Assembly: GCF_010499455.1 (NCBI RefSeq)
Contig: NZ_JAAGOH010000001.1
Location: 124,001-188,000 of the forward strand
DNA: 64,000 nucleotides
From: Ideonella livida
Lineage (GTDB): Bacteria; Pseudomonadota; Gammaproteobacteria; Burkholderiales; Burkholderiaceae_C
Direction: 5' to 3'
Notes under the pieces: generated by a model
Database searches by the model: none
What the model was told of the DNA's origin: nothing
The model's input: the letters and a program-made list of their open reading frames with translations, nothing else
Shown here: positions 1 to 64,000 of the stretch, piece by piece
Layout of the letters: each line of letters opens with the position of its first letter
Position numbering within the stretch: the first letter of the stretch is position 1
Program-made: the position numbers and the translations under genes

Positions 1-186
<186 letters not shown>

Positions 187-195
187 GCGCCCTGA

Positions 196-227
196 CCCGC
201 GATTCAGGCTAGAATCGCGGGCTTTCT
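196..227 (+). terminator. rho-independent terminator after trxB
   Basis: Ten-base perfect arms (CCCGCGATTC / GAATCGCGGG) with a 6-base loop are followed by CTTTCTT. It lies a few bases after the trxB stop codon. Confidence 0.8.
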
Positions 228-416
228 TGTGCAGACCATCGCCAAGCCGCTGGCTTGGATGTGAGTCATTTGCATGGGGCAAGTCTTCTTCGGGAACTGG
301 GCTCCACGTGCAGGAACGGGTTACCGCCACCCTATTGGCGAGGTGAGGTCAGGTGGCTGACAGCGGACAATCCAGTCCGTCAAGTGCCTGGCCGGATGAC
401 ATATCGGAGTGTCCTC

Positions 417-650
417 ATGGCACGCGTCTGCGAAGTCACGGGCAAGAAGCCCATGGTCGGGAACAATGTTTCCCACGCCAACAACAAAACCAAGCGCCGG
501 TTCCTCCCGAACCTGCAATACCGTCGTTTCTGGGTCGAGAGCGAAAACCGCTGGGTTCGCCTGCGCATCAGCAATGCTGCCCTGCGCCTGATCGACAAGA
601 AGGGCATCGACGCCGTGCTGGCTGACCTGCGCGCGCGCGGCCAGGCCTGA
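417..650 (+). CDS. rpmB: 50S ribosomal protein L28
   Basis: A 77-residue basic protein starting [20 protein letters not shown], the typical bacterial L28 N-terminus, with the usual [12 protein letters not shown] and RVRLRIS-like segments. It binds 23S rRNA in the large subunit. The open frame extends further 5', but the ATG at 417 gives the exact family length. L33 follows 25 bases later, the standard rpmB-rpmG operon. Confidence 0.97.
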
Positions 651-675
651 ACCCAGACTCTGAAGGAGCGACACC

Positions 676-846
676 ATGGCATCCAAAGGCGGACGCGAAA
701 AGATCAAGCTGGAATCCACCGCGGGTACCGGCCACTTCTACACCACGGCCAAGAACAAGAAGACCACGCCCCAAAAGCTGGAATTCATGAAGTTCGACCC
801 CAAGGCCCGCAAGCACGTCCTGTACAAGGAAGTGAAGCTGAAGTGA
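676..846 (+). CDS. rpmG: 50S ribosomal protein L33
   Basis: A 56-residue protein beginning [20 protein letters not shown], with [22 protein letters not shown] in the middle (family signature, quoted here only in part) and ending in VKLK. It lacks the zinc-binding cysteines of the C+ type, so it is a zinc-independent L33. AAGGAGCG sits at good distance before the ATG. Co-transcribed with rpmB and closed by the terminator at 924. Confidence 0.97.
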
Positions 847-923
847 TGACACGCCTGCCGCGTCCCGATGGAACGGCAGGTTGTCCAAGGGTCTGAAGCC
901 GGCACGCACATGCCGGCTCCGAG

Positions 924-960
924 AAAAAGCCCCGGCACCGACAGGTGACGGGGCTTTTTT
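924..960 (+). terminator. rho-independent terminator after rpmBG
   Basis: AAAAAGCCCC pairs with GGGGCTTTTTT across a short loop, leaving a run of six T on the plus strand. The A-run on the 5' arm means it could also stop transcription coming from the desaturase gene on the other strand. Confidence 0.8.
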
Positions 961-1070
961 CATTTGCAGTCTTGCGGGTCCACACGCTTACCTTGACCAT
1001 GCCGGGAGACGCTGGTGGAGGGTGTGGCCACTTCCATGGCCACACCCGCCCACCGGGCTCGCCTGGTCGG

Positions 1071-2303
1071 TCAGGCGCGGGCGGACCTCAACTCCAGCGA
1101 GAACTGCCGCAAGGCCTCGATGCCGCTGGCCTCAGCACGACGACACCAGTCCTGAAGGTCTGCCAACAACTGCTCAGCCGACACATTGGTGCGGGTCCAC
1201 ACCTGCCGCAGCTCCTCACGCATGGCCACCAGGGTATTCAGGGCCGGCAGACCGTCCACCACCACCTGCAAGCGGGGCAGCAGCGCGCTGGGGATCTTGT
1301 CTTGGTCACGGTGCAGCCAGCGCTCCGCCAAACGCAGGTCGCTCCAAGACACGGCACCGGCCGCCCCCCCCTGCTGCTTCAATCGGGCCAGCTCCGCCGC
1401 ACAGGCACGGCGCAGCTCCTTGGCGTAGTGGGCCATCACCTCGTAGCGGTGGGTGATCACGGCTTCCAGCGTCTTGGCATCGGCCTGGGGCTTGAGCGGG
1501 CCCGTCTTCCACTGGGGCGCCACCTTGCGCACCTTGGCCCACCCCAGCAGCTCCAATGCCCGGATATAGCCCCAGCCAATGTCAAACTCGTAGGGGCGGA
1601 TCGAGAACTTGGCCGAGGTCGGGTAGGTGTGGTGGTTGTTGTGCAGCTCCTCGCCGCCAATGATCACCCCCCAGGGAGAGACATTGGTGGACGCATCCAC
1701 CGCCTCGAAATTGCGGTAGCCCCAGAAGTGGCCGATGCCGTTGACCACGCCAGCCGCCCAGAAGGGAATCCAAACCATCTGGATCGCCCACACCGCCAAG
1801 CCCAGGGCGCCGAAAAGCAGCAGGTCGATCACCATCATCAGGCTCACGCCCCACACGCTGCGAGGGCCGTATACGTGCCGCTCCACCCAGTCGTCCGGCG
1901 TGTTGTGGCCGTACTTGGCCATGGTCTCGGCCACTTTGGCCTCCGCCCGATACAGCTCGGCCCCCCGCCACATCACGGTCTTGAGCCCGCGCGTCTGGGG
2001 GCTGTGCGGATCTTCGGGGGTCTCGCATTTGGCGTGGTGCTTGCGGTGGATGGCGACCCACTGCTTGGTCACCATGCCGGTGGTCAACCACAGCCAGAAA
2101 CGGAAGAAGTGGGACGGGACCGGCCCCAGCTCCAAAGAGCGATGCGCCTGGCTGCGGTGCAGGTAAATGGTCACGGCGGCGATGGTCACATGGGTCACCG
2201 CCAGCGTGAAGAGCAGGACCTGCCACCAGGCCCAGCGGGTCAGACCATGCGCCGCCCAATCCAGCATCGCCGCCACGGCGCCATCCACGAAGTTCATGTC
2301 CAT
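1071..2303 (-). CDS. membrane fatty-acid (acyl-CoA type) desaturase
   Basis: A 410-residue integral-membrane di-iron desaturase that puts double bonds into acyl chains and so adjusts membrane fluidity. All three histidine boxes are visible: HRSQAH near residue 49, HRKHH near 87, and HNNHH near 220. Hydrophobic segments flank them (for example VLLFTLAVTHVTIAAVTIYL and a stretch around residues 155-190). A polar, helical C-terminal extension of about 130 residues after the last box is long for the family. It stands alone between rpmG and rsmB. Exact substrate and position specificity cannot be read from sequence. Confidence 0.9.
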   Translation of the reverse strand: MDMNFVDGAVAAMLDWAAHGLTRWAWWQVLLFTLAVTHVTIAAVTIYLHRSQAHRSLELGPVPSHFFRFWLWLTTGMVTKQWVAIHRKHHAKCETPEDPHSPQTRGLKTVMWRGAELYRAEAKVAETMAKYGHNTPDDWVERHVYGPRSVWGVSLMMVIDLLLFGALGLAVWAIQMVWIPFWAAGVVNGIGHFWGYRNFEAVDASTNVSPWGVIIGGEELHNNHHTYPTSAKFSIRPYEFDIGWGYIRALELLGWAKVRKVAPQWKTGPLKPQADAKTLEAVITHRYEVMAHYAKELRRACAAELARLKQQGGAAGAVSWSDLRLAERWLHRDQDKIPSALLPRLQVVVDGLPALNTLVAMREELRQVWTRTNVSAEQLLADLQDWCRRAEASGIEALRQFSLELRSARA

Positions 2304-2426
2304 TCCTCAAGCAAGACCAGCGGGATGCCATCGCCGTGCTCGGACCGGCATTCCGGGTCGTCATTGTCCCTTGGGCAGCCCCTCGGGACGGGCGGGGACT
2401 TTCCTGAGCCCCCGCTGCAGATCCCA

Positions 2427-3689
2427 TCACCCGCCCTGGCGTTCCCAGACGGCCGCAAAAAAACCATCCATGTGATGGCGGTGCGGCCGGGTCTTCAGGT
2501 AAGGGCCGCTGACCAGTTCATCGGCACGTTCCACGCCGGCCGCCTGCAGGGCCTGGGCGGCCGACAAGGGCTGGAAGCCGGGATGTGCCGCCGAGAAGGC
2601 GGCTGCCACGTCCTCGTTCTCCCGCGCCAGCAGGCTGCAGGTGGCGTACACCAACCGACCACCGGGCTTGAGCAGGCGGGCGGCACTGGCCAGGATGGCC
2701 GTCTGCTTGACCTGCAGCTCTGCCAAGGCTTCGGGCGATTGGCGCCACTTCAGGTCAGGGTTGCGACGCAGAGTGCCCAAACCAGAGCACGGCGCATCCA
2801 CCAGCACCCGGTCGATCTTGCCCGACAGGCGCTTGATGCGGTCATCGCGCTCATGGGCAATCTGTGCGGGATACACGTTGGACAAGCCGCTGCGCGCCAA
2901 GCGGGGCTTGAGGCCGTCCAGCCGATGACCTGACACATCAAAGGCGTAGAGCCGACCTGTATTGCGCATCACCGCCCCCAGGGCCAGGGTCTTGCCCCCA
3001 GCGCCGGCGCAGAAATCGACCACCATTTCCCCGCGCCGAGGCTGCAGCAGGGCCGCCAGCAGCTGGCTGCCCTCATCCTGCACCTCCACATGACCCTGTT
3101 CAAACAGCGGCATCTTCTGCAAGGCCGGCTTGCCTTGCAGGCGCACCCCCCAGGGCGACCACGGTGTGGGCTCGGCCAGCAGAGACTGCTCGGCCAGGGC
3201 CTGGAGCACTTCCTCACGGCGGGCCTTGAGCAGGTTCACACGCAGGTCCAGCGGAGCCGGTTGCTCCATGGCCGCCACCAAGGCCCAAAAGTCATCCCCA
3301 ATCTCCTGGCGCAGCGCGCTGGCCAGCCAATCGGGCAGGTTGTGGCGAGCCTTGTCAGGCAAGCGTGCAGGGTCCAGGGCTGCCACGTCCTGCAGCCACG
3401 CCTGTTCGTGCGGTCCCAGTGCACTGCGCAGGAAGGTCTCACTGCCTTGCCAGGCCAGGATGGCCATCCGGCGCTCCAAGGCGCCGCTGCCACTCTGGGC
3501 CAGGTGGGACCAGCGGTACCGCTGGCGCAGTACGGTGTAGGTCGTTTCAGCCAGGGTGTGGCGCTCGCGCGGACCCAGGGACCGGTGTTTGCGAAAGAAC
3601 GCCGACACGACAGCGTCGGCAGGTGATTCAAGCTTCAGAACCTGTCTCAGCAGGTCGGTAGTCAAGTCCAGCAGGGCATTCGGATGCAT
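2427..3689 (-). CDS. rsmB: 16S rRNA (cytosine-C5) methyltransferase RsmB
   Basis: A SAM-dependent RNA m5C methyltransferase (m5C967 of 16S rRNA in E. coli). The N-terminal third is the NusB-like RNA-binding domain. The catalytic domain shows the SAM loop VVDFCAGAGGKTLALG, the first catalytic Cys in VDAPCSGLGTLRRNPD and the second in YATCSLLARENE. I place the start at the ATG at 3689 (MHPNALLDLT); a GTG nine codons upstream is possible. The reading frame ends 123 bases before the desaturase start, and purN lies immediately upstream, so purN and rsmB may share a transcript. Confidence 0.93.
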   Translation of the reverse strand: MHPNALLDLTTDLLRQVLKLESPADAVVSAFFRKHRSLGPRERHTLAETTYTVLRQRYRWSHLAQSGSGALERRMAILAWQGSETFLRSALGPHEQAWLQDVAALDPARLPDKARHNLPDWLASALRQEIGDDFWALVAAMEQPAPLDLRVNLLKARREEVLQALAEQSLLAEPTPWSPWGVRLQGKPALQKMPLFEQGHVEVQDEGSQLLAALLQPRRGEMVVDFCAGAGGKTLALGAVMRNTGRLYAFDVSGHRLDGLKPRLARSGLSNVYPAQIAHERDDRIKRLSGKIDRVLVDAPCSGLGTLRRNPDLKWRQSPEALAELQVKQTAILASAARLLKPGGRLVYATCSLLARENEDVAAAFSAAHPGFQPLSAAQALQAAGVERADELVSGPYLKTRPHRHHMDGFFAAVWERQGG

Positions 3690-3743
3690 CCCCTGGATTA
3701 TCCCCGCAGGCGGCACCCGTGGCCGCCTTCCCCCGGGTGCCCT

Positions 3744-4382
3744 TCAGCCTTCATGGAAGAGCCATTGCGGCTCGCCATCGAGCTGACGCACCTGCTCGTG
3801 CTCGAGCAGCAGGCGGTCCTGGACAAACCAGCGCACGGCACGGGGATAGATCACATGCTCGGCCCGGAGCACGCGGGCGGCCAAGCGTTCAGCGTCATCG
3901 CCCTGGTGGACCGGCACCACCGCCTGGAGCACGATGGGCCCATGGTCCAGGGCCGGCGTGACGAAGTGGACCGTCGCCCCAGCCACCTTGCATCCAGCCT
4001 CCAGCGCACGCTCGTGCGTGTGCAGCCCCCCGAAGGACGGCAGCAGTGAGGGGTGGATGTTCAGCAGTCGGCCGGCATAGCGTTGCACGAAGGCCTCACC
4101 CAGGATCCGCATGAAGCCTGCCAACACCACCAGGTCAGGCTGGTGGCGGTCGATTTCCGCGGCCAACGCCGCGTCGAAGGCGTCGCGGCTGGGGTGGTCA
4201 CGGTGCGCGACCACAGCGGTGGCGATGCCTCGGGCCTGAGCCCAGACCAGCCCGCCGGCACCGGGCTTGTTGCTGATCACGGCGACCACCTCGGCAGGCC
4301 AGCCCTCGGCCGCGCAGCGCTCTGCCACGGCGATCATGTTGCTGCCACGCCCGGACAGCAGGATGACGATGCGCTTGTTCAT
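3744..4382 (-). CDS. purN: phosphoribosylglycinamide formyltransferase (GAR transformylase)
   Basis: A 212-residue PurN, which transfers a formyl group from 10-formyl-THF to GAR in step 3 of purine synthesis. It begins MNKRIVILLSGRGSNMIAVA. Catalytic residues are seen in SNKPGAGG, the folate-loop motif GFMRIL, the HPSLLPSF segment with catalytic His, and DHGPIVLQ with the catalytic Asp. In-frame sequence upstream of 4382 is antisense to the permease gene and is not coding. Divergent from the permease at 4452. Confidence 0.95.
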   Translation of the reverse strand: MNKRIVILLSGRGSNMIAVAERCAAEGWPAEVVAVISNKPGAGGLVWAQARGIATAVVAHRDHPSRDAFDAALAAEIDRHQPDLVVLAGFMRILGEAFVQRYAGRLLNIHPSLLPSFGGLHTHERALEAGCKVAGATVHFVTPALDHGPIVLQAVVPVHQGDDAERLAARVLRAEHVIYPRAVRWFVQDRLLLEHEQVRQLDGEPQWLFHEG

Positions 4383-4451
4383 GAGGGGCGTGAGTGTAAG
4401 CGGCTGCACAATCGGCAGCCCGGCCACAGCCGCAGCGCACTCCGCCATTTC

Positions 4452-5339
4452 ATGTCCGCCCCCCTGCTGATGCTCGCCTCCTCGCTGCTCTTTGCACTCA
4501 TGGGGGTCTGCGTCAAGCTCGCCTCCCAACAGTACAGCGCCGGCGAGATCGTCTTCTACCGCGGAGCGGTCGGGGCCACCTTCATCGCCCTGCTCGTCTT
4601 CTGGAGGCGTGGCAGCCTGCGCACCTCCATCCCGGGCATGCACCTGATGCGAGGCATCACGGGTGTCACGGCCCTGGTCATGTGGTTCTACGCCATCGGC
4701 CACCTGCCGCTGGCCACGGCCATCACGCTCAACTACATGTCCTCGGTGTGGATGGCCGTCTTCCTGATGGGCGCCGCCGTGCTGTCCGGCGCTGGCGGGA
4801 TCGACCCGCGGCTGGTCGGGGCCGTCCTTTGCGGCTTCGCCGGAGTGGCCCTGGTGCTGCAGCCCAGCCTGGAGCCACAACAGGTGCCAGGGGCCCTGGC
4901 CGGCCTGGCCTCGGGGGTGATGTCTGCCATGGCCTACCTGCAGGTCACCGCGCTGGGCCGGGCCGGCGAACCCGAATACCGGGTGGTCTTCTACTTTTCG
5001 CTCGGCGGCATGCTGGTGGGCCTGGCACTGGCCCTGGCACAGGGCGGCCTGCATGCCCACACCGCCGGCGGCCTGGGCCTGCTGCTGGCGGTGGGCCTGC
5101 TGGCCACCAGCGCCCAGATGCTGATGACGCGCGCCTATGCCATCGGCAAACCGCTGGTCAACGCCAGCCTGCAGTACACCGGCATCATCCACTCCTTCGT
5201 CTTCGGCGTGCTGGTGTTCGCCGAACCCGTCCACCTGTCCGCCTTGGCCGGCGTGGCGCTCATCGTGGCCGCCGGGCTGGCCGCCACCCGGCTGCGCCAG
5301 GCCACCCCCCTGGCCGGGGGTGGCTCCCAAGGGGACTGA
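4452..5339 (+). CDS. EamA/DMT-family inner-membrane transporter
   Basis: A 295-residue permease with about ten hydrophobic helices arranged as two EamA-type repeats, starting MSAPLLMLASSLLFALMGVC. A conserved KLAS...EIVFYRG segment and a Pro-Leu-Val-Asn-Ala-Ser block in the second repeat (near residue 235) fit drug/metabolite exporters. Substrate cannot be told. The sulfurtransferase gene follows 32 bases downstream, so the two are probably co-transcribed. Confidence 0.85.
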   Translation: MSAPLLMLASSLLFALMGVCVKLASQQYSAGEIVFYRGAVGATFIALLVFWRRGSLRTSIPGMHLMRGITGVTALVMWFYAIGHLPLATAITLNYMSSVWMAVFLMGAAVLSGAGGIDPRLVGAVLCGFAGVALVLQPSLEPQQVPGALAGLASGVMSAMAYLQVTALGRAGEPEYRVVFYFSLGGMLVGLALALAQGGLHAHTAGGLGLLLAVGLLATSAQMLMTRAYAIGKPLVNASLQYTGIIHSFVFGVLVFAEPVHLSALAGVALIVAAGLAATRLRQATPLAGGGSQGD

Positions 5340-5371
5340 CCGCACGCCTGCCCTCCCCACAAGGACTCGAC

Positions 5372-6241
5372 ATGACACCACTTCTTTCCGCCGACGAGTT
5401 GCTCACCCGCTGGGCGCAGGCGCCACTGATCTTGGACTGCAGCCACGACCTGGCCGAACCCGAGGCCGGCCGCCGACAGCATGCCATGGGCCGCCTGCCG
5501 GGCGCACGGCACCTTCACCTGGATGACGACCTGTCCGGCCCAAAATCTCCCGATGGCCCGCGCCAGGGAGGGCGCCACCCGTTACCCACCTTGGAGACGC
5601 TGGCGTGCCGGGCAGGTCAATGGGGTGTCACACCCGGTCGCTGGGTCGTGCTCTACGACCAGCAGGGCGCCGCCTACGCGGCGCGCTGCTGGTGGCTGCT
5701 GCGCTGGCTGGGGCACACCCAGGTGCAAGTGCTCGACGGCGGCCTGGCGGCCTGGCTTCGGGCGGGCGGCGACCTGGAGTCCGGTTCTCTGCCCCCTGTA
5801 CCCGCTGGCGCCCCCCCCTACCCGCTGCCACAGACCGGCACCTTGCCCACCTTGCAAGCCGAGACGCTGCTGGCGTCGTCCGGCACCGACTGGCAAGTGG
5901 TGGACGCCCGCGCACCTGAACGCTTTCGCGGGGAAGTGGAGCCGCTGGACAGCCGGGCCGGCCACATCCCCGGAGCCCTCAACTACTTTTTCAAGGACAA
6001 CCTGGGGGCCGACGGCTGCTTTCTGCCCGCCGAAGCGCTGCGCCGCCGCTTCGAGCCTTTGGGTGATCCCGCAAGGCTGGTGCACCAGTGCGGCTCTGGC
6101 GTGACGGCCTGCCACAACCTGCTGGCCATGGCGCAGGCCGGCTTGCCTGGCAGCGCCCTGTACCCCGGATCCTGGTCCGAATGGTCAGCGGACCCGAATC
6201 GTCCGGTGGCCACCGGCGAGGCCCCCGGCAGCCTGCGCTGA
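5372..6241 (+). CDS. sseA: 3-mercaptopyruvate/thiosulfate sulfurtransferase (SseA type)
   Basis: A 289-residue two-domain rhodanese. The inactive N-terminal rhodanese domain covers about residues 1-135, the catalytic one about 150-285. The active-site loop reads CGSGVTAC (Cys near residue 245), the pattern of mercaptopyruvate sulfurtransferases rather than the CRKG of thiosulfate enzymes. DARAPERFRGEVEPLD and RAGHIPGALN are typical. AAGGACTCGAC precedes the ATG. It moves sulfane sulfur to cyanide or thiols in the cytoplasm. Confidence 0.9.
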   Translation: MTPLLSADELLTRWAQAPLILDCSHDLAEPEAGRRQHAMGRLPGARHLHLDDDLSGPKSPDGPRQGGRHPLPTLETLACRAGQWGVTPGRWVVLYDQQGAAYAARCWWLLRWLGHTQVQVLDGGLAAWLRAGGDLESGSLPPVPAGAPPYPLPQTGTLPTLQAETLLASSGTDWQVVDARAPERFRGEVEPLDSRAGHIPGALNYFFKDNLGADGCFLPAEALRRRFEPLGDPARLVHQCGSGVTACHNLLAMAQAGLPGSALYPGSWSEWSADPNRPVATGEAPGSLR

Positions 6242-6354
6242 ACTGGCGCACGGCGCCTTCCCTTGATGCCCATCAAGGCTGTCATGCGCCACTGCGCAAC
6301 ACTGCGGAACAGGGCGATCCAACCGATCGCTTGGACGAAGACAAGGAGCACACC

Positions 6355-6789
6355 ATGTACCGCAACATCCTCGTGCCGACCGATGGCTCGGACATCACCC
6401 GCCATGCCATCGACACCGCCATCCAGCTGGCCAAGACCGTGGGCGCCAAGCTGACGGTGATCAGCGCCAAGGAGCCTTTCCCGTACAGCGCCATCTCCGA
6501 GATGCAGCCGGTGCCGCCGCAGGAATTCTTCGACGCCCAGGAGCGCATCGCCTCGGCACGCGTGAAGATCGCTACCGATGCCGCCACCGCCGCCGGCTTG
6601 GCCTGCGAGGCCTACACGGTCGAGGCACTGCACCCTTGGGAGGCCATCACCGACACGGCCAAGTCCCAAGGCTGCGACCTGATCGTGATGGCCTCCCACG
6701 GCCGCCGCGGGGTGAGCGCCCTGCTGCTGGGTAGCGAAACCCAGAAGGTCCTGACCCACTGCAACATCCCGGTGTTGGTCGTGAAGTGA
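6355..6789 (+). CDS. universal stress protein (UspA family)
   Basis: A 144-residue cytoplasmic Usp domain starting MYRNILVPTDGSD. The ATP-binding signature is seen near the end as MASHGRRGVSALLLGSETQ followed by VLTHCNIPVLVVK, so it is likely the nucleotide-binding subtype. ACAAGGAGCACACC gives a strong ribosome site. A terminator follows at 6833. Confidence 0.93.
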   Translation: MYRNILVPTDGSDITRHAIDTAIQLAKTVGAKLTVISAKEPFPYSAISEMQPVPPQEFFDAQERIASARVKIATDAATAAGLACEAYTVEALHPWEAITDTAKSQGCDLIVMASHGRRGVSALLLGSETQKVLTHCNIPVLVVK

Positions 6790-6832
6790 CCGCGGCGGGG
6801 CGAACCACGCCCCCCTCCGCTTCGCCCTCCAC

Positions 6833-6865
6833 GGCCCGCCAGCCACCCGGCTCGCGGGCCTTTTT
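6833..6865 (+). terminator. rho-independent terminator after usp gene
   Basis: GGCCCGC and GCGGGCC arms around a 14-base loop, then TTTTT. Confidence 0.75.
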
Positions 6866-6891
6866 CATGCCCGGAGGCCAGGTCCCGATCT

Positions 6892-7674
6892 TCAATGCCC
6901 GGCATGCAGCAGGGAAAGCGTGGTCAGGACCAGGCCCAAACCGGCGCCGATCCAGAGGACCTGGGACACGATCTCGCGCACAGGCAGCCGGCGTTGCATC
7001 TGGGGAATCAGGTCGGCCACGGCCACATAAATGAAACTGCTGGCCGCGATGACCAGCAGGAACGGGAAGAGGCCGTCCCAGGCGCCGACCACCCAATAGC
7101 CCATGAGCCCCCCGACCACAGCAGCCAAGCCGGACAACCCGTTGTAGACCAAGGCGCGGGTTCGGCTGAAACCGGCATTGATGAGCACGATCGTGTCGCC
7201 CACCTCCTGCGGAATCTCATGCAGGATGACAGCCACCGCGGTGGTCAGCCCCAGCTGCGGGCTGGCGATGAAGGCGGCGGCGATGATGACGCCGTCGCAG
7301 AAGTTGTGGATGCTGTCGCCCACCAGGACCGAGTAACCCCCGCGCCCCACCCGCTGTGCGTCAAAGTGGTGGTGGTGGCCATGCCCGTCGCCCTCATGGT
7401 GGTGGTCGTGGCGGTAAAGCTCTGCCTTTTCCAGCAAGAAGAAGAACAGCAGCCCGCCCAGCAGCGTGGAGAACAGGGCGTGGGTGTCGGCACCGGATTC
7501 AAAGGCCTCGGGCAGCACATGCAGCAAGGCCGTGCCCAACAGTACGCCCGTCGACAAGCTCACCAGGTGGCGCACCAGGCGCCCCAGCACCGCATAGGTG
7601 AGCGTGGCGGCCACCAGAACGGACAGCAGGCCACCGGCCAGGGTGACGGCCACAATGGAGGCGAGTGTGGACAT
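6892..7674 (-). CDS. ZIP-family divalent metal transporter
   Basis: A 260-residue membrane protein with about eight helices. Helix IV carries HNFCDGVIIAAAF and helix V HEIPQEVGD, the intramembrane metal site of ZIP transporters (zinc, iron, manganese). A His-rich cytoplasmic loop (HDHHHEGDGHGHHHH, near residue 95) is a metal-sensing or delivery loop. Start at the ATG at 7674 (MSTLASIVAV), since upstream in-frame sequence is not membrane-like. Direction is likely import or organelle-like release into the cytosol, inferred from family. Confidence 0.92.
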   Translation of the reverse strand: MSTLASIVAVTLAGGLLSVLVAATLTYAVLGRLVRHLVSLSTGVLLGTALLHVLPEAFESGADTHALFSTLLGGLLFFFLLEKAELYRHDHHHEGDGHGHHHHFDAQRVGRGGYSVLVGDSIHNFCDGVIIAAAFIASPQLGLTTAVAVILHEIPQEVGDTIVLINAGFSRTRALVYNGLSGLAAVVGGLMGYWVVGAWDGLFPFLLVIAASSFIYVAVADLIPQMQRRLPVREIVSQVLWIGAGLGLVLTTLSLLHAGH

Positions 7675-7809
7675 GGGCGGATGCCGGAAAGAGCGGACGA
7701 AAAAAAACCTGCGGCATGCGCAGGTTTTTGCAGTACTGACTTTTCCGGAACTTTTCTTGTCAAAGAGCTGCTGGGCAACTCTTTTATCCAGCACAAGACA
7801 AGGAAGCGG

Positions 7810-7886
7810 TGGGGTGGCTGATGGGACTCGAACCCACGACAACCAGAATCACAATCTGGGACTCTACCAACTGAGCTACAGCCACC
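7810..7886 (-). tRNA. tRNA-His (anticodon GTG)
   Basis: Read on the minus strand the gene begins with the extra 5' G of tRNA-His (position 7886), has acceptor GTGGCTG/CAGCCAC, D-arm AGCTCAGTTGGTAGAG, anticodon loop TTGTGAT (GTG) and T-arm GTGGGTTCGAGTCCCAT, and encodes its CCA (7812-7810). Intact. Confidence 0.97.
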
Positions 7887-7928
7887 GCCGGAAAAGAAGA
7901 TTATTCTATGCCGCAAATTCACGCAGCG

Positions 7929-9836
7929 TCAAGCACCATTTTCATTTTTTGTGGAGACGGCCTTGGGCAGGTGCGATTCGGCCTTGAAGCGGGCCTTCAG
8001 GCTCTGGAGGTAGGCCTCGGCTTCAGCGTCCGCCAGCGCGCGCACCACGGCCGGACGGGCACGCAGCAGGCTTTCGTCCTGGGCCGCCCGCTCCACCACC
8101 TTGACCACCCGCAGCACGGCATGGCCCTGCTCGCCCAGGTCGACGTCGGCCCAGGCCGTTCCCTGGCTCAAGTCGGCCTTAAGGGCCGCCTCCAGGGCTT
8201 CGCGCGGCAGCCCCTGGGCCTGCACGCGGGAGACCACGGCGGTCTGCGCCAGCGCCACCGTCGGCGCCGCCTTGGCTGCGGCCAGACGGGTGCGAGCCTG
8301 CTCGGCCGCCATGGCCTTGGCCTGCTCCAAGCGGACAGCCTCGGTCACCGGGCCCCGGACTTCCTCAAGCGTCAGGTTGCGCGCAGGCCGGTAGGCCACC
8401 ACGCGGGCGGACACCAGCTGGCTCGGGCCCACCTCAACCGCCTCAGTGTTGCGCTTGTTGTTGAGCGCTTCCGCGCCGAACACGGCTTCAAGCAGCTTGG
8501 CGGAGGCCAGGGCCCCAGCCGCGCCCTGGGCAGGGGTGCGGCGCACCGTGGCCTTGCGCAGCGGCAACTTGAACCGGTCCACCGCCGGCTGCAGGCTGTC
8601 GGACTGCTCGTAGACCATGTTAGTGAACTGCTCGGCATCGCCGGCATAGCGCGACTGGGCCAGCTGGCGGGACACCTCGGCCTGGATTTCAGCGCGCACG
8701 ACCTCGAAAGGCTTCTTCTCGCCACCACGGGTGGCCGCCAGACGGATGATGTGGAGCCCGAACTCGGACTCGATCAGACCGCTGGTCTCACCGACCTTCA
8801 TCGCAAAGACGGCGTCTTCAAAGGGCTTGGTCATCGCCCCGCGGCCAAAGAAGTCGAGGTCACCCCCGCGTTCGGCAGAGCCCGGATCCTGCGAGTGTTT
8901 GCGGGCCAGCGCGGCGAACTGATCCGGCGCCTTGCGCAACTCAGCCAGCACCGCCTCGGCCTGAGTCCGGGCCTTGGCCTTATCCTCCTTGGAAGCCGAA
9001 GCGTCCACGGCAAACAGGATGTGGCTGGCGCGCCGCTCCTCGGCCTGGGTGTAGCGGCTGAGGTTCTCGTCGTAGTACTTGCGCAGGTCGGCCTCGGGCA
9101 CAGTCACCTGGGCCTTGAGGATTTCCAGGTCCAGCTGCACATATTCGATGTCGGCCTCCTCGGTGGAGCGGAAGCGCTCGGCGTGCTTCTGGAAGTAGGC
9201 CTGGACCTGCTCGGCCGTGGGCGCTGCCTTGGCCATGAAGTCCTTGGTGGTCAGCAGCTCCCACTGCACCTCACGTTGCTGCAGCAGGGTCTGCACGGCG
9301 CGGTCGGCCACGACCTTGCCCGGCCAGGCGCTGTCACGCACCGTGCCGATCACCTGGCGGAAGGCCATGTCCTGGCGCAGCTGCTGGGCAAAACCTGCGG
9401 AGGTCAGGCCCTGGGCCGCGAGCAGGTCCTTGTTGACCGTGCCGTCGGGGTGGCGGATCTGCGCAAACTGGGGGTCGGTGCGGAACATTCGGGCCATGCG
9501 CTCATCGCCCACGACCAGATGATCGCGCATGACCACGGCGGCCAGCAGCCGCTCCTGCACCAGGCCGTCCAGCGTCTGCTGGCGGAAGGTGGGGGTGTCG
9601 AGCATGGCGATGTCCACGCCCGGCATCTGCTGGCGGATGCGGTCGATCTGCACGCGATGCGCCTGGTCCAGCTCGCCCTGCTGGATGGCGTGACCGTCGA
9701 CGCGCCCGACCTCCTTGGCCGCAGCATCTCGCATGCTGGAGTAGCCCTGCACGCCAAAGAACACAAAGGACGGGAAGATCAGCAGCACCAGCAGGCCCTG
9801 GAACAGGCGCGTGTGGGAGCGAACGAAATCAAACAT
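7929..9836 (-). CDS. ppiD: membrane-anchored periplasmic chaperone PpiD (SurA_N/PpiC)
   Basis: A 635-residue protein with one N-terminal membrane anchor (LFQGLLVLLIFPSFVFFGV) and a large periplasmic part. An SurA-like chaperone domain follows the anchor, then a parvulin PPIase domain around residues 265-360 (RRASHILFAV, SQDPGSAERGGDLDFFGRG, ESEFGLHIIRL). It helps newly exported proteins leave the Sec translocon. Length and domain order match PpiD of beta-proteobacteria. It is the last host gene before the prophage. Confidence 0.93.
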   Translation of the reverse strand: MFDFVRSHTRLFQGLLVLLIFPSFVFFGVQGYSSMRDAAAKEVGRVDGHAIQQGELDQAHRVQIDRIRQQMPGVDIAMLDTPTFRQQTLDGLVQERLLAAVVMRDHLVVGDERMARMFRTDPQFAQIRHPDGTVNKDLLAAQGLTSAGFAQQLRQDMAFRQVIGTVRDSAWPGKVVADRAVQTLLQQREVQWELLTTKDFMAKAAPTAEQVQAYFQKHAERFRSTEEADIEYVQLDLEILKAQVTVPEADLRKYYDENLSRYTQAEERRASHILFAVDASASKEDKAKARTQAEAVLAELRKAPDQFAALARKHSQDPGSAERGGDLDFFGRGAMTKPFEDAVFAMKVGETSGLIESEFGLHIIRLAATRGGEKKPFEVVRAEIQAEVSRQLAQSRYAGDAEQFTNMVYEQSDSLQPAVDRFKLPLRKATVRRTPAQGAAGALASAKLLEAVFGAEALNNKRNTEAVEVGPSQLVSARVVAYRPARNLTLEEVRGPVTEAVRLEQAKAMAAEQARTRLAAAKAAPTVALAQTAVVSRVQAQGLPREALEAALKADLSQGTAWADVDLGEQGHAVLRVVKVVERAAQDESLLRARPAVVRALADAEAEAYLQSLKARFKAESHLPKAVSTKNENGA

Positions 9837-10010
9837 GGAGGCAAGGTCCGGAAAGGGCCGCCGGGAGGAGCCGGCCTGGCGTAGGTGCCTGCCACTGCAG
9901 GCACAAGCGGCGGATTCTAGACAAGCCCGAAGGGGCGGCCACAGCCCGGCGCAGAGGGGAAGCCCGGGGGATGCACCTGGAGCTGCGCGGTGCGCGCGCC
10001 GTGGAGACGG

Positions 10011-10057
10011 TGGTGGGTGCTGAGGGGCTCGAACCCCCGACCTACGCCTTGTAAGGG
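10011..10057 (-). other. phage attachment site: 3' half of tRNA-Val(TAC)
   Basis: On the minus strand the sequence from the anticodon loop onward (CCCTTACAAGGCGTAGG), a T-arm (GGGGGTTCGAGCCCC) and the acceptor end AGCACCC-A-CCA of tRNA-Val(TAC) is present. The 5' half (acceptor, D-arm and first anticodon strand) is missing and replaced by unrelated AT-rich DNA. This is what an integrated phage leaves at the far att site when it recombines inside a tRNA anticodon stem-loop. The restored intact tRNA should be at the other end, right of the window. Confidence 0.85.
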
Positions 10058-10101
10058 GGATACTTCATCAAATAAATCATCACCTTACGAAATCAACCAA
10101 C

Positions 10102-10130
10102 TTGCAATCGCCAACCGATATTCGTATGAT
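10102..10130 (+). promoter_or_regulatory. sigma70-type promoter for the large non-coding RNA
   Basis: TTGCAA, exactly 17 bases, then TATGAT. It lies in an AT-rich strip just inside the attachment site and points into the structured region. A start near 10137 is expected. Confidence 0.65.
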
Positions 10131-10590
10131 GCTTGAACGCCCCGGGAAAGCGTTCGAAACAGTTCCGGCACCAGGCGTTCCCACCGGCTACACGATGGGG
10201 CTATCAGATCAGCGGCAGCATCGCAAGGATGGCGGCGGCGGGGAAACGGGCAAGCACAAAGTCCAGGCCACCCACCAAAGAGCCAGAAGCCTTTGCGTGC
10301 GGTGGCATGGATTGCAGACGGCTGCCAGCCGAAAGGCGGGGCCGATTGATGGGTTCGAGTCCCATGTCTGCCGCTGATCTGATGGTGAAGGCGAAAGCCT
10401 GACGGAGTTCCAGCCTGCGCGTTTACGCGGGACCGAAGCGGCGAAAGCCTGGCTGAGCGGCTGGCACCCTCAACGAGCACGGGAGGCAGTTTGTGCGGGT
10501 CTGCCCCGAGTCATGCAAACCGCAGGTCCGGCCCACCAACGGGCCAAAGGCTGGGGCATCCCGGCTGGTGCTGGCGCGAGCCCAGACAAC

Positions 10591-10611
10591 CGCCCGGGTG
10601 AGAGGCCCGGG
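10591..10611 (+). repeat. copy 1 of a repeated hairpin in the large RNA
   Basis: CCCGGG-TGAGAGG-CCCGGG hairpin; identical over about 22 bases to the copy at 10885-10905, 294 bases apart. Two identical hairpins in one RNA suggest two docking points. Confidence 0.85.
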
Positions 10612-10884
10612 ACCTTCACGCATGCGGCTTGGAAGCACGCATAGAACCGGAGTGATGCGGACGCGAAAGCGGACGACTGAAGACGGAAACTAGCTAGGCC
10701 CAGACCGCAGCCGTGAGGGTGAAAACGCCGAGGAAACGAATCCGGTTCAGCGCTGCAGGCGACCGGTAGGCATGGCGGGGACTGTTGCTGCAGACGCACG
10801 GTGCAACGTCACACCTCACGCGCCCTTGTGGCTGTTAGACCCGCTGCGAAGTGCGGGCGAGCAAGGCAAGCTTTCAGGATTGCC

Positions 10885-10905
10885 CGCCCGGGTGAGAGGC
10901 CCGGG
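10885..10905 (+). repeat. copy 2 of the repeated hairpin in the large RNA
   Basis: Same CCCGGG-TGAGAGG-CCCGGG hairpin as at 10591, again in a GC-rich multi-stem area. Confidence 0.85.
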
Positions 10906-11106
10906 GCCAAAAACAAAGCCCTACGGTTCAAGGCGCAAGAGCTACCGTGGGGCTTTTCGAGACGCCCGCCACATGGCTAACCCCCGAGCGATCGGAACAT
11001 GGGCAAGACGGTGATGGTAGCCGTCCGAGCTGGTGGAAGGCTGGCAACTTCAAACCGACCGCACCATTGGGCGGCCCGCAGGAACCCGTAACCTGCTGAG
11101 TGGATG

Positions 11107-11128
11107 CCCGGCCTAGCGCCGGGTTTTT
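11107..11128 (+). terminator. rho-independent terminator of the large RNA
   Basis: CCCGGC-CTAGC-GCCGGG stem-loop followed by TTTTT on the plus strand; closes the unit that starts at the 10102 promoter. Confidence 0.85.
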
Positions 11129-11157
11129 CGCTTGATCGGCATATAGAATTCAATGCC

Positions 11158-11406
11158 ATGACAAATGATCAGCCCCCCAAGCCCCGTGGCGGTTTTCGGC
11201 CAAACGCGGGCCGGCGCGCAGCGGACGGGGCGACAGGGCTCAAAGAGCGCCTGATTGGTCTTGATGCCGAAACAGAGGCTATTGCCAAGCGAGCGGGTGG
11301 GGGGAAACTGGCTGTTGGAGTCCGTGTAGCCCTCCGAGCCTGGAGTCAGGCAAACCCCGCCCAACCCGGGGAAGAGGAATCAGCGGACGCAGGCACAAAG
11401 CCCTGA
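11158..11406 (+). CDS. small DNA-binding-like phage protein (82 aa)
   Basis: Starts MTNDQPPKPRGGFRPNAGRR. The glycine/arginine tail-like opening (GGFRPNAGRR) followed by a short helical body (IAKRAGGGKLAVGVRVALRAW) is common in small phage proteins that may form ribbon-helix-helix dimers; the function is not known. It is one of few plus-strand genes in the prophage, right after the RNA terminator, and runs into the Rz gene with a 27-base convergent overlap. Confidence 0.6.
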   Translation: MTNDQPPKPRGGFRPNAGRRAADGATGLKERLIGLDAETEAIAKRAGGGKLAVGVRVALRAWSQANPAQPGEEESADAGTKP

Positions 11407-11895
11407 GTCGTTCACGGCGGATTGCGCATCGGCGTAGGCTGCGATGCATCGATTTCGTTCGGCAGCGATGACATCGGCGTCTGTGGCGATTCCGTCCAGA
11501 GCCTCGACAAGCGCTGGCGGAAGTTCGGCTGCTCCGGCCTGAGGCCAAGATCCGGCAGCTTCAGGGGCCGCACCTCCGGTGGCTGGGGTGCATGCTGAGG
11601 CAGGGACGAGCACCCGCACAGCACCACCGCGAGTGCGGCTGACAAGATCCAGATGATCGCGATGCGCATCGTCTGCCTTCTTCCTTGAGATGGCCGCCAA
11701 CTCGGTGACCTTGGTCAAAAGTCGCCGCTCAGCCAGGCGGGCGCGCTCGCTTGCCGCCACGGCCCGTCGGTGCAATTCGGCCGTGTTCCTGGCCGCCGCA
11801 GCATCTCGCGCGGCGCCCTCCCAGGCTTTGCCAGCGCAGAACGCCCCAAGAAGTGCTGCGGCTGCTACACCGCACGCCACTAAAGCGCGCGTCAC
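11380..11895 (-). CDS. Rz: Rz-like inner-membrane spanin subunit
   Basis: A 171-residue protein with an N-terminal signal anchor (ALVACGVAAAALLGAFCAGKAW) and a long periplasmic helical part (residues 30-85), the i-spanin layout that fuses inner and outer membranes at the end of lysis. I chose the GTG at 11895 because it overlaps the stop of the endolysin gene as GTGA, giving translational coupling. Rz1 is embedded in another frame. Family membership is from architecture, as spanin sequences diverge widely. Confidence 0.75.
   Translation of the reverse strand: MTRALVACGVAAAALLGAFCAGKAWEGAARDAAAARNTAELHRRAVAASERARLAERRLLTKVTELAAISRKKADDAHRDHLDLVSRTRGGAVRVLVPASACTPATGGAAPEAAGSWPQAGAAELPPALVEALDGIATDADVIAAERNRCIAAYADAQSAVNDSGLCACVR
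11412..11669 (-). CDS. Rz1: Rz1-like outer-membrane spanin lipoprotein, nested in Rz
   Basis: An 85-residue lipoprotein with signal peptide MRIAIIWILSAALAVVLCGC and lipobox LCGC-S, giving a mature proline-rich chain (PQHAPQPPEVRPLKLPDLG). It lies wholly inside the Rz gene in the +1 frame, the classic lambda-type nested arrangement. Partner of the Rz protein in outer-membrane disruption. Confidence 0.8.
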   Translation of the reverse strand: MRIAIIWILSAALAVVLCGCSSLPQHAPQPPEVRPLKLPDLGLRPEQPNFRQRLSRLWTESPQTPMSSLPNEIDASQPTPMRNPP

Positions 11896-12860
11896 GTCAA
11901 AAGCCCTGTGTACTTCGGCATTCGGGCCCACACATCGGCCACGTGGTGGCGGTTGATGTCGCAAGCACTGCGGGTGCCGTAGAGGGGCTTGGCGCTCTTC
12001 AGGCACGTTCGCTCGACATGCCCGAACCACTGCGACGGGTTGCAGCCGGATCTGAAGGCGCAGGCCCTGCGCTCGTTGAGCACCCCCATCAGGCCGCCGT
12101 TGTAAGCTGCATCAGCCATCGCCAGGGCTTCATCTCGGTCCCTCGCCAGCGGCAGCAGCCTGGCCACGTTGGCTCGCTGGGTCAAGACGATCACCCGCAG
12201 CTGGAGGTCTGGACGCTGGTAGACCGTGTCCCACCGCAAGCCCGACAGGCCACCGGGGTCCAGTCGTCGGGCGTCTGCGAGGGCGTCGAACCTCAGGGAT
12301 CCGTCGGCCCGGAACGCTCGGGTGAGCTGGCCAAGTCCGGCCCCCTCCTCCCTCGCCGTTTTGAGACGGGCGGTTGGGGACCAACAGCGTGGGCTGGTGA
12401 GCGTGGTGCAGCTCTCGTGCTCGACCAAAGCCCCCAGGTACTCGGGCCGGTGCATGTCAGGCCACACCGCGACCTGCTGGGCCTTGAGTGTCGGGAGGTG
12501 CTTCAGGGCATTGGGGGGGACGCCAGCTGCTCGTGCGGCACCTGAAAAGAACAACAGCAAACCGAGGAAGATGAATGCGCGCAGGAACTGGATGCCCAGG
12601 AACACGAGGCCTGCACCGATGTTCCCGCGCTCCAGCGCCTCATTGGCCATCGTCTCTCCGCGCACTTTGCCGGTGATCGAGCGCGCGATCACGTAAGTGG
12701 CGCCTGTGGCCAATGCCGCTTGCGCCCAGAACTGCAGGCGGAGCATGGTGTCCTCCAGGCCGCCCGGGATCGAGAAGGCCAGCCACGCCAAGATCAGCAG
12801 CGGCAGGACGCAAAAGAGCAGCCATCGAGACGACAGCGCCCGTCCAGTGAATTTCCACAT
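11892..12860 (-). CDS. holin-like segment fused in frame to a lysozyme/transglycosylase endolysin
   Basis: One uninterrupted frame of 322 codons. Residues 1-70 hold two membrane helices (LLFCVLPLLILAWLAFS; WAQAALATGATYVIA) and look like a small holin. Residue 71 is a second methionine preceded by GGAGAGACG on the minus strand; from there the protein reads as an endolysin with its own signal or anchor (LRAFIFLGLLLFFSGAARA) and a soluble lysozyme-like domain with a candidate catalytic Glu in LVEHESCTT and a later AYNGG motif. Two products from one frame are therefore likely: a full-length or holin form from 12860 and a secreted endolysin from 12650. Rz follows with a GTGA overlap. Confidence 0.7.
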   Translation of the reverse strand: MWKFTGRALSSRWLLFCVLPLLILAWLAFSIPGGLEDTMLRLQFWAQAALATGATYVIARSITGKVRGETMANEALERGNIGAGLVFLGIQFLRAFIFLGLLLFFSGAARAAGVPPNALKHLPTLKAQQVAVWPDMHRPEYLGALVEHESCTTLTSPRCWSPTARLKTAREEGAGLGQLTRAFRADGSLRFDALADARRLDPGGLSGLRWDTVYQRPDLQLRVIVLTQRANVARLLPLARDRDEALAMADAAYNGGLMGVLNERRACAFRSGCNPSQWFGHVERTCLKSAKPLYGTRSACDINRHHVADVWARMPKYTGLLT

Positions 12861-12887
12861 GGGATGAGGTCCTTTCTTGTTTCGGGG

Positions 12888-13148
12888 CTATTCCTGCCCC
12901 ATGTCTCGCCGGGTCCGCCCGGCCATCGATTGCAGATACTGATTGGCGCCGCGAACCTCCGCCTCCGTCATAGCCCGGTAGCCTGCCGCTCCCCGGTCGC
13001 AGACTTCGGCCCGGATTCCAGGGATGTAGATCAACCGGTCGAACGTGCCGGGCGGGCGGGATCTCAGCCTGATCTCAACGCCATCGTGACGGGCCACCCC
13101 GGAGCCGTCGGCCCACTGCAACGTCGTGGGGTGGAGGTCGCGGCTCAT
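12888..13148 (-). CDS. hypothetical phage protein in the lysis cassette (86 aa)
   Basis: Starts MSRDLHPTTLQWADGSGVAR; soluble, basic, no membrane segment or recognised motif. It starts inside the stop of the upstream membrane protein (ATGA) and lies 27 bases before the holin-endolysin gene, so it is translated with the lysis genes. Confidence 0.6.
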   Translation of the reverse strand: MSRDLHPTTLQWADGSGVARHDGVEIRLRSRPPGTFDRLIYIPGIRAEVCDRGAAGYRAMTEAEVRGANQYLQSMAGRTRRDMGQE

Positions 13149-13477
13149 CTCTGGTGCAGCGTGGCGTGTTCGTCAAGATCGCCGGGCTTCGTGGCGAGGG
13201 TGTGTTTTGGCGGCCCGTACTGCCATGTCCAGTAGCTCTCCCAGATCCAGCAGACACAGCCGACAACTCCCCCAGCTCTGCCCATGGCCGCCAACAGGGC
13301 GCTACCACTGCCACACCAACTGGCCTCGACCGCGGTCGCACACGCCATGCCCAAGCCCACATGCATGAGCATCGGGGGCCATCTGTGCGTGCGCCAGTGC
13401 ATCGGCCGCAGCCGCAAAACGAATGCGACGGTGGCCAAGAGGGCCACGCCCCCAACAAGCAAGTTGAAGAGGGACAT
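13145..13477 (-). CDS. small membrane protein, possible holin or antiholin (110 aa)
   Basis: MSLFNLLVGGVALLATVAFV opens with one helix, followed by two more (around residues 37-50 and 60-80). Three helices and the position upstream of the endolysin fit a class I holin. GAGGGACATG spacing is short, but start is fixed by the upstream stop two bases away. Confidence 0.6.
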   Translation of the reverse strand: MSLFNLLVGGVALLATVAFVLRLRPMHWRTHRWPPMLMHVGLGMACATAVEASWCGSGSALLAAMGRAGGVVGCVCWIWESYWTWQYGPPKHTLATKPGDLDEHATLHQR

Positions 13478-13479
13478 GA

Positions 13480-13872
13480 TCACTGCTCGATCCTCTTGGA
13501 CATCGCGCGGCCTGCCGCCGGAATGACGGTCGCTGCAAACATGGAGGCAATCGGGTGGAGCAGCAGCCCGAGGGCGGCGCCGATGCCACCGCCCAGGTCG
13601 GGAACCTGCCCTAGGACCGGATACCACAGGCCCAGCACTGCCGCGATGATCACCCCACCCTTGGCCGCCAGGATGCTCGCGGCGCCGAACATCAGCATCG
13701 CCATGACTGCCCCGACGGTGGGGGCCCAGCAGGTGCCGATGATCGCGCCGCAAGCGGCGATCACGACTTGGCTCGGCGTCAAGCCAAGTAGGACAAGAAG
13801 GGAAGCCAGCGCGCTACCTGCGAGGGCGATTGGCCATGGGAGGTCTGCGTGCGGCGGGGCTGCGTAGGTCAT
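13480..13872 (-). CDS. membrane protein, phage holin-like (130 aa)
   Basis: About four hydrophobic stretches (IALAGSALASLLVLLGL, VVIAACGAIIGTCW, AVMAMLMFGAASILAA, GVIIAAVLGLWYPVLG). The start at 13872 (MTYAAPPHADLPWP) gives a sensible N-terminus; the longer frame to 13992 adds odd Arg/His-rich sequence that belongs to the leader. First gene after the late element at 13985. Role in lysis is inferred from position and topology only. Confidence 0.6.
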   Translation of the reverse strand: MTYAAPPHADLPWPIALAGSALASLLVLLGLTPSQVVIAACGAIIGTCWAPTVGAVMAMLMFGAASILAAKGGVIIAAVLGLWYPVLGQVPDLGGGIGAALGLLLHPIASMFAATVIPAAGRAMSKRIEQ

Positions 13873-13984
13873 TCGGTAGTGCCGCCCAACGCGGCTGGGA
13901 TGCACTGCCGAACAGCGCGCCGCCAGGCATCGGTAGTGCCTGTGAGACGCATCCCAGGTGCCGGCGGCATGGTGCGAGTTGCCA

Positions 13985-14032
13985 TGCCGCATGGTCGGGC
14001 CTGGTTGGCCCTCGCGCGGTCAGCTCTTACCG
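13985..14032 (-). promoter_or_regulatory. bipartite late element (lysis cassette)
   Basis: CGGTAA (14032-14027) and, 31 bases on, ACCATG. The CGGTAA contains the stop codon of the upstream gene. A 9-bp hairpin (GCGGCATGG/CCATGCCGC) follows it. Confidence 0.55.
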
Positions 14033-14452
14033 ACCGCCAAGAGATCGGGCCAAGCCCGACACCGCGCGGACGATGTTGTTGGTCGCGTTGACCTGCGCGA
14101 CGGCCAGCCGGGCCTCCGCCTCTCGCACACGCTCCAGGTCCTCCCAGGCTCCAGCCGAGAAATGCGAATGAGCTACTGTCATCGGCAAGCGCAGCGCTGC
14201 ATCTAGCGGCGTGCCCGCTGCACCGAACCGAACCGCCAGGTCAAGCCACGACGAAGCCCAGCGCTCTCGCTGCGCTCCCGACACAGGCGGATACGGGAAA
14301 TCGCACCGGCGGCAACCCGCCGCCGGCCTCCCTGGTCTTCGTGAGTGCAACGGGCATGCACACATGCCCACGGTCTGACAACTCCAGATGCCAAAGGTGG
14401 CGGACGCGCGGCAGCCCAGCGCGATAGGCCGCAAACAGGGTGTCCATGTCAC
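14027..14452 (-). CDS. downstream-frame product of a possible frameshift pair
   Basis: Open frame overlapping the end of the 250-residue gene by 212 bases and running 214 bases past it. The coding-like part starts about WASSWLDLAVRFG and continues with a charged helix (WEDLERVREAEARLAV). No ribosome site or good start is seen near the transition. The pair differs by +1 (or -2), so the C-terminal part is probably made as a frameshifted extension of the upstream protein; a CGA-TTT-CCC stretch is one possible slip point. It could also be a separate small gene. Confidence 0.45.
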   Translation of the reverse strand: MTWTPCLRPIALGCRASATFGIWSCQTVGMCACPLHSRRPGRPAAGCRRCDFPYPPVSGAQRERWASSWLDLAVRFGAAGTPLDAALRLPMTVAHSHFSAGAWEDLERVREAEARLAVAQVNATNNIVRAVSGLARSLGGR

Positions 14453-14993
14453 TGGACGGCAGCGCCTTCAGGACTTCGATCTTTCGCGCAAGCCAGTCAC
14501 ACCATTGCCCGGGCGCCAGTTTGTGATCCGGCCGATCCTCTGCCGCAGTGCGCAGTCTCACGGCCATGTCGGCCAGGATCCACTGCACGCGCCCGGAGTG
14601 GCGGGACTCGACCAGCTCGCACTCACTGCCCGTCATCTGCCCGATGGTCCACCCTCCGGCGCCGAACTGCTCAAGGTCAACCGGCCCGGGCGGCATGGAT
14701 TGTTCCGGCAGAAGGTAGTCCGTCAACACGCCGCCGCCCATCAGGCGGATGTTGGGCTGACCGTCAACGGCACCGAGGTAGTGAGCCACGGCCCAGATCC
14801 GCTCTTCGACGGTCCAGTCCGCAGGATCAGACACCGCTCCAGTGCTCTCGGCCACCACGCGCCGCAGGAACTCCGAGCGCGCCGCCTCCGCCGCGAACTC
14901 CGGCATCGCCACCAACGCGAGAGAGTCGCCTACCGTCAGTTCAGTGAGCCTCGCGTTGATGCGGTCAGACATCAGTGGGCGGATATGGATCAT
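14241..14993 (-). CDS. tail assembly protein, possible chaperone (250 aa)
   Basis: Starts MIHIRPLMSDRINARLTELT. A soluble mixed protein with helical N-terminus (PEFAAEAARSEFLRRVV) and WTVEERIWAVAHYLGA, reminiscent of tail or baseplate assembly chaperones of large myoviruses, though I cannot name the family firmly. It starts two bases after the upstream tail gene ends, so translation is coupled. The overlap with the frame ending at 14027 supports a chaperone-type frameshift, but the tape-measure gene is far away at 23-26 kb, which is against it. Confidence 0.55.
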   Translation of the reverse strand: MIHIRPLMSDRINARLTELTVGDSLALVAMPEFAAEAARSEFLRRVVAESTGAVSDPADWTVEERIWAVAHYLGAVDGQPNIRLMGGGVLTDYLLPEQSMPPGPVDLEQFGAGGWTIGQMTGSECELVESRHSGRVQWILADMAVRLRTAAEDRPDHKLAPGQWCDWLARKIEVLKALPSSDMDTLFAAYRAGLPRVRHLWHLELSDRGHVCMPVALTKTREAGGGLPPVRFPVSACVGSAARALGFVVA

Positions 14994-14995
14994 GG

Positions 14996-15784
14996 TCAGC
15001 TGTTGTTGAAGAGGGCAATCGGGCGACCGGACCGAATCCGGTCCCAGTCGCCAGCGTCCAGGGACGTGAGGGTGGCCAGGCCCACCTGGACCACCACCCC
15101 GACCGGCCGGCCCTTGGAATCGCAGGGGCCGTCAAGCGGGTGGCTCACGGTCTCGATCACCATCGGCGAGGCGTACCAGCCTCGGTAGTGCAGCGAAACG
15201 AAAGACGGCGCCTGAGACGGGAAGAAGGCCTTGATGAACCCCTCCCCTCGCTTGATGGCGTCCACGGCACTGGCCAGGTTCCCCTTCAGCGCGAGCTGCT
15301 GCGCCAGGTGCCAGCGAACAAGCCTGTCCACAGGCTGCTGCACCTCCGATTCCGGATCGCTGTAGGCTCGGAAGTGGAGGGAGACGTTCAGCTTAGCCGG
15401 ATGGGACCCGGCAAAGAGCTGCGTGGCGTTGAGCTTGGTCATGCCAGTCGAGCCGACCAGCTGCTGAGCGCTCTCATTGACCTCAGCAGCGATGCGCTGC
15501 ATGAAGGTCCCCTCCTTGTCCTCCCCGAAAAACGTGGAGAGGAGGGTCCCCGCCGTCCCGCTCTGAGCCATCGCCGCAAGCGAAGGCACCTTGCTCTCTG
15601 GGCCCTGGTGCTCAAAGGGGCTCTGCCAGTTCGCCGTCAGCTCCAGAGTCGCACCGGTGATCGGCGCCACCACCGCGTCACCGCCTGAAATCGGGTAGCC
15701 CCTCGGGTCCACCTGCATGATGCGAGCGAGCAAGTGGGGAGACATTCCGTCCCACTTGCTGCTCAAAACGCGACCCGCAGCCAC
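14996..15784 (-). CDS. tail structural protein, baseplate or tube related (262 aa)
   Basis: Starts MAAGRVLSSKWDGMSPHLLA. Contains an LNVSLHFRAYSDPESEVQQP segment and long beta-rich C-terminal part ending in DWDRIRSGRPIALFNNS. No enzymatic motif. Position between the EF-hand protein and the putative chaperone, in the tail block, indicates a virion protein. Exact role unknown. Confidence 0.6.
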   Translation of the reverse strand: MAAGRVLSSKWDGMSPHLLARIMQVDPRGYPISGGDAVVAPITGATLELTANWQSPFEHQGPESKVPSLAAMAQSGTAGTLLSTFFGEDKEGTFMQRIAAEVNESAQQLVGSTGMTKLNATQLFAGSHPAKLNVSLHFRAYSDPESEVQQPVDRLVRWHLAQQLALKGNLASAVDAIKRGEGFIKAFFPSQAPSFVSLHYRGWYASPMVIETVSHPLDGPCDSKGRPVGVVVQVGLATLTSLDAGDWDRIRSGRPIALFNNS

Positions 15785-15802
15785 GTGGGACTCCTCAGGC
15801 GA

Positions 15803-16516
15803 TCAACGGCCGGCAGCTTGGCGGGCGCGCATGCTCTTCATGCGAGCCATCGTCGCGCGCGCCCCGTGCGCTTTCGCCTGCGCCTTGCGCAGGGCCAGCT
15901 TCTGCGCAGCAGACAGGCGGACGGCGCCACTGATGCGCTTGCGGATGGCGACCTTCTTGCCGCCGCGGAAGGCCACCACGGTCTTGTAGGCGGCATCCAG
16001 AGCGGAGGCAGTGGCCTCCTCGCCGAAAGCGAAGTCGTCCATGGCCGTCAGTTCCGCCTCTTCTCCGCTGGCCAGGGAATCGGACAGGAAGGCGATCACA
16101 CGGTCACCCGCAGCGTTCGCTTCGTCGGGATCCTCGCCGTTGAAGATCAGATCCAGGTCGTCTTCCGAAACGCCCAAGCCGGCCATGTAGGCCCACGCGG
16201 CGTCACCGCCGGCCAGGTAGACGGCCTGCTCATCGTCGCTCAGTTCGCCGTTCTTGTCCTGGTCAGCGAAGCCGACCAGCAGCATCTTGAGACGGTCCGC
16301 ACTGCCTTCGTTGGCCCCCAACTCGTTGTCGGAGTCGATCCAGGCATGCACGGCCGCCGCAGCGTTGACGCGCACAGACTGCACGGCAAAGTTCTGGGCG
16401 GAGGCGCCCACAGCGGCGTCGTCCAGTGCGACGTCCTTGGAAACACCGTCCAGGGCCGCCTTCTTGGTGCCGGTGGACGCGATGGCGCGCATGGCGCGGG
16501 AGAGGTCAAAGCTCAT
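15803..16516 (-). CDS. phage structural protein with an EF-hand calcium-binding loop
   Basis: A 237-residue acidic protein with a very basic tail. Residues 85-96 read DQDKNGELSDDE, a complete canonical EF-hand loop (D at 1 and 3, N at 5, G at 6, hydrophobic at 8, E at 12), preceded by a helix (LKMLLVGFA) and followed by another (QAVYLAG). The last 45 residues are Lys/Arg/Ala-rich. AGGAGCAAAAACC precedes the ATG. It lies directly after the sheath gene, so it is likely a tail or tube-associated protein whose assembly may depend on calcium; this role is inference. Confidence 0.65.
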   Translation of the reverse strand: MSFDLSRAMRAIASTGTKKAALDGVSKDVALDDAAVGASAQNFAVQSVRVNAAAAVHAWIDSDNELGANEGSADRLKMLLVGFADQDKNGELSDDEQAVYLAGGDAAWAYMAGLGVSEDDLDLIFNGEDPDEANAAGDRVIAFLSDSLASGEEAELTAMDDFAFGEEATASALDAAYKTVVAFRGGKKVAIRKRISGAVRLSAAQKLALRKAQAKAHGARATMARMKSMRARQAAGR

Positions 16517-16558
16517 GGTTTTTGCTCCTGCCCCCGCCTACGCGGGGGGCTTGGTGAA

Positions 16559-18199
16559 TCAGCGGAGGACCTGGGTGATTTCGGTGCGGCGGTTCACACC
16601 GTCGAAATGCACTCGGTACGTCAGGTGCAGCGTGTCCACACCGTCAACAGGGCGCAGCACGAGGTCGTACTCGTAGGCCGGGATTTCCTCGCCTGCGATG
16701 TCCTGCCCCGTCACGAGCCAGCCGCTGGCGGCAGCACCCGCGAACATGCTGGAGAGCTGGCGGTCCAGATAGCGCTTCTTCTCGGCTTGGGGAAGGAACC
16801 GGCTGGCGTTATCCATGCTCACCACCTGCTCAGCCAGGTGCGACGACATCTCAGCCACGCTGGTCAGCTTGCGATAGCTGGTCGTCGTGGCGGCGGCCGT
16901 CAGGCAATCTCGGAACACCACCGCACCGCCACCAGCCCGGGGAAGCACTGGGTTGATACGCGCTTTGGCCAGGAAACTCAGGGCATCGTCCCAGCCGGCG
17001 CTCGGCGTGTGGATGACGCGAGCGCTCACGCGGCCCAAAGGGAAGTCGTCCCCAGCGATGGGGCGGTTCTTCGCAGCGTAGCCGTAGGAGTTCGTCACCG
17101 CGTTTCGAGCGCAGGCCTGGCCGGCGTAGTTGCCACTGGTGCCATAGATCGACATCCCGCCGCCCAGTACCTCCATGGCCTTGATCGGCGCCCACAGGAA
17201 GATGGGGTAGTAGTCCTGGCCGGTCCCACCCAACGCGAACTGGTCGGCCCAGGTCGCGGCAGCCGAAGGAGTCAGGTCGCCCGGAATGTCGATGATCACC
17301 TGCCGATTTCGGGCGTAGCCCAGGTCAATCAGGCCCTGGATCAGGTCCACGGAGCGACTGCCTGCGGAGATGAGGTAGCCGTAGGAAACGTCGGTGTTGG
17401 TCAGGGCATCGACCGCCCGGCCATAGTCGGCAGCATAGAGGGCGCTTTCGCCTTCATCGAACAGGGCCTGGACGCCCGAATCGGCCCACTTGATCACGCC
17501 GCCGGTCTTGCCATAGCCGTCGTGGCCGTTGCCGATGCTGGCGCCATCGGGGATGACCCACTCGAACACGTCGCCAAGCGTGCGCTCGGCCACATCCGGC
17601 AGGTACAGGCTGTTGCCGGAGTCGTCGGTCTTGGTCGGATCAAGCGAACCCGTCACGCGATGCAGTTCCAGGCCCGCGCTGTCCAGGATCATCACCGTGA
17701 TGGTCGTCACCTTGGCGCCGCCGGAGTCAGCGTGGATGCGAACCTGAATTCCGTCGTTGTGGCACAGGAGATGCTTGAGCGCGAGCGTGAAGCTCGGCAC
17801 ATCGGTTTCCGAGTAGGTCGGCACCGGAGTGGTTGCGGACACATCCCAGTCCGAGGTGGCCCCAGAGGTGAAGATGAGCCACGAGTTCACGGCGTCCGAC
17901 GACACCAGCCGGGACACCACCAGGCCGGCGGCTCCCTTTCGCAGAGCCTCATGGCCGATGACCTTGGCCTCATTGAGGCTGTTGACCACCATGCTTTCCG
18001 GATCGCCCAGCAGGATCCCGAAGTCTGCGCGCTGCACGACAAACGGGCGGTCGATCCGGCCGCGAGTTGCCCTCATGGCCAGGCCGACAGTTCGATCCCA
18101 CATGCCGAGATTGCCCGACTGGGCGCTCTTGTCCTGCAGGGGGTTGAGTTGGGCACCAGCTTGATATCCAAGCTGGCGCAGGAACGGACTTCCGCTCAT
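16559..18199 (-). CDS. contractile tail sheath protein
   Basis: A 546-residue protein with typical sheath features: an N-terminal domain opening with RDK-like GNLGMWDRTVGLAMRATRGR, a central domain (GYLISAGSRSVDLIQGLIDL; RNRQVIIDIPGDL; PIFLWAPIKA), and the conserved C-terminal domain with ASGWLVTGQDI and TLHLTYRVHFDGVNRRTEI. It polymerises around the tube and contracts to drive infection. Presence of a sheath makes the phage a myovirus type. It overlaps the upstream gene's stop (ATGA). Confidence 0.85.
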   Translation of the reverse strand: MSGSPFLRQLGYQAGAQLNPLQDKSAQSGNLGMWDRTVGLAMRATRGRIDRPFVVQRADFGILLGDPESMVVNSLNEAKVIGHEALRKGAAGLVVSRLVSSDAVNSWLIFTSGATSDWDVSATTPVPTYSETDVPSFTLALKHLLCHNDGIQVRIHADSGGAKVTTITVMILDSAGLELHRVTGSLDPTKTDDSGNSLYLPDVAERTLGDVFEWVIPDGASIGNGHDGYGKTGGVIKWADSGVQALFDEGESALYAADYGRAVDALTNTDVSYGYLISAGSRSVDLIQGLIDLGYARNRQVIIDIPGDLTPSAAATWADQFALGGTGQDYYPIFLWAPIKAMEVLGGGMSIYGTSGNYAGQACARNAVTNSYGYAAKNRPIAGDDFPLGRVSARVIHTPSAGWDDALSFLAKARINPVLPRAGGGAVVFRDCLTAAATTTSYRKLTSVAEMSSHLAEQVVSMDNASRFLPQAEKKRYLDRQLSSMFAGAAASGWLVTGQDIAGEEIPAYEYDLVLRPVDGVDTLHLTYRVHFDGVNRRTEITQVLR

Positions 18200-18567
18200 C
18201 GTTGGCCCTTCTGTCTGGCGCGACCAGCAGCAGGCTTCGTCGCCTCTTGCTCGCCGCTGGGTTCATCGCTGGTCGAGCCGCCGGGCTCGGGCTCATTGGT
18301 GGGCTCCTCGGGCGCGTCGGCAATCAGCCGGATCCCGAAAGCGTCAGGCACCAGCGCGATCGATTGCCGGCCTGCAAGGCTGCGCAGAAGCCGCCTGAGC
18401 TGGCGCTCGGTCGAAACGGTGGCCACCGCATCGCCACCCGCCGGGATGGCAACCTGCACCGAGGCCTCAGTGATGTCCACGCCGGAGGCGTTGGAGATTT
18501 CGACCTTGACCGGAAATGTGACGCCCCCAGAGTCCAGGAGCGCCACGATCTCTGCAGTCGCCTGCAT
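18196..18567 (-). CDS. hypothetical virion-block protein (123 aa)
   Basis: MQATAEIVALLDSGGVTFPV start at ATG 18567 is preceded by AGGGG at 8 bases; a GTG three codons earlier is less likely. The first 85 residues look folded, the rest is a Pro/Glu/Ser linker ending in a basic tail. It sits between capsid and sheath genes and is coupled to the sheath gene. Possibly a head-tail completion or decoration protein. Confidence 0.55.
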   Translation of the reverse strand: MQATAEIVALLDSGGVTFPVKVEISNASGVDITEASVQVAIPAGGDAVATVSTERQLRRLLRSLAGRQSIALVPDAFGIRLIADAPEEPTNEPEPGGSTSDEPSGEQEATKPAAGRARQKGQR

Positions 18568-18583
18568 GTGTGGCACCCCTTTA

Positions 18584-20317
18584 TCAGCCGGCCAGGCCGG
18601 TAATGGTGATGGTCGCGGCGCCTTGACGGAACAGCGTCGAACGGTTCAGCTTGGCGCCGCCCTTGACGTAGAAGAAGTTCTGCATCTGGCCGCCTTGACC
18701 ATCGGCCAGCGGGGTCAGCATCGGAGCGATGGGGTCGGCCACGATGATGGGGCACTTGGCCGTGGTGGTGCCGCGGCCCACCATCAGGGCCGTGGTGGTG
18801 CCGGCGGCGTCGTTGTTGGGCAGCCAGCCAAACTCCGCCGGCACGTAGTACACGTCCAGGTTCACCTGCTTCAGGCGGCCGACGCGGACCACGTCCTTAC
18901 CCTTGACCAGCCCGGAGCGCTCGAAGACCTCATTGGGCAGCGAGTCCAGATACTGGGCGAACAGGCCAGTCACCAGCAGGGTGTCGCCGCCGTGATCCTG
19001 GGTGGCAACCGCCATGGAGGTGGAGACCTTCGCCAGGACCGGGAACAGGTCCACCATCACCTGGGCGATGTTCTTCTGGTCCTTCTGGGCGGCCCAGTCC
19101 ATGTCCCACTCACCGGGCAGGGCGCGGCCGGCGAGCACCAGTTGCTTGACCACGCGGGCGTAGCGCTCCAGCATGTACTTCGCGCGGACGGTCCAGTTCG
19201 CGGCAGAGAACAGATCCACACCCAGTTCGGCGGAGGCCTGTTGGAAGGCATCCAGGGTGGCGCGGGTCTTGGCGCGGCTGGCCGTCACGGCGTACTCGTG
19301 CAGGTCCACCTCAGCACCGATGACGGGCGCCAGGTCGGGGTTGGCCTCGTAGTTGGCATAGACCACCAGCTCGACGACGGTGCCCGCCGGCAGTTCGGCG
19401 CTGAACTTGACACTGTAGGCGCCAGTGCTCGGGGTGATCGTGCTGTCGGACAGGGTGTAGGTGGTGCCGGCGATCTGCACGGAACCAGCCAGGGCATAGG
19501 CGCCCGCACCGGAGCTGCGGTTGACGCTGGAGCCGTAGACGCCGGCGTTGGCTTCGGCGCCGATCACCATGCCGTTGACACGAATCTCGGACGCACCGGC
19601 CAGCAGCGGAAGCTCAGTGGAGCCACCGGCGCGGGTCTTGACGACGCCGGTCACAGCGGCTGCCATGCCCCCGTTGACCGTCAGGGTCACAACGCGCTCG
19701 CTGTCGATGTACTCACCAGCGCCCATGACGCCGTCCAGAGAGTCGCCGGCGGCGTAGTCGCCGAAGTTGCTCGCAGCGACGTTGCGCAGGACACCCGTCC
19801 GGAAGGTCGCAAAACCGGAGTCGGCGGCGATGCGGCCGGCAAACGGGATTTCCGTCGCGGCCATCTGAAGGACCGCGGTCATCACCGCGCCGGGGTGCAG
19901 GCCCCAGTTGTTGGACTGGCCAGAGCCGGAGGCGTTCACGCTGTCCATGGCGAAGATGTGACGACCAGCCTGCCGAGCCTCAATGGAATACTTGTCAGCC
20001 ATGCCGGCAACCGAGGAGAGGATGCCGGCCACGGTGTCACCTTCGGGGCGCCGGCCATGGGCGGCGGCGTAGGCCGCGATGCCCTGCGACACAGCATCCA
20101 GGGCGTGGCCGTGCATGACCGAGGGGACGTGCCCCAGGTAGTTGGCCACGACCTTCGGCAGGCCGTCCAGGCCGGTCCGGGCCAACTTCTCGCCGAGGCT
20201 GGCGGCCACCTCGGGAGCGGCCATGGTGGCGAACTCGCCCGGCTCGACGGAATCGAACAGGGCGCGGGTGGCGGCGATCTGCGGGGCCTCGATCAGGCCG
20301 ACGGAATGTTCACTCAT
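18584..20317 (-). CDS. major capsid protein (T4-like length)
   Basis: A 577-residue protein with strong ribosome site (GAGGAAACCAAC-ATG). A helical N-terminal part with SLGEKLARTGLDGLP, a conserved SGSGQSNNWGLHPGAVMTAV region, an inserted beta-rich domain (residues about 195-330) and a C-terminal part with FGWLPNNDAAGTTTALMVGR and MLTPLADGQGGQMQNFFYV. Length, position and abundance-type ribosome site support a HK97-fold capsid subunit with an added domain. Preceded by a late element. Confidence 0.75.
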   Translation of the reverse strand: MSEHSVGLIEAPQIAATRALFDSVEPGEFATMAAPEVAASLGEKLARTGLDGLPKVVANYLGHVPSVMHGHALDAVSQGIAAYAAAHGRRPEGDTVAGILSSVAGMADKYSIEARQAGRHIFAMDSVNASGSGQSNNWGLHPGAVMTAVLQMAATEIPFAGRIAADSGFATFRTGVLRNVAASNFGDYAAGDSLDGVMGAGEYIDSERVVTLTVNGGMAAAVTGVVKTRAGGSTELPLLAGASEIRVNGMVIGAEANAGVYGSSVNRSSGAGAYALAGSVQIAGTTYTLSDSTITPSTGAYSVKFSAELPAGTVVELVVYANYEANPDLAPVIGAEVDLHEYAVTASRAKTRATLDAFQQASAELGVDLFSAANWTVRAKYMLERYARVVKQLVLAGRALPGEWDMDWAAQKDQKNIAQVMVDLFPVLAKVSTSMAVATQDHGGDTLLVTGLFAQYLDSLPNEVFERSGLVKGKDVVRVGRLKQVNLDVYYVPAEFGWLPNNDAAGTTTALMVGRGTTTAKCPIIVADPIAPMLTPLADGQGGQMQNFFYVKGGAKLNRSTLFRQGAATITITGLAG

Positions 20318-20373
20318 GTTGGTTTCCTCAAAGGATTTAGCCGCTTGCGCGGCCCCTTGGCCGCAATCGGTGC

Positions 20374-20421
20374 CTATCCAGTGTTTGGCCTGTGTTTGGA
20401 CCGAACTGCCTCGAATTACCG
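20374..20421 (-). promoter_or_regulatory. bipartite late element (major capsid)
   Basis: CGGTAA three bases after the upstream stop; ACACTG 31 bases on. The capsid start lies 99 bases from CGGTAA and has its own Shine-Dalgarno sequence. Confidence 0.55.
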
Positions 20422-20423
20422 GG

Positions 20424-20909
20424 TCAGGTGGACGGCGCGCCAGTCAGTTGCTGCAGGGTCTGCTTGGCAACTGAGATCGCCTCATCTACCGCCGCGATCT
20501 GCTGCGTGAGTTCAGCTTCCAACTTCGGCGCAGCGGTCTTGACGCCCTCAGGCGGGTCCATCTTCAGGGCGGCTTGGCGCCGCTGAAAGGCAGCGCGGCC
20601 AGTGTCCAGACGATTGACGATCTCGTCTGCGGCCCGCAGCGGGTCGCCCTGAGAAGCCACGGGGACAAGCTTGTCGTTGATGAGCACCTGAGCGATGTCA
20701 CCCGACTCCTTGATGCGCAGGGCGACGGACTGACCGTCAGCGAAGTTGATCCGCGCCTGGCGGTACTTCACGGCAGCGGCCCGCCGGGTCTTGCCGTCGG
20801 ACTCCACGCCAAGCACGGTCAGATCGGCGCGCGCGAAGATCTGGACAACGCGCCGAAGCGCCTTTTCCGGGTTGGTCGCGAGCCCTTCAAAATCAATCAG
20901 GAGTTCCAT
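20424..20909 (-). CDS. hypothetical phage protein upstream of the capsid gene (161 aa)
   Basis: MELLIDFEGLATNPEKALRR, an alpha/beta domain followed by a C-terminal helical coil (APKLEAELTQQIAAVDEAIS). I prefer the ATG at 20909 because it lies at the fixed distance from the late element seen in other genes; an ATG six codons upstream (20927) is also possible. Neither has a Shine-Dalgarno sequence. Might be a scaffold or decoration protein, by position only. Confidence 0.55.
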   Translation of the reverse strand: MELLIDFEGLATNPEKALRRVVQIFARADLTVLGVESDGKTRRAAAVKYRQARINFADGQSVALRIKESGDIAQVLINDKLVPVASQGDPLRAADEIVNRLDTGRAAFQRRQAALKMDPPEGVKTAAPKLEAELTQQIAAVDEAISVAKQTLQQLTGAPST

Positions 20910-20957
20910 AGGGCCAGTGTTGGCCATGGCGCCGGGCGCCCATGGGCCGCGTTACCG
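20910..20957 (-). promoter_or_regulatory. bipartite late element
   Basis: CGGTAA three bases after the stop of the spike gene; ACACTG 31 bases on; ATG 20909 at the standard spacing. Confidence 0.55.
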
Positions 20958-20959
20958 CG

Positions 20960-21529
20960 TCAGGGAACTGGTGGAGTCGACGGGCCGGAAGGAGTCCCGT
21001 GCGTATGCGTGGCGCCGATGTCTTGGCCCAGGTGCTTGACCTGCCCGCCCGTGACTTGCAGGCCCTGCAGAACCGTCACGAGTCGCTCCAGCGTGACCCC
21101 TCCGCGGAAGACAGCGTCGCCATCAATCTCCAGGTTCGGGGCTGCGAGCTTGATGCGGGTGCCCGCTTTGATGAGTAGGCCCCCACCTACAGCCTCGACC
21201 AAAAGGGCAGAGTCGGCCTTCATTTCTATCTGGTCGTGCTGCACCCGCCTGACGCCCTGGGCGTTTCCGGCCTGTGGGCAGCGATATCCGATGACCACCG
21301 GATACTTGGGGTTCCCCCGGACGAAGTCCAGCCAAACGGGGTCGCCCGGCATCAGCCTGATTTCGGACAGGTCCGGCCGCTCCCCCAGCGGATAGCAGAG
21401 GTCCGCCTCCGGGTAGACCTCCGCGCCATCTGTGATTCCGGGAATGCGGACCCTGACCACGCGGCGAACCTGATCGACAGAAGCGATTTCTCCCGGGGTC
21501 CACCGCTCCAGGTGTGCAGGACTGGTCAT
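20960..21529 (-). CDS. baseplate spike protein (gpV / gp45 family-like)
   Basis: A 189-residue protein. After an OB-fold-like N-terminal half (VRVRIPGITDG; PGDPVWLDFVRGNPKYPVVIGY) comes a beta-helical stretch with repeated short strands (LLVEAVGGGLLIKAGTRIKL; LEIDGDAVFRGGVTLERL) and a His-containing end (THTHGTPSGPS). This order matches phage puncturing spikes that tip the tube. Start at ATG 21529, which overlaps the hub gene's stop (ATGA). Confidence 0.75.
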   Translation of the reverse strand: MTSPAHLERWTPGEIASVDQVRRVVRVRIPGITDGAEVYPEADLCYPLGERPDLSEIRLMPGDPVWLDFVRGNPKYPVVIGYRCPQAGNAQGVRRVQHDQIEMKADSALLVEAVGGGLLIKAGTRIKLAAPNLEIDGDAVFRGGVTLERLVTVLQGLQVTGGQVKHLGQDIGATHTHGTPSGPSTPPVP

Positions 21530-22416
21530 TTGCTCACCTGCCCGAGCCACAGCATGGAGGTCTGCTCCGACTTGCCGCCATCAGCCCCGGCCGTAAGCGA
21601 ATGCGCCGCCGTCACGACCAGGTGCCGCACGCCAGCCAGTTCGATGACATGCCCAGCCCGCACAGAGGCCGCGAACTGTGTTGGCAAGCAACGGCGCACG
21701 GCCAGCCATCGCCCCCAGTTGTTGAGGATGCGCTGCGGCGTTCTTGGCAGGAATGCGGCGGGGCGGGCCAGGGTGGAAGACGCACCGAACACCTGCCCAT
21801 CGGCGCGACATGACATGGCAGTTACGGCTTCCAAGTGCTCCATCCAGCCGGAGGAGCGACCCTCTGCAGCGTCAACCTCCAAGCGGTGCACGGGCGATTG
21901 GCTCATCAAGTCGGTCAGTCGGGAGAAGGAAAGCCGGCCGTCCATCCACACTGGCGCCGCAAACTCCTCAGCCATCAACTCGGCAAGCGCGAACGTCGGG
22001 ATGTGCCCTCTCGGAACGAACAGCCGATGGGTCGGAACGTCGGAGCCCATTCGAACGGCCGCGCCGCACGACCGGTAGCACTCGACCATGCCGGCGCCCT
22101 CTTTGACCACCGCTCGCTGCTGCGCCCACATCAAAGCCTGCAGTCCGTCCAGCACAGCAGTCACGCGGCGGGCCTTAACCGGCTCGCGTCCTTGGGCGAT
22201 GGGGACCGATGCGCAGTCCTCGGCTTTCACGACACGGTAAAGGTCCATGCCCGCCCCACAGCGCAGCTTGGCCCCGTCTTTCCCGATGGGCTCAGTGCTC
22301 TCGTCAAGCCGCAGGGTTGCCTCAACAGTGCTCGGCATAGGCGCCAAGTCGAACCGCTGCACCACGGAGAGGACCATGTCCCCGGGCAGAAACGTCCCGT
22401 CCTCGGTGGAGAGCAT
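21526..22416 (-). CDS. baseplate hub protein (gp27/gpD-like)
   Basis: A 296-residue protein starting MLSTEDGTFLPGDMVLSVVQ, mostly beta with motifs like RHLVVTAAHSLTAGADGG near the end. Position directly before the spike gene and overlap of start and stop codons support a hub role; sequence alone is not decisive. Confidence 0.6.
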   Translation of the reverse strand: MLSTEDGTFLPGDMVLSVVQRFDLAPMPSTVEATLRLDESTEPIGKDGAKLRCGAGMDLYRVVKAEDCASVPIAQGREPVKARRVTAVLDGLQALMWAQQRAVVKEGAGMVECYRSCGAAVRMGSDVPTHRLFVPRGHIPTFALAELMAEEFAAPVWMDGRLSFSRLTDLMSQSPVHRLEVDAAEGRSSGWMEHLEAVTAMSCRADGQVFGASSTLARPAAFLPRTPQRILNNWGRWLAVRRCLPTQFAASVRAGHVIELAGVRHLVVTAAHSLTAGADGGKSEQTSMLWLGQVSK

Positions 22417-22814
22417 CAGTAGCCCTCAGGAAACCCGGTCGACGTCGGCGCACACTGGAAGGCCGCGAGTGGCAAGTTGGACCGAAAGGTCTCAATACTC
22501 TGCGCGACCTCCGAACTCCCGCGGGGAGGGTTCGGCATCCCAAGTCCGGCGCAGGCCTCCAGCCGCTGAGCGTTGCCGCGCTCCACCAGCAACTCGAAGA
22601 GCGGGCCGATCAACGCCCACTCATCCACGCTCACAACCGTTGCCGCCGTTACGCCCTCGGTCGTCCCGTTCCAGGCCGCATCCTCAAGCCCCGCCCAGCC
22701 GGCGAGTTCTCGAACCGCAGAAACGGCGCAGGACAAGACCTCATCAGCGGTCAGGTAAAGGCCGCCTGTCGTGTGCTGCGCCGCAAAGGCGGCGGCATGT
22801 TGGCTCAGGTCCAT
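22416..22814 (-). CDS. tail protein, hypothetical (132 aa)
   Basis: MDLSQHAAAFAAQHTTGGLY, with EVLSCAVSAVRELAGWAGLE and WALIGPLFELLVERGNAQRL helices. It sits between tube and hub genes and ends one base into the hub start. It resembles small connector or completion proteins in size but carries no clear signature. Confidence 0.55.
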   Translation of the reverse strand: MDLSQHAAAFAAQHTTGGLYLTADEVLSCAVSAVRELAGWAGLEDAAWNGTTEGVTAATVVSVDEWALIGPLFELLVERGNAQRLEACAGLGMPNPPRGSSEVAQSIETFRSNLPLAAFQCAPTSTGFPEGY

Positions 22815-22824
22815 GGGTCAGCCG

Positions 22825-23322
22825 TCAGACCAAGATCGGTGCGACACGCTCGCCAAAAAAGTTGTACCAGATGGTCCCCGGCACGTTCATGACCTGGGTG
22901 CGGTTGTCCGCGTCGGCGTCGAAGGTGTCCATCTTCAGGATGCAGCCCACGACCTTCCAGCCGCCGCGGTGTGCGTCCAACGTCCCGTCGTAGATCGTGG
23001 CGTTGAAGATTCCGTTCGGCTGCTTCGCTGCCCAGTCCAGGAAGTTGCGCAGCGCGTTCGAGGTCGTCTCAGTGCACGTCACCGCGCCTGTGAATCGAGT
23101 CTCCGGAGGAGTAGGGACGTAGGTCGCGCCACCACCCGGGGTGGCCGCCTCAGCAGCTTCACCCGACGGACTCAGGAACGGGACGGGCAGTTGCTTGAAG
23201 GTCAGGTACGCCGCCTCCAGGCCCTCAGGCACCAGAGTGAACGTGCCCGCGTTGCGCTTGGTCCCGATGGCGGCCTGCAGGGCGTACTGCTGCTGCAGGA
23301 GTTCGGGGGAAACGATGCTCAT
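22825..23322 (-). CDS. tail tube-like structural protein (165 aa)
   Basis: MSIVSPELLQQQYALQAAIG with a beta-rich body (TRFTGAVTCTETTSNALRNF, GWKVVGCILKMDTFDADADN) typical in size and style of tube or tube-initiator subunits. GAGAGGGCCCAAC precedes the ATG. Directly downstream of the tape-measure gene. The late element ends 18 bases before the start. Confidence 0.55.
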   Translation of the reverse strand: MSIVSPELLQQQYALQAAIGTKRNAGTFTLVPEGLEAAYLTFKQLPVPFLSPSGEAAEAATPGGGATYVPTPPETRFTGAVTCTETTSNALRNFLDWAAKQPNGIFNATIYDGTLDAHRGGWKVVGCILKMDTFDADADNRTQVMNVPGTIWYNFFGERVAPILV

Positions 23323-23340
23323 GTTGGGCCCTCTCAGAAT

Positions 23341-23388
23341 CCCCGCATGGTCAAGCCGGCATCCGCACCCCAGGGGCCCGACTTACCG
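23341..23388 (-). promoter_or_regulatory. bipartite late element (tube gene)
   Basis: CGGTAA four bases after the tape-measure stop; GACCATG 31 bases on. Confidence 0.55.
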
Positions 23389-23392
23389 GCCC

Positions 23393-25726
23393 TCACCAAG
23401 GGCGCCAGCCGATACCACCAGAGGCCACATGAGCGATACCGCGGTCTGAAACTCCCTGGCCCAACTGCTGGGGCGGCTGCTGCACGACGATGGTCTGAGT
23501 TTGATTTGCCCCACCCCCAGAGAGTCGCACCGGCGCCGGTGCAGGCTCCACCGCCTGGGGCGCCTGCACCGGCCTGGCCGCCTGAACCTTGGGCGGATCA
23601 AGTTTTGGCACATTGGGCACCGCCGCCGCAGCCGTCACCGGCATGGCAGCTTGGCCGCTGGCACCCGCGAACCAAACCAACACCGCCCGTTCGTCGACGG
23701 CCCTGCGTAGGGTCCCGGCCCTCACCTTGGGGCTGGAGGATCGGAAAAGGGACTCGTTGTTGCGGATCTTGTAGTCCTGCACCGCCGTCACGATGTCAGC
23801 ATCGGAAAGCGCCGGCAGCGAGCGGCCGGCCAAAGCGTTGCGAAACAAGGTGGACCCACCGGCCGCCCCAAACTGCACCGCCGTGGAGAAAACAGCCTCC
23901 TGCACCGCTCGCCCACGGCTTGAGAGGTCGATCCCCGACGCCTTGAGGCTTGCCATCGTGGGATCAACATGGGTCTTCTCGAGGTAGGCACGCTGCGCCG
24001 GCACGAATCCCTTGTCCTCCGCGTGGATCTCCCTCCACCGCTTGTCGAACGCTTCACTCCCCGGGGTCAGGCCGGCAAACCTTGCACCATAGGGCGAAGA
24101 CGCCAGGAACTCCTGCACAGCACCCCGAGCAAGAGAGAGTTGGTGGGGCCCGTAGGACTTCCCGCCCGCGTCGCCCTTCCCAGAGGAGATCACTGCGTCA
24201 TTCCCTCCGGACTCGAAGTGCTGGCTTACGAAACCAACGGCCTTCGACGCGAGGGTCTTAAGGTCCGCCAAGAGCACGCCACCTTTCTCGCCTGCCCACT
24301 TCGTGGCCTTTGCGGCGAGCTCGTTGGCACCTTGCCCCACTCGCGTTCCGAGCTTGGCCATCGTGCTGAAGGCGGATGCAACAAGGTCAGCACCTGGGAG
24401 CCCCAATACCCACGAGGCCAGGTCCTCCAGCGCTCCGGCGCCAGCGGATACCATCGCTTCCCACTTCTCGCCCAAGTTGAGCGAGACAAAGTAGTCGTAG
24501 ACCTTAAGGAGGGGCTCACCAAGCAGCCGCCCTCCCTCGGAACCAAGCCAACCCCCTATGACGGCGCCGAGTGGGCCAAGCAATGCTCCGCCAATTGCCA
24601 TACCCGCGATTGAGCCCACTGCGCTTGCGGCGTTCTCAGCGCGAGCACTGCGCTTAGCCTCTGGGCTCAGCGAGTTGTCCCCCTTGATGGCCGCGTCATC
24701 CCAGACGGCAGTGGCTGCCGCGAAAGCCCCACCGATCAACGGGATGCGCTTGAGCAGGCCGCGCCCAAGGCCACCAAGTCGCGAGAGACCGCCGCCAGCA
24801 GCGCGAGCAACGCCCCCGAGGATCCCACCGCCCATCAATTTGAGGAGGCCGCCACCGCTCAACAGGCTCTTGAGCATGCCCAGCAGAGGCAGGAGGCCCA
24901 GGATCCCCCCGCCTCCACCGCCTTTGCCGGCCTCCTCAGCAACTTGCTTGGTCGCCCGCACCTGCTCTGCAGCCTGGACCGTAGCATCAGCCCGAGTGCC
25001 GCTCAGGATGCCTGCGATCCGCTTCAGCCACGACGACTGACGCTGCTCTTCCGACTTGCGCCCAACCCTGAGCGCTGCGCCAATGCCGCTCACGACTGGG
25101 CCCGCCACATCCTGGAGCTGCGCAGCGATCCCCCGCATCTCCTCTGCTGCTGCGATGGCCGGATCCATGCTTGAGGTCGCCTCCAGGGCCGCCCCAGCGG
25201 AGCCCAGCGCTCCACTGTAGAGACCGTCAAGGCTTCGACCATCGGCGCCGCCGCCCCCGCCGCCGGCCCCTTCAAAGCGCCCACCAGCGCCGCGTTTGCG
25301 CTGCTCGATTGCATGCGCCTGGCGGTCCCTTGCCGCGACTTGCTCCGCTTTCCTGGAAACCTCAGTGCCCTCTTTGACAGCGCCGACCACATCGGCGGCC
25401 TTCTGGGAGTCGGACGCCGGCCCGGCGACGAAGCGCCCTCTGGAGTCCCGATTGCGAATGACCGGCTCCCCAACTGGAACCCAGGCCGCACCTGGCCCGG
25501 CGAGTCGCCCAGGGGAGCCATCAGCGCCGGAAAGCCCCTGACGCGTGCCCCTCGCTGCGACTGGGGCCGCGACGAGCCCATGCTTTCGCAGCGCCGCCAG
25601 GATTCCGGAGGTGTCACTGCGGATGCCCGTGAGCACCGGCGAAACTCCTGCCTGCTGTTCTTGGATCTGGCGAAGGAGCCCGGTCGCGTTGCCGCCTGTC
25701 AGGAATCCCGCTTCATCAGCTTGCAT
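23393..25726 (-). CDS. tape-measure protein with C-terminal lysozyme-like domain
   Basis: A 777-residue protein. The N-terminal 300 residues are low-complexity and helical with a Gly-rich hinge. The middle (about 270-480) has hydrophobic, membrane-inserting stretches (GGILGLLPLLGMLKSLLSGG; SIAGMAIGGALLGPLGAVIG), as in tape measures. Residues about 500-680 look like a peptidoglycan hydrolase module (FESGGNDAVISSGKGDAGGK, SYGPHQLSLARG, RAYLEKTHVDPTM, AVFSTAVQFGA). The protein would set tail length and open the cell wall on entry. At 777 codons the tail would be short to moderate. Coupled to the preceding gene. Confidence 0.75.
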   Translation of the reverse strand: MQADEAGFLTGGNATGLLRQIQEQQAGVSPVLTGIRSDTSGILAALRKHGLVAAPVAARGTRQGLSGADGSPGRLAGPGAAWVPVGEPVIRNRDSRGRFVAGPASDSQKAADVVGAVKEGTEVSRKAEQVAARDRQAHAIEQRKRGAGGRFEGAGGGGGGADGRSLDGLYSGALGSAGAALEATSSMDPAIAAAEEMRGIAAQLQDVAGPVVSGIGAALRVGRKSEEQRQSSWLKRIAGILSGTRADATVQAAEQVRATKQVAEEAGKGGGGGGILGLLPLLGMLKSLLSGGGLLKLMGGGILGGVARAAGGGLSRLGGLGRGLLKRIPLIGGAFAAATAVWDDAAIKGDNSLSPEAKRSARAENAASAVGSIAGMAIGGALLGPLGAVIGGWLGSEGGRLLGEPLLKVYDYFVSLNLGEKWEAMVSAGAGALEDLASWVLGLPGADLVASAFSTMAKLGTRVGQGANELAAKATKWAGEKGGVLLADLKTLASKAVGFVSQHFESGGNDAVISSGKGDAGGKSYGPHQLSLARGAVQEFLASSPYGARFAGLTPGSEAFDKRWREIHAEDKGFVPAQRAYLEKTHVDPTMASLKASGIDLSSRGRAVQEAVFSTAVQFGAAGGSTLFRNALAGRSLPALSDADIVTAVQDYKIRNNESLFRSSSPKVRAGTLRRAVDERAVLVWFAGASGQAAMPVTAAAAVPNVPKLDPPKVQAARPVQAPQAVEPAPAPVRLSGGGANQTQTIVVQQPPQQLGQGVSDRGIAHVASGGIGWRPW

Positions 25727-25727
25727 C

Positions 25728-26507
25728 TCAGCCCCTCACAATTCCGGCCGGGGCAAACGTGTCCCACGGCTCAAAGGTCAGCGTTACCACCTTGAGTTCT
25801 GCCGCGGCGCTTGAGGCATGCTCCTCCTCACAAGCGCCGGCCCGAACCAGAAACGAACGCTGGTGCGGCGCCTCAAACTCTCCGTGCTGGCCATCGATTC
25901 GCCGTAGCCGCGCCACAGTGATCGCCAAGAGATAGTCCTTCGGGAGTCCTACCGTGCCGTCAGGGTGGATCACCTGGTCGGCCTTGGCCTCAAACCACCG
26001 CTGCAGGGTGCCCGCGCTATCGTCCAGGGTGGTGACTCGGATTTGCGTCCCCTGGCCGCCCGTTGGACTGTCTCGGTAGCCGCCGCCCAATGGGGTGGCC
26101 TCGCCCACAATGGTCCGTGAACCGAACGAGACACTTTGCGCCAGCAGCCCCAGGAGAGGCCCGGCTTGCCCAGACATGCCAACGCTTGACGCCTCTCTCA
26201 CCTCGATCCGGTACAGACTCGACCACGCGAGACTCACGCGTTCGATCCGCCCCATCAACTCAGCCAGAGCGGCAAACGACACCGCGGCACTCTTCTCGCC
26301 AGAGAGCACGGGCATGCCGGGCGGGGGCTTGATCGGGACTGGTCGGTGGTCATTGCCCACCAGTGCGCTCGCTACCGCACCGCCTGCCGTAAGCATCCGC
26401 AGCACGTCCGGGGACAGTGCGGGCGCCGTGACTGCAGCGCGGGCCTTGTCCACTCGGGCCACTGCAGCGTCATAGGCACTCAGGAGCGCATTGACACCGG
26501 TCTTCAT
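25728..26507 (-). CDS. tail/neck structural protein, hypothetical (259 aa)
   Basis: MKTGVNALLSAYDAAVARVD; helical start, then a beta-rich part with SFGSRTIVGEATPLGGGYRD and ITVARLRRIDGQHGEFEAP, ending in FEPWDTFAPAGIVRG. Start at 26507 overlaps the portal stop (ATGA). Placed between portal and tape measure, so likely a tail terminator, tube or connector protein. Confidence 0.55.
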   Translation of the reverse strand: MKTGVNALLSAYDAAVARVDKARAAVTAPALSPDVLRMLTAGGAVASALVGNDHRPVPIKPPPGMPVLSGEKSAAVSFAALAELMGRIERVSLAWSSLYRIEVREASSVGMSGQAGPLLGLLAQSVSFGSRTIVGEATPLGGGYRDSPTGGQGTQIRVTTLDDSAGTLQRWFEAKADQVIHPDGTVGLPKDYLLAITVARLRRIDGQHGEFEAPHQRSFLVRAGACEEEHASSAAAELKVVTLTFEPWDTFAPAGIVRG

Positions 26508-28156
26508 TGGGTGCCCTCGCCTTCGCCATCCGGCTGACCCGGCGCCCCCCCCTCCTCGACAGACTTGGCAAGGTCGGCGGCGTAGACGGCCGCCTCCTCC
26601 TCGTTCAGGCCGAACTGGGTTTTCAGGATGAGCAACAGTGCATCCCGCCCGAAGCCAAGCTCCTTGAGTTGAGCGATTGCCGCAACCAGCATCGATGCCG
26701 ACCCCACAGAGTCGGCCTTGGTCTTGGCCTGCTCCGCCTGCTGTGCCGAAATGCCGCCGAAGAATTGGACGCGCCAGAACTGGTCGGCCTCGGTGTAGGT
26801 TTGACCTGTGCGCCAGTATTGGTCCAGGCTCAACAGATGGTTGACCCACTCCGAGGCCGCCACGCGCAGGATCCGAGAGCGCTCAGCCACCTGCACGCTG
26901 GTACGCAAAAATCCGCCCTCTCCCAGTCCGCCCGACAGGATGTCGGCAAACCCGAGCATGCTGATGTCCATGCCCAGCTTGCCAGCCAGCAGCCGGGCAT
27001 GAAACATCACATCATCAATGGTGATGTTTGCCGGCCCACTGCCTTGAGCGGAGGAGCTCTTGATCTCCACCACCTGCTTCTCCGACGACACCGGGATGTG
27101 GTGGACGAGCTTGCCGAACCAATATCGCCCAGTGGCTGCCATCGACTCGTAGAAGGCACCCGCACGATTCGCGATGCTGGTGAGCTGGGTGAGAAACCGC
27201 TTCTGCATCCCTGGCGGCATTGACTGCATGTTGACCGCCAACCAGGTCTCATCAATCGTGTTGCGGGCACGTTGCGCAACGATCCCCGCCTTGGCACGCT
27301 TGTAGTCGGCAAAGTCTCGCTCTGCCCCGGCCAGGAACGAACCACCAACGTCCGCCGGCATGGCAAGCATCTGCTCAACGTCGTCGGAAAGCAGGTTCGT
27401 CCGAACCGCGCGCTCTTCAGCGCGAGGCTGCGGAACATGCCCCATTCGCGGGAGCTTCAGGCGAGCCAGCTGCATGATGTTGAGGCGCTCACGCCCACGC
27501 AGCCCAGTGGCCACCAGGTAGCCGACCGTTACCCCTCCGCGCTCGTAAGGCTGCACCAGCGGAGGCATCACCAGTTCGCCGGTGAGAACTGACGTAAGCC
27601 CTTCTCCCGCCGTTCCAAGCGGCCGGGCGTACCCGTCTCCGTAGGCCACCGCGTCAAAGCAGACCTCGGGCAGTGATTTGTCCAGGATGCGGCCCAGGCG
27701 CGCCTGCATGTCTGCACACGCGGCTTTCTGTTGTGCCGTGGCACCGGGAGCCGCCTCGATGAAGACCAGTTGGCCCATGGACTCGTGGCCGCCCAGCGCG
27801 GAAGTCACATGCAGGTGGAGCGCCTGGGACACCAAGCCGTCCTGCAGCATCTCCCCATAGTTCCGGTAGATGCTCTGGCGATCTCTGGCCTCGGTCTCGC
27901 CTCCACCGACCAGCGCCTGGGTGGAAACACCATCCTCGCCAATCAGCCAATCCACCCCGGCGCCACCTTCAGGCCTCGCCGCCCCGCCGCCAGGCTCCCG
28001 GGGAACATCCACGCCGCCCTTTGCGCGGATCCAGGCAAGCGCCTTGGACACCACGCCATCGTTCGGGGCGCTGTCCCCCGTCATGTCTGCCACCAGCGCG
28101 GCCGCATCTCCGGCGGGTACATCGGCGCTGCGCGCAGTTCGGGGAGTCTTTGCCAT
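26504..28156 (-). CDS. portal protein
   Basis: A 550-residue protein with an acidic, disordered C-terminus, typical of portals. Visible blocks are DRQSIYRNYGEMLQDGLVSQ, the stem-like region QRARNTIDETWLAVNMQSMP, HHIPVSSEKQVVEIKSSS, and KLGMDISMLGFADILSGGLG. It forms the ring through which DNA enters. Unusually it is 31 kb from the terminase gene. A late element ends directly at its ATG, which lacks a clear Shine-Dalgarno sequence. Confidence 0.75.
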   Translation of the reverse strand: MAKTPRTARSADVPAGDAAALVADMTGDSAPNDGVVSKALAWIRAKGGVDVPREPGGGAARPEGGAGVDWLIGEDGVSTQALVGGGETEARDRQSIYRNYGEMLQDGLVSQALHLHVTSALGGHESMGQLVFIEAAPGATAQQKAACADMQARLGRILDKSLPEVCFDAVAYGDGYARPLGTAGEGLTSVLTGELVMPPLVQPYERGGVTVGYLVATGLRGRERLNIMQLARLKLPRMGHVPQPRAEERAVRTNLLSDDVEQMLAMPADVGGSFLAGAERDFADYKRAKAGIVAQRARNTIDETWLAVNMQSMPPGMQKRFLTQLTSIANRAGAFYESMAATGRYWFGKLVHHIPVSSEKQVVEIKSSSAQGSGPANITIDDVMFHARLLAGKLGMDISMLGFADILSGGLGEGGFLRTSVQVAERSRILRVAASEWVNHLLSLDQYWRTGQTYTEADQFWRVQFFGGISAQQAEQAKTKADSVGSASMLVAAIAQLKELGFGRDALLLILKTQFGLNEEEAAVYAADLAKSVEEGGAPGQPDGEGEGTQ

Positions 28157-28204
28157 CCCCGGACTGTGGCGCCGTCGCTCATGAGTGACGGCGATGCATT
28201 ACCG
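28157..28204 (-). promoter_or_regulatory. bipartite late element (portal)
   Basis: CGGTAA, 31 bases, ACAGTCCGGGG, then the ATG at 28156. The spacer holds a CGCCGTC/GACGGCG hairpin. Confidence 0.6.
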
Positions 28205-28253
28205 CGACGGCTCCACTGGCATGCACCCGGGCGTTGGGCGCATGGCAATGGGG

Positions 28254-28547
28254 TCAGTATTTGCTCCGCAGCAGTTCCAGCGCCTCGCGCCGCTTGGCCG
28301 TCTCGATGATGTTGCTGTCGCACAGGACGCCGCCGCTCCAGGTGGCGGCATTGCTGGCCGCGATGCCCACCAGGGCTGCGGTGGCGCGGTCGCCGGAAAC
28401 CTCGGCCTCGACCCGCACCCAGGCCGCGGCCGCGCGCTTCAGGCCAGACAGGGCTGCGGCCAGCGCTTCCTCGGCTTCGCGCATCTTGGCGCACGCATCG
28501 GCGTGCTTGTTCCACAGCTCGGGGCCGATTCCTTCAGGGGCACTCAT
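28254..28547 (-). CDS. hypothetical small phage protein (97 aa)
   Basis: MSAPEGIGPELWNKHADACA; helical, alanine-rich, no motif. ATG 28547 has AAAGGACAAGACAC upstream, a good ribosome site. Probably transcribed from the promoter at 28921 together with the next gene rather than with the virion genes. Confidence 0.6.
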   Translation of the reverse strand: MSAPEGIGPELWNKHADACAKMREAEEALAAALSGLKRAAAAWVRVEAEVSGDRATAALVGIAASNAATWSGGVLCDSNIIETAKRREALELLRSKY

Positions 28548-28612
28548 GTGTCTTGTCCTTTCCATGGTGGCGAAAACTGGCCAGCAGCTGGGCTGGCCGC
28601 TGCCGGGTGGGG

Positions 28613-28885
28613 TCAGTACCAGTCCCAGAAGCCCCTCACGCTCTGGTACGCCTCGTGGGCGGCCTGCTCGGCCTCGTAGTCGTCGGCTTCAACGCGGTAG
28701 GACACCACCATGGCAATGTCTTGCTCATTCACCTCCAGGGTGATGCCATCCTTGGCCAGCTCGTCGCGCAAGTACTCCACATATTCGCCGATGCGGTCAT
28801 CGTAGGCGCGGGCGTCGTGGCCCGTCATGCCGGCCAAGCAGGCATGACGGTGGGTCTTGGCGATCAGGGTAATGGTGGCGGTCAT
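28613..28885 (-). CDS. hypothetical small phage protein (90 aa)
   Basis: MTATITLIAKTHRHACLAGM; mixed alpha/beta with an acidic C-terminal helix (EADDYEAEQAAHEAYQSV). AAGGAAAGCC precedes the ATG at 28885; upstream in-frame ATGs lie within the promoter-operator and are unlikely. First gene after a clear promoter. Confidence 0.6.
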   Translation of the reverse strand: MTATITLIAKTHRHACLAGMTGHDARAYDDRIGEYVEYLRDELAKDGITLEVNEQDIAMVVSYRVEADDYEAEQAAHEAYQSVRGFWDWY

Positions 28886-28905
28886 GGCTTTCCTTGGCTC
28901 CATTT

Positions 28906-28923
28906 GATTGGCATATGGCAATC
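28906..28923. promoter_or_regulatory. operator-like dyad at promoter 28921
   Basis: GATTGGCATATGGCAATC: arms GATTG and CAATC around a CATATG centre. It covers the region just downstream of the -10 box, where a bound repressor would block transcription. Confidence 0.5.
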
Positions 28924-28948
28924 ATACAGAAACCATGGAACCGGTCAA
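28921..28948 (-). promoter_or_regulatory. sigma70-type promoter for small genes 28885/28547
   Basis: On the minus strand TTGACC, 16 bases, TATGAT. Near-consensus, unlike the late elements, and shares TATGAT with the promoter of the large RNA. Confidence 0.6.
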
Positions 28949-28957
28949 CTAGAAATG

Positions 28958-28983
28958 CAAAAGGGCGCCGAAGCGCCCTTTCT
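28958..28983 (-). terminator. rho-independent terminator after gene 29001-29414
   Basis: AAGGGCGC-TTCG-GCGCCCTT on the minus strand, followed by TTGCATTT; a stable UUCG-type loop separates the 29-39 kb block from the small-gene promoter. Confidence 0.65.
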
Positions 28984-29000
28984 CTTCCATCCGCCTGGCT

Positions 29001-29414
29001 TCAGACCATGGCCATCGCCTCGGCTTCCTCGTCGTAGAGCACGTAGTCGATGGTGTCGCCATCGTCCGTATCGACAGAGAACGTCGACTGGCCCGTCCTC
29101 ATGCTGTCGATGTTGAACCCTTGATAGGTCACGCCTGCAGCCAGGTCCAGCGAGTCTCCGCCCAGCGTCACCTGAGCCACCAGGTCAGGGTCCGGAGCGC
29201 TGGCCCACGGCAGCAGGCCGGCGGCAACGAGCTGGCCCTTGACGGGCCACCAGTACGGGCCATAGTTGAGATATGCCCGGCGGTCCGCGTTGATGGCCTT
29301 GGCAACAGCCCCCAAAAGGCGCTCACGCCATTGGGCCTCCGTCTGGGATGCGGTGGCATCGGAGACAACGCGAGCGATGTCAGCACTCTTGTAGATCACG
29401 ATCTTGGGTTGCAT
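29001..29414 (-). CDS. hypothetical phage protein (137 aa)
   Basis: MQPKIVIYKSADIARVVSDA; includes AINADRRAYLNYGPYWWPVK and an acidic C-terminal stretch (DTDDGDTIDYVLYDEEAEA). No known motif recognised. It follows the giant DarB-like gene by 3 bases and is the last gene of that transcript; may be packaged with it or assist it. Confidence 0.6.
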   Translation of the reverse strand: MQPKIVIYKSADIARVVSDATASQTEAQWRERLLGAVAKAINADRRAYLNYGPYWWPVKGQLVAAGLLPWASAPDPDLVAQVTLGGDSLDLAAGVTYQGFNIDSMRTGQSTFSVDTDDGDTIDYVLYDEEAEAMAMV

Positions 29415-29417
29415 GCG

Positions 29418-32400
29418 TTACTCCAGGAAGGCCAAAAGTGCCTCAATGTCGGTGTTGGCCGGGACCACCCAGCTGTCGGCATATGCCGAACCATATGGTA
29501 ATCCACTCCTGTTGCAGAATTTTGCGAGGAATCGGCTCTTCAAGCCCATGTCCTTCAGGCGATAGAGCACGCCGCCCTTACCCCGCGCGTCCACGAGCGC
29601 GAGGCTGCTCCAGGCCGCGAAACCTCCGAACGCTTCTCCGTTGTTGAACTTGGGCTTGATCGACAGGGCCGAAAAGCGGGCCAGTTGCTCAGGCGTCAAC
29701 TTCCGAAACCGGGGGTCCGACTCCATCGCTTCTTGGGCCGCCATCGCGGCAGCTCGGGCCTCTTGTTGGCGGTACTCCACGGCCTGCCCCTGCAGCGATG
29801 CAGCCTGGGACTTAAGTGCAGCGGCCGCCCAAAAACTGAGCTGTGGCTCATTCACATAGCCCTCGCTGGCGATCCACGCGCCGAGTCCGGCATCGAACTC
29901 CGCAAGTCGTGCGCGGCCATCATCAGTCGAGAAGGTCCTGTACATCGATGCGACGAACTCTGCGGCTGCCGTCGCCGCGGCGGCAGTCATCGCAGGAAGG
30001 GTGACGCGCTGCTTCAGCCAGCCAATCGCCCAAGCCTCAGCCTGATCTCTGGCACCGATCTTCAGGAACTCACTCAGGGCGCCCTTGAAGTTCTCGCCGA
30101 AGAATGCCTGCATGATCTCTTCGGACGAGATCGCACCCGGCACGTCTGTTCGACCCAGGCCCTTCCCGTATGCCTCAGCCACCTCACGCTTCAGCGCCAA
30201 GTCCGAGGAGTCGGGATACACGAACTGGCGGCCTTGCCGCATTGCCGGCTGGCTGCCACCGTAGTTCGCGATCTCCTCGAACTCACCTGTCTCACGCCGG
30301 TAGAGGGCGCGGCCATTGACGTGCAGCGACTTGAGGTTCTGCAGGCACTCATCCTTGGTCATGACCCCAGCCAACCCCTTGTACGGCAGCGGATCGCGCA
30401 ACTTGCGCATCAACCGCTCTTGGTCTGGCCCGACATGGATCTGTTTCGCGTCGGCCGTGAACATCGCATCGATACCGTAGCTGCCGTCCTTTGGCGCTGC
30501 CCACCCAAGGACTGCGCGCGCCAGGTATTCAACGGTCGCGCTCCGCTCAACCGCATTCACGCCAGTGACCCGGACGGTGTCAAAACCATTGATCGCGCCG
30601 CTGGATCGGACCTCATAGACCGCGCCAACCACGACCACGACCTTGCCGGGCACGGACACAATGCACTCGCTGGGACGCTCAATCGCCGCGGCGTCGAAGG
30701 GGAGCTCACCTTTCTGGGCAACGGACCGGAGTTGGGATTGCAGTTGGCGGACACGTGCTTGGTTTGCCGCCAGCTTCGCATCAAGGTTGGCGGGCACCTT
30801 CTCCAAGGCGTTTTTGGCGCGAATGAGGGCGTCCTTACGCCGTGCCAGGATCTTGTCCCGGTCTTCACCCTGCTCTTTGACCTCAGCCTCAGAGAGGCGC
30901 TTCTGTGCTCGGTCGACCTCCGCCTGAGCCTCATCGGTGGCGCGCTTCTTGTTGTCGTCGAATCGGTCGATGAAGGTCTGAGCGGCGATCAGCTGCAAGA
31001 GGTTCGACTTGGCGTTGAAGCGGCGGCGCTCCAGGTCTTCGGCCGCCTTCTGCTCCTGCCGGGCCTTCATTTCCGCCAAGAATTGCTCTCGGTTGTCGGA
31101 CAGGAGGGCAGCAGCATCCAGATCGCCGGTCGCATCGGCGTTCTCGGCAGAGTTGTTCGTCCCGTCCTTGGACAGCAGCGAGTTGATCCAGTTGGCCTTG
31201 GCCTTCAGCAACTCCAATCGGTACTCATCAAACGAGCCCTTGGCCTGGTAGTAGTACAGGCGGACACCGGCCACGCTGTTGCCCTGACGCACAGCACGGC
31301 CGTTGCGCTGCTGGATGCTGGCCGGCGTCCACGGGAGGGTCATGTGGTGGACGGCGGTCGTTCCCTTCTGCAGGTTCACGCCCACCTCGGCCTTCTTGTT
31401 GCAGATCGCAATGTCGAAGTCCCCTCGGGTGTAGGCGTCAACGATCTCCTGAAGCTTCTCACCTCCGGCCGTGTCCGCGTTGATGATCGCCACGCGGTTC
31501 TTGCCGACAGGCAGGGCCTGCGCCAGGAGGCGGGCAAGCTTTCCGTGCTGGGTCTTCTCCTCGGTGAACACCAGCTGCTTGCCGCCAAGCGCCTCCTCGA
31601 TCTTCAGGTTCTTGATCAGCTCGCCATACTTCGGCGTGACAGGGTGCGTCACGTAGGAGATACCGAACTTGGCCAGGCGGCTCACAACCGCCTCTTCGTA
31701 CACGTCCGGGGCAACGTAGGTCAACGAGTCGCCAGCAATGGCGAAATCAACCACCTTCGGCACGCTGACCTCGGTTTCCTCAAAGAACAGGTCCGGGTCC
31801 GTCTGCTTGCGCGTCAACGACGCCGGCAACGCATCGATCATCGCCCGCACCTTGGACTCATCCGAGGCCTGGAACACGAACGTCATGGTGCGGTGGTACA
31901 GATCGATGTCGGTCGTGACCCGATCCATGTCTCGCAGCACCGCGAACATGGGCCGGGCTTCGCCACTGGAGACGGCCTTGGGGTCCCTGGCTCTGCGCGC
32001 CTCGGCTCGCAGCACCACATACAGGCCCCGTTGCTCCTCGGTCATTTCTGCCTGGGACTTGACCTCCTGGGCGTCCGGCATTTTCAGGACCGACCCGTCG
32101 GGGTCAACATCGCTGGCGCTCATCATGTTCGCGTAGCGGTTGAAGAGCCCTCGAAGGATGTTGAGGTTCCGGAAGCCCACCAGGCCATCCATGGCCTCCA
32201 CAGAGCCATCGACCTTGGTCTTCTGGACGGTCTGGATGTTGCCGAAGAACCGGACGAAGTCCGCCGGGGTCCGGATGCCCAGTTTGTCAAGTTCCGCTGG
32301 CGGGACAACGTGCATCAGCATGTTGAAGATCTCGGTGGGGCTGTTGGCCACCGGAGTTGCGGTCAGCAGCACCGCGCCGGCACCGTCCTGCTTTCCGCGG

Positions 32401-35400
32401 AGCCATGAGAGCTTGAGCGCCAGGTCCTGCGCGCGCTGGCTCTCTGCCGGCGTCGGCAGGAAGGCAACCCGGTCCAGGCCATCGCCATTCAGCGCAAAGC
32501 TCGCGCGGAAGTTGTGCCCCTCGTCAACGATGACCCGGTCAAACCCCATGTCCTCGAAGAACGGGAGTTCCTTGCGCTTTCCGCCCTTCTGGTCGGCAAA
32601 CTGCTGCTCCAGGCCGGCCTGCTGCTGGGTCTGTGCATAGCTCTTGCCGCCGCGCTCGGTCGCACCTTCTGCGTCCTTGGCGAGCTTCTTGGCAACGGAG
32701 CGACTGACCATGATCCGCTCAACCCATTCGGATGCGAACTGGTCAACAGTCTCCGGGCGAACGGGGATGTCCTTGAACTTCTCATAGGTCATCACCACCA
32801 TGCCCTTGGCCATCGCGGGGATGCTGTGCATCTTGGCGAAAACGTCCTGTGCGCTGTCCTCGATCAGCACATCCTGGACCTCGGGCTGCCCGGTGTACTT
32901 GTTGATCTTCTGCTTACCGTTCTCGTCCAGCACAGCCTCGGTCGCGATCTGGCCGCCCTTGCCTCGCTTGGGGCTGAAACCCACGAACAGCACATCGTCG
33001 TGGCTGTCCAAGAAGGACTTGCTCTCGTTGTACCAGTTCTGCAGGACCGACTTCGGGACCGCAAAGCAGTGCTTGTTGCTCAGGCCCATTTCCCGCTCAT
33101 AGACGCTGTAGGCCATGGCGGTGGTGGTTTTGCCCAGGCCGACATCAAAGCCCAGGATGCCACCGCCCTCGGCGGATAGCCGGCGCACACCCTGATTCTG
33201 GTAGGTGTGCGGCACGATTCGGCCAGACACCCCGCGCAGGCCCAGAGGGGCATCGTCATAGACTCCGGCGACCACCCGATGGAAGATGGCGTCGTACTGC
33301 TGGGCAAGGTCAGCGGAGTCGGCATGGCTCTGCATGAAGAACTGGAACTGCTCTTCCAGGCCGATCACGCGCTCCTGGTACTGCTGCTTGCGTTCCTCCT
33401 TGGGCGAGCCATTGCGGTCTCGCAGGTCATGGCCGATGCTCTTGCCGTTGAGGTAGTAGGCGAACTGCTTCGCGAATTCGTCGCTGCGCCCTGCCCCTCC
33501 AATCCAGGTCCCGTCCAGATCAATGGCTCCGCCGGCCATTTCGGCTGCTTCGGCCTCATCCTCATCGCTGGCCGCCGCTCCGGCGACAAAGCGCAGGAAC
33601 GGATAGCCGTTCTGAGCGAGGAACTCCAGCTTGTACTTCGCAGGGATCCACTTGTCCCGCAGCCCAAAGAGGATCTCCTCGGGGGCGGTGCGCTTGGCTT
33701 TCCCCATGAGCTGCTCAACCAGGGACGCCATGTGCACGCGCAGCCGGTCGTCTGCCTCTTCCGCCATGGCCAGACGCAGTGCGCCCGCCTTGGCGTACAC
33801 GTCGCCGCGCAGGTAAGAGGAAAGCGGCTGGACGAAGCCTGACTCGGACAGAGCGATGCCATCCACGTCCGCCATGTCGCCCAGGCTGTTGAGCGTCCGC
33901 GGACCGGTGTAGAGCTCACGCACGTCGGCCAGCTCGATCATGTCGCCGCCCCGCTGGCGGGCGAGGTGCATGACGATGGAGAGGATGTTTTCGCCGTCGT
34001 AGCCCTTGGCGACGGCGGAATCGCCGGTCACGTGCGGGGCGACGGTCCCCTTGCTGTCCACAGCGCCCAGGTACACCCCGAAGGTTTGGGCCTTGGGGCC
34101 GTCCAGCAGCATGCCCTTGATCGTGCTCGGGTGACCAAAGCGCTTGATCTCGGCCTGCAGAAGGTCCACCACGCGACCCACATCCACCGCCGGCTCGCCG
34201 CCTGAGTTGAGGGCGGACTGCTGAACCAGCGAGCCCAGCAAGGCACCGCGATAGGCCACATCACGGAATTTGTCCTGCGGCTGGGAAACAGCGAACTCCA
34301 CCGCAGCCGCATGGGTGGAGTTGAAGAGATGCGGATACCGCTTCCACGCCGCGAAAGCGTGGTCCGCGGTCAGTTCGAGCATGCCCTCGGTGGTGAGGGT
34401 CAAACGCTCCAGCTCTGCCAGGGAGGCAACACCGAACTTGGTCACGTCCAGCGCAGTGCTCTCGTCGTCGGGTGCCGGGTCGAAGTGAACCCAGTGCCCG
34501 CCGCGCATCTCCATCTGTTGGCCGTTGATGACCAAGCGGTCGCCCTCGGCGTACACCCGCACCGGCTCGGGCGTTTCGTCCAGCAAGGCCCAGTTGATCC
34601 GGGAATCGAATTGAGCGGCCAGCCTCGCCTTCATCGCCTCGTCGCCGTAACCCTCGGGGGCCGTGACCTGCTCTCGACTGAAGCGCTTGCCTGCCTCCTT
34701 GGGGACATAGGCACCGTGAATGAAGGGCTTGCCCTCTCCCTGCCAGTAGCGGCCCTGCAGCCACTCGGGCCACAGCACGCCGGCCTCATCCAGGGTTTGC
34801 TTCGGCAACTTGGCCAGCTTCTCCGACACGCCGGCCGGGTGCTTGCGAAGGACGATGATGTCCACCACCGTGTCGGTCCCTTGGCGCGCAAAGGTCTTGC
34901 TGGGCAGCTTGTGCCCCCCGAGGAACTCCGCATGCATGGACAGATCGGCGCGCCAGCGCTGCCAAGCCCCATCGGTCGCGCCGATCACCTGCGTCGGCAC
35001 GATCAGGGTGATCAGGCCGCCAGGGCGAACCTTGTCGACCACGCGACGGACGAAGTACCGCTCCAGTTTCTTCTCGCCGCGGTAGGCCGGGTCATGCGCG
35101 ATCTCCTTGCCACGGGTGCCGAACGGCACATTGCCCACCACCGCATCAAAGCTGTTGTCCGGTGCGGTGGTGGCCAGGGTCTCGAAACTGCTGTTCAAGA
35201 CGCGGTCGGAGGTGTGCAGCAGCTGGGCGACACCGGCCGACGTAGCATCGATCTCGGTGGCCGTCATCACGACGCCCTGGGGCTTCGTCGCGGAGAAGAC
35301 CCCCGGGCCGCAGGCCGGATCCAGCACGTTTCCGTTGCCAAAGCCGTTGGCCTGGAGAAGCCCCCAGGTCGCCTCGGCAACCGGCGTGGGCGTGTAGTAC

Positions 35401-35912
35401 TCGCTCTGGCTGTTGTCGGTCAGGCCGCCGCGGCCGGAATACTGGGCCAGCAGCTCGCGCTGGGCTTGGGTGAGGTCGGCGGCGGTCTTCCCGGCTGCCC
35501 GGATCTCCTCCAGCAGTCCGCGCACCTCGGCATTGATGCGCTCACGCGTCTTGACGCCTGACGCCTGCAGCCCCCACGGCACGGGATCAGTTTTCTCCGG
35601 TCCGGGGCTGCCACCCTCGCCGCCGGTCGGCTGGGGCTGGGGCTGGGGCTGGGGCTGGGGCTGGGGCTGGGGCTGGGGATCGACCGTGCGCACTTCCCCG
35701 AGAAGCTCAAGCCGGATCTCAGCCAAACGCTTGACCAGCTTGATGCGCGACAGAGGGGACGGCGAGGCCTGCAGGCCCTGGCGGATGGTGGCCAACTCCC
35801 GGTTGATCGCGATTCGGCGCAGAACCGGGATAGCTCGTGGCCTGGCATCATCCAAAGCCGCCTCAATGGCTGCGATTTGCTCGGCGACTTCGCCGTGGGG
35901 TTGTTGGTGCAT
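29418..35912 (-). CDS. DarB-like giant polyvalent protein: N6-adenine methylase plus SNF2-type helicase
   Basis: About 2,164 residues. N-terminal helices, then a (Gln-Pro)8 linker, then a methylase domain with SAM motif VLDPACGPGVF (near residue 194) and catalytic GNVPFGTRG (near 257, NVPF in place of NPPY). After a long middle region comes an SF2/SNF2 helicase: Walker A GFDVGLGKTTTA (near 920), Walker B-type VDEGHNF (near 1124), TATPVANSP (near 1180), and motif VI QRNGRAVRQGNS (near 1534). The remaining 600 residues are coiled-coil and unknown domains. Size and order match P1 DarB, a virion protein injected with DNA that blocks type I restriction. Start uncertain: ATG 35912, or GTG 35999 near the late-element spacing. 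Confidence 0.85.
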   Translation of the reverse strand: MHQQPHGEVAEQIAAIEAALDDARPRAIPVLRRIAINRELATIRQGLQASPSPLSRIKLVKRLAEIRLELLGEVRTVDPQPQPQPQPQPQPQPQPTGGEGGSPGPEKTDPVPWGLQASGVKTRERINAEVRGLLEEIRAAGKTAADLTQAQRELLAQYSGRGGLTDNSQSEYYTPTPVAEATWGLLQANGFGNGNVLDPACGPGVFSATKPQGVVMTATEIDATSAGVAQLLHTSDRVLNSSFETLATTAPDNSFDAVVGNVPFGTRGKEIAHDPAYRGEKKLERYFVRRVVDKVRPGGLITLIVPTQVIGATDGAWQRWRADLSMHAEFLGGHKLPSKTFARQGTDTVVDIIVLRKHPAGVSEKLAKLPKQTLDEAGVLWPEWLQGRYWQGEGKPFIHGAYVPKEAGKRFSREQVTAPEGYGDEAMKARLAAQFDSRINWALLDETPEPVRVYAEGDRLVINGQQMEMRGGHWVHFDPAPDDESTALDVTKFGVASLAELERLTLTTEGMLELTADHAFAAWKRYPHLFNSTHAAAVEFAVSQPQDKFRDVAYRGALLGSLVQQSALNSGGEPAVDVGRVVDLLQAEIKRFGHPSTIKGMLLDGPKAQTFGVYLGAVDSKGTVAPHVTGDSAVAKGYDGENILSIVMHLARQRGGDMIELADVRELYTGPRTLNSLGDMADVDGIALSESGFVQPLSSYLRGDVYAKAGALRLAMAEEADDRLRVHMASLVEQLMGKAKRTAPEEILFGLRDKWIPAKYKLEFLAQNGYPFLRFVAGAAASDEDEAEAAEMAGGAIDLDGTWIGGAGRSDEFAKQFAYYLNGKSIGHDLRDRNGSPKEERKQQYQERVIGLEEQFQFFMQSHADSADLAQQYDAIFHRVVAGVYDDAPLGLRGVSGRIVPHTYQNQGVRRLSAEGGGILGFDVGLGKTTTAMAYSVYEREMGLSNKHCFAVPKSVLQNWYNESKSFLDSHDDVLFVGFSPKRGKGGQIATEAVLDENGKQKINKYTGQPEVQDVLIEDSAQDVFAKMHSIPAMAKGMVVMTYEKFKDIPVRPETVDQFASEWVERIMVSRSVAKKLAKDAEGATERGGKSYAQTQQQAGLEQQFADQKGGKRKELPFFEDMGFDRVIVDEGHNFRASFALNGDGLDRVAFLPTPAESQRAQDLALKLSWLRGKQDGAGAVLLTATPVANSPTEIFNMLMHVVPPAELDKLGIRTPADFVRFFGNIQTVQKTKVDGSVEAMDGLVGFRNLNILRGLFNRYANMMSASDVDPDGSVLKMPDAQEVKSQAEMTEEQRGLYVVLRAEARRARDPKAVSSGEARPMFAVLRDMDRVTTDIDLYHRTMTFVFQASDESKVRAMIDALPASLTRKQTDPDLFFEETEVSVPKVVDFAIAGDSLTYVAPDVYEEAVVSRLAKFGISYVTHPVTPKYGELIKNLKIEEALGGKQLVFTEEKTQHGKLARLLAQALPVGKNRVAIINADTAGGEKLQEIVDAYTRGDFDIAICNKKAEVGVNLQKGTTAVHHMTLPWTPASIQQRNGRAVRQGNSVAGVRLYYYQAKGSFDEYRLELLKAKANWINSLLSKDGTNNSAENADATGDLDAAALLSDNREQFLAEMKARQEQKAAEDLERRRFNAKSNLLQLIAAQTFIDRFDDNKKRATDEAQAEVDRAQKRLSEAEVKEQGEDRDKILARRKDALIRAKNALEKVPANLDAKLAANQARVRQLQSQLRSVAQKGELPFDAAAIERPSECIVSVPGKVVVVVGAVYEVRSSGAINGFDTVRVTGVNAVERSATVEYLARAVLGWAAPKDGSYGIDAMFTADAKQIHVGPDQERLMRKLRDPLPYKGLAGVMTKDECLQNLKSLHVNGRALYRRETGEFEEIANYGGSQPAMRQGRQFVYPDSSDLALKREVAEAYGKGLGRTDVPGAISSEEIMQAFFGENFKGALSEFLKIGARDQAEAWAIGWLKQRVTLPAMTAAAATAAAEFVASMYRTFSTDDGRARLAEFDAGLGAWIASEGYVNEPQLSFWAAAALKSQAASLQGQAVEYRQQEARAAAMAAQEAMESDPRFRKLTPEQLARFSALSIKPKFNNGEAFGGFAAWSSLALVDARGKGGVLYRLKDMGLKSRFLAKFCNRSGLPYGSAYADSWVVPANTDIEALLAFLE
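35629..35676 (-). repeat. hexanucleotide tandem repeat coding (Gln-Pro)8
   Basis: Eight perfect GGCTGG units on the plus strand, inside the DarB-like gene. Copy changes would keep the reading frame and only change linker length. Confidence 0.9.
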
Positions 35913-35998
35913 TTCTGGGGGTCTTTCGGATAGCCATGAGGCAGGACCACGTGGCCCTGCCAGATGCAACTCCACCGCCAGAACTGGGCGGCGGGACA

Positions 35999-36046
35999 CG
36001 GGCCATGGTCCGTCCCCAATCCACCCTACCTCCCCGCTCGTTACCG
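35999..36046 (-). promoter_or_regulatory. bipartite late element (DarB-like gene)
   Basis: CGGTAA, then GGACCATG 31 bases on, nine bases after the stop of the PBECR gene. An in-frame GTG begins at 35999. Confidence 0.55.
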
Positions 36047-36054
36047 GCCCTGCG

Positions 36055-37272
36055 TCAGGCTGTCGCTGCCAGCAGTGCCTTCTCGTTGGCATCCAGCGCG
36101 GCCAATGCCGCCGCCTCCACCTCGGCATCGCCCGGGTAAGTGGTCAGGGCCGACTCAATCTCATCCATGAGGGACGGGTCCATCATCTTGGGATGGGTCC
36201 CCGCTGCGATCTTGGCCAGAGACGCCAGGACTTCAGCCCGAGAGGCGTCCGAAGCGCCACCCTTGTCGCCTCGCTCCGGCTTCTCCTCCTCGATCTCAAC
36301 AGCAGCCATCAGAGCCCGCGCCGCCCGCAGCTTCGCCATGGCACCGACCGCCTCGACAACAGCCGCCCGAAGCGCCTGCAGCTGCTCGGGCATCACGGAA
36401 TCCAGTGCTCGCCGCGCCACCCGCACACCAGCGCGTTTGGCATGGAACTTCGCCATGGTCGCGTGGTAGGCCTTGGCTTTGGGCGTGTCCGCCTCACTGG
36501 CAGCCGCCATGTGCGCGTGATAGGCCGTCCTGTGAGACTTCTTCTGCGCCTGGGCGTCGTGCCCCTTGGTCTCGGCATGTTTGGCGCGTTGGCTGGCTCG
36601 CACGGCCGAACCGCTGGTGCTCGCCGCCTTGCGGTACTGGTTCCCACGGAAGGGGTGGCCAGGGAAGTCGCCATCAAAGGCCGCGTCTTCCGGCGGGATG
36701 GCCGACCATTCATCATCTGGGTCAAACAAGTCGCTCGGATCCAGGTCGTCGACGTTGAAAAGCTCGTCGCCGTCCAGTAGACTTTCTGCAGTTCTTTGGG
36801 TCGCGTAGAGAATTTCCACTTGCGCGGAATCAAGTGCTTCAGTGTTCATCGTCTTGAGGCTTCCAGAGAACTTCCCTTGCACGTCCACGTAGGACGTGAC
36901 CACCCAGGTTTTTGAATCGCCGAACCAGTCCAGCGAGATGACGGCGATCTCCGGGAGAACGCCCTCCCGGATCAGAAACACCTTCCTTGCCCCTGGCTTT
37001 TTCACAAGCTTCCCAAACCTGATCAGGTCGGGCAGCTTCGGGATCATTTCAGGGTGCTTGGCTTCGATGTGTGCCAGGCCTGAGTTCTTGTCCCCATAGA
37101 TCAGATCAATGACCCCCAGGTCTGTGCGCTCCCACACGGCCCGAGCCTCGCCTGTGTGCTCGCGCAACAGCTTCTCGATGGCGCCTTCGGGGTTGTTCCG
37201 GAACTCCGTCAACACCGGGCCAAGGTCTGGCCTTTGGGCGCTGTCAAATATCGAGTTGCACCTGGCGCTCAT
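36055..37272 (-). CDS. polyvalent protein with N-terminal PBECR-type nuclease domain
   Basis: A 405-residue protein. Residues about 45-135 carry the pattern of phage barnase-EndoU-colicin-RelE (PBECR) nuclease domains: VIDLIYGDKNSGLAHIEAKH, then KVFLIREG and TWVVTSYVDVQGKF. The middle holds a Lys/His/Ala-rich helical stretch (about 230-280) and the C-terminus is helical. In this family the nuclease is thought to enter the cell with phage DNA and act against host RNA or rival elements. Its start overlaps the stop of the pyrophosphatase-like gene. The catalytic residues are not proven; His in AHIEAKH is a candidate. Confidence 0.7.
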   Translation of the reverse strand: MSARCNSIFDSAQRPDLGPVLTEFRNNPEGAIEKLLREHTGEARAVWERTDLGVIDLIYGDKNSGLAHIEAKHPEMIPKLPDLIRFGKLVKKPGARKVFLIREGVLPEIAVISLDWFGDSKTWVVTSYVDVQGKFSGSLKTMNTEALDSAQVEILYATQRTAESLLDGDELFNVDDLDPSDLFDPDDEWSAIPPEDAAFDGDFPGHPFRGNQYRKAASTSGSAVRASQRAKHAETKGHDAQAQKKSHRTAYHAHMAAASEADTPKAKAYHATMAKFHAKRAGVRVARRALDSVMPEQLQALRAAVVEAVGAMAKLRAARALMAAVEIEEEKPERGDKGGASDASRAEVLASLAKIAAGTHPKMMDPSLMDEIESALTTYPGDAEVEAAALAALDANEKALLAATA

Positions 37273-39362
37273 TGCACAACCTCCATGTGTTGTGCCTTTT
37301 CCAGGTCAGCCCAGTGCATGACGGCCTCAGAGGCGAGCGCGTCAACACCGCCAACCAACAGTCCGGCAGCGTTCAGAGCGTTCACGGCCACTTCGATCCG
37401 GTCCAGTTGCTGCGGCCAAGGCTGGTCGTCGAACTTGCCGGCGACGACATCGCGCAGGGTTGCCACTTCTGCCGGGTCGGCCTCGTCGGCGGGGACGCCA
37501 GCCGCAAGGAACTTGGCAAAATTGAACGCCGTTACCGGGAAGTCGGCCGATGTGAAGAAGCGGCCATCCTCGGTTGCAAGTCGGGTGCCGTCTTGGTTGA
37601 CCCGGTAGCCTTCCTTGAGCACAAGGTCGCGCATGTGCTCGTAGATGGGCTGGAACTTGCCTCGCACACTGATTGGTTTCTCCAAGGTCTTCAGAGCACG
37701 AGCCGCATTTGCGGGCGTCATCCCACGGACAAACTCCAGCATCCCAGCATCGGAACGGACCTTTGCGATGCGCTCGTCCTCCAGTCGGGCCGCGTCAACC
37801 CGTGCCGCCTCTTCAGCTTCAATGGCCTTGCGGCGGTCGACCTCCAGCAGCATTTCATCTGCGCGCAGGATTGCATCCTCCCGCGTGCTAGCAAGGGCAT
37901 CTCCGCCGATCTGGCGCTCGCCGCGTTGCTCGCGCTCTGCGTTTTCCGGGCTCTGCACCCGCCACTTGCGCTCGATAGAACCGTCTGACGAGCGCACGTT
38001 TGTTGGGGCCACCTTTAGCCCTTTGTATTCGAACGGGGACCAGGCCTCTTCCGCCTTGCTGGCCGCGCGCTCCTCGGCGGCGACCCGGGCCACCTCGATC
38101 TGAGAATTCAGCCGCGCCAACTCCGCCTGCTTCGTCGCCAGCGTGTCCTTCAGGCCCTGGATGTTCTCCAGCCGCGCGGCCCGGTTGACGTTGGCCTTGG
38201 CGAACGCCGCGCTGTTCTTCTGGGCCAGGGCCATGATGCGGCGCGCCACCTCGCGCACCTGCAGATCCTTGCCCGACTCAGGCGCCACCGCCAGGGTGAT
38301 GTCCTTCTTGTTGAGCATCCACTTCCACGACACCAGCTCGTCCAGCGGGCTGATCTTCGTCGGGGTGGAGTCGGGGTTGTGGAACCAGACGGTCACGGTC
38401 TGGCCGTCAGACAGCTCGAACAACACCGCGACGTGCAGGCCACCGTAGCGGCGCAGCGGGGGACTGATCTGGACCGCAGCAGGCTTGACCCCACCAGCCC
38501 CGGCCACCTGCATCATTCGCATCAGGCCGTCGGCCTTGCCCTTGAGCATGCCTGCCTCGGTGACGAGGGCGTCAAGCGCCACCGCCTCCCACCCGGCCAC
38601 CAGGTCGTCCATGGACACGGAATCGAGGAGCAGCCGATTCGCGCCGTCGTGGCGAGCGAGCGCGTAGTGCAGAGAGGCGAGCGTGGCGCCGGCGGCCGGC
38701 ACCCCGTTGGCATGCCAAAGCTGGCGGGGGACGGTTTGGTCAATCGATTCCATGTTGGTCAGGTCCTCCGGCTCAGGAGCCGGCAGCAGGTCAAGAGAGA
38801 TCGGGCGCGACTTGTCAGCCCACTTGATCCACCAGCGCAGCTGGTCGTGGGTCACGGCCACTGCCTGGCCGAATCGGCTCCATCCGTACTCGTAGCAGGA
38901 CAGGTAGGTTCGAACGGCTTGCTCTTGGCTGGGAAAGCCCAGCAAAACCTTGTGTTCATCAAAACGCCCATCTGCGGTGGTCTGGTTGATCACCCAGGCC
39001 TGCCGGGACTCCGGCCATGGGCCCAAGAACACATCAATCCCGTCACCATCGGCGCCCTTGGTGCCCTCCAAGTAGCCGTAGTGGGCAGCCATGGTGTTGC
39101 ACCAGGCCTTGCCGTCTTCACCAACGCCGCAGCGTTGAGAGCCGTAAGGGTTCTCGATGCAGATCGGGAAGCCAGCCACCGTGACCCGGCCAACCTTGTA
39201 GTTCCCCGCCCTGGCCTGCGCGGGAGTCGGACTCTTCAGGGGGTTGTGTGGGCTGTTGGCCGCCTCGCTTGCCCCCGCGTGCAGGCGCGCAAACGCATCA
39301 CCACCGCCTGTCCGGCGAAGCTGGAGCGCACGAAGCCGGGCATTGATGTCTGGGGACGCCAT
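37269..39362 (-). CDS. polyvalent protein with pyrophosphatase-like domain
   Basis: A 697-residue protein. Residues about 55-190 match the inorganic-pyrophosphatase-like domain found in polyvalent phage proteins: GRVTVAGFPICIENPYGSQR, YLEGTKGADGDGIDVFLGPW and DEHKVLLGFPSQEQAVRTYL. A second conserved block (about 285-370: RYGGLHVAVLFELSDGQTVT, WKWMLNKKDITLAVAPES) resembles anti-restriction associated domains. Coiled coil lies about 395-445. With the PBECR and DarB-like genes it forms one overlapping block, likely a set of injected proteins. ATG 39362 follows a late element at the standard spacing. Confidence 0.75.
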   Translation of the reverse strand: MASPDINARLRALQLRRTGGGDAFARLHAGASEAANSPHNPLKSPTPAQARAGNYKVGRVTVAGFPICIENPYGSQRCGVGEDGKAWCNTMAAHYGYLEGTKGADGDGIDVFLGPWPESRQAWVINQTTADGRFDEHKVLLGFPSQEQAVRTYLSCYEYGWSRFGQAVAVTHDQLRWWIKWADKSRPISLDLLPAPEPEDLTNMESIDQTVPRQLWHANGVPAAGATLASLHYALARHDGANRLLLDSVSMDDLVAGWEAVALDALVTEAGMLKGKADGLMRMMQVAGAGGVKPAAVQISPPLRRYGGLHVAVLFELSDGQTVTVWFHNPDSTPTKISPLDELVSWKWMLNKKDITLAVAPESGKDLQVREVARRIMALAQKNSAAFAKANVNRAARLENIQGLKDTLATKQAELARLNSQIEVARVAAEERAASKAEEAWSPFEYKGLKVAPTNVRSSDGSIERKWRVQSPENAEREQRGERQIGGDALASTREDAILRADEMLLEVDRRKAIEAEEAARVDAARLEDERIAKVRSDAGMLEFVRGMTPANAARALKTLEKPISVRGKFQPIYEHMRDLVLKEGYRVNQDGTRLATEDGRFFTSADFPVTAFNFAKFLAAGVPADEADPAEVATLRDVVAGKFDDQPWPQQLDRIEVAVNALNAAGLLVGGVDALASEAVMHWADLEKAQHMEVVQ

Positions 39363-39410
39363 GCCGACATGGTCCCCGCCAGGATGGGGGATGCATCGAT
39401 CCAGTTACCG
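39363..39410 (-). promoter_or_regulatory. bipartite late element (polyvalent block)
   Basis: CGGTAA, 31 bases, ACCATGTCGGC, then the ATG at 39362. Confidence 0.6.
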
Positions 39411-39426
39411 GGGCACCATCGCCACC

Positions 39427-39726
39427 ATGCATGCACCCTCAGTGCTCCTAGTGGCCGTTGCGCTCTGGCTCGCCCCATCCGCTGTGCTGGCAAAGATCGA
39501 ACGCTCACGCGCCGCCGTTGCCACTTTCCGTGCGTCGTCAGCCTGCCCCGCTACCGGACTCCACACTGGGCGCTGCCCAGGGTGGGAGGTGGATCATGTT
39601 GTCCCGCTCTGTGCCGGCGGGCCAGACACGCCAGAAAACATGCAATGGCTCTATGTGGACGATCACCGATTCAAGACCAAGATTGACGTACGGACTTGTC
39701 GCCTCGCAAAGCGTCAGCCTTCCTGA
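39427..39726 (+). CDS. exported HNH nuclease (99 aa)
   Basis: Signal peptide MHAPSVLLVAVALWLAPSAV with cleavage after AVLA, then a compact HNH domain: CPGWEVDHVVPLCAGG, PENMQWL and the final His in DDHRFKTK. Cysteines at CPATGLHTGRC and CRLAK could be disulfide-bonded. Plus-strand gene wedged between minus-strand genes, hence a moron-like addition. Similar small exported HNH proteins are common in Burkholderiales; the periplasmic target is unknown. Confidence 0.8.
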   Translation: MHAPSVLLVAVALWLAPSAVLAKIERSRAAVATFRASSACPATGLHTGRCPGWEVDHVVPLCAGGPDTPENMQWLYVDDHRFKTKIDVRTCRLAKRQPS

Positions 39727-39938
39727 TCGTCATGCAGCGCCCCATTGAACTTGGCACCTTTGTCTGTAGCCCGGAGAGACCGCTCCCAAAACGCACACCC
39801 GGCTTCAGGTTGCGCCTTGACCGGAGAGCCTTTCGGGTCGTTGCACCGCCCAGATGGGCCGCCCCAAGCCAATCCACCCCAGTGCTGGCACTCCCAGCAG
39901 GGGCGACGGTCAGACTGCATCAAGAAGCTCTGTGTCAT
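39714..39938 (-). CDS. small cysteine-motif protein (74 aa)
   Basis: MTQSFLMQSDRRPCWECQHW...; CWEC near residue 14, then GRCNDPKG and GCAFWER give four cysteines spaced like a small zinc ribbon. Its 3' end overlaps the HNH gene by 13 bases on the opposite strand. Function unknown. Confidence 0.6.
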   Translation of the reverse strand: MTQSFLMQSDRRPCWECQHWGGLAWGGPSGRCNDPKGSPVKAQPEAGCAFWERSLRATDKGAKFNGALHDDQEG

Positions 39939-39991
39939 GGGAACGGGCCGTGAAAGAAGAAGGGCCCCAGTCGCCCGGGGCCCTTTGCAGG

Positions 39992-40249
39992 TTACAGCTG
40001 TTGGCCTCCCTCTAGGTCAAATCCGGGGCCGCTGAACGTCATTTGGCCAGGGTGGCTGCGCCAATGGCTCCGGACATGTTCCCATCGGCGTCGAATGCGC
40101 GAGTAACGGTCGTACTCACGCACATGAACCGATTTCAGCTGGACTCGGATTCGGTGGAATGCGTCAGAACTGCGCAACCCCCTACGGTTGGCCAATTTCG
40201 GCTTGGCTACGCCTGACTCCGGCTGTTCGCCGTTTGTCAATCGATGCAT
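39992..40249 (-). CDS. hypothetical small basic protein (85 aa)
   Basis: MHRLTNGEQPESGVAKPKLA...; ends with a VRSHWRSHPGQ-type basic motif. GGAGATGCG stands before the ATG, supporting translation. No relatives recognised. Confidence 0.45.
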   Translation of the reverse strand: MHRLTNGEQPESGVAKPKLANRRGLRSSDAFHRIRVQLKSVHVREYDRYSRIRRRWEHVRSHWRSHPGQMTFSGPGFDLEGGQQL

Positions 40250-40545
40250 CGCATCTCCATGCAGTGCGTTAAGTCACCAGGTGCCCCGCAGCACACTCCA
40301 TGGCAATATCGCTTTGCGTAAACGCTTCGCCAGAAGCATACCCCTCTGGTAACGGTCGGGCGGAAAGGGACCGGTGTGGTAGCTGGTCCCTATTCCTTTT
40401 GGGGAGTCACCACTGTATCTAGTGGCGACAATCGGTTCAAGCACTAGCTGTAGTGCCCAACCGCCCAAATTGGCAATTAAAAGGCTCATTGCGTGAGCCG
40501 GGCTGTTGGTCAATAATCAGCCGTCTTTAGAGTGGCGTCATCACG
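40250..40545. other. lower-GC intergenic region
   Basis: Nearly 300 bases with distinctly lower GC than its surroundings. A 79-codon minus-strand frame (40274-40513, TTG start, or ATG at 40489) is open but has no ribosome site. No clear promoter pair or terminator was found; it may be a regulatory region or the scar of an insertion. Confidence 0.4.
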
Positions 40546-41217
40546 TCAGTTGCTCGCAATGAACGCTGATGGCGGTCTGGCCGGCTGAATCTCAGGAGTC
40601 GCCGATGTGCCAGGAGAGTACAGGCGCTTGAAGTTCTCCACATCGCGCCGCTCCACTGACACGGTGTTCTCGCCGATGATCCATCGCACCATGCCCTCCA
40701 ACCCGGGCAGCGTGAACCGGACCTCCGACCTCTTCGGCTCGGGGATGTTCCAGTAGGCATAGCTCACCACCAGCACCTCTGGATACTTCAGGGCCACCAG
40801 CTCCACCAGGGCGGCATCGTGAGCGGCTCGGGTACGGTCATCGGCTTCATCCTTTGCCATGCAGGCCCTGCAGCAGTAGACCTGCCGGCCGCGCTCGAAG
40901 AAGCCAAAGTCCTCTGGGGCCGCATCGTTGCCTTCGTCGTCCGAGCGGTACTCGTGGTACTCGTTGATGCTCACGCGGTGGCCGCAGTGCCCGCACTCGA
41001 ACCACCAGCCGGCGTCGTAGAGGGCGCGCTTCGGCACCGGGCCGGGCGCGTAGGCGTCGAACTCCGGCGCGCGGCGGCAGGACTCGATGCCGTCCCAGTC
41101 GGTGCCCAGCTCGCCGGCGCCGGCCTGGCGCGCCGGAGCGCCGCTGACAGCGAACGCCACGCAGGCGTGACCCTCGCCTGACTCGCTGACCATGTAGGCC
41201 TTCAGGTTGTCGCTCAC
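40546..41217 (-). CDS. zinc-ribbon phage protein (223 aa)
   Basis: Start at GTG 41217 (overlaps previous stop, GTGA). WWFECGHCGHRVSINEYHEY and later CCRACMAKDEADDR give two CxxC knuckles near residues 85 and 130. The C-terminal part is alpha/beta (LVALKYPEVLVVSYAYWNIP). Typical of early accessory phage genes; function unknown. Confidence 0.65.
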   Translation of the reverse strand: MSDNLKAYMVSESGEGHACVAFAVSGAPARQAGAGELGTDWDGIESCRRAPEFDAYAPGPVPKRALYDAGWWFECGHCGHRVSINEYHEYRSDDEGNDAAPEDFGFFERGRQVYCCRACMAKDEADDRTRAAHDAALVELVALKYPEVLVVSYAYWNIPEPKRSEVRFTLPGLEGMVRWIIGENTVSVERRDVENFKRLYSPGTSATPEIQPARPPSAFIASN

Positions 41218-41468
41218 GATTCGCCTCCCCAGCTTTCCCGCACCCACGGCCTAACGGAATGGGCGCCGGTGGCGTCCCACATCCTCCAGCGCTGCCTTCC
41301 ACTACCACCAATGCGCATCGACACTTTCCCGCCTACTTTCCCAGTGATGAGGAAGCGAGACCCGCACGGAGATACCCACCAGTCTCCAACTCGGAAGTGC
41401 GTTGCCTCGGGTGGCGGCTGATTGGCTTGCGGGGGGGAAGCGATTGGGCCAAAAGCACAGACACTCAT
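41214..41468 (-). CDS. hypothetical protein with C-terminal WVRESWGGE motif (84 aa)
   Basis: MSVCAFGPIASPPQANQPPP, then a small beta domain (FRVGDWWVSPCGSRFLITGK) and the tail MWDATGAHSVRPWVRESWGG. A stop-interrupted copy of this tail lies at 62212-62298. Overlaps both neighbours by four bases. Confidence 0.6.
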   Translation of the reverse strand: MSVCAFGPIASPPQANQPPPEATHFRVGDWWVSPCGSRFLITGKVGGKVSMRIGGSGRQRWRMWDATGAHSVRPWVRESWGGES

Positions 41469-42091
41469 GCTGCACCGCCCTTTGCTTCAAAGTCGCCCGG
41501 ATGGACGCCATCCAGCACCAGGGCCAGGATCTGGCGAGCGGTGTGCTTGGACATCTTGCCGTGCAGCATCATGTTCACCAGCAGGGCCTCGCGCTGGCTG
41601 TCTGTCAGGGGGATGCGCTCGGACCGGGCCGGCTGCTGGTTGGCCTCCGCCAGCAGCGCGCGGGCTGCGGCGAACACGTAGCCCTTCAAGTCCGACTGAC
41701 CCGGCTTGATCGTGAAGCCGTTGGCCAGGAAGACCCGGCGGATGTCGTCGTCGCTGACTGCGGTTGCGGCCTGGGCCGGCTGCGGGGCGGCGGCGAGCAT
41801 GGCGGCCCACATGAGCAGAAGATCGTCGCCAACGACATCCATCCACTCAGCATGCGTGGAGTGATCCATGTCCGCGTTTTTGGCGGCGCGCATCATTGCC
41901 CGAGTTGGTTTTATTGGCACCAACTTCCAGCTTTGCGGCACCGCCACCGGCTCGGCTTGGGCCTGGGCCTGGGCGGCCAGGGCGTTGACTGCCGCGTTGT
42001 ACCGCTTCAGACCCGGATGGCAGCGCAGCACATCGGGCAGGTCGTTCCAAGCTGAGGAAAGCGCACCGCGCAGCGTCTTGGGGTCAGCCAT
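41465..42091 (-). CDS. Ead/Eaa-like phage accessory protein (208 aa)
   Basis: MADPKTLRGALSSAWNDLPD. It carries the phrase VPIKPTRAMMRAAKNADMDH followed by AAMLAAAPQPA, seen in many early-region phage proteins of the Ead/DUF551 type. The C-terminal region (IPLTDSQREALLVNMMLHGK) is helical. Start overlaps the upstream Cys-rich gene. Confidence 0.6.
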   Translation of the reverse strand: MADPKTLRGALSSAWNDLPDVLRCHPGLKRYNAAVNALAAQAQAQAEPVAVPQSWKLVPIKPTRAMMRAAKNADMDHSTHAEWMDVVGDDLLLMWAAMLAAAPQPAQAATAVSDDDIRRVFLANGFTIKPGQSDLKGYVFAAARALLAEANQQPARSERIPLTDSQREALLVNMMLHGKMSKHTARQILALVLDGVHPGDFEAKGGAA

Positions 42092-42293
42092 TGGCGGCCT
42101 CCTGGTTCCCGACTGGTTCGTAGGTGAAGCCAACAGCGTTCAGCTCCTGCTCGGTCGGTGGATCTGTGCAGTTGGAGCAAGGCGGAGAAGTGCAGCAGGA
42201 GCAGCCACCACGGCTCTCCAGCAGCTCACGCCAGGCGGACTCGGAGTGGTCGCCCAGCCAATCGCCATCGGGCAGCGAAATCAGCTCAGCCAT
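42084..42293 (-). CDS. small cysteine-rich protein (69 aa)
   Basis: MAELISLPDGDWLGDHSESA, then CSCCTSPPCSNC, six cysteines in twelve residues, suggesting metal binding. Overlaps both neighbours. Confidence 0.55.
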   Translation of the reverse strand: MAELISLPDGDWLGDHSESAWRELLESRGGCSCCTSPPCSNCTDPPTEQELNAVGFTYEPVGNQEAANG

Positions 42294-43005
42294 GCTGCCC
42301 CCCGCTTTCCTGGCCGGTGGCCTTCGCCCGGTCATAGGTCATCACGCCCCAGCGCAGCGCAAAGCAGCACCACTCAAAGCGGTTGGTCCACCTGTGAAAG
42401 TTGTGCTCCCAGAAGTCTTCCAGTTGGAAGACTGGTCCAGTCTTGAGCCCGAATGTGTTGTCGTATCGGTGGCCGACATACACGTTGTGCCGGAAGTCGT
42501 GAGCCCGCTGCATGCAGGCGTGCTCTCCGGTGTCGAGGAAGTCGTCCAGCAAGCTCTCCGCGACATCGTCCCAGAAAGCGCGGCGCTGCTCCTTCGTGTA
42601 GTGACGATGACCGACATGCCCGCGCATCACGTTGCGGATCTTTTCGATGCGCCATTCCTTGATGACCTGCAGGTAGCGCTCGTGGTCGAATTCCTTCGCG
42701 CCTTCGCCACGGTCAGCGCCCTGCAGCTTCTCGTGCCAGTAGCTGCGGTCGATCCATCGGAACGGGTCTTCTGCGGCGCGCTCGCTCGGTCGGAAGAACT
42801 CCAGCATGTCGTGCAACCGCTGGAAGACGAACGTGCCCATGTCACCGCTGTAGGCCAGGAAGCCGGGCCACGTCACGATGTCGAAGTGCATGCAGACGGT
42901 GCCGGGACGCTTGAAACGCAGGTGCCGGTAGACGCCATCCTCGTGCAGGATCTGCAGCCGGTGGTCGGCCACGTCCTTGAGGAACTGCTCTTTGGTTAGG
43001 GTCAC
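42286..43005 (-). CDS. conserved hypothetical phage protein (239 aa)
   Basis: Start is GTG 43005 (GTGA overlap). Rich in Trp, His and Arg: VTWPGFLAYSGDMGTFVFQR, HVGHRHYTKEQRRAFWDD, RHNVYVGHRYDNTFGLKT. It looks like a globular early protein present in many phages of Proteobacteria; activity unknown. Confidence 0.65.
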   Translation of the reverse strand: MTLTKEQFLKDVADHRLQILHEDGVYRHLRFKRPGTVCMHFDIVTWPGFLAYSGDMGTFVFQRLHDMLEFFRPSERAAEDPFRWIDRSYWHEKLQGADRGEGAKEFDHERYLQVIKEWRIEKIRNVMRGHVGHRHYTKEQRRAFWDDVAESLLDDFLDTGEHACMQRAHDFRHNVYVGHRYDNTFGLKTGPVFQLEDFWEHNFHRWTNRFEWCCFALRWGVMTYDRAKATGQESGGQHG

Positions 43006-43220
43006 AGCGCCACCTCCTGGCCGGTGGCCTTGGATGATTGTTTGGCCAGCGTCTTGCGCAGCGACCGGCGCTGCTGACTGTTCAGATGCGGCGCCATGGC
43101 GATCTGCGCGGCAATGCGGTCTCGCTCGGCCTGACGCGCTTGCTCTTGTGCTTCCTCGACAGTCGGTTTCCCAACGGCCGCCAGGATCGCGCTGAGTGAT
43201 GCGGATTTAAGCCGGCTCAT
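43002..43220 (-). CDS. hypothetical small helical protein (72 aa)
   Basis: MSRLKSASLSAILAAVGKPT, followed by a long charged helix (EEAQEQARQAERDRIAAQIA) and a basic end. Overlaps both neighbours by four bases. Confidence 0.55.
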   Translation of the reverse strand: MSRLKSASLSAILAAVGKPTVEEAQEQARQAERDRIAAQIAMAPHLNSQQRRSLRKTLAKQSSKATGQEVAL

Positions 43221-43846
43221 GCTGCACCCCCGGTAGCTGCCGCGATGGCTCCATCAATCTGCGCCAGCACCGCGTCGTACTCTTCCAGCGCAGCCTCGCC
43301 GTCTTCGTCCACCCGGTTGGTAACCGGGTCCATGTGGGCGTCTGCAAGTGACGTGCGATCGGTCATGATGCAGGCGCGCGCTTCTTTGAGCGCCTCCAGC
43401 AGTTCATGCGCCGCATCGCGCACCGGGTCGGCCGCCTTGGGATTGGCGCGGGCGGCCAGCATGGCGTCTGCCCAAGCGTACGGCCACTGCGTGAAGCGCT
43501 CTTTCAAAAGCAAGCGTTCCCAAACAGCGTTCTTGCGCTTGTACTCATCTCGGGCCTGCACGTATGCGATTACGCGAAGCTCTTTGAGGTCACCCAAACC
43601 CAACCACTCCTCGTATCCATCGAGTTCGCGGCGTTCCTCCTTTGTTATGTCTTTGAGTGCAAATGGGAACTGCGGGCGCTCCATCGGCATAACCGGCTGA
43701 AACCACGTCTGCGGCTCTGACGGGGCGTGTGCCGCGAAGTAGTCGCGCAGGCTCATGCCGGTGTAGGCCGCCGGGTCGCTGAAGTGGTGCACTCCAGCTT
43801 CCGGAGCTGGAAAGGCCGGGTCGCTGTTGTCGTGTGCGTCGCTCAT
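43217..43846 (-). CDS. hypothetical phage protein, GMSLRDYFAA type (209 aa)
   Basis: ATG 43846 (MSDAHDNSDPAFPAPEAGVH). GMSLRDYFAAHAPSEPQTW is a common signature of small phage early proteins. The rest is helical, ending in an acidic EDGEAALEEYDAVLAQIDGA coil. The longer frame 5' is antisense-like and not used. Confidence 0.6.
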   Translation of the reverse strand: MSDAHDNSDPAFPAPEAGVHHFSDPAAYTGMSLRDYFAAHAPSEPQTWFQPVMPMERPQFPFALKDITKEERRELDGYEEWLGLGDLKELRVIAYVQARDEYKRKNAVWERLLLKERFTQWPYAWADAMLAARANPKAADPVRDAAHELLEALKEARACIMTDRTSLADAHMDPVTNRVDEDGEAALEEYDAVLAQIDGAIAAATGGAA

Positions 43847-44307
43847 GCCACCACCTCCGCCCGCTGCTCTGCAACTTGCTTCACCCGCTGATCGCGCAGC
43901 GCTGCTGCCTCGGCAAGCTTCTCCTGGAATCGGCCCTTCCAAGTGCTCTCCGTCCCCACGTAGATGGCCCGGGTGGGCAGCCCCTTGGTGATGACGTGCA
44001 GGTAGACGCTGGGCGTGCGCTTGCCGCGCCGGCCCTGGTGGACCAGGAAAACGCCGGGAACGCCCAGCGGGTCTTTCTTGGTGCGGCGCTCCACCTGAGC
44101 GAATCCCGTCATGGGTTCGCTGCTCAAAGGGATGGCCTGGATTCGAGCGGCCACCGCTGCTGCGTGAGCCGCGGCTACTGAACCGTGGCCTCCGTCCCCG
44201 AAAAACCGGGTCTTTTCCCCGGGGACCCGGACTTGCCATCCGCCCCGGACCCGCACCACGTACCGCGGGCAGTCGAATTTCTGCCCTTCAACATTCTGGG
44301 TTCGCAT
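43843..44307 (-). CDS. AP2-like DNA-binding phage protein (154 aa)
   Basis: MRTQNVEGQKFDCPRYVVRV. RGGWQVRVPGEKTRFFGDGG plus AAAHAAAVAARIQ is reminiscent of AP2/ERF-type three-strand and helix DNA-binding domains seen in phage homing and regulatory proteins; a second similar unit (GVFLVHQGRRGKRTPSVYL) follows. ATG 44307 has GGAGTGGAT before it. Assignment is tentative. Confidence 0.5.
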   Translation of the reverse strand: MRTQNVEGQKFDCPRYVVRVRGGWQVRVPGEKTRFFGDGGHGSVAAAHAAAVAARIQAIPLSSEPMTGFAQVERRTKKDPLGVPGVFLVHQGRRGKRTPSVYLHVITKGLPTRAIYVGTESTWKGRFQEKLAEAAALRDQRVKQVAEQRAEVVA

Positions 44308-44414
44308 ATCCACTCCATGCGCTTGGGTTGCGCTGAGTATTCGGATTTCCCCGCCAACGGCTCCGCCAGTACCCCAGACTTTTGGGGCGAGAGGCTGTCA
44401 GGCGGGAGTTGGTG

Positions 44415-45785
44415 TCAGCAGGCGAGACAGTTGAGTCGCAGCGCCGCGCGAGCAAGGTGCTCGTTGGCCACTCGAGTCAAAGCCACAACATCCTGCAGGG
44501 GAACCTTGCCCGCATGGATGAGGCCTGACAGGTCATCAATGTCCAAGACGGACTTGCCAGCTGGTATCGGCTCAAGGCTGAAGTTGCCAGCACTCCCCAT
44601 CGTCGCGACGAACCTGTCTCCAGGGCGGATGGCGGAAAGCTGCGGCGCCGGGCCCGAAGGCATGCGTCTCGCGATCTGTCGGGCAAGCCAGGAGAGGGCT
44701 TCGCCAAACATCCTGGCAGGGATGTCCTCCATCCGAGGCACACCAAAGTGATGCGCCAGGAGCACAGTCTCCATCCTCATGAACGACTTTCCCTCACCTT
44801 CCGCCAGATGGCGGAAGGCGTCAGTCAGCGTCGTGTTGATCTCTTCAATCTGTGCGCTGGTCAGCTTGCCGGCGCCCGACTGAGGCGCCTGCAGGGCTAA
44901 CGGAACCTGCTTTTGATCCCCTCGGCCAAGCTGGGCGGCCTGGGGCGCACGATTCGCCACATTGAACTCGTTCCATGCTTCTTGCAGTCGCGCGGCGCAG
45001 GCTGAGATGAACTTGGACAGCCGACTGCGAGTAGCCGAGGAAACCTTCCAACTGCCAACAGACGTAAGCCAATCGTCCAGGGTCGCAACGGGGATGCACC
45101 AACTCTGCTGCACCCCGCTCGTGTCAGTCCAGACCGGAAGCTCCTTGGCCTTGTAGCGCAGAAGATCTGACTTCAAGCGAACGATCTGATTTGCCGCACT
45201 CATGCCAACGGCAACGCACACGCTACGAACCTGAACGTAGGGGACGCCATCAACCCCGACGAGATACAGTTTGCTGCCTTCGAACTGGACGGTCACGTCG
45301 CCCATGCGTTCAGCATGCGGCGGGGTCGACCTCAGTCCACCAGGAGGCACCAACTCCGTGAAGGCCTCGCATGCCTTCTTGATGGCCCCAACAGTCTCAA
45401 CAGGCACATCACCCGACGCGATGCGTTCCGGGACGGCTTCATAAGTGACCTTCGCCGGGCCATCCTCAGTGGAGGCCAAGAAGACCCGCAGGACCTTCAG
45501 ATGGAAGGCTGCACTGATCCAGGCGGCGTAGGCGATGACCAGCTCGCGGCAGGCGTAGGTGCCGTTGTTCTGGCCGTCGTTGATAGTGCGCAGGGGGGTG
45601 CGCGAATTCGCGCAGGCCCCCAGCTCGGCAATTAGCGCCTGGGTTTCCTGTCGGCGCAGGAACTGCTGAGGCCGGTCCTTCGGGAGGTTGCCAGCGGCGG
45701 CGTGCAGGTCGTTCAGGGAGAACAGCCCGTCGAGCTGACGAACTGAGGCATCGCCCAAGATGAGGGTGGAGACGGATTGCGACAT
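44415..45785 (-). CDS. KilA-N / P22-antirepressor-type regulator (456 aa)
   Basis: Residues 1-110 form a KilA-N domain ([55 protein letters not shown]). A second region (about 165-215) resembles the P22 antirepressor N-domain: [52 protein letters not shown] gives a good ribosome site for ATG 45785. Such proteins bind DNA or inactivate the phage repressor and help switch to lytic growth. The upstream 250 bases hold several hairpins. Confidence 0.75.
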
Positions 45786-46036
45786 GGAACGCTCCTGTTG
45801 CGAGACTTCAAGAGCCTTGCAGTCGGAAGCGTTTTCAGTCGCAACCAGTCGCAAGGCGGCCGGGAGGCTGAAAACCGAGCAACAGTCGGCGGACGGTTTT
45901 CCCCTTGCGGGTGTTGTATGGCCGTCGCCCTCCCGGCCAAAAATGAATCTGGCGCGGACGCAAAAAATCCACGTCGTTACGGTCGTGGCCCCGGTTGCTG
46001 GAGTTTTCAGTCTCCGGGGCGCAGTATATGGCGAGT
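45786..46036. promoter_or_regulatory. leader region of the antirepressor gene with hairpins
   Basis: No gene. Contains GCCGGGAG...CTCCCGGC long-range arms (about 45862 and 45932) enclosing an AAAACCG...CGGTTTT stem, which on the minus strand could act as an attenuator or terminator before the antirepressor. No firm promoter boxes were found. Confidence 0.45.
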
Positions 46037-46408
46037 TCAGCGGGGCCGCAAGTCGTCCCGGTCGTATTCCTCGGCACGCTGCGCCTCCAACTCGCGCATC
46101 TTGGCGTAGCACTGCTGCAAGCCATCCTCGCCCCACACGGAGCGAACAGCTTCCTTCCAGAGCAGGTGCCCCTCGATCTTGCGTGCCACCAAGTCGGCAG
46201 CTTTCATGTTGGCCCGAAGCTCCCCGATCATTTCGGTGGCCTCGCCTTGGAGCTTGGTCAGCTCGGCGCGATGATCTTCCTGGCTGAGTGGCAAGGACTG
46301 GCGAAGCATTTGAAGCTCGGCTTGCTTGCGCCCAATCTTCGCCAGCAGATTGCGAGCCTCCCTCAACGTTCGTTGCAGTTGCTCGTCCACCTGTTTCACG
46401 GTTCCCAT
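46037..46408 (-). CDS. hypothetical coiled-coil protein (123 aa)
   Basis: [20 protein letters not shown]; almost all helix with heptad spacing through residue 75, then a charged C-terminus. GGGAGAAGCGA precedes the ATG. Early-region gene of unknown role upstream of the antirepressor. Confidence 0.6.
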
Positions 46409-46732
46409 TCGCTTCTCCCTTGGCTTGTTGAAGCCGAGAATTTTGAATGGAATCCGCTGCGGGGATCACCGCGTCGCCAAACGTAGAGGCGGCAGCCCGA
46501 AGCGGAGTTGGCAGACCGGTGCATCCACGGGGAAACCGGCAGGGCTTCGCAGCCCTCTCCACCCGGGCCGCCATAGAAACAGGCGTGCTCAGGCACGAAA
46601 AAGGCCGCTATCCCTGCGGGAGGGGCGGCCTTGCGCCGCGAATGCTACTCGGGCTGCCAAGCCCGGCTCCCGTTTTTTTCGGGAACGGCGGTAGCGTAGC
46701 CCCTCAACGACGGAACTGCAAGCCACGTGGAT
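46409..46732. other. intergenic region with hairpins, no gene
   Basis: Over 320 bases without a credible frame. On the minus strand, AAGGCCGCC...GCGGCCTTTTT at about 46604-46642 is a likely terminator for the secreted-protein gene. A TCCCG-T7-CGGGA hairpin lies near 46666-46684. The rest probably contains the promoter of the early block (46408 leftwards), though no clear boxes were identified. Confidence 0.5.
46604..46642 (-). terminator. terminator after the secreted-protein gene
   Basis: AAGGCCGC/GCGGCCTT stem, ending CCTTTTTCG on the minus strand; separates late genes on the right from the antirepressor block. Confidence 0.65.
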
Positions 46733-47170
46733 TTACTTGGCATCCTCGGGCACGTCCTCTCGAATCCATCTCCCGGAGAAGACTGCTGAGGCACCGCAGT
46801 AGGAATTTGGCTTGCCCGACAGAATGGCCCCCGCCCTGGTGAACGTGGCCTGGAACACTTCGCCCTTGACAGGCTTCAGGTCCGAGTCGACGACCTGCAT
46901 GACTACGGCGGTTTCGCTGGCTGACTGGATTCTGCCGCCGGTGAGCTCAACTGCCCGGAACTCGCACATGTGGCGCGTTCTCTGGTTCCCGGAGCGAAGC
47001 GAGATGGCAATCGGCACAACAGGAGTACCGACCGCCTCTTCATTGAGGACCACAAGGTCGCCCACGTGTCCTCGCTCAGCGTACTTGAAGAGCGTGAGAT
47101 CTTGTGCGGCAACGCCTTGCAAACAGACCGAAAGCGAAGCAAGGATTGCCGAGGAGGTGATGCGGTTCAT
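46733..47170 (-). CDS. secreted phage-encoded protein (145 aa)
   Basis: Signal peptide MNRITSSAILASLSVCLQGV with cleavage near VAA-QD, then a compact beta-rich domain with two cysteines (HMCEFRAVELTGG and NSYCGASAVF), likely a periplasmic disulfide. The role is unknown; lysogenic conversion or superinfection exclusion are possible. A CGGTAA element lies just upstream. Confidence 0.65.
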   Translation of the reverse strand: MNRITSSAILASLSVCLQGVAAQDLTLFKYAERGHVGDLVVLNEEAVGTPVVPIAISLRSGNQRTRHMCEFRAVELTGGRIQSASETAVVMQVVDSDLKPVKGEVFQATFTRAGAILSGKPNSYCGASAVFSGRWIREDVPEDAK

Positions 47171-47198
47171 ACCAGTGCCGGTTGATTGTTCGTTACCG
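47171..47198 (-). promoter_or_regulatory. short variant of the late element
   Basis: CGGTAA (contains the TAA stop of the upstream gene), then GGCACTGGT directly before the ATG at 47170; spacing is 20 bases shorter than in the others. Confidence 0.4.
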
Positions 47199-47738
47199 AT
47201 TATCGACGGCAGCGGACACGCTCGGGATGTAGGTCAGATCGCCCTGGGCGGCCAGGATGACCTTGGGCACATAGGGCGGGAGCATCAAGGTGTTGCTGAA
47301 GTCCTGCACGGCGAACGTGAAGACGACCCCGCCGCCCGGCATCACCATGATCAGGTCCCCTTTGCTCAGCTCGAAGTAGCCGGGGGATCCTGGGGCCGCC
47401 AGGGGCTCAATCCTCGCCTCCTGCAGTGCGGGGGCATCGGGGCCTTGGCCGTTGTCCAGCATGGACGAGCCGGAGTAGCCGCCCAGCAGTAGGCACTTGG
47501 CATGGATCTGGTCCTCGGGCAGGACTGGATCCCAGTCAACATCCGCCTCGTCCTCGTCGGACAGAACCGGGACCCCGCCCAGCAGGGGCAACCCGCCGAT
47601 TGTCTCGCCTGGCGCGTCGGTGTGGGCTGTGCGGGATACCGACTTGCGGTAGACCTGACAGTCCATCGCTGCGGGGTGGTTGAGGGTGATCATCCGAGCG
47701 CTCAGCTGCAGGCTGGCGGCGACTGGGGAAAGGCTCAT
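47193..47738 (-). CDS. hypothetical virion-block protein (181 aa)
   Basis: MSLSPVAASLQLSARMITLN; beta-rich, acidic middle (SDEDEADVDWDPVLPEDQ) and no enzymatic motif. Six bases after the SWIM-like gene, in the structural block. Confidence 0.55.
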   Translation of the reverse strand: MSLSPVAASLQLSARMITLNHPAAMDCQVYRKSVSRTAHTDAPGETIGGLPLLGGVPVLSDEDEADVDWDPVLPEDQIHAKCLLLGGYSGSSMLDNGQGPDAPALQEARIEPLAAPGSPGYFELSKGDLIMVMPGGGVVFTFAVQDFSNTLMLPPYVPKVILAAQGDLTYIPSVSAAVDNR

Positions 47739-47743
47739 GGTGT

Positions 47744-48856
47744 TCAGGCCTTCTGTGCGGAGAGGAGGTCCAGCAGGCGCTTGGCGTCCTGTTTTGAGAC
47801 GGTCCCCAGCAGAGACTTCAGCTTTTCGGCGGCGCTCGAAAGCTGGGCGTCACGCGCTTGCATTTCAGCCCGCTTCTGAGCGAGCTTGGCCGCGCGGTCC
47901 AACGCCCGCTTCTGCCCTGCCGGGGTTCTGGCGGCTGCTGCCTTGCGGTCGGCGGCTTCCTGCGTGCTTTCTACACGCGACTTGACGAGCCCGCGCTTGG
48001 CCTCGGCCTCCTGGCGCCGGGCGGCCTCCTTCGCCTCTTTGGCGGTCACGCGAATGGGGGCCTCCACCTCCACCTGGGTGCGAGCTCGCTCCAGCATTTC
48101 GGAGACCCGGCCGCGAACGGCTGGATCATGGGTCATGGCCCGCATCACGCGCAGGAGGTGCTTGCAGCACACGCCTTGAAGCTGCGGGTTCCGCTGGTCA
48201 GGGTAGCCCTCTTCGGGCCGGCCATGGACGAACCCGCCGATGGTCGCGATGTAGCGGAACCAGTACCGGAAGCGCCCGCAATCGCACTCAAAGCGTATTT
48301 GTCGCTTGAGCAGGTCCGTTGCGAGGGTCTTCGTATCGGCGCCGCGCTTGCCCGGGGCCGCCACGTAGGCAGCCCAATCCCGCTCATGGAATCGAACGTG
48401 CACGTAGTGGCGCGCCACGTCTGAATCGGGGCCGGAGTTGGTCACGAACTGGAGAGTCCCGGCCTTCGGGCCGGCTGGCCAGGCTTGAACGACAGTGGCG
48501 ATCCGGATTTCCTCGTTTGCCCGCTCTCGGTCCTCTGGTCGCGACAGGTTGATGGCCTGCTGCGCCGTGATCCCGCCTTTGAGGCGGGCGCCCAGCTTGC
48601 GCGAGAACTCCCGAAAGGTCCTGATGTCGTCGTGGGTGATGGGGCGTGACTTGCCGCCGAGCGTGGTCAGCAGGAAGCGCTCAGCGTCGTACTCCCCGCC
48701 CACGTCGGTGTTGGCGAGGATCTTGGACTTCGTGCCGGCGGTGTAGCGATCCGCCCTCTCCGCTTTGCTGGCGCGCTCTACGGCGGCCTGGTGTCCGCGC
48801 ACGCCGAAGAGTTTGGAGAGGTTCAGCGTCTTGCTCTTGGGTGTGGTGGCCATCAT
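47744..48856 (-). CDS. protein with SWIM-like zinc motif (370 aa)
   Basis: MMATTPKSKTLNLSKLFGVR. The central region has FECDCGRFRYWFRYIATIGG and, 25 residues on, GVCCKHLLRVM, a CxC...CxH arrangement like SWIM zinc fingers. The N-terminal half is alpha/beta; the C-terminal third is a long Lys/Arg/Ala-rich helix. Similar proteins are found in virion blocks of large myoviruses; nucleic-acid binding is inferred. Coupled to the upstream gene (ATGA). Confidence 0.6.
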   Translation of the reverse strand: MMATTPKSKTLNLSKLFGVRGHQAAVERASKAERADRYTAGTKSKILANTDVGGEYDAERFLLTTLGGKSRPITHDDIRTFREFSRKLGARLKGGITAQQAINLSRPEDRERANEEIRIATVVQAWPAGPKAGTLQFVTNSGPDSDVARHYVHVRFHERDWAAYVAAPGKRGADTKTLATDLLKRQIRFECDCGRFRYWFRYIATIGGFVHGRPEEGYPDQRNPQLQGVCCKHLLRVMRAMTHDPAVRGRVSEMLERARTQVEVEAPIRVTAKEAKEAARRQEAEAKRGLVKSRVESTQEAADRKAAAARTPAGQKRALDRAAKLAQKRAEMQARDAQLSSAAEKLKSLLGTVSKQDAKRLLDLLSAQKA

Positions 48857-49194
48857 GCGCCCGTGCTGAGAGGGTTGTCCTCCGTGCCGTCTCGCTGCCA
48901 GGAGGTGGTGACGAGCCCCGTGTGCACCTTGATCCGCTGGAGTTGGGCAGGCGTCGGCAGGATGAGCCGGCGTGGCGAGAGGGGCTGCTCAGGCGAGTCC
49001 AGTCCTGCCGCGGCCTGAATGGTCAGCCACTCTCCCACGTCCCCATAGACTTCGTGCGCGATCCTGTGCAGCCCATTCCACTCGTAGCCCGGCGGGACCT
49101 CCTTCGCGATGCAATCAGCCCACTCCGGCTGCGTCTGGCTAAATCGCCGGACCAGGGCAAAGAACTGTGCCGCTGCGGTGTACCTGGTCGCCAT
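48853..49194 (-). CDS. tail-associated protein, LysM/tail-X-like (113 aa)
   Basis: MATRYTAAAQFFALVRRFSQ; WNGLHRIAHEVYGDVGEWLT and LSPRRLILPTPAQLQRIKV resemble the fold and ending of tail-X or LysM-like modules. Position in the structural block supports this. Start and stop codons overlap with neighbours. Confidence 0.55.
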   Translation of the reverse strand: MATRYTAAAQFFALVRRFSQTQPEWADCIAKEVPPGYEWNGLHRIAHEVYGDVGEWLTIQAAAGLDSPEQPLSPRRLILPTPAQLQRIKVHTGLVTTSWQRDGTEDNPLSTGA

Positions 49195-49781
49195 CAGAAC
49201 CTCGGCTGCCCGTGCGCGAAGTGCATCCCCGAAAACTCCCCCGTGCCGGCCGACGGCCTGCCCGCAAGAGGAGATGAAGCGCCTCGGGCTCGGAAAGTGG
49301 CAGCGACGGCCTGGGCGCTGGCGGCCGTGAGGTCATCGCCAGCCCGCAGCACGTGGGCAAAGGTCATCAGTTGCTCTGCCATCCAGCACAGCGCGAGGAT
49401 GGCCATGTGGCCGTTGTTGGCGGTCGAGTCCATCCGAATCTTGGGCTTGCCGTCGGTGTCCAGACCATCGAACTGCACCGCATTGCCTGGGTTCCACCGC
49501 TGGGCCTTGCTGTCGATGGCAAGCCGGCCCATGGACTCCATCGTGCGCAGTGCGAGTACAGAGGGCCCCACGGTCTCCTGCGCGTACAGCCAATCGAAGT
49601 CAGCACAATCCCACCGGTCAGTGACGAACGCCACGTCAGGGCGCGAGCGGTCGAGAAGGATCCCGGTAGCAGGGCCAACCACCCGGAGTGCGCCGGATTC
49701 CATGTCCACCGCACCCACCATCGTGACCGGCTCCCGACCAAAGGTCACGAAGGTGGCCTGCATCGCATGAAGCTTGCTCAT
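49194..49781 (-). CDS. hypothetical structural-block protein (195 aa)
   Basis: MSKLHAMQATFVTFGREPVT; beta-rich with RPDVAFVTDRWDCADFDWLY and a Gly-rich tail. ATG 49781 overlaps the upstream stop by one base. No family recognised; neighbours suggest a tail or baseplate protein. Confidence 0.55.
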   Translation of the reverse strand: MSKLHAMQATFVTFGREPVTMVGAVDMESGALRVVGPATGILLDRSRPDVAFVTDRWDCADFDWLYAQETVGPSVLALRTMESMGRLAIDSKAQRWNPGNAVQFDGLDTDGKPKIRMDSTANNGHMAILALCWMAEQLMTFAHVLRAGDDLTAASAQAVAATFRARGASSPLAGRPSAGTGEFSGMHFAHGQPRF

Positions 49782-50602
49782 CACTGGAGCCCCAAAAGGT
49801 CGGTCTCGAGCGCAATGGGGAAGTCCCCGAGCATCAGTAGCCCGTCCAACAGGGTTTGGTAGTCGGCACCGTCCAGAGAGAGCATGACCGCTGCAGGCGT
49901 GTCCTCCGAGATGGCCATCGGCGCGCCCAACTGCTCCACCACGGACAGGCCTGCGGACGGGTAGCCTGCGCCGCTGTTGTCATCGATGTGCGGCAGCGTG
50001 GCCACAAGGTCCAGATCAATGTGAAGGACCGTGGTGCTGAATTGCTCCTGGGCGTCAGCACTGGCGTAGGCGTCGCCGGATCGGACAGAGCACGGCCATG
50101 ACAGGCCAGCACCTGCGGCCGCCTCGTAACGGAAGGACTGGCCCTGCACGTCGGCAACCCAGGCCAGGAACTGCGCCGCGATGTCGGCTGCCGTCTCCGA
50201 CTCTGCCGCCACGATCACCACCTGAGCCCGGCGCATGGCCCGAGTCGTGCGCAGTTTGACCCAGCGGCCATCGTCCAGGCGAACGAACTGAGGGCGGGCG
50301 ACATTGACGCCACCCTCCTCCGCTGGGGCCGGCTGGGTGTCCTTCGCCAAGGCCAAGAACATCACCGGCAAGAATGCGGACGTGGCGCCGCCAGGGCGGT
50401 TGGAGTTTTTGCGCCACGCCCCGAGCATGTCCGAGACCGCATCGATCATGCGGTCCGGGACGAATGCAATCGCTGGCTGCCCGTTGTCCCGCGTAGCCCA
50501 ATGCCTCCCCGCTTCTGTCGTCGGGATGTACCACGACGAGCGGAACTGGAGGATCCACCGAGCGAAGCCGGCCTTCACCGGCAGGAAGGGGCCGTCACCC
50601 AC
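49781..50602 (-). CDS. hypothetical structural-block protein (273 aa)
   Basis: GTG 50602 chosen because it overlaps the upstream stop region (8 bases). Begins GDGPFLPVKAGFARWILQFR after the start; includes RAMRRAQVVIVAAESETAAD and LHIDLDLVATLPHIDDNSG. The longer frame upstream is Arg/Pro-rich antisense. Function unknown. Confidence 0.55.
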   Translation of the reverse strand: MGDGPFLPVKAGFARWILQFRSSWYIPTTEAGRHWATRDNGQPAIAFVPDRMIDAVSDMLGAWRKNSNRPGGATSAFLPVMFLALAKDTQPAPAEEGGVNVARPQFVRLDDGRWVKLRTTRAMRRAQVVIVAAESETAADIAAQFLAWVADVQGQSFRYEAAAGAGLSWPCSVRSGDAYASADAQEQFSTTVLHIDLDLVATLPHIDDNSGAGYPSAGLSVVEQLGAPMAISEDTPAAVMLSLDGADYQTLLDGLLMLGDFPIALETDLLGLQ

Positions 50603-51476
50603 GGCGGTGCACCAGCGAAATCGCCCCGGCCAGGCTGGCCGCGGACTGCGTCTCAACGGAGGCGTTCTCCGAGGGAGCCTCTTCGCGCCGGGCGAGAAGC
50701 ATGCCGGAGAAGTCCGCCGCCTTGTCCGCAAAGGAGGCGCCTGCAGGGGTCATGGACGGCCGCTGGAAACTGTGGGCGGAATCGAGCGCTTGGCGCAGCG
50801 CCGCAGCATCAGGCCGACGAGCCAGCAGGCCCAGCAGATAGGACTGCTCCCCGGACATGGTGGCCAGTTCAGCCATCACCCGCTCCAGCTCGCCGCGCGT
50901 CTGAGCCAGGGCCGAATCCAGGGCGGCGAGCTCTTCGGCATGCTGCTGCACCACGCCGTCGAAGGCGGATAGGTCCACGCCCGCCCCTTCGCGAGCCGAG
51001 TCCAGCGCGTATCCGCGGTTGGTGGTGAAGTTCGGCTCGCTCACATAGTCGAAGCCGTGGAAGTTGGTGGGGTAGTCACAGTCCGTCCGTCCCGCCGCGA
51101 GCGAGATGGCGGAGGAAAAGCCACCGACCTTAGACGCCCACATACTGGCGGCGGTGCGCCCCGTCAGGGTGTCCAGAAACTCGGTCTGGTGGAGGATCTC
51201 ACCCTCGGGCGAAGCCTCCAGGCGCACCGTGACCACCGCAGGCTCAAGCGGGACAACTTTGCCTTGGTCGATCACGGCCTCTTTGGGCTCCATCCCCCAA
51301 CGCTCCCGCGTCCAGTGCCCGAGGTAGCCGCGCAGATCCCGGTTTCGCACCCGCTCTTGCACGGCGGGGCTGTTGATGATCTGCGCCAGCCGCGCAGTAT
51401 CAAATGCCCGCGGGAGTCCGCGATGCTTTCGCCCGCGGTCTTTGACGTTGAATTTGATTGGATCGAGTCGCAGCAT
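50595..51476 (-). CDS. hypothetical virion protein (293 aa)
   Basis: ATG 51476 has AAAGGACGCATC upstream (MLRLDPIKFNVKDRGRKHRG). Middle region SLAAGRTDCDYPTNFHGFDY and a helical coil LDSALAQTRGELERVMAELA. Could be a head or tail assembly protein; no firm family. Confidence 0.55.
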   Translation of the reverse strand: MLRLDPIKFNVKDRGRKHRGLPRAFDTARLAQIINSPAVQERVRNRDLRGYLGHWTRERWGMEPKEAVIDQGKVVPLEPAVVTVRLEASPEGEILHQTEFLDTLTGRTAASMWASKVGGFSSAISLAAGRTDCDYPTNFHGFDYVSEPNFTTNRGYALDSAREGAGVDLSAFDGVVQQHAEELAALDSALAQTRGELERVMAELATMSGEQSYLLGLLARRPDAAALRQALDSAHSFQRPSMTPAGASFADKAADFSGMLLARREEAPSENASVETQSAASLAGAISLVHRRG

Positions 51477-51489
51477 GATGCGTCCTTTG

Positions 51490-53088
51490 TCAGTACCACA
51501 TACAGGCCAGCAGGCCGACACTGCGGGGGGCCGTTTCGTTTTCGCCGGTGCCGCCAATCAGCTTGGCCTGGCCAGAGTTGTTCTCCGGGGCGCCGGTGTA
51601 CGCTGGGTGCACAGACACGGTGCCGTTGCCCTCGGTCGCAATACCGCCGTCCGGGTCGGTGTCGCCGTTGCCAGTGCCCGCGATGTACGGGTGGCCGTGC
51701 AGGCGCAGCTTGTCGCCCACCCATGCGCCGATCCCGCGCCCCGGCTCAACACCAGCGCCCCGGTCGGCAAATCGAGCGAACTCGCCCCCGAAGCGCGGCA
51801 TGCGAAAAGTGCTCCAGCCATCGCCCGAACTGAACATGGTGTGGCTCCCCCCACCAGCCAGCCACACCGCGTCTGAAACGACCTTGCCGGCCGCCTGGGC
51901 GTGGCCCCAGAGTTCCCCGTACTGGCCGTCTCGGGCGAGCAACTGCCCGGCGATCTCGACGGACCCGGCGGGCGCGCTCTCGCCGTAGTGCCCAAATACC
52001 TGGCCAACCGGCCGGCACGCCCGCACCGCGGCCGCCACACTGGCGTTGATCATGTCCTGCACCTGCGAGACGCTCAGGTGCGCCGTCTCGCCGGTGTGTT
52101 GCCCAATGGCAGTGCTTGCCGCATCTGCCAGCAACTCGGTCATGTCCACATCCACCGTGGTGCCATCGTTCATGGCGAGCGTGAGCACGTTGCTCCATTG
52201 GTTGTAGCTCGCCAACCCCTGCAGGTACTTGTCCCCTGGGAGACTCGACAACTGGGAGGCGACGTAGGCCTCCAACTGCTGCTTGGGAACCGCATGCAAC
52301 GCCGCCGAAGCATTGCCGGGGAGTTGCAGCGCCCCCAGCATCGCCACGCTGCCATCGCGCTTGACCACCTCGGCGTCATCAGCAGCATTGATGTTGGCTC
52401 GCGCCCGGGACCTTGCCGTCACGTCCAGCGACTGCATCGCATCGTGGCGCAGGTAAAGCCCATCGTGCCCCGGGGACTCCGCGTGTGCGGCCATGGCGAG
52501 GGCCATCGTCCCAGCCTTCTCGGCTGCCACGTTGGCCCGGGCCTGAGCTTGACTCACATCGGAGAGGGACTGGGGGGCATCGTGGCGGACGTACTGCCCG
52601 TGCGGGTCCGCGTGCTCTGTGTGGGCATGCATGACCGAGGCGTCATAGCCCGATGAGGGGTCAACCGTGACCGTCACGCTACCCGCCGGAACTTCGCTCA
52701 GGTCAAGCGTCCAGGACGATGCAAGGTCCACATCAGCCCCGCCACGATGGGCGCAAACCCAACCCGGGGCCGAGTACACGGCAAACAGCACGCCGCCAGC
52801 AGACGGCGCCCCCCCGATGTAGAACCCCACCTCGGTCGCTTGGTACTGCGCCCCAGCGAAGCCGCTGGCAAGGGCCGTCAGAGTGGCAGAACTGCCAGTC
52901 GACGCGCCATAGGTGATCTGGCACACCTCCACCGGCTGGACCAAGGAGGTCTGAGACTGGGCGGGCACGTAGCCCGCCGCTTTGCCCAGCACGACGTGCG
53001 TAACGGAAATCGACTCACCCGCGGCATAAGCCGCCGATGCGGCAGCCTTGCCAACGGTGGTCAGGATCGGGGTGACAGGGAGCGCCAT
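51490..53088 (-). CDS. tail fibre with collar domain (532 aa)
   Basis: N-terminal domain (MALPVTPILTTVGKAAASAA; GYVPAQSQTS) fits the baseplate-attaching tail-fibre N-domain. The middle carries repeated H-A-x-x-x-D-P/x-H-G-x-Y-x-R-H-D units (TEHADPHGQYVRHDA; AAHAESPGHDGLYLRHDAMQ). The C-terminal 170 residues match tail-collar domains (VGQVFGHYGESAPAGSVEIA; FRMPRFGGEFARFADRGAG; HGHPYIAGTGNG). It binds the host surface. Late element immediately upstream. Confidence 0.8.
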   Translation of the reverse strand: MALPVTPILTTVGKAAASAAYAAGESISVTHVVLGKAAGYVPAQSQTSLVQPVEVCQITYGASTGSSATLTALASGFAGAQYQATEVGFYIGGAPSAGGVLFAVYSAPGWVCAHRGGADVDLASSWTLDLSEVPAGSVTVTVDPSSGYDASVMHAHTEHADPHGQYVRHDAPQSLSDVSQAQARANVAAEKAGTMALAMAAHAESPGHDGLYLRHDAMQSLDVTARSRARANINAADDAEVVKRDGSVAMLGALQLPGNASAALHAVPKQQLEAYVASQLSSLPGDKYLQGLASYNQWSNVLTLAMNDGTTVDVDMTELLADAASTAIGQHTGETAHLSVSQVQDMINASVAAAVRACRPVGQVFGHYGESAPAGSVEIAGQLLARDGQYGELWGHAQAAGKVVSDAVWLAGGGSHTMFSSGDGWSTFRMPRFGGEFARFADRGAGVEPGRGIGAWVGDKLRLHGHPYIAGTGNGDTDPDGGIATEGNGTVSVHPAYTGAPENNSGQAKLIGGTGENETAPRSVGLLACMWY

Positions 53089-53136
53089 GACTCGACTGTC
53101 ATGGCACGAGTAGACACAGACCCCGCCGGATTACCG
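53089..53136 (-). promoter_or_regulatory. bipartite late element (tail fibre)
   Basis: CGGTAA, 31 bases, ACAGTCGAGTC, then the ATG at 53088. Confidence 0.6.
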
Positions 53137-53145
53137 GGGCAGCGG

Positions 53146-53625
53146 TCAGTCAAACAACCGCGTGAACGCCAGTTCCTTCAGTTCAATCCAGTCGTCCTGG
53201 TGCAACCCAGTGAGCGTGTTGAACTTGATGTTGACGCCGCTCTGGAGGGACAGGCCCTCCAGCCTGAACCACTCACCCGCACCATCTGCCTCGCCGGGAC
53301 TGGCGCCGGGGGCGCAGGTCACGACGGGGCCCATGACGGCATCTCCCACCGCGTAGGTTTGGCCGCCGTTGTACTCGGCGACCTGGTCCCCATTGACGGA
53401 CACGGAGCCGGCAGCATAGGGGACATGGACGGAGCCGTCCACATTGCCCCCCAGGCCGCCGACCGTGGTGATGAAGGCCCCGTAGGCAGCCAGCGGGTAA
53501 GACGGGTCCACGGGGATGGCGTAGAACACCCGCAGGCCCTTGGCTGCTGGCGCCAGGACGCCATTGATCGCATCGATCAAGGCCTGACGGCTCACGAAGG
53601 CTCGGTAGGTCACAGCAACGCTCAT
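53146..53625 (-). CDS. hypothetical tail-region protein (159 aa)
   Basis: MSVAVTYRAFVSRQALIDAI; beta-rich, with EYNGGQTYAVGDAVMGPVVT resembling carbohydrate-binding-like loops. GAGAAGCGCT precedes the ATG. Between fibre genes; probable fibre accessory protein. Confidence 0.55.
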   Translation of the reverse strand: MSVAVTYRAFVSRQALIDAINGVLAPAAKGLRVFYAIPVDPSYPLAAYGAFITTVGGLGGNVDGSVHVPYAAGSVSVNGDQVAEYNGGQTYAVGDAVMGPVVTCAPGASPGEADGAGEWFRLEGLSLQSGVNIKFNTLTGLHQDDWIELKELAFTRLFD

Positions 53626-53653
53626 AGCGCTTCTCTTTCAATATGAATGATGA

Positions 53654-53701
53654 GTGCGAAGCATGCGGCCGCCGCTCCTGATAAACCTGCAGCAGTTACC
53701 G
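53654..53701 (-). promoter_or_regulatory. bipartite late element (weak second half)
   Basis: CGGTAA six bases after the upstream stop; second block CATGCT is off by one. The start codon of the next gene is 71 bases away with its own ribosome site. Confidence 0.4.
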
Positions 53702-53706
53702 CCTGG

Positions 53707-54291
53707 TCAGCTTGAGAGCTTGTACTGCATCCGGCAAGCGAGGCTCATCCCAATTCTGTCCAGCCGGGACACGCCAGCCGGCAGCAGATAAATGCGGTTT
53801 TCGTTGGAATATCGCTCGCGTTGCAATCGAACGCACAGCCAACCATCCCGAACATAGGCAAGGACAACGTCACTTCCCGAAATGAATTCGGCCCGCTTGT
53901 CGTCAAGCGAAATACGCGGGGACGTGGCCCCTGGGATTGGCAGGAAAACCATTGATGATTCAAGAGGGTCATACCACCAAAGCCATGCACCAGCACGGTC
54001 CATGAACGTGACACATGGCCGCATAAGTTGGTCGAAGGCAAGCCCTATGTGCCAGATACCAGGCCTGGAAAACAGCGCAGTCGCCTCGGCAATGTCGTCT
54101 TCCGGCGCGCACATTACTGAATCACCGGCCAACCATGCGCGCCACACACGGACCTCATGCCCGGCAGAGGAGTCGGAGATGGCCTGGCCTCCGAGTTCGA
54201 AGTCAGTTGTCGGCGTAGGTCTCGGCCAATCGTCTGGAGACCTGAACTGCCCAGCCGCCGAAACAATCGTCACCACTGGATCAACCAGCAT
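53707..54291 (-). CDS. hypothetical tail-region protein (194 aa)
   Basis: ATG 54291 (MLVDPVVTIVSAAGQFRSPD) overlaps the fibre stop by 11 bases; the longer upstream frame is antisense-like. WLAGDSVMCAPEDDIAEATA and WLWWYDPLESSMVFLPIPGA suggest a folded beta domain. Fibre-block protein of unknown role; lower GC than neighbours. Confidence 0.55.
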   Translation of the reverse strand: MLVDPVVTIVSAAGQFRSPDDWPRPTPTTDFELGGQAISDSSAGHEVRVWRAWLAGDSVMCAPEDDIAEATALFSRPGIWHIGLAFDQLMRPCVTFMDRAGAWLWWYDPLESSMVFLPIPGATSPRISLDDKRAEFISGSDVVLAYVRDGWLCVRLQRERYSNENRIYLLPAGVSRLDRIGMSLACRMQYKLSS

Positions 54292-55192
54292 AGCGCGACC
54301 AGGTGGCAGTGACGGAATAGGTGAGAACGTTGGTCGAAACCTTGTTGAGCGTTGCCGGGAACTCAACCTGGAAAGTTCCGAGGCCTGTGATCGTGTGCAC
54401 GATGCTTCTGAAGCCGCCTGTGGCGTTGTTCCCCTGGGTGAGGCCCCACGTGACGTTCCAAGTTCGACTGAGCGAATTTGCCACGTATGTTGTGGCCACG
54501 TAGGTCCAATTGGCGGAGGACATGGAGAGCACCGTTCCACTCGGAGTCCCGGTAATCGCCCCCAGAGTACCCGAGTAGTTCCACATGTTGGAGGACATAC
54601 TGATGGCGGCGAGTGAACCGCTCCAGTAAGTCGATTCAGCACAGCGCGCAGCTCGGATCGTCGCACTACCGGCGGCCACTCCGTTGACGGTGACGGGCAC
54701 CACAACATCCTCTGTCGGCACGTAGACGCGGCGCTGGTAGGTCACATCCAGGCTGTCCTCCGCCGTCTTCGTGATCGTCACCGGGTTCCCGTTCGAGTCC
54801 TTGAAAAGCGCATGCGAGAACGGGACCGTTGCCGTGCCGAACCAAACGTCGGTCAGATTCCCGGTGCCGGCTCCTGCTGCAAATCGCCAGGTCTGGGTCG
54901 TGTACCCGTAATAGGGCGCCGTGGTCGTGACACCGCTGGTTGAAGAAAACACCGAAGTGGCCGTGGCAGCGACATTGGAATATGCCGAATCGGTAACGGC
55001 CGGGGTTGCAGTGCCAGTGCCGATATGGCACTGAGGATGCGGTGAGTTCGTCGCCATGCTGTTCAAGCCGGCGTCTGTGATGACGTTGGGGAACCACTCC
55101 AGCTGCTGCTTGATGTTCCCGAATTTGTCGCGAACAGTCGCGCAGATCATGCCCTGAACGCCAAAGCAGACGGGGATATTGATTTCACTCAT
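54281..55192 (-). CDS. tail fibre or receptor-binding protein (303 aa)
   Basis: MSEINIPVCFGVQGMICATV. The N-terminal 130 residues include NVITDAGLNSMATNSPHPQC and HIGTGTATPAVTDSAYSNVA, common in distal fibre proteins; the rest is Ser/Thr/Gly-rich beta structure. Overlaps the repeat protein upstream (ATGA). Confidence 0.6.
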   Translation of the reverse strand: MSEINIPVCFGVQGMICATVRDKFGNIKQQLEWFPNVITDAGLNSMATNSPHPQCHIGTGTATPAVTDSAYSNVAATATSVFSSTSGVTTTAPYYGYTTQTWRFAAGAGTGNLTDVWFGTATVPFSHALFKDSNGNPVTITKTAEDSLDVTYQRRVYVPTEDVVVPVTVNGVAAGSATIRAARCAESTYWSGSLAAISMSSNMWNYSGTLGAITGTPSGTVLSMSSANWTYVATTYVANSLSRTWNVTWGLTQGNNATGGFRSIVHTITGLGTFQVEFPATLNKVSTNVLTYSVTATWSRYAG

Positions 55193-55617
55193 GACAGTGT
55201 GATTCCAGAAATAGACACGCTTGGGTTGATGGATTCAACTTGCATTTCAGCCGAAATCAGAGCATCCCGAAGAACGACGCCGCCAATTGCAAATGAGGCG
55301 GAAATTGCCTCAGTCGTGGTGCCGGCATTAATCAGAGCATCCCGAAGAACGACGCCGCCGACAGAGAAGGCGGGCACGACGGATTCCGTCGTGGTGCCAG
55401 CGTCCAGCAGCGAAGTTCTAAGAACGATACCCCCCAGAGAGATTGCGGAAGTAATCGCATCCGGCTCGACCGAAGCCGTCCCATCAATCAGTCGAAGCCC
55501 ACCCACCTCGATCTGCGGGACAACGGAATCGGTGGTGACGTTGGCGGGATAGAGGAGGCTGGTCTGCACCTCACTGCGCAGGACGCCGCAGAGGGGAAGC
55601 GGGGCACCGAATATCAC
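55189..55617 (-). CDS. repeat-containing fibre protein (142 aa)
   Basis: GTG 55617 overlaps the previous stop (GTGA). From residue 45 on, imperfect units of about 26 residues follow each other: GGIVLRTSLLDAGTTTES, GGVVLRDALINAGTTTEA, GGVVLRDALISAEMQVES, then SGITLS. The DNA is also repeated around 55261 and 55331. Probably a short beta-repeat fibre piece. Confidence 0.65.
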   Translation of the reverse strand: MIFGAPLPLCGVLRSEVQTSLLYPANVTTDSVVPQIEVGGLRLIDGTASVEPDAITSAISLGGIVLRTSLLDAGTTTESVVPAFSVGGVVLRDALINAGTTTEAISASFAIGGVVLRDALISAEMQVESINPSVSISGITLS

Positions 55618-56672
55618 GCAGCCTCCCGAACGCCATGACCTCCAACCCACACGTCATCCACCGAATCCCGAACAAAGCTGAACAGGTCTCGGCCTCCAGC
55701 TGATGTCGCCGCCACGGGCGCATCCCCCAAGGTGACGAGGAAGGCCGGGTCAAAGGTCAGGACGCGCCCGCCAATTTCGTCCTGCAGAACATGCAACGTG
55801 ATCGCGGGACATCCAATTGCACCTGTGGGCCGACTCACGTTCGCATTGCCAATCAGCCGCATGCGAAACACATTTGTGCCAGTGGCGAGGTTGAGGGCGA
55901 CCGCGCCGAGGACATCCCCCAGGTCCGTGATGCCGACGGACTGGGTTCGGCTGAAGGTGTTTGCTGTCGAAAGCCCGGCCTTCGTCTGCTCCAGGGTATC
56001 CACGGCGGCCTGAAGGGCCGCAACAGCGGCACTGTGCGCGGCGCCCGTGACGTATCCCGTCAAAATCTGTGTCAAATCGGCCGCGGACACCTTCCCTCCA
56101 ATGAGGGTCAGCAGGTCGGAGATGATCTCTGGGTTTCCCAGGAGCGCGGCAGCCAGTTCCTCGACGGTATCCAGCACAGCAGGGCTGGTGCCCACCAGGC
56201 GGTCGATTGCGGCAGCGATTGCAGCGTCTCGATCCTGAGTGATCTTGGCGACCAGCGACTGGTGGGCTGAGCTGCTCCCGTCGTGAGACGCAAGCGCACC
56301 AGACGCGTCGCCATCTGCCCCATGGAGCGATTGCAACCACTCCGATTCAGTCCCCTCAAAACCATTCGCCAAGGCCGCAGCATAGGCGCTCTGCCCGGCG
56401 GGCCCTTGAGGTCCTGGGGGACCTTGAATTCCGTCCTCGCCAAGGCTTTGCACCTGGTTGCCATCTGCGTCGATCAACCGGCCATCCGCCGTGACGCCAA
56501 GGACCGCCACCACTCCGGCGGCAACCTGAGCGCTTGTGGCGTGGGGTGTGGTTTTGTGGTTGTCGAATTGTTCCGATGACACTGCATAGATGGCCTCGCG
56601 CAGAGCGTCACGCTCCTCCATTGACGCTGCGACGTAGGCGCGGCGCTTGACAATCTTCAGGTCCTTGGCCAT
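55614..56672 (-). CDS. collagen-motif tail fibre protein (352 aa)
   Basis: MAKDLKIVKRRAYVAASMEE. A short collagen-like stretch GPPGPQGPAGQ lies near residue 85, followed by helical coiled-coil repeats (residues 120-235) and a globular beta end (VFRMRLIGNANVSRPTGAIG). Trimeric fibre, attached next to baseplate genes. Confidence 0.65.
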   Translation of the reverse strand: MAKDLKIVKRRAYVAASMEERDALREAIYAVSSEQFDNHKTTPHATSAQVAAGVVAVLGVTADGRLIDADGNQVQSLGEDGIQGPPGPQGPAGQSAYAAALANGFEGTESEWLQSLHGADGDASGALASHDGSSSAHQSLVAKITQDRDAAIAAAIDRLVGTSPAVLDTVEELAAALLGNPEIISDLLTLIGGKVSAADLTQILTGYVTGAAHSAAVAALQAAVDTLEQTKAGLSTANTFSRTQSVGITDLGDVLGAVALNLATGTNVFRMRLIGNANVSRPTGAIGCPAITLHVLQDEIGGRVLTFDPAFLVTLGDAPVAATSAGGRDLFSFVRDSVDDVWVGGHGVREAA

Positions 56673-57319
56673 CAGTTTCTCGCGATGATGCTGGGGGCCG
56701 AATACACGTCAACGGCCCGGTAAAGGGTTGCGATCCCGACTTCCCGCTCCGCCTTGCGAAGCAGGGCCACGAGTAGGAGGAATCGAGCCGCGAGGAGGGA
56801 GCGCAAGCTGCCGCGGGTTTGGAGCAGGTCTGCGCCACTGGCGTCATCGCCGTTGATCTGGACAAGCACACGGCTGGTGAGCCAACGCCCGGCAGCTGGT
56901 GTCAGGGCCAGTCCGGAGGGGTAGGCTTTGGCGGCGTCGTGCCAGAGCTGGGCGCACTCCCACATGTCAGGCCAGAGCATCTGCAGGTACTGGGTGAGCA
57001 TGTGCAGGCCACGGCGGGGGTTTCGCGCCTTCCACTGCCGGTAGAGCTGCCGGGTGTACGCCTCTTCGGCCCCCGGCCGGTCAAACGCCAGGCCGTCGGC
57101 CGTGATCGCCTGCCTCAGCACGCTCATGTGTGCTCTGTGCGGGATGGCCTGAGACTCCACCGCGGTCAGGGACGGGCGGATCATGGCGGAGAAGACCTCG
57201 CTGAAGATGGCCTTGAGGGCTTCCTCTCGGGCGTCTGCGGCGTGACTCTCGCGCAAGGGCCCGAGCGCAGGGGGGATCTCCTGGGCGGGCGTCAGGGGGG
57301 ATGGCTCAAACTCGGTCAT
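56672..57319 (-). CDS. baseplate/tail protein I-like (215 aa)
   Basis: ATG 57319 (MTEFEPSPLTPAQEIPPALG) overlaps the J stop (ATGA). Contains HMSVLRQAITADGLAFDRPG and RRGLHMLTQYLQMLWPDMWE. Gene order J then I matches P2-like baseplates; the sequence only partly resembles family members. Confidence 0.6.
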   Translation of the reverse strand: MTEFEPSPLTPAQEIPPALGPLRESHAADAREEALKAIFSEVFSAMIRPSLTAVESQAIPHRAHMSVLRQAITADGLAFDRPGAEEAYTRQLYRQWKARNPRRGLHMLTQYLQMLWPDMWECAQLWHDAAKAYPSGLALTPAAGRWLTSRVLVQINGDDASGADLLQTRGSLRSLLAARFLLLVALLRKAEREVGIATLYRAVDVYSAPSIIARN

Positions 57320-58755
57320 TGGGTCCAAAGCCCCGAGCTATCCGACACGCGGGAGACCGTGACGGTGATGCTGGCATCCGCGACATATCGCCAGTCTTCG
57401 GGCAAGACGGCGCCGTAGGCCCCCACGGACACGGAGTAGTCGCTGACGGTGTCCTTCAGCGCCGCGATGTTGGCCCCCAGGAGCGCATAGGCATCCCGCT
57501 GGCGCCAGGGCGCCTTGGCCAGGCCCTGGGAGGCATTGGCCGTGCCCTTGCCGTAGTGCTGCAGCAGCAGAGACCGGATCTGCGTTTCTACATCCGCGGG
57601 GTCGAAGATGGCGGGGACGGCTGCCGTCACCGTTACGGGGATCTGGCACTCGCGTGGCTCAACATGGCTGACCTGATAGCTGTCATCTGCCCGCCCAACA
57701 ATCGCGGCCACCTGGGCATTCGTTGCCGCCGCGGACTGCCCAGACACGGAAGCTGCCACAAACAGTCGGTTGATGTTGCTGGGGCTGGCTCCCCGCGCCT
57801 GTTCCTCAACCTGCTCATTCCAGACGGCCAGGAACTGCAGGTTCCCGCCCAGGTGCCGACGCAGGTAGTAGTCCCATTGCCCGCGGTAGACGGGGTTGTC
57901 GTCGTGCACACCGGGATACGCCGCCATCACCCGCAGTTGGGCGATGGTCGGAGGGTTGGCCCCGGTGTCGACCACATCGGCGAGCGTGAAGTCCAGGTAT
58001 CCATCAGCTGAGGACGACAGGTAGTCCAGCGCGAACGCTGCGCCGTCCGCAAGGTCGCCAACGGCACCAAGGCACTCCGTGACGGTGACGGTCAAGACCT
58101 CGCCGGGAATCGGGCTGTAGCCAGTGATTCCTGTGGCACCGAACCGGACGACTACCCGGCGGTACTCGTCAACTTCGACGGCGAAGACTCGCTCCCCCTC
58201 CTCCACCCCGTGAAAGCCAGGGACGTACCGATACGTGTTGCCGGCGGCATCGGCGATGGACAGCCCAACCAGGAATGCGTCGTCTGCGCTCTCAGGCACG
58301 ATCACTTCCGCGAACGGGGCGACAGACGAGACCGAGTGCGAGAACGTCCGCGAGGTGGTTTGCCGGAGGGTCAGTTGCACAGTGCCGCCCTGGGCAACAG
58401 TGGCGCCCCCCTCAAGCGCGTAGGTCCGACCCTTGGGATCCGAGAACCCGCGGCCGGTGGCCAGGGTCACGGCCGATGGCCCCGAGTTGGTGGCGATGAT
58501 CTCGACCCGAGCCGGCTTGGCCAGTGGCAGGACGCCCCGCAGGGCGGCGTCAGCCAGCACTGTCCCGTCACGGGCCTTCGTCGCCCACTCGGTCTCCGCG
58601 ATGGACACCTGAGCAGAGATCATGGCCAGCATGGCCGCCATGGCGTCCAGCGAAGCCAGGAAGGTGGGGTCTTTGGCCGCCAGCGCAGCTTTGGCAGCCG
58701 GATAGTTGGCAGCAGCTGCGGCGATGGCCGCATCAAAGTCAGCCTTGAGATACAC
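57316..58755 (-). CDS. baseplate J-like protein
   Basis: A 479-residue wedge protein from GTG 58755 (YLKADFDAAIAAAAANYPAA follows). Typical J features: AMLAMISAQVSIAETEWATK, a beta-barrel centre, and C-terminal half with VMAAYPGVHDDNPVYRGQWD, VAASVSGQSAAATNAQVAAI and a final DASITVTVSRV strand pair. A GTG at 58800 would give a longer overlap with the upstream gene. Confidence 0.85.
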   Translation of the reverse strand: MYLKADFDAAIAAAAANYPAAKAALAAKDPTFLASLDAMAAMLAMISAQVSIAETEWATKARDGTVLADAALRGVLPLAKPARVEIIATNSGPSAVTLATGRGFSDPKGRTYALEGGATVAQGGTVQLTLRQTTSRTFSHSVSSVAPFAEVIVPESADDAFLVGLSIADAAGNTYRYVPGFHGVEEGERVFAVEVDEYRRVVVRFGATGITGYSPIPGEVLTVTVTECLGAVGDLADGAAFALDYLSSSADGYLDFTLADVVDTGANPPTIAQLRVMAAYPGVHDDNPVYRGQWDYYLRRHLGGNLQFLAVWNEQVEEQARGASPSNINRLFVAASVSGQSAAATNAQVAAIVGRADDSYQVSHVEPRECQIPVTVTAAVPAIFDPADVETQIRSLLLQHYGKGTANASQGLAKAPWRQRDAYALLGANIAALKDTVSDYSVSVGAYGAVLPEDWRYVADASITVTVSRVSDSSGLWTQ

Positions 58756-59065
58756 GGACGGAGCCCCCAGCGTCGATGTAGGCCTGCACCTCTGCCGCAC
58801 TGACCTGGAGGGTCAAGGCCAGGTTGTCGGGGCCTGTCGACTCACCCAGGATCTGAACCGCGGCCGCGGGCATCATCCCGACAATGGGCACGTCCTCCCG
58901 CAGCTTTTGCTCCATGACTGTCCCGGCACCCGAGGCCAATGGGCGCATGAGCAAGGCCGGCGCGTCGAAGCCGTAGGGGCTACCGAGGTAGCCCCAGGCT
59001 GGGGTGCTGACCCAATGGGCCACCATTGCGGCAGTCCGTGCGGGCGATGCGGGCGAATCAAACAT
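58739..59065 (-). CDS. baseplate wedge protein, gp25/W-like (108 aa)
   Basis: MFDSPASPARTAAMVAHWVS; RPLASGAGTVMEQKLREDVP and the C-terminal LTLQVSAAEVQAYIDAGGSV fit the size and position of the gp25-like wedge directly before J. ATG 59065 follows a late element at the standard spacing and lacks a Shine-Dalgarno sequence. Confidence 0.6.
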   Translation of the reverse strand: MFDSPASPARTAAMVAHWVSTPAWGYLGSPYGFDAPALLMRPLASGAGTVMEQKLREDVPIVGMMPAAAVQILGESTGPDNLALTLQVSAAEVQAYIDAGGSVRVSQG

Positions 59066-59113
59066 GACGAGATGGTCGGCCCCCGCTGGGGACGACCTGC
59101 CGCCAACTTACCG
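59066..59113 (-). promoter_or_regulatory. bipartite late element (baseplate)
   Basis: CGGTAA (includes the TAA stop of the upstream gene), 31 bases, ACCATCTCGTC, then the ATG at 59065; CCCC/GGGG hairpin in the spacer. Confidence 0.6.
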
Positions 59114-59323
59114 ACCCCTCCGCTCCTCCTCCTCGGCAGCTATGGATCGTCTGAGCAGGGAGACACTGGCGTGCAGCCGCTCGACATACCGGTTCAGCGC
59201 GACCGCCAGGACCAGAGTGGGCAAGGCCAGCGACAGGCTTGCAGCGGTGTGCACAGCGCAAAGGACTACCGCCCCGGCGCAAGCCGCTGCGGCTGCCGCA
59301 TCAGTCACGACTGCCCTGATCAT
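59108..59323 (-). CDS. small membrane protein (71 aa)
   Basis: MIRAVVTDAAAAAACAGAVV; two hydrophobic helices (residues 5-28, 30-46) then a charged tail (RRSIAAEEEERRGR). Overlaps the terminase stop (ATGA). Holin-like topology, but far from the lysis genes. Confidence 0.55.
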   Translation of the reverse strand: MIRAVVTDAAAAAACAGAVVLCAVHTAASLSLALPTLVLAVALNRYVERLHASVSLLRRSIAAEEEERRGR

Positions 59324-60918
59324 GCTCCGACCAGCTCCGCCAGGTGAGCCATCACGTCCGCAGCAGGATCCGTCGTGAGTGATGCACCAATCACTGGCGC
59401 GGCGGGAGATGGCGACAAGCGAGCCGCCGGCTCGCGGGGGATGTAGACGACCTTTTCGAGGAAGGCGAACGACATGACGTCGATCATGTCCGGGCTCTTG
59501 ATCCCGTCTCGGGCCATGTCCTCTTTCGAGGCCATCTTGTACTTCAGGCCGCCGTGCTCGACAAAGTGGTACGGCAGGTTTGAGCCCTGCTTGGTGATCT
59601 TGTTGCGGTGCACCGGCGGCAGGGCCGCAGTGACGCTGACCCGCCCTTGCCTGACCGCATCCCGGAACCGAACTTGCGCGCAAGCTCTTTGGTTGTAGTA
59701 TCGATCCCGGAACTCCTTGCGAAAGCAAGGCTCTCCCCAGTTGATGCGGGTCACGCTGAATCCTGAGCGCTCGACCAGTTTGATCACCGAATGCCCGATA
59801 CCGCCCGCATCGGTGTAGGCGAGGATGTCGCTGGCGCCGCGCAAGATCTCCACGATGTCGCCGCTTAGGTCCACTTCATCCCGGGTGTTGCTGACTACCG
59901 GGAACGCGAAGAACTCCACTCGACGGGCATCCTGGCCTTGGTCCTCGCTGCCGATGATCTTGGCCATCACCAGGACGCTGTCGTCTCGGTACTCGCCGGC
60001 CGCCACATCCACCAGAAGGACCACACCATACGGCTCGTCTTCGCCGATGATCTTGCGACCTGCCAGGATGGTCTGAACCTCCTCGCGAGTGAGGAGGATG
60101 TTGCTGGTGTCCGAAGCAAACAGCCCGCGAACCCGGACCTTGTACTCGACAGTGTCGCGCCCGCCGCACTCGAATGCGCGATCTTTGAGCCACTGGTCAG
60201 TGACGAAGGGCGAGCGCTCGGACGAGAACCGGAGAGGCAACCATGTTCCTCCGGCCTCCCGGCTCAATTCGTGGTGCGAGTCGTAGAAGCGCCCGGCGCT
60301 GCGGACGCCTTGGGACGCCATCAGCGTCCGGTTGCCCGCCTGGGTTTGGGTGCCGTCGATCACGTCGAAGTGCTCGTCTGGCACACCCGCGGCCTCGTCC
60401 ACGATGATGAGCTGCCAGTACCGGTGCTTGCCGGCAATGCCGACGGCCTGGCCCGCCTGCATGGCCACCTGCCCGATGAACCACTGATCCGCGTATCCGT
60501 TGACCCGGACCCGGGTCTTGCTGATGGTGTAGTAGGCGTTGATCCAGGCGTGCGGCCCCTGAGCGATGGCCATTCGCCGGTCGCCCAGCTCCTTCCAGAC
60601 ACCGTCGGCAACTTGCTGGATGCGAGGTGCGCCGATGTAGGTGTTGGACCCCACCTCCACCTTGCCGTCGTAGTAGGCGTAGGGGTGGCATAACAGACTC
60701 CAGAGGGCGATGACCGCGAAGCACGCGGTCTTGCCGGTGCCTGTGCCGGACACCACGGAGACCTTCACCGCTGGGTCCACCATGGACTGCAGAAGATCTG
60801 TCTGATCCTCAGACGGGACCATGCCGCAGACCTCCACCGCAAAAGCCAGCGGGTCCGCGTGATAGCGCTCAATGAACGGCCGATAGCGCCGGTCTCGGAG
60901 TAGGTCTTTCTTCGCCAC
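59320..60918 (-). CDS. terminase large subunit
   Basis: A 532-residue DNA-packaging motor from GTG 60918. ATPase: Walker A SGTGTGKT near residue 59, Walker B LIIVDEAAG near 170. Nuclease: VVLLVDVAAGEYRDDSVLV (Asp near 300), YTDAGGIGHSVIKLV, and the end IKSPDMIDVMSFAFLEKV. No small terminase subunit was recognised in the window. Preceded by a late element at the standard spacing. Confidence 0.9.
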   Translation of the reverse strand: MAKKDLLRDRRYRPFIERYHADPLAFAVEVCGMVPSEDQTDLLQSMVDPAVKVSVVSGTGTGKTACFAVIALWSLLCHPYAYYDGKVEVGSNTYIGAPRIQQVADGVWKELGDRRMAIAQGPHAWINAYYTISKTRVRVNGYADQWFIGQVAMQAGQAVGIAGKHRYWQLIIVDEAAGVPDEHFDVIDGTQTQAGNRTLMASQGVRSAGRFYDSHHELSREAGGTWLPLRFSSERSPFVTDQWLKDRAFECGGRDTVEYKVRVRGLFASDTSNILLTREEVQTILAGRKIIGEDEPYGVVLLVDVAAGEYRDDSVLVMAKIIGSEDQGQDARRVEFFAFPVVSNTRDEVDLSGDIVEILRGASDILAYTDAGGIGHSVIKLVERSGFSVTRINWGEPCFRKEFRDRYYNQRACAQVRFRDAVRQGRVSVTAALPPVHRNKITKQGSNLPYHFVEHGGLKYKMASKEDMARDGIKSPDMIDVMSFAFLEKVVYIPREPAARLSPSPAAPVIGASLTTDPAADVMAHLAELVGA

Positions 60919-60966
60919 GGCGCCAAATGTGCCGGCGGAAAAGCTCGCTTTGGTGCGGACTTACCG
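60919..60966 (-). promoter_or_regulatory. bipartite late element (terminase)
   Basis: CGGTAA, 30 bases, ACATTTGGCGCC, then the GTG at 60918. An AT-rich dyad (GATTAT-TCAC-ATAATC, 61025-61040) lies upstream. Confidence 0.6.
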
Positions 60967-61024
60967 GATTTGCCGGCGTTTCCGGTTGGCTATCTATTCA
61001 AAAAGCAGACGATTTGCACATACA

Positions 61025-61040
61025 GATTATTCACATAATC
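61025..61040. promoter_or_regulatory. operator-like dyad before the terminase leader
   Basis: GATTAT-TCAC-ATAATC, the most AT-rich spot nearby, overlapping the end of the upstream gene. Possible binding site for a regulator of the late block. Confidence 0.35.
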
Positions 61041-61390
61041 AGTGCATCAACGGCCTGGGGAGCATCAAGCCAGACCGCCGGAGACGGCCCTTGCGGAAGG
61101 GCGTCCCTCATGATCTCGTCCTCAAAGGCCCAACCCTCCCACAGCCCAGGCGCGCGCAGCCAGACTGCGGCCACCCACTGCCCGTCGTGCGCAACCAGGA
61201 CGGACCGACCATCCCGAGGCGCGCTCTCGATGGCTCTGACGCTGGGTAAGGCGGCTGCCCGAAGAAACGCCACCGCCTGGTCGACCCACTGGCCGACGGC
61301 CTTCGGGTCCGGCTGTTCTGCGCCTTCGCCGCGGCGCCACCGATTGAAGGCCTCCAGGTTGTCGGCCAGGGCCTTCAGGTCGGCGGTCAC
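61031..61390 (-). CDS. DUF551/Eaa-like accessory protein (119 aa)
   Basis: GTG 61390 (GTGA overlap). AIESAPRDGRSVLVAHDGQW followed by AVWLRAPGLWEGWAF is the usual pattern of DUF551-type phage proteins. Helical N-terminus (LKALADNLEAFNRWRRGEG). Function unknown. Confidence 0.65.
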   Translation of the reverse strand: MTADLKALADNLEAFNRWRRGEGAEQPDPKAVGQWVDQAVAFLRAAALPSVRAIESAPRDGRSVLVAHDGQWVAAVWLRAPGLWEGWAFEDEIMRDALPQGPSPAVWLDAPQAVDALIM

Positions 61391-61602
61391 TTGTCGTCCT
61401 CGCTCATCATCGGCATGCGGCCCTCACACTCCTTGAGCGCCTGCCGCAGCACGGCCAGCGAGTAGGCCCGGCGGGTCGCCCGCCAGACGGCATTCACCCC
61501 CTGCTGGAGCACGAAGGCCATGAGCAGCAAGCCAAGCCCGAGGGAAAGGCCATGCCCGATGGCCAGGGCCAGCCAAGTGGGGAGAAAGGAATTCATGTCC
61601 AT
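61387..61602 (-). CDS. small membrane protein (71 aa)
   Basis: MDMNSFLPTWLALAIGHGLS; one long hydrophobic helix (residues 8-36), then a basic tail. AAGGAGGTGTGAAC is a near-perfect ribosome site for ATG 61602, the best in the prophage, so it is probably strongly translated. Confidence 0.65.
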   Translation of the reverse strand: MDMNSFLPTWLALAIGHGLSLGLGLLLMAFVLQQGVNAVWRATRRAYSLAVLRQALKECEGRMPMMSEDDK

Positions 61603-61604
61603 GT

Positions 61605-62186
61605 TCACACCTCCTTGAAGGAGCCGCCCCGCAAGAGTGCACGCTCCATGTCCATACCCTGCCGGCATCGCGCAGCCCTCGGAAGAACCACGGAAGCCGC
61701 GCGCTCGGCATCAAACACGGGGGACCCGATGAATGCCCCGATGGCCCTGGCCGATTCCGTAGGCGATGCCAGCAGCCTTTCAAAGCTGAGCACCAGCACT
61801 GGCCGGCCGCCAATCACACGCATGGCCTTGCGCCGCTCTTCCGGGAGGCTCCGCTCGAGCTTGCGCCGGCCTTCCCGGTCAATCACAGTCCCCGTCATCA
61901 AGCACAGGAACTTGGCCGTGGACTTCGCTTGCTCCCGCACATCCCGGTCCAGCCAGATCACGCGGCAGTCGTCAGGGAGCCCGACGCGATGCGGGTCCAA
62001 GACCTTGACCGCACGCCCTGCGCAGGCGCCCAGGAATTCAGGCGACATGGGCAAGGCAGCCCGGTCTTCCTCGAAGTCTGGGAAACTGCCGACGCACGGG
62101 ATGCCGCCAGCGAACAGCATTTGCATGGCCAGACTTGAGCCGCACCGGCCAAGCCCGCTCACGACGACGGAGGCTCCGCTCACCAC
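61605..62186 (-). CDS. sulfotransferase-like P-loop protein (193 aa)
   Basis: GTG start at 62186 or 62183. An N-terminal phosphate-binding loop SGLGRCGSSLAMQML (near residue 10), then RVIWLDRDVREQAKSTAKFL, which matches the 3'-phosphate site style of sulfotransferases, and PVLVLSFERLLASP near 130. Could transfer a sulfate or act as a nucleotide-binding protein on a phage or cell-surface substrate; short for the family. Confidence 0.6.
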   Translation of the reverse strand: MVSGASVVVSGLGRCGSSLAMQMLFAGGIPCVGSFPDFEEDRAALPMSPEFLGACAGRAVKVLDPHRVGLPDDCRVIWLDRDVREQAKSTAKFLCLMTGTVIDREGRRKLERSLPEERRKAMRVIGGRPVLVLSFERLLASPTESARAIGAFIGSPVFDAERAASVVLPRAARCRQGMDMERALLRGGSFKEV

Positions 62187-62211
62187 GCGACCCCCTCAGC
62201 CCGAGCTGCGC

Positions 62212-62298
62212 TCATTCCTGACCTCCCCAGCTCTCCCGGACCCACGGTTGCGAACCGTGCGCGCCGATGGCGTCCCACTGCCGCCACTTCTTGCGCTG
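62212..62298 (-). pseudogene. stop-separated remnant of an 84-aa gene paralog
   Basis: In frame after the stop of gene 62299-62592, 28 codons read WRQWDAIGAHGSQPWVRESW and neighbours, closely matching the end of the 84-residue protein at 41214-41468. No start codon. It looks like the tail of a former copy. Confidence 0.55.
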
Positions 62299-62592
62299 TC
62301 ATGCAACGCCAACAGCCGCCCGCGCCGCCTTCTGTTCTTCCCTCGTGGCAAGCCTGCGCCCAAGGCCGGAGCTGACAAGCATCGGCTCCTTTTCGCGCCA
62401 GCCGGAAACGTCGCGCTCAAAGAACAAGCGCGGCTTGTTGCAATTCCAGGATGCCATGCAGCGGCGCTGCTCGGAATCAACCTCAACGATCCGCACGGGC
62501 CAAACAGCAACAGTGCTCATCGTGGTGTTGCCCATCTTGTGCCGGCCAACGCTATAGACAGTCATGCCGGGCTTCAGCTTCTCGAATTTCAT
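62299..62592 (-). CDS. conserved hypothetical phage protein (97 aa)
   Basis: MKFEKLKPGMTVYSVGRHKM; beta-rich with WPVRIVEVDSEQRRCMASWN and an end in GLGRRLATREEQKAARAA. GGAGTGAGC precedes ATG 62592. Proteins of this type recur in phages of Burkholderiales; role unknown. Confidence 0.65.
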   Translation of the reverse strand: MKFEKLKPGMTVYSVGRHKMGNTTMSTVAVWPVRIVEVDSEQRRCMASWNCNKPRLFFERDVSGWREKEPMLVSSGLGRRLATREEQKAARAAVGVA

Positions 62593-62699
62593 GCTCACTC
62601 CATCTGTGCCGCGCTTTTCACCAGGCGCTGCATAACACGTCGTTGCAGCGGGACCTCATCCGGCAAGCCGGCCTCAGCCCCTGAACTCTGCGTTGTGCG

Positions 62700-63185
62700 T
62701 CACGCGGCAACTCGCTGCGCCGTGCGTGCCAGCACCCAGGCCCACAGCGAGCCCCCCGCGATCTTTGCCACGAACTGCAGCGCCACGATTTGTGGCATCA
62801 ACGCACCAAAGGCCAGCGTCGGGAAGATCAGCGAGTCCACCGCCGCGCCCGCCACGTTTGAGCCGTTGGCCCGGAACAACCACGAACCGCGCAGCCGGGC
62901 GAAGGTGGCCCAATCAACCAGCGCCGCAGCCGTGAACGCGGCTGAGCTGGCGACCGCGATCTTCCCGGCCGCCGGATTCAGCGGGTAGGTCAGCGCGCCG
63001 GCCGCAACGATCAGCGCGAACATCTGCCACGCCTTCAGCCGAACGTGCAGCCAGTCGCGCAGCGCCAGGTCCATCCCGATCAGCACGAAGGCATTGATGG
63101 GCGAGACTGCCGGCCCCCAGGTGGCGACGGAAAGGTTCGCCAGCGTCATCGCGGCGGCGTAGATCACGATTGCGAAAGTCAGCAC
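62700..63185 (-). CDS. VUT-family membrane protein, likely queuosine-precursor (preQ0) transporter
   Basis: A 161-residue protein with about five helices from GTG 63185, starting VLTFAIVIYAAAMTLANLSV. Conserved family features include SPINAFVLIGMDLALRDWLH and SNVAGAAVDSLIFPTLAFGA. VUT (YhhQ-type) proteins import 7-cyano-7-deazaguanine. It overlaps the DpdA-like gene by 7 bases, so the two are made together and probably supply and insert the same modified base. Confidence 0.7.
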   Translation of the reverse strand: MLTFAIVIYAAAMTLANLSVATWGPAVSPINAFVLIGMDLALRDWLHVRLKAWQMFALIVAAGALTYPLNPAAGKIAVASSAAFTAAALVDWATFARLRGSWLFRANGSNVAGAAVDSLIFPTLAFGALMPQIVALQFVAKIAGGSLWAWVLARTAQRVAA

Positions 63186-63853
63186 AGGGCCTCCTGAATT
63201 GGCCGCTCCGTCCACAGAGTCGGCGGGTTGGTTGAATCAATGCGGTGGGCCATACAGTCGGCGCACTTGCCGTAGTCCTTGAAGTTCCGCGCCACGTTCA
63301 CGCTGTCAGCGCTGGCCAGCGGCCACGGGCCAGAAGACTGGCCAAGCATCCGCAGGCCGTGAACCCACGGCAGCGGGCCGCGCTTGGCCAGCGCGTTGAA
63401 TGCCTCGTCCATGCGCCGGCACCATGCGTCGGTGCCGATCTGCCAGAACTGCGCAGTCGATCCAAAGCACACGCGCTCCCACTCGTCGCACAGCTCCAGC
63501 AAGTAGTCAACCGGCAAGCCCATGTGCCACACAGGCAGGCCCAGGCTGCGCCTAAACGGCCATGTCTTGACCATCGCGCGCTGTTGCTCCACGGTGCCGT
63601 CTATTGCGTCGGGCACAACTGCCCAATGTGGATGCGCCAGGTGCGGCTCGATCCATTCGTAGAAGCCGGGCAAGTCGAACGGGATGCCGCGCGTGTGCAC
63701 GCTGAATGCCCCGTTGTCCAGCATCACAGACTGGCCGATTCGCAGGCACACGTCCAAGTCGCGCGGTTCGGCTGCGCTCACGCAAAAGCACTTGCCGCCC
63801 ATCTTCAGGAGCTGTGCTCGTGGCGTCAGTGGTGTGCCGTGATAGTGGATCAT
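63179..63853 (-). CDS. DpdA-like (queuine tRNA-ribosyltransferase-like) transglycosylase
   Basis: A 224-residue protein from ATG 63853 (MIHYHGTPLTPRAQLLKMGG); a TTG at 63889 overlapping the previous stop is an alternative. TGT-like barrel motifs: SVMLDNGAFSVHTRGIPFD with a candidate active Asp, WAVVPDAIDGTVEQQRAMV, PVWHMGLPVDYLL, VHGLRMLGQSSGPWPLASAD followed by SVNVARN, and a late CADC pair that may hold zinc. Phage DpdA enzymes swap guanine in DNA for preQ0 or derivatives, guarding against host restriction. The pairing with a VUT transporter supports this. Confidence 0.65.
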   Translation of the reverse strand: MIHYHGTPLTPRAQLLKMGGKCFCVSAAEPRDLDVCLRIGQSVMLDNGAFSVHTRGIPFDLPGFYEWIEPHLAHPHWAVVPDAIDGTVEQQRAMVKTWPFRRSLGLPVWHMGLPVDYLLELCDEWERVCFGSTAQFWQIGTDAWCRRMDEAFNALAKRGPLPWVHGLRMLGQSSGPWPLASADSVNVARNFKDYGKCADCMAHRIDSTNPPTLWTERPIQEALC

Positions 63854-63885
63854 TTCGCTTCGGTTAGGGCCGCACAACAGGTCGC

Positions 63886-64000
63886 TCAAACGGACGGCCC
63901 TGGTGGGCCGCCGTTTAGCTTTGCGATAGCCGATCCCCCGGGGGTTGCGGCCGGCTGCGCGCCAGTCGTCGCCTCACCACGCAGCGCCAGGAACATCGCA
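63886..64000 (-). CDS. C-terminal end of an unknown gene (cut by window edge)
   Basis: Open frame entering from the right, ending MFLALRGEATTGAQPAATPG and then GSAIAKLNGGPPGPSV before the stop. Gly/Pro/Ala-rich tail; nothing more can be said. It overlaps a possible TTG start of the DpdA-like gene. Confidence 0.35.
   Translation of the reverse strand, partial: AMFLALRGEATTGAQPAATPGGSAIAKLNGGPPGPSV

Follow-up and report, generated by a model that had tools for sequence, protein, structure and literature searches.

To our knowledge, few families of giant structured phage RNAs are known. According to PMC12286853, GOLLD and ROOL are phage-borne and frequently lie close to tRNA islands, and tRNAs are at times contained in the linkers of GOLLD. 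The RNA studied here is encoded in the window, the whole stretch of 64,000 nucleotides that was analysed (genome G000, contig C1, 124001-188000; all window coordinates are counted from its first letter). Judged against the same source (PMC12286853), its likeness to GOLLD lies in its being large and multi-stemmed, in phages or prophages and often near tRNAs, which sometimes lie inside, and its likeness to ROOL in large size and in phage or prophage location near tRNA islands. The GOLLD-like setting is represented by an attachment tRNA-Val beside the window RNA and by tRNA genes near the RNA in 3 of the 8 loci of a first scan (L046, L066, L068). Unlike GOLLD, however, the RNA has no Rfam match and is built from a tandem module whose core, M1, also occurs in solitary form; unlike ROOL, it has no match to RF03087, and the window RNA measures about 990 nt against 574 positions in the ROOL model. 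What is new is the RNA family, while its setting resembles that of GOLLD and ROOL.

The first-pass annotation had raised kinship with these two families, which our Rfam scans do not support. We ran cmscan with 4227 families on the window at gathering thresholds, on the region 9900-11300 to E 5 and on 13 related loci to E 2, and neither the region nor the related loci gave a match to GOLLD or ROOL at threshold. The four gathering-level matches in the window all lie outside the RNA region; the matches to E 5 within 9900-11300 (the attachment tRNA, NiCo, SorX and SOX2OT) are all below their family thresholds, and the 13 related loci yielded tRNAs and sub-threshold matches only; a sub-threshold Six3os1_5 match of 17.8 bits overlaps M1 of L101. 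For GOLLD, the absence of a cmscan match is to be read with the presence of its model among the 4227 taken, in place of a positive control, from PMC12286853, which states that the GOLLD profile used there came from Rfam. A direct search with the ROOL model matched 0 of 14 genomes and records at E <= 1, a result that is weak alone since 0 of 14 controls matched. Given the absence of detectable kinship with either family, a new class is therefore favoured, as the annotation had offered in the alternative: there are homologs with covariation, and no Rfam 15 family reaches threshold. We therefore class it as a large, modular phage RNA of a new kind, GOLLD/ROOL-like in setting and not by homology. 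A family without kin in Rfam that has a repeated module, T-arm-like hairpins and a small portable core would offer independent evidence on the common features of giant phage RNAs. No description of an M1-module RNA was found in titles and abstract openings of the open-licence literature, and one may exist elsewhere.

The accession that had been named as GOLLD, RF01998, belongs to group-II-D1D4-1; this model had 0 matches in the own genome, with the control matched in 2 of 14. GNRA hairpins are a point of likeness to group II introns, and together with the location at an attachment site they could hint at a mobile element, yet none of the group II domain models matched in the window or the region. 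It is extremely unlikely that the region is what remains of a mobile element (a group II intron, for instance) or GC-rich sequence without meaning: neither a group II model nor any other Rfam family matches at threshold, and covariation across different phages, together with the long helix before M1, speaks against it. Separately, sub-threshold matches to Betaproteobacteria toxic small RNA and anti-hemB were seen in the phage contigs L064 (2953-3021) and L103 (8606-8678).

The placement at a prophage edge was borne out by a 55-bp attachment core with a second copy about 80 kb away, in an intact tRNA-Val(TAC) with matching core and flank (G000:C1:213990-214065), and it is because of this shared core that the prophage is put at about 80 kb. 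Its gene content includes tail sheath, portal and PmgG-like head morphogenesis proteins. The features of the region are the following.

10003-10057, minus strand: left attachment core, made up of the 3' half of tRNA-Val(TAC) and the flank that follows it (55 bp, 92.7% identity)
10102-10130, plus strand: promoter-like TTGCAA-N17-TATGAT (9/12 consensus positions; one found, 0.3 expected in shuffles)
10179-10200, plus strand: hairpin before module A, CCCA...TGGG (local fold -8.7 kcal/mol)
10200-10386, plus strand: module A long helix, strands 10200-10218 and 10368-10386, 149-nt insert (0/300 shuffles)
10349-10365, plus strand: hairpin ATGGG-TTCGAGT-CCCAT, T-arm-like, immediately preceding the 3' strand of the helix (perfect T-arm pattern)
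10379-10474, plus strand: M1 core, consisting of P1, GNRA hairpin P2, GACGGAGTTC, P3, GACCGA and GAGCG (95.9 bits with model R2, for which the window is one building sequence)
10590-10614, plus strand: repeated GC hairpin, copy 1, opening module B (25-nt repeat)
10612-10720, plus strand: module B helix with mismatches, strands 10612-10632 and 10700-10720 (score 33, shuffle maximum 31, 0/200)
10810-10820, plus strand: candidate downstream partner of module B, CACACCTCACG (by eye)
10884-10908, plus strand: repeated GC hairpin, copy 2, opening module C (25-nt repeat)
10915-10956, plus strand: local helix of module C, AAAGCCCTACGGT/ACCGTGGGGCTTT, its equivalence to the long helix being doubtful (22/200 shuffles as good)
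11044-11104, plus strand: 3' motif common with host small-RNA-like elements (70 bits with model R1, for which the window is a model-building sequence)
11106-11129, plus strand: intrinsic terminator GCCCGGCCTAGCGCCGGGT-TTTTC (sequence pattern)

To the right of the RNA region lie a small plus-strand ORF and then minus-strand spanin and endolysin genes. The ORF just 3' of the RNA terminator (82 aa, 11158-11406) has no Pfam or PHROG match, no recognised function and no viral relative that we could find. Elsewhere within the prophage, Rfam matches to sRNA-Xcc1, C4 antisense RNA and isrK are clustered on the minus strand of the window at 45850-46686.

Most of the RNA's claimed anatomy stood. The promoter-like site is present, as a moderate match, with a predicted transcript start near 10137; the terminator is present as well, terminator-like sites in the stretch (3 against 1.8 in shuffles) being not clearly in excess. 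The 16-bp perfect helix is real (10203-10218 with 10368-10383, 149 nt between the arms), and the hairpin said to occur twice is indeed repeated, at 25 nt and 96% identity and not as the 22 bases given for it. The fold energy of 998 nt is 3.12 standard deviations below that of 20 dinucleotide shuffles, none of which folds as well. The view that no believable protein is encoded also held: of the ORFs listed in the region a subset of nine was tested, and 0 of these 9 have a Pfam or PHROGs match at E 0.1; by codon-position GC, none of the ORFs of at least 50 aa within the RNA resembles the five phage genes nearby that were taken as coding reference (GC2 0.48-0.52, GC3 0.76-0.83). We conclude that this region of about 990 nt almost certainly encodes a non-coding phage RNA of a family absent from Rfam 15.

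The M1 core, of about 95 nt, occurs in 12 loci, namely the window and 11 others (10 viral contigs and one bacterial genome). Covariation among homologs, whose absence had been set beforehand as a refuting check, was found, and the homologs with their covarying stems support the claim of a giant structured phage RNA: RNAalifold on the 12 aligned loci gives 17 pairs, 7 of them with compensatory double changes. In a separate count, 99.0% of cells are paired and 22 are double-change cells, and 0 of 500 shuffles reach either figure; slid registers of the alignment give at most 4 double-change pairs and at most 44.6% pairing. All loci counted have the core with covarying stems P1 and P3, and among the 12 sequences P1 pair 5-142 is broken in the window only. 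The joining segments are invariant across the alignment, in which 11 of the 12 sequences, the window included, fit search patterns derived from the window and L045; because of this origin of the patterns GGTGA and GACGGAG are conserved by construction, as is P2 in the 6 loci found by the 22-mer GGTGAAGGCGAAAGCCTGACGG, while P3 past its first letter and the outer part of P1 lie outside the search patterns. The 12 loci are not fully independent because L103 and L104 have neighbouring genes in common. With R2, they score 88-103 bits and the next match 28 bits. Folding energy of M1 is unremarkable (z = -0.38 in the window and -2.57, -0.99, -1.71, -1.75 and -0.05 in other members, six in all), and because it does not single M1 out, the case for M1 rests on covariation.

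Relatives of the RNA are thinly spread among bacterial genomes. Strong R2 matches, under stricter search filters, were found in 2 of 379 family genomes (the own genome and G235) and in 1 of 303 class genomes (the own genome). A search of the region against 149 relatives matched 10, comprising the own genome, six by the 3' motif only and three by short matches (L006, L008, L009), the last read as chance. With blastn, the RNA body matched 21 of 399 family genomes, of which G235 and G289 are convincing besides the own; the other 18 matches span 25-34 bases each, and of these L008 and L009 were examined by reading and L055 and L056 by alignment. The G235 locus (L045) shares GGTGAAGGCGAAAGCCTGACGGAGTTC and the sequence after it with the window, and the G289 locus (L046), which is without M1 by R2, shares the repeated hairpin and its flanks. 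R2 matches of 29-32 bits were set aside as chance, three in family genomes after reading and one in class genomes after rescoring.

Among phages and plasmids, blastn of the region found nothing. The 22-mer matched 6 viral contigs, and a looser pattern matched 11, being the same 6, L101-L104 and L100, the last a chance match. A hairpin-only pattern, CCCGGGTGAGAGGCCCGGG, gave 0 viral matches and, at the level of the pattern alone, 5 in genomes, and another, CCGGGTGAGAGGCCCGG, gave 5 viral matches judged chance by eye. Contig L024 carries a PmgG-like gene 100% identical to that of the prophage and ends within the spanin gene; L027, whose PmgG-like gene is 42% identical, showed no such RNA over its 15.8 kb, and an R2 match there at 8536 (28 bits) was discarded as falling in an ORF. 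Of the six phage records (Klebsiella, Raoultella and Stenotrophomonas) with a match to L104, four were examined and set aside: in these the match lies within an opposite-strand gene and scores 20-25 R2 bits (E 4e-5 to 9e-4), and P2 is broken in two aligned records. A Shinella plasmid match was likewise discarded (in ORFs, 11.4 bits). L068 matched 1164 phage records, with a tRNA named in 24 of the best 30, and an M1 match is possible among the 1134 beyond those 30; pieces of L065, L066, L045, L046, L102 and L063 found no M1 relative in phages.

The loci can be sorted by what surrounds M1. A long helix of 16-22 positions stands directly before M1 in 9 of 9 loci of the large type (the window, L045, L063-L068 and L101), and its strands differ in sequence among loci with pairing kept, some mismatches or G-U pairs included; thus module A of the window has, at the equivalent place in 8 other loci, complementary strands of other sequence. 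The helix score is reached by 0 of 300 shuffles in 8 of the large-type loci and by 1 of 300 in L063. The three stand-alone loci L102-L104 are without the long helix, 288, 55 and 299 of 300 shuffles doing as well; the sorting into large-type and stand-alone loci was made by eye, prior to the helix test. The 5' helix strand opens with (A/G)C(C/T)(A/T)TCA in most loci and with CCACACG in L067, and a hairpin often precedes it, weakly so in L068 module 1 (-1.2 kcal/mol).

Nine further module anchors were placed by eye, and 7 of these 9 stand at 0 of 200 shuffles; the test was failed by window module C (22/200) and by the second L046 anchor (13/200), and passed narrowly by window module B, L046 B and L068 module 1. 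Window module B resembles L046 and the helix before M1 in L066. The hairpin-helix unit occurs three times over about 1.1 kb in L065 and three times in L068; L066 has two helices downstream of a tRNA-Thr. Read from sequence, the module is made up of a hairpin, a strand, a long helix around an insert, which in some members contains a T-arm-like hairpin, and a body; M1 is the best conserved body, and there are one to three modules per RNA. L063 and L067 have the look of one-unit forms and L102-L104 that of M1 by itself, so that the loci would range step by step from an element of 95 nt to an RNA of about 1 kb, across contigs with different genes (virion RNA polymerase in L065, holin and endolysin in L066, major head protein in L102, RecE in L104, RecT in L068).

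The stand-alone forms bear on the question whether M1 acts in cis, as a regulatory or ligand-binding element of which the large forms would be expanded versions. In L102-L104, M1 stands between genes without a giant RNA, starts no more than about 10 nt from a stop codon and lies upstream of a same-strand gene, and the invariant joining segments resemble a binding core, their invariance being partly due to the search patterns. Against this, the window RNA has its own terminator, the ORF behind it is without recognised function, and neighbouring genes vary between loci, so a cis-acting M1 seems improbable to us. Solitary in some phages and within RNAs of about 1 kb in others, M1 is at about 95 nt a tractable object for work on structure and function.

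We prefer to explain the locus by a new family and a GOLLD/ROOL-like structural role jointly, an account to which we give a little less than an even chance. Its mechanism, transcription included, is drawn by analogy with GOLLD and ROOL and is put forward tentatively: the phage would transcribe a structural RNA of about 990 nt, which would fold and, by way of its junctions and loops, associate to give a larger body of RNA or of RNA and protein, and this body would work like GOLLD or ROOL, perhaps holding or shielding phage tRNAs. Transcription, timing, oligomerisation and cargo are what we infer for it. By eye, a single TGATGGTG-type mid strand is able to pair with an ACCATCA-type strand on either side, upstream or downstream, and these two partners might serve a switch or strand exchange. 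A self-assembling phage RNA class of up to three module copies, with phage tRNAs or tRNA-like T-arms carried in the modules or next to them, is a rather doubtful extrapolation; in it the mid strand would pair with either partner, and this choice would allow strand exchange between neighbouring modules or molecules during assembly.

T-arm-like hairpins adjoining a long stem are a likeness to tRNA and tmRNA. We scanned 14 regions, their limits set by eye, for perfect T-arms (a 5-bp stem with a TTCRANN loop), and found one outside tRNA genes in each of 5, the window, L065, L101, L046 and L120, a total of 5 against a shuffle mean of 0.04 that 0 of 200 shuffles reach. The strict pattern is absent in L045, L063, L064, L066, L067, L102-L104 and, outside its tRNA, L068; looser T-arms were seen by eye in L045 and L066. 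These hairpins would suit an RNA that handles tRNAs, its modules folding about phage tRNAs or next to them within a single precursor and its T-arm mimics guiding or resisting RNase P, RNase Z and nucleases. In keeping with this, L068 has a tRNA-Gln directly after the first module helix and a tRNA-Arg after the third module, and a tRNA gene lies just upstream of the RNA in L046 and L066, as one adjoins the L120 hairpin. However, L045, L063, L064, L065, L067 and L101-L104 have no tRNA gene within the RNA or next to it, and the window RNA has only the attachment tRNA-Val fragment alongside: neither ARAGORN nor Rfam calls a tRNA or tmRNA inside it, the only tRNA gene that ARAGORN calls in the window is a tRNA-His at 7810-7885, and the tRNA model matches in the region only at 10015-10084 (26.6 bits, sub-threshold). 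We regard tRNA handling as unlikely.

The same hairpins, together with the phage location, could point to a decoy against host defence, whose T-arm-like surfaces would titrate tRNA-attacking or RNA-sensing enzymes. Unlike tRNA and tmRNA, however, the window RNA shows no anticodon arm or CCA end, nor was a tRNA found inside it, and a decoy is very unlikely. In L120 (MW202675.1, 2414-2610) a hairpin common with L065 lies directly before a tRNA-Met, with the perfect T-arm upstream, and precedes a gene that sits before the major capsid gene; this element is possibly a small relative of the large RNA.

The 3' motif, of about 60 nt, ties the end of the RNA to elements of the host. It was found in 21 of 40 near genomes at E <= 0.001, with matches of at least 47 bits in 16 of the 21 and weak ones of 17-26 bits in the other five, and in 14 of 16 same-genus genomes, the own included; the own genome has a chromosomal copy of 55.1 bits (G000:C33:41799-41859), and further sequences of the motif are L126-L141. 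No Rfam family fits it. In 19 sequences, double changes occur in 5 of 9 pairs (2 of 500 shuffles) and in 16 cells (0 of 500), the pairing used for this count having been chosen after viewing the alignment. Among 399 order genomes, five non-self matches with one mismatch were put down to chance after inspection by eye. By eye, too, the host copies resemble a small RNA that has a promoter and a terminator of its own; the window RNA carries this host-small-RNA-like motif, so the 3' end of the phage RNA copies an element of host type. The viral contig L023 (114 kb) has the motif at 1713-1772, right after the stop of what by eye is a pstS-like gene, and a terminator-like hairpin follows on its 3' side.
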